This document shows, piece after piece, positions 1 through 36,297 of a stretch of 36,297 nucleotides of DNA. The translations under genes and the position numbers were made by a program. The notes beneath the pieces are model-generated. The model ran no database searches. It saw only the letters and a program-made list of their open reading frames with translations, and had not been told where the DNA came from. Source of the stretch: Erysipelothrix sp. (GTDB lineage: Bacteria; Bacillota_I; Bacilli_A; Erysipelotrichales; Erysipelotrichaceae); the NCBI GenBank assembly GCA_012512455.1, contig JAAZEF010000074.1:1-36297 (forward strand), in the 5' to 3' direction. Each line of letters starts with the position of its first letter. Position 1 is the first letter of the stretch.

Positions 1-2
1 AA

Positions 3-539
3 TCAGATAATGTTGATACAATCATTATCGCTTCTAACCAACCATTCTTTGAAGCTCTATTACCTGCGCTTAACTCAAATGAAGTAAGTGCTCCAATCTT
101 TACATCTTATGTAAATGCTGACGTTGCCCACGTTAACCAAGCACAAAGTAATGTAGGTTCAATCTACATGAACGGTTGGTATGATGATGAGCAATCAGAA
201 TATGATGAGTTTGAAAGAATTATTGATGCATCAACAACTCTTTCTGATTCAGAAAAAGAAGAACTTAAAGTTTCTACACACGCTAAATCAGGATATGTTG
301 CAGCAACAACATTTATCGAAGGTTTACGTCGTGTTGGTGATGATACCCTTAATTGGAATAACTTCATCGAAGCAATGGAATCAGATTCAATTGACTTACT
401 CTTAGCTGGTGGAGTTGACTATCGTAATGGTCAACGTATCGGTACAGATACAATGTCACTTTGGGAATATGATCGAGCAAGTCACGAAATCGTTGCGGTA
501 GATGCCCTTAAATCTATTCCGGAAATCGCTGGTAGATAA
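3..539 (+). CDS. Substrate-binding protein of ABC transporter, periplasmic-binding fold type 1 (Leu/Ile/Val-binding-like), 5'-truncated by window edge
   Basis: Frame of ORF 168..539 is open to base 3 (SDNVDTIIIASNQPFFEALLPALNSNEVSAPIFTSYVNADVAHVNQAQSNVGSIYMNGWY...). C-terminal pattern TFIEGLRRVGDDTLNWNNFIEAMES... resembles branched-chain amino-acid binding proteins. Confidence 0.75.
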   Translation, partial: SDNVDTIIIASNQPFFEALLPALNSNEVSAPIFTSYVNADVAHVNQAQSNVGSIYMNGWYDDEQSEYDEFERIIDASTTLSDSEKEELKVSTHAKSGYVAATTFIEGLRRVGDDTLNWNNFIEAMESDSIDLLLAGGVDYRNGQRIGTDTMSLWEYDRASHEIVAVDALKSIPEIAGR

Positions 540-550
540 AAACTAACATA

Positions 551-583
551 AGAGTCACCTCTAATTTGAAGTGGCTCTTTTTT
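551..583 (+). terminator. Intrinsic terminator
   Basis: agagtcac-ctctaatttga-agtggctct stem (one G:U) followed by T-tract, directly after the SBP stop codon. Confidence 0.8.
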
Positions 584-624
584 AGTTTAAATATGATATA
601 TTGTAAGAGTTAAAGAGGTGAAGT

Positions 625-1335
625 ATGGTTAAATTTGGTGAATATATATCGTTATTAAGTTTAGAACATTGGATTTACATCACAAGCCTTGTGGTTTTAG
701 CACTATTACTGTTCACTAACAAAGAGTGGATTAAGACACATCGAGACAAAGGAACAATCGTAATCCTAATTGTCAGCATTGCTCAACAAATATTACTCTA
801 TGGTTCTTATTTTGTACTCTATGACTTTAGCTTAGCAGAATCTTTACCACTCCATATAAGTCGTATTAATTCAATATTAGGAATTATTTTTTTAGTTAGT
901 AAAAATCCTAAAATTTACAATGTACTCTGTTACTTTGGAATCTTTGCTTGGCTCAGCTTCTTAGTACCAAGTCGTGTCTATGGTATTACTCATCCACTTG
1001 GCATTAGTTTCTTTGTCAATCATGTCATTACACTACTTGTACCTTACTATGGGATGATTGTGTATGATATGGAAATTAAAACTAAAGATCGAAATCTAGT
1101 TTATTTCTGGTTTTTAGTCTATTTAGTGGCAGTGATGATCATCAATCCTTTGGTAGATGGTAATTACTTTTATCTCAAACATAAACCAATCTTTGCTAAA
1201 GCACCCCATGGTCTCTATCTAATTGGACTTATCATATTCACTTATTTCTTATTTACAATCGCTGAATACTTATATCTAAAAGTTCAAGTAAAGATTAAAG
1301 GTGAACCATCTTTGGAAGTACTTCTTGATGAATAA
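625..1335 (+). CDS. YwaF/TIGR02206-like integral membrane protein
   Basis: Polytopic hydrophobic protein with family-like LPLHISRINSILGIIFL and WLSFLVPS segments; RBS aaagaggtg upstream. Confidence 0.7.
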   Translation: MVKFGEYISLLSLEHWIYITSLVVLALLLFTNKEWIKTHRDKGTIVILIVSIAQQILLYGSYFVLYDFSLAESLPLHISRINSILGIIFLVSKNPKIYNVLCYFGIFAWLSFLVPSRVYGITHPLGISFFVNHVITLLVPYYGMIVYDMEIKTKDRNLVYFWFLVYLVAVMIINPLVDGNYFYLKHKPIFAKAPHGLYLIGLIIFTYFLFTIAEYLYLKVQVKIKGEPSLEVLLDE

Positions 1336-1936
1336 AAGAAATCCATTAATTCTAGCAACGAGTCTGTTAACTCTCAATCTTATATCACTTCTCATTATTT
1401 ATTATTTGTTACCACAATTATTCATTATTAAAGATAAACAAATGACAAATACACTGATTGAAAAGTCCTTAGGCCTAATATCGATTATCATCTTAGGACT
1501 TGTTTTGGTAGTAATATTAAATCTACTCGTATCATTTGTATTAAGACACTATTTGTTTAATATTGATCGACAACTCACTTTGATTATGGGACTTCTTAGA
1601 GTGATGTATAGTGTGGTTTTATTAATAGGAGTTGTAATACTCATATTAGATACTAATTATGAAGGAGTTCTATCTTTTTATGTTATTTATTTTTGTTCAC
1701 TCTCATTTTTAGGGCTTAATAATATTCTCATTTCTATACTGTTGTATCGTGCACTAGACATTAATCGTATTGTTTCTGTGTTACTAATGATCTGTGGAAT
1801 GGGATATATCTTAGGTTCGATTTATTCATTTATTACACTAACCCTTATTCCTTACATGATGGTATTTAGTTTAGGTGAAATAGTATTCTTGTTATGGTTA
1901 ATGAGTGTAGGTCGTCAAAAACAGATACGCATATAA
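1328..1936 (+). CDS. Polytopic membrane protein of unknown function
   Basis: ATG at 1328 overlaps the preceding stop (ATGAATAA), more plausible than the ORF-track start at 1301; about six hydrophobic segments. Confidence 0.6.
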   Translation: MNKRNPLILATSLLTLNLISLLIIYYLLPQLFIIKDKQMTNTLIEKSLGLISIIILGLVLVVILNLLVSFVLRHYLFNIDRQLTLIMGLLRVMYSVVLLIGVVILILDTNYEGVLSFYVIYFCSLSFLGLNNILISILLYRALDINRIVSVLLMICGMGYILGSIYSFITLTLIPYMMVFSLGEIVFLLWLMSVGRQKQIRI

Positions 1937-1938
1937 AT

Positions 1939-1966
1939 TTGTAATGTCATAGAATCATGTTACAAT
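1939..1966 (+). promoter_or_regulatory. Putative sigma-A promoter of opuC operon
   Basis: TTGTAA (1939-1944), 16 nt spacer, TACAAT (1961-1966). Confidence 0.5.
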
Positions 1967-2043
1967 GTTTGAAGAGGATATTTTAGTTATCTATTTATTT
2001 TAGATGATTAAAATGTTTTTTTCGTTAGGAAGGTGTAATAAAA

Positions 2044-3240
2044 ATGATTGAATTTAGAAATATTTCAAAATCATACGGAAAAACAGAAGCTGTAAAAAAA
2101 GTCAATGTTACTATTGATTCAGGCGAATTTGTATGTTTTATAGGAACATCAGGTTCAGGTAAGACAACAATGATGCGTATGATTAATGCAATGATTAAAC
2201 CAACCACAGGAGCAATTTTAATAGATGAAGTTGATATTTCAACTATTCCTGAAGTCGAATTAAGACGAAAGATAGGTTATGTTATCCAACAAATTGGTCT
2301 CATGCCTCATATGACAATTTATGAAAATATTGTCATGGTCCCACGGTTACTCAAGTGGTCAGAAGAAACAATGAGAGCTGTCGCAGAAGATTTAATGCAA
2401 CGTGTCGACTTACCATTAGAACTATTGGACGCTTATCCTTCAGAACTCTCTGGAGGCATGCAACAAAGGGTAGGGGTCATTCGTGCTTTAGCAGCCGACC
2501 AAAACATTATTTTAATGGACGAACCTTTTGGGGCACTTGATCCCATCACCAGAGATTCATTACAAAAACTCATCAAAAGACTACAAAAAGATTTGAATAA
2601 AACAGTTGTGTTTGTGACACACGATATGGACGAAGCCCTTGCTTTATCAGATAAGATTGTAATTTTAAGCCATGGTGAAATTATTCAACAAGGTAGTCCT
2701 AAAGAAATATTAACCAATCCTACTAATGATTATATTAAAGAATTGGTTGGAGAAGAACGTTTATCTCAAGCTATTTTTGAATATGAAACTGTAGAGAAAA
2801 TCATGATTGATCCAATTAAAATCAATCAAAACATTACCGTACAACAAGCTGCCAAAAAGATGTCAGAGACCAGAGTAGATGACATCTTAGTAGTTGATGA
2901 ACAAGGTGTCTTGGTAGGTCGTGTCGATTTATTTACATTAACATCACGTCATAGTCCACAAACAATTGTTAAAGATATTATGAAAGAAGTAACTTATATC
3001 AGTGATGTGACTTCAATTAGAGATGCCATCTATTTTATTAAGGATTTAGGTTATCGAAATATATCGGTGGTAGATAGTGAAGGTCATCTCAAGGGTTTAG
3101 TCACTCGTTCCGCTATCGTTAAAACGGTCTATGATGCTTATTGGAAAAACTATGAGCCTCAAAACGAAGAAGAAGAGACCGTAATTATCGATGAAGAAAA
3201 GGTAATGGCCGCCATTGAAATCTCCAATGGAGGTGAGTAA
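2044..3240 (+). CDS. opuCA: Glycine betaine/carnitine/choline ABC transporter ATP-binding protein with C-terminal CBS domains
   Basis: Walker A GTSGSGKTT, signature LSGGMQQRVG, Walker B IILMDEPFGALD; C-terminal CBS pair; followed by permease/SBP/permease. Confidence 0.92.
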   Translation: MIEFRNISKSYGKTEAVKKVNVTIDSGEFVCFIGTSGSGKTTMMRMINAMIKPTTGAILIDEVDISTIPEVELRRKIGYVIQQIGLMPHMTIYENIVMVPRLLKWSEETMRAVAEDLMQRVDLPLELLDAYPSELSGGMQQRVGVIRALAADQNIILMDEPFGALDPITRDSLQKLIKRLQKDLNKTVVFVTHDMDEALALSDKIVILSHGEIIQQGSPKEILTNPTNDYIKELVGEERLSQAIFEYETVEKIMIDPIKINQNITVQQAAKKMSETRVDDILVVDEQGVLVGRVDLFTLTSRHSPQTIVKDIMKEVTYISDVTSIRDAIYFIKDLGYRNISVVDSEGHLKGLVTRSAIVKTVYDAYWKNYEPQNEEEETVIIDEEKVMAAIEISNGGE

Positions 3241-3241
3241 G

Positions 3242-3883
3242 ATGATTGAATTTATTAGTATCTATGGACAAGAAATAGTTGTCAAAATAGGTGAACACAT
3301 CTTTATTTCACTCTTTTCATTAGGACTCGGCATTTTAGTCGCAGTACCTTTAGGTATCTTAGTTAGTGCCAATAAGAAATTGTCACAACTATTTATTACC
3401 ATTGCTACTATATTACAAACCATTCCTTCCTTAGCACTTCTAGCAATGTTTGTACCACTCATAGGAATAGGTAAAGTACCTGCTATTAGTGCATTATTTG
3501 TTTACTCATTATTACCTATTATTCGTAATACGATTTTAGGAATGGAAGCAGTCAATAAAGATACCTTAGATGCTGCTAAAGGTATGGGTATGACAAGAGG
3601 TCAGATAGTCAAACAAGTACAACTTCCCTTAGCTTCACCTATTGTGATGGCCGGGATTCGTCTATCAGGTGTTTATGTCTTCGCATGGGCGACTTTAGCT
3701 TCCTATATTGGAGCTGGTGGCTTAGGAGACTTTATCTTTACAGGACTTAATAACTTTAATTTCTCGATGATTTTAGCAGGAACGATACCTGTATCGCTTT
3801 TAGCACTTCTATTTGATTGGGTGATGAGTCGCTTGGAAACAAGATTTAAGCCACAGACCACATCTCTTAAGGAGGCGAAGTAA
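3242..3883 (+). CDS. opuCB: Osmolyte ABC transporter permease
   Basis: BPD_transp_1 motifs (DAAKGMGMTRGQIVKQVQLPLASPIVMAGIR, IGAGGLGDFIFTGL); start taken at ATG 3242. Confidence 0.9.
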   Translation: MIEFISIYGQEIVVKIGEHIFISLFSLGLGILVAVPLGILVSANKKLSQLFITIATILQTIPSLALLAMFVPLIGIGKVPAISALFVYSLLPIIRNTILGMEAVNKDTLDAAKGMGMTRGQIVKQVQLPLASPIVMAGIRLSGVYVFAWATLASYIGAGGLGDFIFTGLNNFNFSMILAGTIPVSLLALLFDWVMSRLETRFKPQTTSLKEAK

Positions 3884-3884
3884 T

Positions 3885-4853
3885 ATGAAAAAAACATTAT
3901 TGATAATAAGTCTCTTAATGATGTTAGTGGGCTGTTCACTCCCTGGATTAGGAGGTTCTGCGCGCAATGATGATATTGTGGTCGCAGGTGGTAATACTGC
4001 CGAAAGACGTATCATGGCAGAGGTTTTAGTTCAAATGGTAAATCATTATCAACCAGAACTTTCTACTCATATAATTGATAATTTAGGAACTACGATGTTA
4101 ATAGTTCAGACAATTACTCGTCAAGATGCTAACTTTTCATCTATTATGTACACAGGAACTTCTTTAACTGGTGAATTAGGGATGGAGGCAACTACCAATA
4201 CTGAGGAAGCTTTTTGGAAAGTAGTCCAAGGGTATCATGAAGAATATGATGCGGTATGGTTTCCTACCTATGGCTTTGCGAATACGTATGCCTTTATGGT
4301 CAGAAGAGATTTTGCACAGCAACATGGCATTACTAAAGTCAGCGAATTAGAAGCTTTAGCTAGTGAGGTAAGTGTTGGTGTCGATGACTCATGGCTTACA
4401 CGACAAGGTGATGGATATGAGGATTTCCAAAGAATTTATGGTTATAGTTTTTATGATATCTTCCCCATGTCGATTGGATTAGTGTATACCGCAGTCGAAA
4501 GTGGTGATGTTGATGTGGTCTTAGGGTATTCGACAGATGGAAGGGTAGATGCCTATGATCTTGTCTTATTAGAAGATGACTTAGCGCTCTTTCCACCATA
4601 TGATGCTAGTGCTATCGTTTCCCATCAAGTCTTAGAAGCTCATCCAGAGTTAGAAGAAATAGTTTTGAAATTAGAAAATACAATCGATGAAACTTTGATG
4701 CAGACAATGAATCGTCAACATGATGAATATCGAATCGAAGCAGCTATTATCGCCAAAGAATTCTTAGAAGAAAACAATTATTTTGAAGATAAAGAAGTTA
4801 TTCCACTGAGTCAAAGGCCACAATACCAAGCAATCTTTGAAGGAGGCAATTAA
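3885..4853 (+). CDS. opuCC: Osmolyte-binding lipoprotein
   Basis: Lipobox-like LMMLVGC at N-terminus; OpuAC-like glycine-betaine-binding fold sequence; operon position. Confidence 0.9.
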   Translation: MKKTLLIISLLMMLVGCSLPGLGGSARNDDIVVAGGNTAERRIMAEVLVQMVNHYQPELSTHIIDNLGTTMLIVQTITRQDANFSSIMYTGTSLTGELGMEATTNTEEAFWKVVQGYHEEYDAVWFPTYGFANTYAFMVRRDFAQQHGITKVSELEALASEVSVGVDDSWLTRQGDGYEDFQRIYGYSFYDIFPMSIGLVYTAVESGDVDVVLGYSTDGRVDAYDLVLLEDDLALFPPYDASAIVSHQVLEAHPELEEIVLKLENTIDETLMQTMNRQHDEYRIEAAIIAKEFLEENNYFEDKEVIPLSQRPQYQAIFEGGN

Positions 4854-4855
4854 GT

Positions 4856-5488
4856 ATGTTACAAGAACTACTAGAATATTATCTTATTAATGGAAGCTAT
4901 GTTTTCGATCAATTCGTAGTTCACTTTCTCATTTCAATATATGGTGTGATATTTGCGGCATTGGTTATGATTCCATTAGGTTTTTATCTGGCAAGACATC
5001 ATACATTAGCAAACTGGGTCATCACCATTGCTAATCTTATTCAAACCATACCTTCCTTAGCCATGTTATCTATTTTGATGATTGGATTAGGCTTAGGACC
5101 AAATACTGTCGTCGCAGCTGTCTTCTTATACTCCTTATTACCAATAGTTAAGAACACCTATACCGCAGTTACCAATGTCGACAAAAACTTATTAGATGTC
5201 GCCAAAGGTATGGGGATGACAAAAACTCAAATGATCTTTAAAGTTGAATTACCTCTCTCAATCTCTGTGATCTTAGGTGGGATAAGAAACGCCTTAGTCG
5301 TAGCAATTGGAATAACGGCTATCGGTACCTTTATTGGTGCCGGAGGACTAGGAGATATCATTACCCGCGGGGTCAATGTAGCTGATGGTGGTTCTATTAT
5401 CTTAGCTGGTGCACTACCTACATCGTTGATGGCGATAGGTATTGATGTGCTATTAGCGGCGATAGAAAAGAGACTTGTTAGATCCTAG
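4856..5488 (+). CDS. opuCD: Osmolyte ABC transporter permease
   Basis: BPD_transp_1 motifs (DVAKGMGMTKTQMIFKVELPLSISVILGGIRNA, IGAGGLGDIITRG). Confidence 0.9.
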   Translation: MLQELLEYYLINGSYVFDQFVVHFLISIYGVIFAALVMIPLGFYLARHHTLANWVITIANLIQTIPSLAMLSILMIGLGLGPNTVVAAVFLYSLLPIVKNTYTAVTNVDKNLLDVAKGMGMTKTQMIFKVELPLSISVILGGIRNALVVAIGITAIGTFIGAGGLGDIITRGVNVADGGSIILAGALPTSLMAIGIDVLLAAIEKRLVRS

Positions 5489-5545
5489 AGCATTTCACAA
5501 GCATAAACAATGGTGAGTTGTTATCCTATCAAAGAGGTGTATAAC

Positions 5546-6181
5546 ATGAAAATACAAGTATGGTCAGATTTTAGATGTCCCTTTTGTTATATCGGGAAAA
5601 GAAATCTAGAAAATGCGGTAAAGAAATCAAATAAAGATATAGAGATAGAACTCATGAGTTATGAGTTAAATCCCAACTTTGAACCCATTGAAGGGGAAGG
5701 GACGTATGTTCAAAAACTTTCAAAAACACTAGGAATTTCTGAAACAAAAGCTCAGGCAAGTACTGATCACATTCAAACAATGGCAACTCAAGCTGGTTTG
5801 AATTATGATTTTGAATCCATTATTGATGTCAATAGCTTTAAGACTCATCGTGTCTTTCAAATGGCTAAAAACTTAGGTAAAGGTAATGAGTTTTTTGAAA
5901 AAGGAATGAGCGCTCATTTTATCGAAGGTTTAGATATTAGCGATGAGAAAGTTCTTGTCGAGTTAGCAATAAGTGTAGGTATCGATGAAACCAAAGTCAC
6001 AGAAGCACTCACTTCTGATGATATAGCATATCAAGTACGCAGCGATCAACAACATGCTCAAAACATAGGCGTACAAGGCGTACCACATTTCTTAATTGAT
6101 AACAAAGTGTTCGTCAGTGGTGCCCAACCAGTCGATGCTTTCTTGGAAGCTATCGAATATGTTGAATCACTAGACAAGTAA
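5546..6181 (+). CDS. DsbA-family oxidoreductase, FrnE-like
   Basis: CPFC active site in WSDFRCPFCYIGKRNLE, GVQGVPHFLID cis-Pro motif; start at MKIQVW. Confidence 0.88.
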   Translation: MKIQVWSDFRCPFCYIGKRNLENAVKKSNKDIEIELMSYELNPNFEPIEGEGTYVQKLSKTLGISETKAQASTDHIQTMATQAGLNYDFESIIDVNSFKTHRVFQMAKNLGKGNEFFEKGMSAHFIEGLDISDEKVLVELAISVGIDETKVTEALTSDDIAYQVRSDQQHAQNIGVQGVPHFLIDNKVFVSGAQPVDAFLEAIEYVESLDK

Positions 6182-6208
6182 AAAAGGCTTCAATTGAAGC
6201 CTTTTTTA
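6181..6208. terminator. Bidirectional intrinsic terminator between convergent genes
   Basis: aaaaaaggcttcaattgaagcctttttt, symmetric hairpin with A- and T-tracts. Confidence 0.85.
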
Positions 6209-7996
6209 GTCGCTAAGTTGTTGTAATTGATACATTTGGTAATATAAACCTTCAAGTTTAATCAATTCATCATGATTACCACGCTCTACAATCTCGCCTT
6301 GATTAAGAACTAGGATTTGGTGAGCATCTTTGATGGTACTTAGGCGGTGTGCTATCGCAATTGTCGTCCGTCCTTTTTTAAGACGAGTAAGACTTTCTTG
6401 AATTAAGTGCTCAGTCTCAGTATCGATATTCGCAGTCGCTTCATCTAAGATTAAGATTTTAGGATTAGTCACTAAAGTTCTTGCGAAGGCTAGTAACTGT
6501 TTTTGTCCACTTGAGAATGAAGCACCTCTTTCGGCCACCTGATGATCATAGGTGTTAGGGAGTTCTTCAATAAAGGTATCTGCCTGTACAAACTTTAAGG
6601 CTTCAATAATTTCTTCATCACTAATTTCTTGATTTAATAAACGAATATTGTCTTTAATCGTTCCATAATAAATAAAGGGATCTTGAAGAACAAGACTCAT
6701 CGTCTCTCTTAATTGATCAATGTTAAAGTCTTTCACAGAGTAGCCATCAATTAAAACATCTCCTTGATAAAATTCATAGAAGCGCATCATTACATTAATG
6801 ATAGAACTTTTACCGGAACCAGTATGTCCAACTAATGCGACAGTTTCACCAGGATTAACAGTAAATGATATATTTTTTAAGACATCATTTCGACCATCAT
6901 AGGAGAAAGTAACATCCTTAAATTCTATTTTACCTTTACTCACTACGGCTTCTTTTAGATCATGTTGAATAGGTGCAACTTCTTGATGATCCATAATCGT
7001 GAAGACACGACTACTAGATACAATCGCTTGTTGAAAGATTGCCAAGCGGTCCATGATCATAAATAGGGGATCATATAACATATACACATAGTCCACAAAC
7101 ATCAGCACAAGTCCTGCAGATATTGTGGCACTTAAGGATTGGATTCCAAAATAAAGCAATATGGTCGCAATGGTTAAAGAAGTTAGTAGATGGATGATTG
7201 GATAGAGTAGAAGACCATCAAGTTTGAGGTTAGCCATTCTTGCGTCATAATAGTTGTCGTTGGTCACTTTGAATTCATTGATGAGACGTTTCTGTTGATT
7301 GAATATTTGAATAATTCCCATTCCCGCAATTGATTCAGCTAACTTAGTATTCAAAGCACTAAGCTCAGAACGGGCTCTTTGATAGGAACGTGTTGATTTC
7401 TTTTGGTAAATAAATACTACCAACACCGCGATAGGAACAAATAACAAACTAATGAGTGCTAATGTTCTATTGAATATAAACATCGCAATAAGTACTGAAA
7501 TAACCATGATGGTAGAACTAAATACGACTGAAATAACTGAGACTAACATCTCTTGAATTGAATCGGTATCATTGGTGACTCTAGAGACTATTGAACCAGC
7601 TGGAGTCTTATCAAAATAACGCATGCCCATACCTTGAAGTTTTTCAAAGAGTTCATAGCGAATGGTTTGGGTGATACGATTGCCAATCGCATAGAAATTA
7701 TAAACATAAAGATATCTGAAAATGGAACTAACTAACGAGATACCTAAATAGTAACAAGCCAAGATAATAATCATTTTCATGTCGGTTTGACCTGAGAGAA
7801 TATACTTATCAATGATGTCTTTGATGATGGTAGGTCTCACTAAATCAGTCATAGTTGCTATTAAAAGAAAACCAATAGAAATGATTAATAACCATTTTAA
7901 GTCTTTGACATACCACACTAATCTTTTTAATAGTTTCCATTGTTCTTTACGTGTTAATGTCTCTTGTTTGTTTTGATTATTCATAGTGGTTGTCAC
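6206..7996 (-). CDS. Heterodimeric multidrug-type ABC exporter subunit (canonical Walker B, degenerate signature)
   Basis: TM domain plus NBD; Walker A GHTGSGKSS, ILILDEATANID, signature FSSGQKQLLAFART. Confidence 0.9.
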   Translation of the reverse strand: MTTTMNNQNKQETLTRKEQWKLLKRLVWYVKDLKWLLIISIGFLLIATMTDLVRPTIIKDIIDKYILSGQTDMKMIIILACYYLGISLVSSIFRYLYVYNFYAIGNRITQTIRYELFEKLQGMGMRYFDKTPAGSIVSRVTNDTDSIQEMLVSVISVVFSSTIMVISVLIAMFIFNRTLALISLLFVPIAVLVVFIYQKKSTRSYQRARSELSALNTKLAESIAGMGIIQIFNQQKRLINEFKVTNDNYYDARMANLKLDGLLLYPIIHLLTSLTIATILLYFGIQSLSATISAGLVLMFVDYVYMLYDPLFMIMDRLAIFQQAIVSSSRVFTIMDHQEVAPIQHDLKEAVVSKGKIEFKDVTFSYDGRNDVLKNISFTVNPGETVALVGHTGSGKSSIINVMMRFYEFYQGDVLIDGYSVKDFNIDQLRETMSLVLQDPFIYYGTIKDNIRLLNQEISDEEIIEALKFVQADTFIEELPNTYDHQVAERGASFSSGQKQLLAFARTLVTNPKILILDEATANIDTETEHLIQESLTRLKKGRTTIAIAHRLSTIKDAHQILVLNQGEIVERGNHDELIKLEGLYYQMYQLQQLSD

Positions 7997-9731
7997 CTCC
8001 TTGACTCAACTGTTGAAGGTTATAAATTTGTCCATACCAACCATTGTGAGACAGTAATTGTTGGTGAACTCCTTGTTCTATAATTTCACCATGTTCTAAT
8101 ACTAAAATATGATGGGCATGTTTAAGAGCAGAGAAACGATGAGCAATAATAATGGTTGTTTTATCATCTCGTACATCACGTAAATTATGAAGAATAATTT
8201 CCTCTGTTTTCGCATCGACTGCCGAAAGAGCATCATCTAAAATAAGACATTCGGGATTTAATAAGATAGCCCGTGCCATCGCAATTCTTTGTTTCTGTCC
8301 ACCAGATAAAGAGACGCCACGTTCACCAATGATAGTCTCATACTGAAACTCAAAGCCCATAATATCTTCGTCCACATCCGCTATCTTGGCCGCTTGTCTC
8401 ACATCATTTAGACTGGCTGTAGGGTTACCAAAACGAATGTTATCCGCGATGGACATTGAAAATAAGAAAGGATCTTGGGGAACATATCCAAAGGCATCAC
8501 GATAATCATAAAGATTATAGTCTTGAGCAACTACCTCACCAAATTGTATTTGTCCTTGGTATTCATCGAATTCTCGTAACAATAATTTAATGATAGTCGA
8601 CTTTCCAGAACCGGTCTTGCCAACAATTCCTAAGGTTTGACCAGCACGTAATTGAAAATGAACATCCGTCAGATTATTACCTTCCTCTTGATTAGGATAG
8701 ACAAATGAGTCAATCTTAAAGTCAATATCACCAGAAGGGATTTGTTTTAGTGAATCATCTTGATTTTGAATATCAGCCTTTACAGAAAGTAAATCAGTGA
8801 TTCTTTCATAGGAGACTAATCCACGATTCATTGTATTATACATAAAACCAATTGCCATCATAGGCCAATTAAGTTGATAAATATAGTTAATAAAAGTTAC
8901 TAAATCTCCAGTAGACATTTCTTTATTAATAACGAAATAACTACCCGCGATGAGACTTAGAAAAATTGAAAGGGTACTTATCATAATAATGACAGGATCA
9001 AAAAGCGCATCATAGCGTGTGACTGCTAGATTCTTTTGATATACATCATCTGCTAAGTCCTTAAAACGATTTATTTCATTTTGTTCTTGACCAAAGGTTT
9101 TGGTTACCTTGATACCATTGATGTTTTCTAAGACGCGATTGTTCATATCTGAGAACGATTCTTGAGCGACATGAAATGTTTTATGAAGTTGTTTACTAAG
9201 TGCCTGAGAAGCAATGATTAGAAATGGCATAGGAATTATAGCAATTAGTGTTAATTTCCAATGGACTGTAAAGAACATCGCAAGTAAAACGGCTACGCCT
9301 GAGAAAACAGAGTCAAAAAGCTGTAAGATACCTCTACCTGCCACATTTTGAATTGCTTTTAGATCATTGGTCGCTAATGCCATTAGTTCACCTGATCTTC
9401 TTCTTTGATAGAAAGAGGAAGACATTCGAGTTAAATGTTTAAAGATGGTTTCTCTCATTTGATTCTCAAGACTAAAAGATGAACCAAAAATAAAGATACG
9501 CCACACATAACGAAGTCCATACATCATTAGCGCAATAAGTAAAAAGGTGCCAATTCCTAATGATAAAAGCTGAGGCGTCAATTGTTCTTGTGTCATCACA
9601 TCAATCATCCACCCTAAAATGCGAGGAGGGATGATACTTAAAATAGAGATTAATAAAAGGGCCATTAATCCTATAAAATATGATTTTCTTTCTTGTTTGA
9701 AAAACCACTGTAAATGCTTGAGAATACTCAT
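7977..9731 (-). CDS. Heterodimeric multidrug-type ABC exporter subunit (Walker B with Asp in place of catalytic Glu)
   Basis: Walker A GKTGSGKST, LSGGQKQRIAMARA, CLILDDALSAVD; 20-nt overlap with downstream partner. Confidence 0.9.
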   Translation of the reverse strand: MSILKHLQWFFKQERKSYFIGLMALLLISILSIIPPRILGWMIDVMTQEQLTPQLLSLGIGTFLLIALMMYGLRYVWRIFIFGSSFSLENQMRETIFKHLTRMSSSFYQRRRSGELMALATNDLKAIQNVAGRGILQLFDSVFSGVAVLLAMFFTVHWKLTLIAIIPMPFLIIASQALSKQLHKTFHVAQESFSDMNNRVLENINGIKVTKTFGQEQNEINRFKDLADDVYQKNLAVTRYDALFDPVIIMISTLSIFLSLIAGSYFVINKEMSTGDLVTFINYIYQLNWPMMAIGFMYNTMNRGLVSYERITDLLSVKADIQNQDDSLKQIPSGDIDFKIDSFVYPNQEEGNNLTDVHFQLRAGQTLGIVGKTGSGKSTIIKLLLREFDEYQGQIQFGEVVAQDYNLYDYRDAFGYVPQDPFLFSMSIADNIRFGNPTASLNDVRQAAKIADVDEDIMGFEFQYETIIGERGVSLSGGQKQRIAMARAILLNPECLILDDALSAVDAKTEEIILHNLRDVRDDKTTIIIAHRFSALKHAHHILVLEHGEIIEQGVHQQLLSHNGWYGQIYNLQQLSQGGDNHYE

Positions 9732-9755
9732 GTTTCTTTCACCTTCAATGCTCTA

Positions 9756-9784
9756 ATTATGTCTTATTCAATATATGGTGTCAA
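9756..9784 (-). promoter_or_regulatory. Sigma-A promoter for ABC exporter operon
   Basis: Minus strand TTGACA (9784-9779), 17 nt spacer, CATAAT (9761-9756). Confidence 0.7.
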
Positions 9785-9878
9785 TAAAAATTGATTTTAA
9801 AAGATTCTCTGCTTAATATGAACTTACTTTTGATATCAACCCATGTTAAAATAAAGTCGACACAAGGGAGAATCGTCA

Positions 9879-10694
9879 ATGATTAATGTTCTAAAGGGAA
9901 TTATCACAGCCTTTGCCTTATTAGTACCTGGAGTCTCTGGTGGTACTATGATGATAGTACTGAATGTTTACGATCAAACTATTGCCGCAATGTCACAATT
10001 AATTAGCGGTAAACTCATTCATAAAAAGATGATGTTTCAATTGGCACTTGGTGGACTAATTGGCATTATTTTCTTTTCTTCAACAATTCAATACTTAATA
10101 ACTTCTTATCCAATGCCCATGTGCTATTTGTTTTTAGGATTAGTCTTAACAGGGATTGGTACCTTTATTTCTAAAATAAATTGGAAGCAGTTTAAGATTA
10201 GTTATCTTTTGTATTTTAGTGTAGGTCTTATTATTGCGGTATTGACTACTTTCTTTAATACAGACCAACTAATTAATGGTCATGTTTCAGGTATTCAATA
10301 TTTAGCGCTTGTGATAGTCTCAGGTGTTGTTATTGCGGTAGCACTTATCTTACCTGGTATTTCAACTTCATTTTTACTTTTATCCTTAGGAATGTATGAT
10401 GATACACTTCAAGCATTCTCAACTTTTGATCTAAGATATATCGTCCCTTTAATTATAGGCATTCTTTTAGGGTTATTATTAACAACTAAACTCTTAGAGT
10501 ATTTATTACAACATCATACAACTCCTACCTATCTAATGATTCTAGGATTTGTTTTAGGGTCAGTTGGAACTATTTTTCCAGGGGTTCCAGTTTCTACACA
10601 ATGGATAAGCTCATTGGTTATGTTTGGTCTTGGTGTGATATTAATGATATTCATTCAATGGTTAGTTGTGAAGTACCCTTCACAAAGTGACTAA
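9879..10694 (+). CDS. DUF368-family membrane protein (PopT-like undecaprenyl-phosphate translocase)
   Basis: GxxxAFALLVPGVSGGTMMIVLNVYD and VIAVALILPGISTSFLLLSLGMYD internal repeat characteristic of DUF368. Confidence 0.85.
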   Translation: MINVLKGIITAFALLVPGVSGGTMMIVLNVYDQTIAAMSQLISGKLIHKKMMFQLALGGLIGIIFFSSTIQYLITSYPMPMCYLFLGLVLTGIGTFISKINWKQFKISYLLYFSVGLIIAVLTTFFNTDQLINGHVSGIQYLALVIVSGVVIAVALILPGISTSFLLLSLGMYDDTLQAFSTFDLRYIVPLIIGILLGLLLTTKLLEYLLQHHTTPTYLMILGFVLGSVGTIFPGVPVSTQWISSLVMFGLGVILMIFIQWLVVKYPSQSD

Positions 10695-10698
10695 AAAT

Positions 10699-10706
10699 GA
10701 TATAAT
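10699..10706 (+). promoter_or_regulatory. Extended -10 promoter for yebC-family gene
   Basis: TGATATAAT about 30 nt upstream of the ATG at 10735. Confidence 0.5.
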
Positions 10707-10734
10707 ACTTTGTGCAAAAGAAAGGATTAGATGT

Positions 10735-11406
10735 ATGGGAAGACATTTTGAAGTAAGACAAGCGTCCATGCAGAAGACGGCAGCTGCGAAATCAAAAATT
10801 TACTCTCGATATGGAAAAGAACTATATTTAGTAGCTAAAGCAGGGATACCAGATCCTGAAATGAATCCAGCTTTAAAAAGAAAAATAGCTGAAGCCAAAT
10901 CAAATCAAGTACCTGCCCACGTCATTGATAATGCGATTAAAAAGGCAATAGGGGGTACAGGAGAAGATTATAAAGAAGCTCGCTATGAAGGGTTTGGACC
11001 AGCAGACTCAACCTTAATAATTGACTGTTTAACAGATAATGCCAATCGTACGATTGCGGACATAAGAGCAGCCTTTAATAAAGCGCATGCTAAGTTAGCC
11101 AGCAGTGGTGCGGTATTATTTATGTATGATCAATTAGGTATCTTTGTATTTCAATTTGACAACGGAGACATATTGTTAGAGAAGATGATGGAAAAAGATG
11201 TTGATGTCATCGATATCGAAAAAGATGGAGAGTACATTGAATTAAGTGTAGATCCAAACCATTTCCACAATGCTCGTGAAGTCCTAGATGAACTCTTAGG
11301 TGAAGAAATAGAATACCTAATGAATGAAGTACGCTGGGTACCACAAACAGAAAGCACTCTAAATGAAGAAGATAAAGCAACCTTTGAAAAACTATTAAGT
11401 CTTTAA
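10735..11406 (+). CDS. YebC/PmpR family protein (YeeN-like)
   Basis: MGRHFEVRQASMQKTAAAKSKIYSRYGKELYLVAKAGIPDPEMNPALKRKIAEAKSNQVP matches YebC family N-terminus; start chosen at MGRH. Confidence 0.9.
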   Translation: MGRHFEVRQASMQKTAAAKSKIYSRYGKELYLVAKAGIPDPEMNPALKRKIAEAKSNQVPAHVIDNAIKKAIGGTGEDYKEARYEGFGPADSTLIIDCLTDNANRTIADIRAAFNKAHAKLASSGAVLFMYDQLGIFVFQFDNGDILLEKMMEKDVDVIDIEKDGEYIELSVDPNHFHNAREVLDELLGEEIEYLMNEVRWVPQTESTLNEEDKATFEKLLSL

Positions 11407-11457
11407 GAAGAAGTAGACGATGTCCAACAGGTCTATCATAATGTATTATTAGAAAAT

Positions 11458-11485
11458 GACTCATATTAAATATGGGTCTTTTTTT
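11458..11485 (+). terminator. Intrinsic terminator
   Basis: gactcatat-taa-atatgggtc stem then ttttttt. Confidence 0.8.
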
Positions 11486-11570
11486 ATATCGTCTTGTAAT
11501 TAATGAATTAGTATGAATTGTTTTATTCACATGTTTATTTTTATTATCAAATCAAATTATCGTTTTTATT

Positions 11571-11591
11571 ACAAACAACAAAAATAAATAA
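11571..11591 (+). promoter_or_regulatory. Candidate DeoR-family operator (shared 21-mer)
   Basis: ACAAACAACAAAAATAAATAA matches 18/21 with ACAAACGACAAACATAAACAA at 17101-17121, the deoR/TIM intergenic region. Confidence 0.5.
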
Positions 11592-11619
11592 TAAATGATA
11601 AAAATGAACAATAATTGTC

Positions 11620-11648
11620 TTGTCAATCAAAATGATTTTTGATACGAT
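11620..11648 (+). promoter_or_regulatory. Sigma-A promoter of glpK operon
   Basis: TTGTCA (11620-11625), 17 nt spacer, TACGAT (11643-11648). Confidence 0.7.
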
Positions 11649-11654
11649 TGAAAC

Positions 11655-11668
11655 AGAAAACGCTTACA
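11655..11668 (+). promoter_or_regulatory. Candidate cre (CcpA-binding) site at glpK transcription start
   Basis: AGAAAACGCTTACA matches TGWAANCGNTNWCA at 13/14 positions; lies just downstream of the -10. Confidence 0.65.
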
Positions 11669-11686
11669 GCGAAGAAAGGAAAAAAT

Positions 11687-13192
11687 ATGGCTTATATTTT
11701 AGTATTAGACCAAGGAACCACAAGTTCAAGAGCAACAGTTTACAATGAAAAAGGTGAAAAAATTGCTTTAGAACAACAAGAATTTGAACAGTATTATCCA
11801 AAACCAGGATGGTGGGAACAAGATCCAATGGATATTGTTAACACAGTTATCACTACTTCCAAAACCGCATTAAAAAAAGCAGGTGTTAAAGCTGAGGATG
11901 TTGACGCGGTAGGAATTACCAATCAACGAGAAACAACAGTAATTTGGGATAAGGAAACAGGTGTTCCTGTCCACAATGCGATTGTTTGGGGATGCCGTAG
12001 AACAGCGGATATTTGTAAAGATTTAATTGCTGATACACGCTCACCTATGGTTAATGAAAAAACGGGCTTAGTTATCGATGCTACTTATTCAGCTTCCAAG
12101 ATTCGTTGGTTGTTTGAAAATGTTGAAGGGCTTAAAGAAAGAGCAGATAAGGGCGAATTACTCTTTGGAACCATCGATACATGGTTAATTTACAACTTGA
12201 CGAACAAAAAAGTACATGCGACAGACTACTCAAATGCCTCAAGAACAATGTTATTCAATGTTAAAAAAGGTGAATGGGACAAAGACTTATTAGAATATGT
12301 TGGAGTACCAGAAGGCATTTTGCCAGTAGTTAAACCTTCAGTCGGATATTTTGGTGACACAGATGCTTCTATCTATGGTGCACCTATTAAGATTACAGGA
12401 GTCGCAGGTGACCAACACGCTGCTCTCTTTGGACAAGCTTGCTTTGATGATGGGGATGCAAAAAATACTTATGGAACATCCAACGTTCCTATGATGTACA
12501 TTGGTAACAATCCAATTCAATCAGATAAAGGTCTATTATCTCTTGCATGGGAAATGGACGATGAAATTTCTTACTGTATGGGTGCTTCAATCCTAACAAC
12601 AGGATCTGCAGTCCAATGGTTAAGAGACAAAGTTCACATTATTAATAATGCGGCAGAATCAGAAGAAATGGCTAAGTCAGTAGAAGATACCATGGGAGTT
12701 TATTTTGTTCCAGCATTTAGTGGTCTTGCGGCACCACATTGGGATATGGATGCTCGAGGCATGATTATTGGTTTAACTGCCGGTGTCACAGATGCTCATA
12801 TCGCAAGAGCTACCTTGGAATCTATCGCTTATCAAACACGTGATTTAATTGATGAAATTGAAAAAGAATCTGGCGTTAAACTTAAAGTTCTTAAGGTTGA
12901 TGGTGGAGCGACTGTAAACAATTATTTACTTCAATTCCAAGCAGATATACTTAACTGTGTAGTTGAAAGACCTACAGATATTGAAACCACGTCATTAGGT
13001 GCAGCCTATATGGCAGGACTTGGTGTTGGTGTTTGGAAGAGTACAGATGAACTCAAAGCTATTTGGAAATGTGACAAACGTTTCACACCACAAATGGATG
13101 AAGAAACAAGAGAAGAACTCTATGCTGGATGGAAACGCGCCGTTGCCTTCAGTAGAGGTTGGTTAGATCCAAATAAAAAACTAGATTATTAA
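11687..13192 (+). CDS. glpK: Glycerol kinase
   Basis: MAYILVLDQGTTSSRATVYNEKGE, GITNQRETTVIWDKETG, GVAGDQHAALFGQAC, YFVPAFSGLAAPHWD: clear GlpK. Confidence 0.97.
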   Translation: MAYILVLDQGTTSSRATVYNEKGEKIALEQQEFEQYYPKPGWWEQDPMDIVNTVITTSKTALKKAGVKAEDVDAVGITNQRETTVIWDKETGVPVHNAIVWGCRRTADICKDLIADTRSPMVNEKTGLVIDATYSASKIRWLFENVEGLKERADKGELLFGTIDTWLIYNLTNKKVHATDYSNASRTMLFNVKKGEWDKDLLEYVGVPEGILPVVKPSVGYFGDTDASIYGAPIKITGVAGDQHAALFGQACFDDGDAKNTYGTSNVPMMYIGNNPIQSDKGLLSLAWEMDDEISYCMGASILTTGSAVQWLRDKVHIINNAAESEEMAKSVEDTMGVYFVPAFSGLAAPHWDMDARGMIIGLTAGVTDAHIARATLESIAYQTRDLIDEIEKESGVKLKVLKVDGGATVNNYLLQFQADILNCVVERPTDIETTSLGAAYMAGLGVGVWKSTDELKAIWKCDKRFTPQMDEETREELYAGWKRAVAFSRGWLDPNKKLDY

Positions 13193-13215
13193 AGAGTAAA
13201 GAAAAGGAGTACATG

Positions 13216-14664
13216 ATGAATCAATTTGATGTAATAGTTATCGGTGGCGGTATCGTAGGAACTAACGTGTTACGTGTTCTTTCACAATACCAATTGAAGT
13301 CACTGTTGTTAGAAAAAAACCGAGATATTGGATCTGGTGTAACCAAAGGAAATGGTGGGGTGGTACACTCAGGATACGATGCAAGCCATGGCACATTAAA
13401 GGCTAAACTCAACCCAATTGGTGCAGCTATGTACTCCCAACTTGCTAAAGATTTGGATTTTCCATATGAAAATAAAGGTACTTTAACGGTCGGTTTCAAT
13501 GATGAAGAAGCCAAAACCTTAGAGAAACTATTAGCCAACGGGCAAGCTAACAATGTCCCTGGATTAAGACTTGTCTGTCAACAAGAATTAAGAGAAATTG
13601 AACCCAACGTTAATCCAGAAGCGACGATTGCACTCTATGCACCCTCAGCAGGAATCACAGATCCTTATGAAGTGGCCTATGCGTGTGCTGAAAATGCGAT
13701 TGCTAATGGAGCACAAGTGAAAGTCAATACACCAGTGGTCGATATTATTAAGAAAAATGATATCTACCAAGTCGTAACTAAAGATGAGATTTATGAAGCA
13801 CGATTTGTAATAAACTGTGCAGGTGTTTATGGTGACCATGTTGCTAAAATGGCAGGAAGTCATGACTATGAAATTATTGAACGTCATGGTACTTTGGCTA
13901 TTATTGAAAAAGCTGTTGGTTTTGAGCTTAATGCGACATTGTTTCCAGTCCCTGGTCAAGCAACTAAAGGGATGGCGGCCATACCAGCTTGTGCAGGTAA
14001 TATTATCTTAGGTTCAACAGCAACAGTCATGCAAGATAAAGAGGCGACAAGATTTACTAAAGATGAAGCAACAGAATTATTTGAATCTGCTTCACGTTTA
14101 GTTCCAGGATTAAAAAGAGAAAACATCATTCGTATCTTTACGGGATTACGTCCAGTAGAAGTTCATTCGAATAACGATTTTGTGATCGAAGAAGATAAAA
14201 ATCATGAAGGTTTATATCATGCGATTGGTATTCAATCACCAGGTATTGCGGCAGCACCAGCGATTGCTGAATATGTCGTTGAATTAATCAAAGAAAAGCA
14301 TTCCTTAGTGAAAAAAGAAGACTATAATCCAAAACGAAAAGGCATTGTCGATTTTTCTGAACTATCTGTTGAAGATAAACAAAAGTTAGTCAAAGAAAAT
14401 CCAGCCTATGGTAATGTAATTTGCCGCTGTGAAATTGTCACAGAAGGCGAAATTGTAGATGCCATCCATCGACCTATCGGTGCGACCACAATTGATGGGA
14501 TTAAGCGTCGTACACGTGCAGGTATGGGAAGATGTCAAGGAGGCTTTTGTCAACCAAAAATCATGGAGATACTACATCGTGAATTAGGTGTAGATTATCA
14601 AGAGATTCTGTTGGAAGAAACAGGAAGTAATGTATTGTGGGAGGATAAAAAAGATGTTAGATAG
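13216..14664 (+). CDS. Glycerol-3-phosphate dehydrogenase GlpA-like FAD oxidoreductase with C-terminal BFD-like [2Fe-2S] domain
   Basis: DVIVIGGGIVGTNVLR FAD motif; KGNGGVVHSGYD; C-terminal CRCEIV...MGRCQGGFC. Confidence 0.88.
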   Translation: MNQFDVIVIGGGIVGTNVLRVLSQYQLKSLLLEKNRDIGSGVTKGNGGVVHSGYDASHGTLKAKLNPIGAAMYSQLAKDLDFPYENKGTLTVGFNDEEAKTLEKLLANGQANNVPGLRLVCQQELREIEPNVNPEATIALYAPSAGITDPYEVAYACAENAIANGAQVKVNTPVVDIIKKNDIYQVVTKDEIYEARFVINCAGVYGDHVAKMAGSHDYEIIERHGTLAIIEKAVGFELNATLFPVPGQATKGMAAIPACAGNIILGSTATVMQDKEATRFTKDEATELFESASRLVPGLKRENIIRIFTGLRPVEVHSNNDFVIEEDKNHEGLYHAIGIQSPGIAAAPAIAEYVVELIKEKHSLVKKEDYNPKRKGIVDFSELSVEDKQKLVKENPAYGNVICRCEIVTEGEIVDAIHRPIGATTIDGIKRRTRAGMGRCQGGFCQPKIMEILHRELGVDYQEILLEETGSNVLWEDKKDVR

Positions 14665-15916
14665 TTTAATCATAGGTGGAGGACCAGCAGGACTTGCGGC
14701 AGCACAAGAAATGCTAGAACAAGGACTTACTAATATCTTAGTCGTCGAAAGAGATATGGAATTGGGAGGAATCTTAAATCAATGTATTCATAATGGTTTT
14801 GGACTACATACCTTTAGAGAGGAATTAACTGGTCCTGAATATGCTCAACGTTACATTGACAAGATAAATGAATTAAAAGTTCCATATCAACTCAATTCAA
14901 TGGTTCTTGAAATTGAAGCAGAAGGACCAATTAAGAAAGTCCATGTTGTTTCCAAAGAATACGGCTATCAGATTCTAGAAACTAAAACAGTAGTTTTAGC
15001 GATGGGATCACGTGAAAGAACACGCTTTATGATTCAAATACCAGGAACACGTCCTGCAGGAATTTATATGGCAGGAACTGCTCAACGTTTAGTGAACATT
15101 GAAGGTCATCCTGTCGGTAAAGAAGTTGTGATCTTAGGTTCAGGCGATATTGGTTTAATTATGGCCCGTCGTATGACTCTAGATGGTGCAAATGTAAAGA
15201 TGGTTTTAGAACTTGAGCCACATTCTAATGGACTTAATCGTAATATTGTTCAATGTTTAGATGACTATGATATCCCTCTTAAGCTATCTCATACCGTAGT
15301 AAATATTCATGGTAAAGATCGCTTAGAAGGAGTCAGTATTGCTCAGGTTGATAAGAACAGACGACCTATTGAGGGCACTATTGAATATGTACCTTGTGAC
15401 ACCTTATTACTATCTGTTGGATTGATTCCTGAGAATGAATTAAGTACCACCGCAAATGTGAAACTAGACAGAAAAACACGTGGACCACTTGTCAATGATA
15501 TGATGGAAACCAATGTGGAAGGTGTTTTCGCAGCAGGTAATGTTGTCCATATTCATGATTTAGTTGATAATGTGTCATCAGAAGCGGTCAAAGCCGCAAC
15601 TAATGTTGTGAAGTACTTAAATCAAAGCAAACAAGAATATAAAGAAATACCAATTGTGGCAGGAGACTTTGTGTCATATACTGTTCCTCAAACGTATTAT
15701 GTTAATCCAGATAACACTGAAAACTTAGAAATTATGTTTAGAGTCACCAAGATGGACAAGAACGTTAAAATTATTGTCAAAGATGAAAAAGACCAAGTTC
15801 TACGTGAACTCAGAAGAGCTGTAATTGCGCCAGGTGAAATGGAAAAAATAAAACTAACTCGTAAGTTAGTCAATGATGTTCAAGGCCAATTATCCATCAG
15901 TATAGGAGAGATATAA
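14654..15916 (+). CDS. NAD(P)/FAD-dependent oxidoreductase, partner of GlpA-like protein
   Basis: LIIGGGPAGLAAAQEML, VVLAMGSRERTR, VILGSGDIGLIMARRM, GVFAAGNVVHIHDLVD; start at MLDS. Confidence 0.88.
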   Translation: MLDSLIIGGGPAGLAAAQEMLEQGLTNILVVERDMELGGILNQCIHNGFGLHTFREELTGPEYAQRYIDKINELKVPYQLNSMVLEIEAEGPIKKVHVVSKEYGYQILETKTVVLAMGSRERTRFMIQIPGTRPAGIYMAGTAQRLVNIEGHPVGKEVVILGSGDIGLIMARRMTLDGANVKMVLELEPHSNGLNRNIVQCLDDYDIPLKLSHTVVNIHGKDRLEGVSIAQVDKNRRPIEGTIEYVPCDTLLLSVGLIPENELSTTANVKLDRKTRGPLVNDMMETNVEGVFAAGNVVHIHDLVDNVSSEAVKAATNVVKYLNQSKQEYKEIPIVAGDFVSYTVPQTYYVNPDNTENLEIMFRVTKMDKNVKIIVKDEKDQVLRELRRAVIAPGEMEKIKLTRKLVNDVQGQLSISIGEI

Positions 15917-16281
15917 TGGAACAAGAAATGATTTGTATCGTCTGTCCACAAGGATGTCGTTTAAAAATAGATAGAGACGAAAATAATGAAATTATTGTCT
16001 CTAATCATAATTGTGCTCGTGGGCCAATTTATGCTAAAAAAGAATTAACAGACCCTAAAAGAACTCTAACTACAACGGTTAAAGTGAATAATGGACTCCA
16101 TAGACGATTACCAGTGAAATCAAAAGATGAAATCCCGAAAGATTCAAACTTTGCGATTATGGAAATCTTACAAGACGTTGAAGTCAGTGCACCTATCTTA
16201 GAAGGTGATGTCATTATCAGTAATGTTTTAGACTTAGGGATCGACATTATTGCTACAAGAGCTTTAGATAAGAGGAGTTAA
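15916..16281 (+). CDS. DUF1667-family protein, candidate Fe-S subunit
   Basis: CIVCPQGCRLKI...HNCARGPIYAKKELTDPKRTLTTTVKV; follows two FAD oxidoreductases. Confidence 0.85.
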   Translation: MEQEMICIVCPQGCRLKIDRDENNEIIVSNHNCARGPIYAKKELTDPKRTLTTTVKVNNGLHRRLPVKSKDEIPKDSNFAIMEILQDVEVSAPILEGDVIISNVLDLGIDIIATRALDKRS

Positions 16282-17061
16282 TTACTCTTCTTTTGCTTTA
16301 ACAACAGTCATATGAACACCGTTGTCACGATATAAACTCACCAAGTCTTGATTTTTTTGATTATCAGTTATAATTAAATCAATCTCTTGGATATGGGCAA
16401 AAGTACCTGTTGAGTTTTTACCAAGTTTGGTTGAATCTATTAAACCAATCACTTGTTTAGCTCTTGTTTTCATCAGTTTCTTAAGTTCAACTTCATAAAA
16501 GTTAAAGTCAGTAATACCTGAAGATAAATCAAAACCATGGCCTGAGAAAAACGCAATATCGACATTAATATTATTTAACATGTCTTGGGCCAATAAACCT
16601 TCTATGGAACCTGATTTTTTGGTCGCAATACCGCCGATTAAAATGACGGTAACTTCTGGCATTTCTTTAAGAGCTAAGAGGGTATAGATACCATTAGTGA
16701 CAACAGTTAGTCTCTGAAATTGTCCCAAGTGTTGAGCCAAAGTTAAACAAGTGGTTGAGGCATCCAATATGATAGCCATGCCATCTTTAATATAACTTAG
16801 AGCTTCTGATACAATGCCTTCTTTAAGTCCTGTACTTTCTTGTTCGCGAATATGAAAATTAGTATAGCTAAATGCTTTATTTTCTATTTGAATAGCACCA
16901 CCATAGATTTTCTTTAACAATTTTTTATCATGTAAATAAGTTAAGTCGTTTCGAACTGTGGCCGCAGAAACTTTAAGTTCATCAATGAGATCGTTGGTTT
17001 GAACACTGCCTTTTCTATCCAGTTGTTCAAGGATATATTCATGACGATGATTAGCTAACAT
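16282..17061 (-). CDS. DeoR/GlpR-family transcriptional regulator
   Basis: N-terminal HTH (RHEYILEQLDRKGSVQTNDLIDELKVSAATVRNDLTYLHDKKLLKKIYGGAI), DeoRC sensor; start at MLANHRH. Confidence 0.92.
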   Translation of the reverse strand: MLANHRHEYILEQLDRKGSVQTNDLIDELKVSAATVRNDLTYLHDKKLLKKIYGGAIQIENKAFSYTNFHIREQESTGLKEGIVSEALSYIKDGMAIILDASTTCLTLAQHLGQFQRLTVVTNGIYTLLALKEMPEVTVILIGGIATKKSGSIEGLLAQDMLNNINVDIAFFSGHGFDLSSGITDFNFYEVELKKLMKTRAKQVIGLIDSTKLGKNSTGTFAHIQEIDLIITDNQKNQDLVSLYRDNGVHMTVVKAKEE

Positions 17062-17082
17062 GTGTATCAACTCCTTTAGAAT

Positions 17083-17111
17083 ATTATACTTGAAACAACA
17101 ACAAACGACAA
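17083..17111 (-). promoter_or_regulatory. Promoter of deoR-family gene
   Basis: Minus strand TTGTCG (17111-17106), 17 nt spacer, TATAAT (17088-17083); -35 lies inside the candidate operator 17101-17121. Confidence 0.6.
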
Positions 17112-17121
17112 ACATAAACAA
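17101..17121 (+). promoter_or_regulatory. Candidate DeoR-family operator (shared 21-mer)
   Basis: ACAAACGACAAACATAAACAA, 18/21 identical to the glpK upstream copy at 11571-11591. Confidence 0.5.
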
Positions 17122-17147
17122 AATGAATAAAAATCAATACATCAATG

Positions 17148-17176
17148 TTGATGTTTTAGTGAAATTAGTTTAACAT
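17148..17176 (+). promoter_or_regulatory. Promoter of TIM-dhaMKL-rpiB operon with palindrome over -35
   Basis: TTGATG (17148-17153), 17 nt spacer, TAACAT (17171-17176); ACATCAA-TG-TTGATGT palindrome at 17139-17154. Confidence 0.55.
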
Positions 17177-17196
17177 TTAGATTAAGAGGTGAATGT

Positions 17197-17970
17197 GTGC
17201 GTAAAAAAATAGTGGGTTCGAGTTGGAAGATGCATATTAATTCATTTGATGATGCTTCTTCATTAGCTCAAGGTATTGCCAGTAGGGTAGGACAACAAGA
17301 CGATATTGATTTATTTATCTTACCGTCATATCCTTTAATTCCAATGGTTAAGGCAATGTTTAATGGCACTGTGATTAAATATGGAGCACAAAATGTTGCT
17401 GTAGCGAAACAAGGTGCTCATACAGGTGAAGTACCCATAAATCTTTTGAAGGAACTTGGTTGTACATATGTAGAATTAAACCATGCTGAAAGACGTGCAA
17501 ATTATAATGAGAGCGACGAAATGACTGCCATTAAAGTTGGTCTTTGTGAAGAGTATGGACTAAAGCCTATCGTATGCATTGGTGAGACCGGTGAAGATAT
17601 AAAACTTAATAGATCATATCTTACATTAAGAACGCAAGTAATGTGGGCTTTATCGAATGCTTCAGAAGCATTTAGAAAAGAAATAATTCTTGCTTATGAA
17701 CCAGTGTGGGCAATTGGACAACAAGAAAGTGCCGACAAGACATATATTGAAAAAACACATCGAATGTTACGTGATATCGTAGCCTTAGATTTTGGTGAAG
17801 AACTTGCGAATCAAATTAGAATCATTTATGGCGGTTCAGTGAGTCCACAGACTGCTATGGAACTAAGTGATGTCAAAGATGTCGATGGCCTTTTTGTGGG
17901 ACGTTTTGGTCTACAACCTGAGAATTTTGAGAAAATTGTAAACAACTTTAAAGGAGAATCGAATGATTAG
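17197..17970 (+). CDS. Triosephosphate-isomerase-like protein (divergent; possible tetrulose-phosphate isomerase), GTG start
   Basis: KIVGSSWKMH, ELNHAERRANYNE, AYEPVWAIG, RIIYGGSV: TIM barrel with Lys/His/Glu catalytic residues but altered loops; RBS aagaggtg. Confidence 0.88.
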   Translation: MRKKIVGSSWKMHINSFDDASSLAQGIASRVGQQDDIDLFILPSYPLIPMVKAMFNGTVIKYGAQNVAVAKQGAHTGEVPINLLKELGCTYVELNHAERRANYNESDEMTAIKVGLCEEYGLKPIVCIGETGEDIKLNRSYLTLRTQVMWALSNASEAFRKEIILAYEPVWAIGQQESADKTYIEKTHRMLRDIVALDFGEELANQIRIIYGGSVSPQTAMELSDVKDVDGLFVGRFGLQPENFEKIVNNFKGESND

Positions 17971-18373
17971 TGCTATTTTAGTATCTCATAGTCCAAAAAT
18001 AACAGATGGACTTAAAGAGATGATTGAAGAGATGACAGGACGTCATGAAGGTATTAAGATATTATCAGTTGGTGGTACAGAAGATGGCCGTATTGGAACA
18101 GATCCAGTTAAGATTTTAGAAGTGATACAAGAAGAATCTACATCAGACTACATTTATCTTTATGGTGATTTAGGTAGCGGTATTCTTAGTATCGAAACAG
18201 CATTGGACTTAATTGAAGATGAGACTTTAAGAGAGAAAACTCATTATATTAGTGGTCCACTGGTTGAAGGTGCATTTGCGGGAATTATACAATGCCTAGT
18301 AGATCCGACACCAGAAGCTGTAAAAAGAGAGGTCTTAAGTAGCATTCATTTAATGCTAGAAGAAAATGATTAA
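17963..18373 (+). CDS. dhaM: DhaM-like PTS EIIA phosphotransferase subunit
   Basis: ILVSHSPKITDGLKEMI, YLYGDLGSGILSIETAL; position between TIM-like gene and dhaK. Confidence 0.85.
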   Translation: MISAILVSHSPKITDGLKEMIEEMTGRHEGIKILSVGGTEDGRIGTDPVKILEVIQEESTSDYIYLYGDLGSGILSIETALDLIEDETLREKTHYISGPLVEGAFAGIIQCLVDPTPEAVKREVLSSIHLMLEEND

Positions 18374-18398
18374 TCAATCATAGATAAAGGAGGAAAAT

Positions 18399-19391
18399 AT
18401 GAAAAGATTTATTAATGATGGCTATGATGTCGTCGAAGAAATGCTGGAGGGGTATGTACAAGCTCATCATGAAGATGTTCGTTTAAGTGAAGACAGCGAA
18501 CGTGTAGTAGTTAGCAAACACCTTAGCGAAACACCAAAAGTAGGAATCATTTTTGGTGGTGGTTCAGGACATGAACCTCTATTCTTAGGTTATGTTGGTA
18601 AAGGTGTTGCTGATGCGGCAGTTATCGGTAATGTGAATACATCTCCAGACCCAGTAACTTGCTATCAAGCAGTTAAAGAAGTTGACCAAGGTAAAGGTGT
18701 TCTTTATCTCTATGGTAACTACCAGGGTGACGTTATTAACTTTGACATGGGTGCTGAAATGGCTGAAGAAGAAGGCCACCGTGTTGAAACTGTCTTAATT
18801 ACTGACGATGTTTACTCTTCACCAGTAAGAGAAGAGCGTCGTGGTGTTGCAGGGGATGTCATTGTCTTAATGGCAGCTTGCGCAGCAGCTAATGCAGGTA
18901 AAGATTTAGACGAAGTTAAAGCAGCAGCAATTCATGCGAATGAAAGCACTTATTCATTAGGTGTTGCTCTATCATCATCCACACTTCCAGTAACTGGAGA
19001 AAAGATTTTTGAAATCGGTGAAGATGAGATGGAAGTTGGAATGGGAATCCATGGTGAACCTGGAATTATTCGTAAGAAAATTGAACCAGCTGACCAAGTT
19101 GTAGATGAAATTTTATCACACATCATCCCAGATATGAAACTTGAATCAGGAGAAGAAGTTGCAGTATTAATTAATGGATTAGGTGCCTTACCACTTATGG
19201 ACCAATACATTATGTATCGTCGTGTACACCAAGTTCTAACTGAAAAGGGAGTTAAAGTTGTTAAGTCAATGGTTGGTGATTATGCTACATCAATGGATAT
19301 GATTGGTGGTTCAATCACTTTAGTTAGACTTGATGCAACACTTAAAGAGCAACTAAATGCTCCATTTAATGCTCCATATTTAAAACAGTAA
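18399..19391 (+). CDS. dhaK: Dihydroxyacetone kinase subunit DhaK-like
   Basis: IFGGGSGHEPLFLGYVGKGVADAAVIGNVNTSPDP, NYQGDVINFDMGAEMA, GMGIHGEPGI (substrate-binding His). Confidence 0.92.
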   Translation: MKRFINDGYDVVEEMLEGYVQAHHEDVRLSEDSERVVVSKHLSETPKVGIIFGGGSGHEPLFLGYVGKGVADAAVIGNVNTSPDPVTCYQAVKEVDQGKGVLYLYGNYQGDVINFDMGAEMAEEEGHRVETVLITDDVYSSPVREERRGVAGDVIVLMAACAAANAGKDLDEVKAAAIHANESTYSLGVALSSSTLPVTGEKIFEIGEDEMEVGMGIHGEPGIIRKKIEPADQVVDEILSHIIPDMKLESGEEVAVLINGLGALPLMDQYIMYRRVHQVLTEKGVKVVKSMVGDYATSMDMIGGSITLVRLDATLKEQLNAPFNAPYLKQ

Positions 19392-19411
19392 GTTAGAAGG
19401 GAAGAACATTC

Positions 19412-20056
19412 ATGCTAATGTTGGATAAACAATTTTTTCTCGATAGTCTTAGAGATATGGCACAGTTGGCTGAAGAGCAACGTAATCATTGGACGAAGCT
19501 TGACTCAGAAATTGGCGATGGTGACCACGGAATTAACTTAAGTATTGGTTTTCGCGCTGTTACTAAACAACTCGATGCACTAGATATTGAAAGTACAGAT
19601 ATTGCGGGTCTATATAAGAAAGTCGGTATGACACTACTGTCTAAAGTAGGAGGTGCCTCTGGTCCTCTCTATGGTTCATTCTTTATGAAAGCCGGCACAA
19701 ATATTGCTGGTCTTCATGAAATTAATTTCAGACAGTTTTGTGAAATGATTCAAGAAGGAGTCGATGCTATTGTCTTTCGTGGTAAAGCACAAATTGGCGA
19801 TAAGACAATGCTTGATGCATTCTTACCAGGACTTGAAGTCCTTTTCCAAAGTGATTTAGAGAACGAACCAGTGGCTGCTTTTGAAGCTTTCGTTGCTCGA
19901 ATGAAACAAGGCTCAGATGAGACAATTCCTCTGATTTGTAAAAAAGGTCGAGCTATGAGACTCGGTGAAAGAGCAATAGGCCATCGTGATCCAGGCTCTG
20001 AATCAGCATGGATGTTTATGAATGTCTATTTAGAACAGCTTAAAAAAAGATTTTAG
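19412..20056 (+). CDS. dhaL: Dihydroxyacetone kinase subunit DhaL-like
   Basis: LDSEIGDGDHGINLSIGF nucleotide/Mg motif, KVGGASGPLYGSFFMKAG. Confidence 0.92.
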   Translation: MLMLDKQFFLDSLRDMAQLAEEQRNHWTKLDSEIGDGDHGINLSIGFRAVTKQLDALDIESTDIAGLYKKVGMTLLSKVGGASGPLYGSFFMKAGTNIAGLHEINFRQFCEMIQEGVDAIVFRGKAQIGDKTMLDAFLPGLEVLFQSDLENEPVAAFEAFVARMKQGSDETIPLICKKGRAMRLGERAIGHRDPGSESAWMFMNVYLEQLKKRF

Positions 20057-20076
20057 ATTTTGAAAGGATTGATATT

Positions 20077-20511
20077 ATGAAGATTGCATTTGGATGTGAT
20101 CCAAACGCACAAGAGATGAAAAAAGCTCTTATGGATTTGGTAGAATCATTAGGACATGAAGTTAAAGACTTCGGTTCAGAAGATCCTATATACGCCAACA
20201 CAGCTATCGATGTTGCCAATGCCGTTGTCTCTAAAGAGTACGATCGCGGTATTGTCGTTTGTGGTACAGGAATAGGTGTATCAATTTCAGCGAACAAGGT
20301 AAAAGGTGCTTATTGTGCCCTAGTAACTGATGTTTATCAAGCTCAACGAGCCACCTTAAGCAATAATGCCAATATGATAGCATTAGGGGCTCAAGTCACA
20401 GGAATTCAAAGTGCTGAATGCCTGGTGGAAGAATATTTATCTCACACTTTTGATCCAGAAAGCCGTTCTAAAGTGAAGGTAGACCGTATCTCAGAATACG
20501 AAAAAGAATAA
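20077..20511 (+). CDS. RpiB/LacAB-family sugar-phosphate isomerase, divergent active site
   Basis: GIVVCGTGIGVSISANKVKGAYCALVTDVYQA; conserved Cys kept, but DH->DP and HNDAN->SNNAN. Confidence 0.9.
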   Translation: MKIAFGCDPNAQEMKKALMDLVESLGHEVKDFGSEDPIYANTAIDVANAVVSKEYDRGIVVCGTGIGVSISANKVKGAYCALVTDVYQAQRATLSNNANMIALGAQVTGIQSAECLVEEYLSHTFDPESRSKVKVDRISEYEKE

Positions 20512-20517
20512 CATATA

Positions 20518-20545
20518 AGAGGTCACAAACTGTGACCTCTTTTTA
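20518..20545. terminator. Bidirectional intrinsic terminator
   Basis: agaggtcaca-aac-tgtgacctct perfect 10-bp stem followed by tttt. Confidence 0.88.
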
Positions 20546-23110
20546 TATCCATTCATTGTATTTAGAAATATAAACTGTTTTAATCAATTGGACAGACACT
20601 GCATATAATCCACAAAGGATCAATAACCAAATCATAAAGTGCCAAGGTAATGTAGCCATATCCAAACCAATAGCCAGTTGGCTAAATCCAATAGTAATCG
20701 TCACAATAACAACTAGAGAAGTTGAGATTAATAAAGGTAAAGAGGGAAGACTTTCTATGAATGGTTTTTTTGCTGTACGAATCATATAAATGATGAGAAC
20801 TTGAGAAATAGTCCCAAAGACAAACCATCCTGCCCAAAAGTAGGGTGCTTTATCAAAGCCCATGACCCACCACAAAATACCAAAACATAAAATATCAAAG
20901 ATTGAACTTAAAGGACCCATGATAAACATAAAACGTTCAATGGAACGAGGTTGCCATTTCTGAGGAACTTTTAGATATTGCTCATCAACATGATCTAAAG
21001 GAATCCCTAATTGAGAAAAGTCATTTAATAAGTTTTGGGTTAACAATTGAACAGGTAACATTGGTAAGAATGGTAAGAAAAGACTAGCGATAATTACTGA
21101 AAACATATTGCCAAAATTACCACTCACGGCCATCTTGATATATTTCATCATGTTACCAAAGGTTTTACGTCCTTCTAAAACACCTTCTTCTAACACCATC
21201 AAATCCTTCTCTAATAATATAATATCAGCACTTTCTTTCGCAATATCGACCGCACTATCCACAGAGATACCAACATCTGCTTGCTTAAGGGGAGGGGCAT
21301 CATTTATTCCATCTCCCATATAACCTACGGTATGACCTGCATTCTGAAAGGCTTTGACTACTCTTTGTTTTTGAAGAGGAGACAGTTTCGCAAATAAATC
21401 AGATGTATTAATAGCTTCATTTAATTCTTGATCACTCATTTTCTCAACATCACTACCAATAATTACAGTCGTGGTATCGATACCGACTTTCTTACACACA
21501 TTGATAGCAACACCTTCAGCATCACCAGTGAGCACTACTGTTCTAACACCATGCTCCTTTAGAGCACTGATAGCACTTTCTGCGCTATCTTTAGGTGGAT
21601 CTAAGAAAGCAACAAAGCCAATAAGTACCATATCTGATTCATCTTTTTCGCTAAATGTATGAATATCAGGGACTTCATTTTTTTGAGCCACACCTAACAT
21701 TCTTAAGCCTTGAGCACTTTGTTCTTCATACGTTTTAAGTGCCAATGCTTTAGTTTGTTCATCAAGAGGTAATACTTGTCCATCTAATTCGATAAATGAA
21801 GAACTTTCTAACATCTCTTCAACAGCACCTTTAGTTATTAGTTGACGTTTACCTTGATTATCACTTAAGACCACACTCATTTTACGTCGACTAAAATCAA
21901 AAGGAATTTCATCAATACGAGAATAGTTTGTTAATATATTTTGTAGATTATATTTTTGTGCACGATTAATAATTGCGACATCGATTAAGTTTTTGAGACC
22001 TGTTTGAAAATAACTATTTAAATACGCATGACGTAATACTCTTTTATCATCTTCACCATGAACATTCATGTAGCGTTCTAAGACAATCTCATCTTGAGTC
22101 AAAGTACCAGTTTTATCAGTACAAAGAATATCCATTTCACCAAAAGTTTGAATGGAACCTAAATTTCGAACAATCACTTTATGTTTCGACATGGCCATAG
22201 CACCTTTAGCTAAAGTAGAAGTCATAATAACTGGTAACATCTCAGGGGTTAAACCTACCGCGATCGATAATGAAAACAATAAGGCACTAAACCAATCATT
22301 TTTAGCGATACCATTAATTACAAAAACTATCGGAATCATGATTAACATGACTCTTATCATCAGTTTACTGACAGCATTAACTCCTCTTTCAAAGCTAGTT
22401 TTCTTATCTTCACTAGCCAATGATTGAGCCATTGAACCAAAATAAGTATTATCACCTGTCGCGATAACAATTGCTTTAGCGCTACCACTCACAATATTGG
22501 TTCCCATAAAGCCTAAAAAGTTATTATCAGTCAATGATTCACTTAAGGGATTGCGTATGTCACTAAACTTTTCTACCGGTTGAGATTCTCCCGTTAAAGC
22601 AGATTGCGACACAAAGGTATCTTTAGTGAAAATAAAACGCACATCCGCAGGTATCATATCACCCGCTGATAAATGGATGACATCTCCTAGTACTATCTCC
22701 TCAAAATCAATCGCCATCAAAGTATTATCTCTGTACACATGAGCATCACTAGAAATTAATTGTGTCAATTTACTACTCTCTTGATAAGCGCGCTCACTTT
22801 GATAGAATGCGACAGCACTTGATAAAATCACTAAACTAACAATGATGCTCACCGTTAAATAATCTGGTTTGCTTGTCAAGAAAATATCAGTCATAGCAGT
22901 GACTAGCGCAACGACTAATAAAATAACATTAAAAGGATTAATGGTAGCTTCTATTAATCTTTGGAATGATGTTTGAGGTTTTTTATTACTTAAGATATTA
23001 GGTCCATTTTCTGCTAAGCGATGTTGTGCTTCTTTAGTGCTTAGTCCTTGTTCTGTTGAATTTAAGTATGAAAATAGAGATTCTAAAGTGTAATTTATTA
23101 TTGTTTTCAT
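20543..23110 (-). CDS. mgtA: Magnesium-translocating P-type ATPase (MgtA/MgtB type)
   Basis: CTDKTGTLTQDEIVLERY, GDGINDAPPLKQADVGISVDSAVDIAKESADIILLEKDL, NFGNMFSV: type IIIB P-ATPase. Confidence 0.92.
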   Translation of the reverse strand: MKTIINYTLESLFSYLNSTEQGLSTKEAQHRLAENGPNILSNKKPQTSFQRLIEATINPFNVILLVVALVTAMTDIFLTSKPDYLTVSIIVSLVILSSAVAFYQSERAYQESSKLTQLISSDAHVYRDNTLMAIDFEEIVLGDVIHLSAGDMIPADVRFIFTKDTFVSQSALTGESQPVEKFSDIRNPLSESLTDNNFLGFMGTNIVSGSAKAIVIATGDNTYFGSMAQSLASEDKKTSFERGVNAVSKLMIRVMLIMIPIVFVINGIAKNDWFSALLFSLSIAVGLTPEMLPVIMTSTLAKGAMAMSKHKVIVRNLGSIQTFGEMDILCTDKTGTLTQDEIVLERYMNVHGEDDKRVLRHAYLNSYFQTGLKNLIDVAIINRAQKYNLQNILTNYSRIDEIPFDFSRRKMSVVLSDNQGKRQLITKGAVEEMLESSSFIELDGQVLPLDEQTKALALKTYEEQSAQGLRMLGVAQKNEVPDIHTFSEKDESDMVLIGFVAFLDPPKDSAESAISALKEHGVRTVVLTGDAEGVAINVCKKVGIDTTTVIIGSDVEKMSDQELNEAINTSDLFAKLSPLQKQRVVKAFQNAGHTVGYMGDGINDAPPLKQADVGISVDSAVDIAKESADIILLEKDLMVLEEGVLEGRKTFGNMMKYIKMAVSGNFGNMFSVIIASLFLPFLPMLPVQLLTQNLLNDFSQLGIPLDHVDEQYLKVPQKWQPRSIERFMFIMGPLSSIFDILCFGILWWVMGFDKAPYFWAGWFVFGTISQVLIIYMIRTAKKPFIESLPSLPLLISTSLVVIVTITIGFSQLAIGLDMATLPWHFMIWLLILCGLYAVSVQLIKTVYISKYNEWI

Positions 23111-23150
23111 CTGGTTTCCTTCTTTCTAAGAGAACACCAGTCAATGCATT

Positions 23151-23173
23151 AAAAAACCGCCCAAAGGACGGTT
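23151..23173 (-). terminator. Intrinsic terminator (attenuator) between leader ORF and mgtA
   Basis: Minus strand AACCGTCC-TTT-GGGCGGTT (8 bp, one G:U) plus TTTT; about 40 nt upstream of mgtA ATG. Confidence 0.8.
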
Positions 23174-23181
23174 GTCTTCTT

Positions 23182-23271
23182 TTAGTTAAATAAAAGGTGA
23201 CCCGATGCAATGGCAAGTGTAAATCTGATTTGTTTATTATCTAAGTTTAATCTTCGAGGACTATCTTCCAT
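23182..23271 (-). CDS. mgtA leader peptide, 29 aa: MEDSPRRLNLDNKQIRFTLAIASGHLLFN
   Basis: ATG 8 nt after a GAAAGGA Shine-Dalgarno, intact short ORF ending TAA just upstream of the attenuator; absent from the ORF track because it is under 60 aa. Confidence 0.7.
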   Translation of the reverse strand: MEDSPRRLNLDNKQIRFTLAIASGHLLFN

Positions 23272-23320
23272 CGTGTCACATCCTTTCATAAGCTAATACA
23301 TTATTACATAAAACTAGTCG

Positions 23321-24382
23321 TTATACAATAATTGGCTTCCCAATTTCCTTTGACATTAAGTTAGGAGCTGTTGATAATAAGGAATAAATCAATGTTGCTT
23401 TCAATTCATTTTCTCTAACAACTTCTGGAAGATCTTTAAATTGAGTAACTTTTGAAGGTAATCTTTTTAAGTAAGATGTAGCTTCCTTTCTAAAACCTAA
23501 AATTCGAATAAAGTCTAAATCATGTAAATTTCGTGATTGGTGATTTAAAACAATCGACAAGCAAGTTCTTTGAATACGTGATTGGGAATATCTCTTTGAA
23601 ACACAAGCTTGAATAAATTCATCATAATTATCTATATATTTACCTTTTTCAATAAAGAGATTTTCAATTCCTTCACTGACTAACAAATTATTCTGTAATT
23701 CACTCTTACTAGCAGATAATAAGCGATAACGTAAATGAGGATAGATGGCCTCATCAAAAACGAAATGAGTTAAATCGACCATCGCTTGATTAGAATATTG
23801 ATTATTTTTTACACCATGTCGAATCGCACTCGCAGACAAAATAGGTTGAGATAAATCTTTGTCATGATATTGATTAGTACGCAAAATACATTGAGTTTGA
23901 ATATTGTAAGTATTGGCAGCTTTAATATAAGAAACTCCCAAAATGTCATTAGGTGAAAGGTTATGATGATTAGTCGCATGTGCAAAAGATTCTCCTTCAC
24001 TAATACGTTGCTCAAATAACTTTTGATTAAAAGGTTCTTGTGCTATTTGTCTTAAAGTATTAATATCATTGGTCTCAGAACCAAAGACAATGGTATCTAC
24101 TTGTGCCAAATGAAGTAATTTAACAGCACTCTGGGCAAACACGCTTGCAGATTGAGTCGCATAAATAGTAGGTAATTCGATGACGACATCGACATGATGT
24201 TCTAAAGCCTTTTTTGTCCTTTCAAACTTGTCAACACACGCCACACTTCCGCGTTGGGTAAAGTTAGGACTCATGACCGCCACTAAAATATCACACTGTG
24301 TTAATTGGCGTGTTTGTTGAATATGATGGATATGACCAAGATGGAGTGGATTGTATTCCACGATAATACCTGTTATTTTCAT
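23321..24382 (-). CDS. tmcAL: tRNA(Met) cytidine acetate ligase (YlbM family)
   Basis: MKITGIIVEYNPLHLGHIHHIQQTR, AVMSPNFTQRGSVACVDKFERTKKAL, GVDVVIELP-like (HVDVVIELPTIYATQSASVFAQSAV). Confidence 0.93.
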   Translation of the reverse strand: MKITGIIVEYNPLHLGHIHHIQQTRQLTQCDILVAVMSPNFTQRGSVACVDKFERTKKALEHHVDVVIELPTIYATQSASVFAQSAVKLLHLAQVDTIVFGSETNDINTLRQIAQEPFNQKLFEQRISEGESFAHATNHHNLSPNDILGVSYIKAANTYNIQTQCILRTNQYHDKDLSQPILSASAIRHGVKNNQYSNQAMVDLTHFVFDEAIYPHLRYRLLSASKSELQNNLLVSEGIENLFIEKGKYIDNYDEFIQACVSKRYSQSRIQRTCLSIVLNHQSRNLHDLDFIRILGFRKEATSYLKRLPSKVTQFKDLPEVVRENELKATLIYSLLSTAPNLMSKEIGKPIIV

Positions 24383-24417
24383 GAAAATATTGTAACATGG
24401 TGTGATAGAATATAGCT

Positions 24418-25164
24418 ATGGTAACTCATAAACAATCGTTTGAACTTAATAAAGACATTGATATTTATGGAACAATTTACGATGTTTCATCTGCCGTGGC
24501 CGTTTTAATATTAGTCCACGATTTCTTAGAACATCGTTTTTTATATCAAGACATCATAAAAGCATTTAATGAACAACAAATTGTTGTCATTAGTTATGAT
24601 CTGCGCGGACACCATAACTCACTTGAAAAGGAGTTATCAGGTCATTTTAAGGCGGATGATTTAAAAGATGATTTGATAGATGTAATCAAGATGGCTCAAC
24701 AAGAGTATCCTAATTTACCATTAACTTTGATGGGAGGCAAACTTTCAGGTTGGCTTATTAATTCTATTTTACATGACATTGAAGTAAGTAATATAATTAT
24801 AGCGGATATAAATATTGAGCCAAAATTTATTAAATTAAGACAATTAATTTCTTCATTCTTACCTAAACGTTGGAAAAGTGTCTTTGTTAAAGAATCATTA
24901 ATAGAGAATCAAGAAGACGATAAAGATCCTTTTATCGGTAAAAATCTAACAAATCAGGGGTATCAAGCCATATGTGAGTTGATGTTGACGCCACCACAGT
25001 CGGTAGAATATCCTGTATCAATACTTGTAATGTGTCAAAATATACGTCGTGAGTTAGTCGAAAAAAGAAGAGACTATTATCACGCCTGCAATATATATGA
25101 TATCCATGTATTATTCGATGAAAATGCTAGTTTTGACAAACTTGTCTCATTTATCATTCATTAG
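24418..25164 (+). CDS. Alpha/beta-hydrolase (S33/monoacylglycerol-lipase-like) pseudoenzyme
   Basis: ILVHDFLEHRFLYQDIIKAFNEQQIVVISYDLRGHHNS fold motif; nucleophile elbow reads GGKLSG. Confidence 0.7.
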   Translation: MVTHKQSFELNKDIDIYGTIYDVSSAVAVLILVHDFLEHRFLYQDIIKAFNEQQIVVISYDLRGHHNSLEKELSGHFKADDLKDDLIDVIKMAQQEYPNLPLTLMGGKLSGWLINSILHDIEVSNIIIADINIEPKFIKLRQLISSFLPKRWKSVFVKESLIENQEDDKDPFIGKNLTNQGYQAICELMLTPPQSVEYPVSILVMCQNIRRELVEKRRDYYHACNIYDIHVLFDENASFDKLVSFIIH

Positions 25165-25176
25165 AAGGAGCTAATT

Positions 25177-25878
25177 ATGATAGAAATTAAAGAACTTACT
25201 AAGAATTACGGATCACTAAAGGCCGTCGATCGTGCTAATTTAGTAGCATATGATGGTCAAATAACAATTTTATTAGGACCTAATGGTGCTGGTAAATCGA
25301 CTACCATTAAAAGTGTTGCTGGACTATTAAAATTTAGTGGTGATATATATGTTAATGGTTTTCACAACAAATCAATCGAAGCAAAGAGCTCTTTTGGTTA
25401 TGTGCCAGAAATACCTTCACATTATGATTTATTAACTGTTGATGAGCATTTAAACTTTATTGAAAAAGCATACCAATTAGAAAACAGTGCCCCAAGACGT
25501 GAAGAGTTATTAGAACGTTTTGAAATGATTGAACATCGTTCTAAACTTGCCAAAGAACTGTCTAAAGGGATGTCACAAAAGTTATCTTTAATATGTGCCT
25601 TATTGATATCACCTAAAGCTATATTAGTAGATGAACCTTTAATAGGCTTAGATCCTCATTCCATTGAACAGGTGTTACAGATTCTAATAGAGCTTAAACA
25701 ACAAGGTTGTTCTATTCTTTTAAGTACCCACATTATCGATATGATTGATGGTATTTGGGATGTTGCTTATATTATGCATAAGGGACATATTCGTCGACAA
25801 ATTGATAAGAAGGACTTAACTGATGGTCAAACTCTCAAACAAATATTCTTTGAGGTGACTGAAAATGAACAACACTAA
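25177..25878 (+). CDS. ABC transporter ATP-binding protein
   Basis: Walker A GPNGAGKST, LSKGMSQKLSL signature, ILVDEPLIGLD Walker B. Confidence 0.92.
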   Translation: MIEIKELTKNYGSLKAVDRANLVAYDGQITILLGPNGAGKSTTIKSVAGLLKFSGDIYVNGFHNKSIEAKSSFGYVPEIPSHYDLLTVDEHLNFIEKAYQLENSAPRREELLERFEMIEHRSKLAKELSKGMSQKLSLICALLISPKAILVDEPLIGLDPHSIEQVLQILIELKQQGCSILLSTHIIDMIDGIWDVAYIMHKGHIRRQIDKKDLTDGQTLKQIFFEVTENEQH

Positions 25879-27418
25879 AGCATTAACTTATTTGTCTTAT
25901 CTAAAAATAAAAGGAGTAGTTCGTAATCTTTTTCGTAAACCAATAAGAGCTATTTTCTCAATATTAGGTATTGTTCTCATTTTTGTTTTAATGATCAATA
26001 TTTCACTTAGAGATGCGATTGAAATTGATTCAGGTATCTCTCAATATGGTTTTATGGCTATTGTATCTGCCATGCCAATTTTAATGTTGTTTCTTTTAAT
26101 TTTTAATAAAAAGACAGCATTATTGTATCTTAATGACGCTAACTTCTTATTTGTAGGACCCTTTAGTGATAAACAAATTAAGCTTTATATTATTTGGCAA
26201 TCTATTCAACAAATGATTGCATTAGGGTTTATGTTTGTGTTGTATCTTGCGATATTCTTCAATTATCTAATTATTGATGCCTCCATCCTCTATTTAGGAA
26301 TCGTAATCACTTCGTTAAGTATTTATGCGATTATTATGTACACAGACTATTACTATGTCAGTAATGCCTCTAGAGAGTATCCTAGTAAAGTTAAATATTG
26401 GTTACCATTTTTAATTTTGGCAATGATTATCTTTGTCGCAATTGCTTCAAATCTCAATCAAAGCGATATGTCGATTATTAAAATAATCGAGCGCTTGCTT
26501 GAACATCCAATGTTTTCCTATATTCCATTTTTAGGTTGGGCTTACGCATTACAAAATGGAAACTATTGGCTCGGAGTCCTTTGTCCCTTAGTGTTAGGTC
26601 TTGTGTATACTTATTTATTCTTTCAACATAAAGGTGACTATTATGAAAAAGCAATTGATGATGCGTTATATGTGACCTCTCAAAGACAAAAGATTAATAA
26701 AGCTGGTGGAAATCAAGAAGCATTAGATTCAATGATGGAAGTTAAGAAAGTAACCAAAACAAAGAACTTTAAGTTTCTTGGCGGAGGTTGGGCTTTATTA
26801 TCTCGACAAATACTTCATCTGATTAAAACAAGAAAGTTATTAGATTTACAACAACTCTTTATGTTAGGAATTTATACAGCCATCGCCATGTTTTCTGGTG
26901 AAGCAGAGTTGTATCAGTTAATGTTAATGATATCAGTGTTATTTATTACAAATACAGATGTCTTGGAATCTGAGCTAAGTAGACATTATATTTATTTAGT
27001 TCCAGATCACAATTTTAAGAAATTATTAGCTTCTTTAAGTATTATGATAATTCGAGTCTTGACCTATAGTTTAATTGCCTTTTTATTCTTAGTATTTTTC
27101 TTCAAACTACCATTGATGTCAAGTGTTCTGTTTAGTTTAAATTTAGTAGCAGTATCACTGATGTATCAAGCAAGTTTAGTGTTAGTATTACGAATCTTAG
27201 GACTACAAAAAAATAAGATACTTCAAATGTTTATTCAATTAATTGTCTTTTTAATTGTCTTAGTTCCTAGTGGTTTAATAGTATTTTTGTTATTATTTAT
27301 CGTTGAATTAAATCTTGATCAAGTCTCTATTGTGACCATGATATTGAATATAATTTCGACATTCTTGTTGTTGTATGCATCAAAAGGTGTCGTCGATGGG
27401 GTAGGTATTGTTGACTAG
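25865..27418 (+). CDS. ABC exporter membrane subunit (ABC_export-like)
   Basis: Polytopic 517-aa protein overlapping the ATPase gene by 14 nt; FVGPFSDKQIKLYIIWQSIQQM motif. Confidence 0.8.
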   Translation: MNNTKALTYLSYLKIKGVVRNLFRKPIRAIFSILGIVLIFVLMINISLRDAIEIDSGISQYGFMAIVSAMPILMLFLLIFNKKTALLYLNDANFLFVGPFSDKQIKLYIIWQSIQQMIALGFMFVLYLAIFFNYLIIDASILYLGIVITSLSIYAIIMYTDYYYVSNASREYPSKVKYWLPFLILAMIIFVAIASNLNQSDMSIIKIIERLLEHPMFSYIPFLGWAYALQNGNYWLGVLCPLVLGLVYTYLFFQHKGDYYEKAIDDALYVTSQRQKINKAGGNQEALDSMMEVKKVTKTKNFKFLGGGWALLSRQILHLIKTRKLLDLQQLFMLGIYTAIAMFSGEAELYQLMLMISVLFITNTDVLESELSRHYIYLVPDHNFKKLLASLSIMIIRVLTYSLIAFLFLVFFFKLPLMSSVLFSLNLVAVSLMYQASLVLVLRILGLQKNKILQMFIQLIVFLIVLVPSGLIVFLLLFIVELNLDQVSIVTMILNIISTFLLLYASKGVVDGVGIVD

Positions 27419-27435
27419 TCAAAGAGGTCGTTAAA

Positions 27436-27444
27436 TGCTAGAAT
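27436..27444 (+). promoter_or_regulatory. Possible extended -10 promoter for Big_2 gene
   Basis: TGCTAGAAT 26 nt upstream of start 27470; palindrome TTGACTAGTCAA at 27411-27422. Confidence 0.35.
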
Positions 27445-27469
27445 GAACAAAGTGAAGGGATGGTTCAAT

Positions 27470-29506
27470 ATGAGAAAAACAATCCAATCATTGTTAATGA
27501 TTTTCGTTCTTTTAATATCTGTTTTGATTGACGCACAACCGACTTATGCTCAAAACAATTTTGAAATGGGCAGCGAACAGGTTGTGGTATTAAAGCGCAA
27601 CGAAACACTCACTTTTACGCTGGTTAAAGATGGTGTCAACTTATTACCATCTGATATTAGAAATTGGGAAAATTCTAATCCCAATGTCGCAACAATTAAT
27701 GATTTTATAATTTCAACTAAAGAATACGGCACAACAGTACTTATAGGTTATCAAGATAATGAAGACAATGAAGATTTTATTAGAATCGAAGTCAATGTCT
27801 TAGAAGGCATTGCTTTTGAGTCCGCATCTGTCACTATTGATGTCGAAGAAAGTATCACAGTAGGGGTAGTTACTAATCCTGATGCGCCTATTGAAAATCT
27901 CAATGTCACTTATTCTTCTTTAGATGACACTATCGCAAGTGTCAATAGTTCTGGACAAATAGTAGGACTTAAAGAAGGCAGTACAATAATTGAGGCAGAT
28001 TATCATGGCCTTAAGGCACAATTAGAAGTTATCGTTAAAAACATACCTGACTTTCAATTTAATCAAACCCAATTAACGATGAATCTTTTTTCATCGACAC
28101 TCGCTCCATATACCATATCAATCCATGGAGGACGTGACGATACCATTTTGTGGTCAAGTGACAATGAAGCAGTTGTGACCATTAATCAAGCAGGTTGGAT
28201 TACCGCTGTTGGGACAGGTCAAACTAATATTACGGCACAGGTCTTAAATCAAGAATATATTTTACCAATCACTGTTTCTTCGGGGGTCATTGATTTTAAT
28301 ATCTCTATTAGTCATCTTCAATTAGAACAAGGCCAAAGTTATCAATTAGAATGGACTATTGAACCCGCAAGTCATAGCCAATTAGGGGTTACCTGGGTAT
28401 CCAGTAAGCCCTCGGTTGCGACAGTCAATAATGGTGTAGTAAGTGCCAAAGGACCAGGTACCACGATTATTAGTGCACGTGTAGATAACATTGTGCGTGA
28501 AATTGAGGTACAAGTATTAATCTCTGTAGAGAACATTAGTGTCTTACCTCGTTCTTTAGTCCTTGCTCAAAATCAGGAGAGCCATTTGTCTGTGATTTAT
28601 AAACCCAGCAATACCACGGCTCCTAAAAATCCAGTATTCTCCTCAGCAGATCCAAGTATTGCTACAGTCGACCAAAATGGTAATGTACGAGGCGTAAGTC
28701 CTGGAGAAACAACAATATTTATCGAAGATTTAGGTTTCTCTTTAACCGTCGGTGTCACTGTCACATACCAAAGTGATAGTAGTGGACACAGTATCTTAAT
28801 TGGACATTTTTTGGACGCTGATACGGTGACATTTGACTTAAGCGATATTGACGATCCGAGTCAAGTTATCCTAGAAGTTCCTTTCTATGAGGCCTTTAGT
28901 AGCTTAGATGAGATTACCTTAAATCTTATGATGAATGATGAATTACTAGATGATTCGACACTGATCTCTAAGGGATTATTCTTAAATCGACTTTATCAAT
29001 CAAAGAAAGTCCAATTAAATGTTTACAAAGCCAGTGGTGATTTACTCTTTAATATCGATTTTAATGATTTTGATGCTTATAATACCAATTTATTTGTGGA
29101 TGTGATGAATGATGTGGAAGAAGTTAAAAAGAAAAATGATTTAGATTTTTTTGTAAAAATACCTTTTAACTTAAATGCTCAAACAACTATTAGAGTCAAA
29201 CATGAGCCTATAAGTGAAAATGAGACATTTTATCTGTATCTTGTAGATGATGATTTGGATACACAACAACTATCAAATAATACAAGTTTGACTGTTGATG
29301 AATCAGGAATGTCACAATTTAATGATATTGAAAGCGGATTATACTTAATATCTACCATAAATAATGATATGATACTCGGTGACCTTGTTATTTATATTGT
29401 GAGTGGCTTAGCAGTCGTATCAATATTAGGGTTTGTGTTATATAAATTAAGAGAAATGAAAAAAGAAGATAAAATCAAACAAGAAAGAGAATATGGACTC
29501 GATTAA
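27470..29506 (+). CDS. Cell-surface protein with about five Big_2-like Ig repeats and a C-terminal TM anchor
   Basis: Signal peptide MRKTIQSLLMIFVLLISVLIDAQPTYAQ; repeated ...SSxxxxIATVxxxGxVxGxxxGxTxI...; C-terminal IYIVSGLAVVSILGFVLYKLREMKK. Confidence 0.82.
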   Translation: MRKTIQSLLMIFVLLISVLIDAQPTYAQNNFEMGSEQVVVLKRNETLTFTLVKDGVNLLPSDIRNWENSNPNVATINDFIISTKEYGTTVLIGYQDNEDNEDFIRIEVNVLEGIAFESASVTIDVEESITVGVVTNPDAPIENLNVTYSSLDDTIASVNSSGQIVGLKEGSTIIEADYHGLKAQLEVIVKNIPDFQFNQTQLTMNLFSSTLAPYTISIHGGRDDTILWSSDNEAVVTINQAGWITAVGTGQTNITAQVLNQEYILPITVSSGVIDFNISISHLQLEQGQSYQLEWTIEPASHSQLGVTWVSSKPSVATVNNGVVSAKGPGTTIISARVDNIVREIEVQVLISVENISVLPRSLVLAQNQESHLSVIYKPSNTTAPKNPVFSSADPSIATVDQNGNVRGVSPGETTIFIEDLGFSLTVGVTVTYQSDSSGHSILIGHFLDADTVTFDLSDIDDPSQVILEVPFYEAFSSLDEITLNLMMNDELLDDSTLISKGLFLNRLYQSKKVQLNVYKASGDLLFNIDFNDFDAYNTNLFVDVMNDVEEVKKKNDLDFFVKIPFNLNAQTTIRVKHEPISENETFYLYLVDDDLDTQQLSNNTSLTVDESGMSQFNDIESGLYLISTINNDMILGDLVIYIVSGLAVVSILGFVLYKLREMKKEDKIKQEREYGLD

Positions 29507-29508
29507 TT

Positions 29509-30930
29509 ATGGAAACTAAAAAAAGAAAAAGAAAATTAAATGTTAAATTATTTGACTATGCGCTAATAGGTTCAGCAATTATTTATTTACTAGCAGAACT
29601 TTACAACAAAAGTATTCCGTTCAAATACGCAATGGTATTGTTTTTAATTGTCATCATCTTGATGGCAATAGGCTTGTTAGTCAATCGAAAAGGAGCCAAA
29701 GTTACATTAGCTATCAGTATTCTAATCGCGGCAGCAGGCTTGTTTTATATGCAGTATTCGATTGATACATTAGTGAACTTTGACCAATTTCAAACCAATA
29801 CAGTATCATTGGTAGTCTTAGAAGATTCACCTTATGAAGCAATTGAAGATTTACATGACAATACCACATTAGCTGTCTCTACAAATTTTAATCAAAATTT
29901 ATATGAAGCTATGTTAGAGGATTTAGAAAATATTTATCCACTTAATGGTAATGTAGAACGCTATGATAGTGATATTTCAGTAGTTGATGCTCTCTATGAT
30001 GGAACTATTGAAGTTATGGTCTTAGATGAAGTGTTTAGAGATACAGTCGTTGAATCACAAGAGGATTTCAATAACAAAACTCGGGTGATTTACTCTTATG
30101 AAAAACATAACGAGAAAAATGATATCGCTAAGGAAGTCGACGTACGTAAAGAAGGATTCACTATTTTCATCAGTGGTATCGATGTTGATGGACCAATCAG
30201 TACGGTATCACGTTCAGATGTCAATATTTTAATGACCGTGAATCCTGATACTAATGAAATTTTATTAACGACTACACCACGTGATTCTTATGTTGAATTA
30301 GGGTGTGCTCAAGGTTATATGAAAGATAAATTGACTCATGCTGGAACGATGGGTATTGAATGTTCTATTTCAACTTTAGAAAATCTGTATGATATCGACA
30401 TTAACTATTATGCGAAAGTTAATTTCACATCTTTAATTACACTAATCGATGTCTTAGGTAGTGTTGACGTTTCTTCACAATATGATTTCTATGGTCATGA
30501 TGGTACTCATTTTACGCAAGGTATGAATACTTTAAACTCAGCACAAGCATTAGAATTCTCGAGAACACGTAAGACTGTACCAGGTGGTGACATTACTCGT
30601 GGTCTCCATCAATTAGAAGTTATTAAAGGAATTATCAATAAATTGACACAACCCTCAGTTTTATTGAACATTAATGGTATTGTTAATAAAGTATCTTCAA
30701 GCGTTGATACTAACTTTGGTAGTAATAACCTTTCAAGACTTATCGAAAAACAATTAAATGATGGTAAAGGATGGTCCTTTAATCAAGCCTCTTTAGGTGG
30801 AGTTAGTGGTGGAGATTATACGTACTCTTATCCTAATCAAATATTGTCCGTCTACTATCCAGATGAAGCTTCTGTGGCTGAAATCCATCAATTAATTACG
30901 AACACATTACAAAGTAATAACGATCAATAG
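29509..30930 (+). CDS. LytR-CpsA-Psr (LCP) family protein with N-terminal TM segments and an accessory extracytoplasmic domain
   Basis: SRSDVNILMTVNPDTNEILLTTTPRDSYVELG, LDVLGSVDV-type segment, LNSAQALEFSRTRKTVPGGDITRGLHQLEVIKGI. Confidence 0.92.
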   Translation: METKKRKRKLNVKLFDYALIGSAIIYLLAELYNKSIPFKYAMVLFLIVIILMAIGLLVNRKGAKVTLAISILIAAAGLFYMQYSIDTLVNFDQFQTNTVSLVVLEDSPYEAIEDLHDNTTLAVSTNFNQNLYEAMLEDLENIYPLNGNVERYDSDISVVDALYDGTIEVMVLDEVFRDTVVESQEDFNNKTRVIYSYEKHNEKNDIAKEVDVRKEGFTIFISGIDVDGPISTVSRSDVNILMTVNPDTNEILLTTTPRDSYVELGCAQGYMKDKLTHAGTMGIECSISTLENLYDIDINYYAKVNFTSLITLIDVLGSVDVSSQYDFYGHDGTHFTQGMNTLNSAQALEFSRTRKTVPGGDITRGLHQLEVIKGIINKLTQPSVLLNINGIVNKVSSSVDTNFGSNNLSRLIEKQLNDGKGWSFNQASLGGVSGGDYTYSYPNQILSVYYPDEASVAEIHQLITNTLQSNNDQ

Positions 30931-30938
30931 GAGGAAGT

Positions 30939-31946
30939 ATGCATATATTAGTTACAGGTGGAGCTGGTTTTATTGGTTCTCATACTGTGGTAGAACTTTT
31001 GAATCAAGATCATGAGGTCACCATTGTCGACAACTTTTACAATAGCTCACCAAAAGTTTTAGATGCGATAAAAGAAATCACCCAAAAACAATTTCGTTTT
31101 CATTTAGTCGATGTATCTAATCAAGAACAAATTATCGAATTGTTTGAAAACAATGAATTTGATGCGGTTATACACTTTGCAGGCTATAAAGCTGTCGGTG
31201 AATCGGTCAGTAAACCACTGTCTTATTATTTTAACAACGTCACCTCAACCATCCACTTAGCACAAGCTTGTGTGGATTATGGAGTGAATAAATTTGTTTT
31301 TAGTTCTTCTGCGACAGTTTATGGTGATAATAATGTCCCATTTAAAGAAGATATGGAGCTGTTACCTACGACTAATCCTTATGGTGAAACAAAAGCCATG
31401 AGTGAACGCGTCTTAATGGATGCTGTGAAAGCACATCCAGATTTAGGGGTTTCATTATTGCGCTACTTTAATCCCGTAGGAGCTCATCCTAGTGGTTTAA
31501 TTGGCGAAGTACCTACAGGTGTTCCTAATAACTTAATGCCTTATATTTCTCAAGTAGCTAGTGGTCAAAGAGAGAAATTATTTGTATTTGGCAATGACTA
31601 TGAAACGACAGATGGAACGGGAGTTCGAGATTATATCCATGTGGTCGATTTAGCGAAAGGCCATGTGGCAGCTTTAGAACACTTGAATGCAGGGACACAT
31701 ATTTACAATCTAGGTTCAGGTAAAGGAACGTCGGTCTTGGAATTGGTTCATTCTTTTGAAAAGGTCAATGATATAAAGATTCCTTATGATATTGTAAAAC
31801 GACGTGATGGCGATATTGCTATAAGCTATGCGGATGCCAGTAAAGCTAAGAATGAGTTAGATTGGGAAACAAAATTAACTATAGATGACATGTGTGAAGA
31901 CACGTGGCGTTTCGAAAGTAAACGGGTCACAAAGAGAGATATTTGA
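30939..31946 (+). CDS. galE: UDP-glucose 4-epimerase
   Basis: ILVTGGAGFIGSHTVVELL, FSSSATVYGDNNVPFKED, NPYGETKAMSERVL, LRYFNPVGAHPSGLIGE. Confidence 0.95.
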   Translation: MHILVTGGAGFIGSHTVVELLNQDHEVTIVDNFYNSSPKVLDAIKEITQKQFRFHLVDVSNQEQIIELFENNEFDAVIHFAGYKAVGESVSKPLSYYFNNVTSTIHLAQACVDYGVNKFVFSSSATVYGDNNVPFKEDMELLPTTNPYGETKAMSERVLMDAVKAHPDLGVSLLRYFNPVGAHPSGLIGEVPTGVPNNLMPYISQVASGQREKLFVFGNDYETTDGTGVRDYIHVVDLAKGHVAALEHLNAGTHIYNLGSGKGTSVLELVHSFEKVNDIKIPYDIVKRRDGDIAISYADASKAKNELDWETKLTIDDMCEDTWRFESKRVTKRDI

Positions 31947-31971
31947 CATAAGAGGTGTTAATCTATATAAT
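31943..31971 (+). promoter_or_regulatory. Perfect-consensus sigma-A promoter for yceD-rpmF
   Basis: TTGACA (31943-31948), 17 nt spacer, TATAAT (31966-31971); -35 overlaps galE stop. Confidence 0.85.
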
Positions 31972-32000
31972 GTGAACGTTAAGAATCATGGAGTGATAGA

Positions 32001-32513
32001 ATGATTTTCAAACGACAAGATCTTCGTTTATTGAATGGAAACACTCAATATATTGAAGAGAAATTAGTATTTGATTTAACATCATTGAAACATGATGTCT
32101 TGCGTCAATTAGAGAATGTAGAAGTGAATGGTCAATTAAACTATGATAACCAGGCAGATCATGCATATCTTAATTTGACAATTACAGGTGATATGACATT
32201 ACCTGACTCATTAACTAATGAAGATGTTTTGGTACCTTTTGAATCAGTTGTCAGTGAAATTATTAGTTTCAATGAAAGTGATGATGAAGAAAATCCTGAT
32301 ATCTTGGTAGTTAAGAGTGACTTTATTGATTTGAATCCATTGATATTTACACACATCCTTAGTGAAATTCCTCTTAAAGTTGAAAAAGAGGGTAAAAAAA
32401 TATATCCTAAGGGTGAAGGTTGGGAAGTATTAAGTGAGGAACATTTTCAAAACCAAGAGAAAAAGATTGATCCTCGCTTAGCAAAATTAAAAGAATTCAA
32501 ATTTGAAGAATAA
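32001..32513 (+). CDS. DUF177/YceD-family protein
   Basis: YceD-like acidic protein directly upstream of rpmF, a conserved pairing. Confidence 0.82.
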   Translation: MIFKRQDLRLLNGNTQYIEEKLVFDLTSLKHDVLRQLENVEVNGQLNYDNQADHAYLNLTITGDMTLPDSLTNEDVLVPFESVVSEIISFNESDDEENPDILVVKSDFIDLNPLIFTHILSEIPLKVEKEGKKIYPKGEGWEVLSEEHFQNQEKKIDPRLAKLKEFKFEE

Positions 32514-32530
32514 CGGAGGTGAAGTAAACC

Positions 32531-32689
32531 ATGGCAGTACCAAAGAGACGTACTTCGAAAAGCACTAAAGCTAAACGTCGTACCCATTACAAACTAGCAG
32601 CTAAGACTTTAGTGAAAGACAAGAACACAGGTGAATATCACCGTCCACACCACGCTGTTTCCACAGAAGGTGAATTTAGAGCTAAATAG
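32531..32689 (+). CDS. rpmF: Ribosomal protein bL32, Cys-free (C-) form
   Basis: [52 protein letters not shown]; 52 aa, below the ORF-track length cut-off. Confidence 0.93.
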
Positions 32690-32698
32690 TTTCTTATT

Positions 32699-32722
32699 AC
32701 TAGGGTAACACCTAGTTTTTTT
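32699..32722 (+). terminator. Intrinsic terminator after rpmF
   Basis: actagg-gtaaca-cctagt followed by tttttt. Confidence 0.75.
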
Positions 32723-32774
32723 ATGATTTATACATAAATAATGGTATTATAAAGAAAATACAGATGGAGAGTTT

Positions 32775-34286
32775 ATGAAAAAAGCATCAATCTTTGTTAT
32801 GATCGTGACAGTTTTGTCAAAATTATTAGGATTTGTCCGTGAAACAGTTCTAGCAGCGACTTTTGGCCCAGGAGCCATCAGTGATGCTTTCATTTATTCT
32901 TTCGGATTACCTACCAAAATCTTTTCATTAATCGCAGCCGCTTTTGTGACAGGTTTTATTCCGATGTTTACACGAATTGAAAATCAAAAAGGAAAACAAG
33001 AAGCAAACACTTTTTTAAATAATGTCGTCCATGTGGTGGTCATACTATGTGCTATTATTAGTGGCTTCTTCTTTATTTTCACTGAATTTTCTTTATCAAT
33101 TCTTTTACCAAGCGCATCACAAGAAGCTTTGGTTTATTTAATACCATTTACTAAAGTGACTGTCTTTTCAGTCTTCTTTACAAGTATTATTCAAATCTTC
33201 ACAGGCTTCTTACAAATAAGAGATTCCTTTGTCTTCCCTATGATGATGGGTTTCCCAATGAATATTGTTGTCATTGGAGCCATTTATATGTCAACATTTG
33301 TAGGCACTTGGATATTACCTTTTGGTATTCTAATTTCTTATGCTTTACAAGCTACATTAATTCTAGGATATTCTCGCTTTAAGGGTTATCGTTATCAATT
33401 TGTTATTAATTTTAAAGATCCAGATCTAAGAAAAATGTTAGTCATTGCTGTACCATTGATTATCGGCGCCTCAGTCGCTGTATTTGGTGGTCTAGTGAAC
33501 GAAGGGATCGTTTCTGGTGTAGATGGTGGTATTTCTTATTTGAACTATTCTACACGGGTAGGAGGACTTATCTCTGGTATATTTGCGACATCGATTGTTT
33601 CGGTAACTTATCCAGGAATATCACGAAGTGTATCTCTAAATAAAGTTGAAGAGGCTAAAAAGGAAACAGGGGATTCTATCATCAGTATCTTACTATTTGT
33701 GTTACCTAGTATTGTAGGAATCACTATTTTGGCAGAACCTGTCCTACGCTTTATCTATGTTCGTGAGGAATTTACAGAGGCTCATTTACAGGTCTTGGTT
33801 CCAATATTTGTGTTTTATACCTTAGCTGTTTTAGTTAACTGTTTGAGAGATTTAATTGTTAAAGTATTTTATGCGTATCAAGATACAAGAACACCTATGT
33901 ACAATAGTATATTAACAATTGGACTTCAAGCTTCCTTGGCCATCGCGTTGTTTAATGTTTTAGGTGTCATGGGAGTTACTTTAGCAATGAGTATCTCACA
34001 TACTATTAGTTTGCTCTTCTTAACTTTTCAAATGAAGAAACTATTTAATGATTTCCCACTAAGATACTACATTAAGCAAATATTAAAACTCGTTATCGCT
34101 TCTGTGTTAATGGGTGTGGTAGTCTACTTTACTTATCGCTATTTCTCAACACAGTCATCTTCATTGATGGCCATGTTCATTAGTATTATCGTAGGTATTA
34201 TTGTTTATTTAGTTGCGGTTTTAATGAGTGGTATCGATACCGTAGATTCCTTAATAGAATCTATTCGTTATAAATTGAAGGGATAA
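32775..34286 (+). CDS. murJ: Lipid II flippase MurJ
   Basis: MVTVLSKLLGFVRETVLAATFGPGAISDAFIYSFGLP...; MVF/MOP family polytopic protein. Confidence 0.9.
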   Translation: MKKASIFVMIVTVLSKLLGFVRETVLAATFGPGAISDAFIYSFGLPTKIFSLIAAAFVTGFIPMFTRIENQKGKQEANTFLNNVVHVVVILCAIISGFFFIFTEFSLSILLPSASQEALVYLIPFTKVTVFSVFFTSIIQIFTGFLQIRDSFVFPMMMGFPMNIVVIGAIYMSTFVGTWILPFGILISYALQATLILGYSRFKGYRYQFVINFKDPDLRKMLVIAVPLIIGASVAVFGGLVNEGIVSGVDGGISYLNYSTRVGGLISGIFATSIVSVTYPGISRSVSLNKVEEAKKETGDSIISILLFVLPSIVGITILAEPVLRFIYVREEFTEAHLQVLVPIFVFYTLAVLVNCLRDLIVKVFYAYQDTRTPMYNSILTIGLQASLAIALFNVLGVMGVTLAMSISHTISLLFLTFQMKKLFNDFPLRYYIKQILKLVIASVLMGVVVYFTYRYFSTQSSSLMAMFISIIVGIIVYLVAVLMSGIDTVDSLIESIRYKLKG

Positions 34287-34289
34287 ATT

Positions 34290-34988
34290 ATGGATAACGC
34301 TAGACGTTTTTTAAATGCCTATTCAAAAATCGAAAAGTATTTTGCTTCATTGAATCAAACTGGGAAGCACTTTTCTTTTCAAAACAGTGTGAATTATCAC
34401 GCGAAAAAGAATGAAATTGTGAAAGTATTTCGTGATGATTTAATTGAATATGGTCAATTAAGAAATGCGATTGTACACGATCGTGCACAAGAAGTGGAAA
34501 TTATTGCCCAACCACATTTGTCAGTCGTAGAGAAAATGGAAAAGATTGCCAATATGTTAACACAGCCTAAGGCCATCAAAGATTTAGATTTGCGAAAAGT
34601 GCTAACTTGTCAGGCTGATGATCTTTTCTCAGATGTATTAGAGAAAATGAATCAAAAAGGTTACTCTCAAGCCCCTGTGTTAAAGAACAACCAAGTGGTT
34701 AATGTTCTTTCATCGTCTATGATTGTCCATTACATGTATCAACATATTGTAGAAAATATGATAAACTTAAACGGGATTTTGGTACAAGAGGTCTTAGAAG
34801 ATAAAAAAGAACACTACAAGATTGTAAGACCATCTTTGTCTTTAACCAATGTCATTCAACTTTTTGGTGAAGCTAGTCAAAAGGGATTAATCCTTAGTGC
34901 CATAATTATTGTAGACCATCAAAAACTAAGTGGTATATTAACACCTAAAGACATCCCGTATATACTTAATGAAATAATGAACGATTAG
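34290..34988 (+). CDS. HEPN-like N-terminal domain fused to a CBS pair
   Basis: N-terminal helical region with LRNAIVHDR (R-N-x3-H); C-terminal two CBS-like motifs. Confidence 0.65.
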   Translation: MDNARRFLNAYSKIEKYFASLNQTGKHFSFQNSVNYHAKKNEIVKVFRDDLIEYGQLRNAIVHDRAQEVEIIAQPHLSVVEKMEKIANMLTQPKAIKDLDLRKVLTCQADDLFSDVLEKMNQKGYSQAPVLKNNQVVNVLSSSMIVHYMYQHIVENMINLNGILVQEVLEDKKEHYKIVRPSLSLTNVIQLFGEASQKGLILSAIIIVDHQKLSGILTPKDIPYILNEIMND

Positions 34989-34997
34989 GAGAACACC

Positions 34998-35876
34998 ATG
35001 TCATATTTTATATTAAACAATACATCGCTTAAGCGATTCCATACTTTCCAACTAGATGTAATAGCTGAAATTGTTATTTTACCAACCGATAAAAACGCAC
35101 TTATTAGTGCTCTTAGAGACTATTCAGATAAAAAAACTGTCTTAATAGGTAAGGGTTCTAATATGATTTTTTCACAATCATCATATGATGCCAATACCGT
35201 TTTTATTGTGACGACCATGGTTGATCTGATTGAGTTATCTGATAACTTAATCCATGTTGATGCGGGAGTGACGATGAATCAATTTGCATGGTTCACTTGT
35301 GAAAACTCAATCGATGGTTATGCTTTCTGTGAAGATATACCTGGCACTTTAGGAGGTGCCTTAATGATGAATGCAGGTCAGTGGCAATATACCATAGGAC
35401 AATACGTCAAGTGGATAGAAGTGTTTGACTATGATACTCAATCTGTCCGTATCATTTATCCTGAAGATGACTTCTTTGGTTATCGTTACTCAAGACTCAA
35501 CGAGATGAATGTCTGTGTCCTAGAAGTAGCTCTATCTATACAAAAAGGTGAATACATGGATATTTTAGATTTGATGTTGCAGTATCGTCGCGAACGTTAT
35601 GTCAAACAACCGCGTCAATTTCCTAATGCAGGTTCAGTCTTTAAGCGTCCTAAAGACAAAGAAGGAAATTCATTATTCACATGGCAATTATTTGATGCCT
35701 GTGATTTAAGAGGCTTTCAAATAGGGGACGCACAAGTATCTGTCAAACACCCAGGTTTTATTGTCAATACGGGTAATGCTAAAGTGGCAGATGTTCAATT
35801 AGTTATTGCGGAATGTAAAAAACGCGTTAAAGAACAATTTGACGTTGATTTAGAATTAGAATGGCGAGTTATATAA
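34998..35876 (+). CDS. murB: UDP-N-acetylenolpyruvoylglucosamine reductase
   Basis: LIGKGSNMIFS, DIPGTLGGALMMNAG, YRYSRLN, RQFPNAGSVFKRP. Confidence 0.92.
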   Translation: MSYFILNNTSLKRFHTFQLDVIAEIVILPTDKNALISALRDYSDKKTVLIGKGSNMIFSQSSYDANTVFIVTTMVDLIELSDNLIHVDAGVTMNQFAWFTCENSIDGYAFCEDIPGTLGGALMMNAGQWQYTIGQYVKWIEVFDYDTQSVRIIYPEDDFFGYRYSRLNEMNVCVLEVALSIQKGEYMDILDLMLQYRRERYVKQPRQFPNAGSVFKRPKDKEGNSLFTWQLFDACDLRGFQIGDAQVSVKHPGFIVNTGNAKVADVQLVIAECKKRVKEQFDVDLELEWRVI

Positions 35877-35885
35877 AATAAGTAA

Positions 35886-35926
35886 AAATCCCAATCCTTG
35901 ACAATCAAGATTGGGATTTCTTTTTT
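35886..35926. terminator. Bidirectional intrinsic terminator
   Basis: aaatcccaat...attgggattt 10-bp stem with extended inner stem, followed by T-tract. Confidence 0.85.
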
Positions 35927-36297
35927 ATATTCCTAATAAGTTCATGGCATGTTCTAAACGTTGATAAGCTGCGACATTAGCACCTAATACATAATTTGTA
36001 GGATCATTGTATTTGGCAGCATACAACATGACTGTATTAAAAATGTTTTGCATCGCAGACTTAAGTTTTTGGTCAACTTGCTCTGCAGTCCATGATTCAA
36101 AGGTACTGTTTTGAGACATTTCAAAGCTAGAAACTATGACACCTCCAGCATTAGCCGCTTTAGCTGGACCAAATAATAAGTGATCATTAAGTTTCTTTAT
36201 CGCTTCATTACTACAAGCACGATTTGAACCTTCTGCTACTAATAGACATTTATTGTCAATCAGTGATTGAGCCTCTTGGATATCAATTTCATTTTCT
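35925..36297 (-). CDS. gdhA: NADP-type glutamate dehydrogenase, C-terminal part (truncated at window edge)
   Basis: Minus strand ENEIDIQEAQSLIDNKCLLVAEGSNRACSNEAIKKLNDHLLFGPAKAANAGGVIVSSFEMSQNSTFESWTAEQVDQKL...NYVLGANVAAYQRLEHAM. Confidence 0.9.
   Translation of the reverse strand, partial: ENEIDIQEAQSLIDNKCLLVAEGSNRACSNEAIKKLNDHLLFGPAKAANAGGVIVSSFEMSQNSTFESWTAEQVDQKLKSAMQNIFNTVMLYAAKYNDPTNYVLGANVAAYQRLEHAMNLLGI

Follow-up and report, generated by a model that had tools for sequence, protein, structure and literature searches.

The mgtA gene of Erysipelothrix sp. (GenBank assembly GCA_012512455.1, contig JAAZEF010000074.1) lies on the minus strand of a 36,297-nucleotide stretch of DNA that we analysed as a whole and call the window. 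Its product scores 1052 bits against TIGR01524, for which the cut-off is 611, and is thus a true Mg2+ P-type ATPase. Upstream lies tmcAL (HIGH_NTase1, PF05636; 23321-24382), and in the interval between the two genes, 49 nt from tmcAL, a 29-codon minus-strand ORF is followed by an intrinsic terminator. Both had been claimed in an earlier note on this DNA, and we confirmed their coordinates and translation, the single correction being that the ORF stop and the terminator stem are separated by 8 nt instead of 9. A hairpin that sequesters the Shine-Dalgarno (SD) sequence of mgtA had been missed there. The features of the region are as follows, with the basis of each call in brackets.

23300-23328, minus strand: candidate promoter, TTGTAT-N17-AATAAT with TG before the -10 (read from the sequence)
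23281-23286, minus strand: SD sequence AAAGGA of the leader ORF, 9 nt before its ATG (read from the sequence)
23269-23289, minus strand: RNA arm 1, the SD/start region, pairing with arm 2 (fold and duplex)
23271 (ATG) to 23182 (TAA), minus strand: leader ORF, 29 codons, MEDSPRRLNLDNKQIRFTLAIASGHLLFN (read from the sequence, leader-profile rank)
23190-23207, minus strand: RNA arm 2, CAUCGGGUCACCUUUUAU, the 3' end of the ORF (fold and duplex)
23151-23173, minus strand: intrinsic terminator, AACCGTCC-TTT-GGGCGGTT, an 8-bp stem (23173-23155) and a T-tract (terminator scan, near-identical stem-loop in the relatives L042-44)
23111-23140, minus strand: hairpin CUGGU...ACCAG over the mgtA SD (GAAGGA, 23122-23117) (folding, equivalent hairpin in L042-44)
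20543-23110, minus strand: mgtA, Mg2+-importing P3B-type ATPase, 855 aa (TIGR01524)

The likely start of the ORF is 23271, since another ATG in the same frame, six codons earlier (23289, MKGCDT-, giving 35 aa), has no SD and was rejected. Among the 618 ATG ORFs of 10-50 codons in the window, this one ranks first against a profile of 46 leaders from which the window and L042-44 had been left out. The -10 of the candidate promoter ends 28 nt ahead of the leader ATG, the same spacing as in L042 and L044; the match itself is strong in those two and weak in the window (best score 8.5/12), where read-through from tmcAL into the leader is also possible. Promoters are not generally enriched across all leaders (15 of 55 score at least 9/12, with a median shuffle fraction of 0.48 in a simple scan). 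The weak promoter, the short distance to tmcAL and the position of the terminator downstream of that gene would all fit a plainer account, in which the terminator merely ends the tmcAL transcript, mgtA has a promoter of its own and the ORF is a chance frame. We consider this quite unlikely. Indeed, L042-44 have a leader and a terminator of the same kind with no tmcAL upstream, while the tmcAL of relatives lies away from mgtA and has no such ORF downstream, so that a tmcAL-linked origin of the leader was rejected: the leader travels with mgtA, not with tmcAL. A chance frame also sits poorly with the first rank in the profile search, and no promoter-like site was found between the terminator and mgtA. 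Nothing else in 22900-23600 resembles a terminator (shuffles give a mean of 0.2).

An exact search for the peptide and its DNA in the genomes of 98 relatives gave no convincing match beyond self because the peptide diverges quickly, and leaders were hence compared by their position upstream of mgtA, using homologues sampled from Erysipelotrichia, other Bacilli, Clostridia and some Mollicutes. A single rule was applied throughout, requiring an ATG start, an SD no shorter than 5 nt, a length of 10-50 codons and a position within 250 nt; by this rule, a candidate leader ORF is present in 55 of 108 dereplicated mgtA-upstream regions and in 3 of 100 controls, which were upstream regions of other genes at the same loci. 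SD-preceded short ORFs starting with M-[D/E] were found in 43/108 regions versus 0/100 controls (p = 4e-15, an optimistic value because the regions are phylogenetically non-independent and the pattern was noticed before counting, although the contrast is not subtle). The window peptide begins MEDSPRR, with acidic residues and a Pro at its N terminus, and comparable starts are MEDSPHCKY (L013), MEDSQSRYYK (L090), MEEPQSRFIK (L091), MEDPLSRK (L113), MEDPQSKCKR (L080, Tetragenococcus), MEYPSPQM (Enterococcus), MDPSSRRRR (Faecalibacterium), MDSDPRSL and MDGDPRSL (L042-44), MELQSGERS (Mollicutes that read TGA as Trp) and MDTGSSSGP (Acholeplasmatales, behind an M-box). In an average taken across 42 dereplicated leaders, 76% carry an acidic residue at position 2, Ser, Thr and Gly abound at positions 4-6, and the sequence becomes basic through positions 6-11; in broad terms, an acidic start gives way to Ser/Thr/Gly/Pro and then to Arg/Lys. 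At codons 2-11, pN was below pS in 10/10 groups of related leaders (two of which share one member), clearly so in some groups (0.03 vs 0.20, 0.02 vs 0.23, 0.20 vs 0.56) and slightly in others (0.15 vs 0.18). These values describe groups of related leaders; for the window peptide itself, no close relative was found in the 98 genomes, and the sister species G001 yielded no match for mgtA. What is conserved near mgtA is therefore a type of ORF, as the counts and the pN/pS values indicate, and not the exact peptide. Several close mgtA homologues (L014, L088, L089, L092) have no recognisable leader ORF.

The ORF could also be incidental to a metal-sensing riboswitch, new or of a degenerate M-box type. 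In Firmicutes, the M-box (ykoK leader, RF00380) puts Mg2+ transport genes under the control of Mg2+, and the window leader folds somewhat better than its shuffles (z -1.45). An M-box followed by an acidic-start leader ORF is found before mgtA in L013, L026/L046, L063, L081, L082 and L084, a stacking that suggests two independent Mg2+ checks in series. For the window, this explanation is very unlikely. The suspicion that there is no obvious M-box was borne out: the covariance model found none in the leader nor in the whole 1.37-Mb draft genome, which encodes an MgtE, and none of the 4227 Rfam families, the enterobacterial Mg2+ sensor included, matched the window at curated cut-offs, permissive thresholds yielding only chance-level matches. 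Moreover, conservation across the class is concentrated in the N-terminal codons, and even L042-44 diverge from the window in the middle of the RNA, markedly so in the middle of the ORF. M. tuberculosis Rv1805A offers a partial parallel, being a conserved small ORF behind an M-box that is conserved mainly at its N-terminus (PMC12810186), but it differs from our leader in that it does not precede mgtA, is restricted to mycobacteria and is associated with Rho-dependent termination.

Pairing between the start and the end of the ORF is the structural element that recurs among the leaders. In the window, arm 1 pairs with arm 2 with a dG of -20.2, and 5 of 200 shuffles do as well. Across 53 leaders the pairing beats shuffles (mean z -2.65, p = 1.8e-10), and the SD/start region pairs better with the 3' end of its own ORF than with those of other leaders (median rank 0.07). 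L042-44, whose MgtA is 66% identical to that of the window, have several features in common with it: besides the 28-nt distance from -10 to ATG, these are the sequence GAAAGGA.GTGA.AC.ATGGA, a CUGG...CCAG hairpin that covers the mgtA SD, and CCGTCCTTTGGG as the core of the terminator. By eye, the base preceding the ATG forms a G-C pair in the window and an A-U pair in L042. Within L042-44, Asp2 (GAC/GAT) and Leu30 (TTG/TTA) form a compensatory pair in which both changes are synonymous; it is real, although a set of three sequences is too small to give significance.

The transcription attenuation proposed in the earlier note found support in the relatives, where ribosome-dependent antiterminators occur, and not in the window itself. 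Folding with a ribosome placed at successive codons shows L091 and L123 to be textbook attenuators, in which the terminator prevails when the RNA is free or the ribosome is late in the ORF and drops to a probability of 0.02-0.06 when the ribosome sits within codons 1-5; L090 and L042-44, with partial antiterminators, fall in between. In the window, arm 2 has an alternative partner at 23176-23169, a weak antiterminator that ties up just three bases of the terminator stem. It is unsupported both by duplex energy (z -0.43) and by ribosome-position folding, an equilibrium calculation in which the terminator wins at every position with a probability of about 0.93-0.98. We thus infer the switch in the window RNA from its relatives. 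The hairpin at 23111-23140 may act as a second gate behind the terminator by hiding the mgtA SD. A different arrangement is seen in L018, L019, L020, L021 and L115, whose leader ORFs read M...DYHSR and contain a stretch resembling GGCGGUC that can pair next to the mgtA SD (in L018-L021, GGCGGUC with GACCGCC; duplex z -3 to -5 for L019-L021), and in these it seems likely that the output is translational, through SD sequestration, and not transcriptional.

A leader ORF, competing helices and a terminator are also the anatomy of an amino-acid attenuator of the trp/his type, to which the folds of L091 and L123 conform, so that the leader might sense charged tRNA (Arg or Pro) or the general speed of translation instead of Mg2+. 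We regard this as unlikely, given that the peptides contain no run of a single amino acid, that the constant of the class is the early acidic residues while Pro/Ser/Gly and Arg/Lys vary, and that the target examined was always a Mg2+ pump. These properties point to MgtL, the leader peptide of mgtA in E. coli and Salmonella (b4702). Like the window peptide, MgtL is encoded by a short SD-led ORF immediately upstream of mgtA, and both peptides have acidic residues and a Pro near the start, with Arg and Leu further on (ME..P...RRL.L). In E. coli too, the SD/start region is paired with the 3' end of the ORF (dG -17.3), and the acid-to-base order along the peptide that we observe class-wide is also found in E. 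coli MgtL (read from NC_000913.3). In E. coli, low Mg2+ favours dissociation of the ribosome on the EPDP motif of MgtL, upon which the mRNA fold changes and mgtA is transcribed, in a response that involves EttA and acidic residues (PMC11282234), and the mgtL SD is sequestered in stem A (PMC11552253). The two systems differ in that MgtL has 17 codons and the window peptide 29, in that the window is Gram-positive, and in what follows the ORF, a Rho-dependent site for MgtL versus an intrinsic terminator and an SD-hiding hairpin, the presumed output, in the window. An alignment of the two peptides (ME..P/RRL.L) is equalled by 145 of 5000 shuffles, which is suggestive but too weak to claim common descent; the kinship that we propose is one of mode of action.

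We therefore consider it likely that the window ORF encodes an MgtL-like leader peptide through which mgtA is controlled in cis in response to Mg2+. Our confidence in this reading as a whole is good though well short of certainty, being higher for the leader peptide alone and lower for the Mg2+ mechanism: we infer that the ORF is translated, that Mg2+ is the signal and is sensed through destabilisation of the ribosome, and that the window RNA switches. In this scenario, a short leader mRNA would begin just upstream of the ORF. With plentiful Mg2+, the ORF would be translated to its end, the terminator would fold and mgtA would be off. When Mg2+ is scarce, ribosomes would slow down or fall off on the early acidic and Pro codons (Glu-Asp-Ser-Pro-Arg-Arg), leaving arm 1 occupied and arm 2 free, and the latter could then disturb either the terminator or the hairpin that covers the mgtA SD, so that mgtA would be made. 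Of the MgtL-type sensor that the earlier note had thought possibly analogous or independently evolved, the leader ORF before mgtA and its acidic/Pro start stand, joined by the stem A-like pairing, with Mg2+ as the presumed signal; the window leader is no isolated invention, being one member of an apparently undescribed class that looks common in Gram-positive bacteria.

Short translation-sensitive ORFs likewise precede other Mg2+-transport genes, such as those ahead of Salmonella mgtCBR, MgtQ among them, and CorL of corA (PMC8092293, PMC3641672, PMC11552253), but these differ from the window in their genes, their Gram-negative hosts and their RNA switches. A literature search found no Gram-positive counterpart of MgtL, in a coverage that largely lacked subscription journals and in which absence is no proof. 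On balance, with a little less assurance than for the window ORF, we favour the view that MgtL-like Mg2+-sensing leaders are a general and unreported control of mgtA across Gram-positives, in which ribosomes would become unstable on early acidic residues when Mg2+ is low, an event that an intrinsic terminator or an SD-sequestering hairpin would read, sometimes behind an M-box. If this is true, Mg2+ sensing through ribosome instability on an acidic nascent chain would be an old or repeatedly evolved device, shared by Gram-negative and Gram-positive bacteria and feeding into different RNA outputs. The class would then provide dozens of natural variants (MEDSP, MEDPQS, MEYPSPQ, MDPSSRRRR, DDDPLG) for testing ribosome-destabilising N-termini in Gram-positives, and would raise the question of why some bacteria stack the peptide behind an M-box.

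Some leaders depart from the simple plan. L026/L046 (Traorella) have two tandem SD-led short ORFs before mgtA, MDGYQWCKWLKRRW and MDAENGDQCKS, and in L022, L024, L118, L120 and L121 a second conserved acidic-Pro motif, DDDPLG, lies in the middle of the peptide with variable flanking residues. Elsewhere in the window, positions 17197-20511 hold genes for a triosephosphate isomerase (the family call was tested), proteins resembling dihydroxyacetone kinase subunits and a putative protein of the ribose-5-phosphate isomerase type; ahead of this cluster, a gene resembling a regulator (16282-17121) runs divergently.
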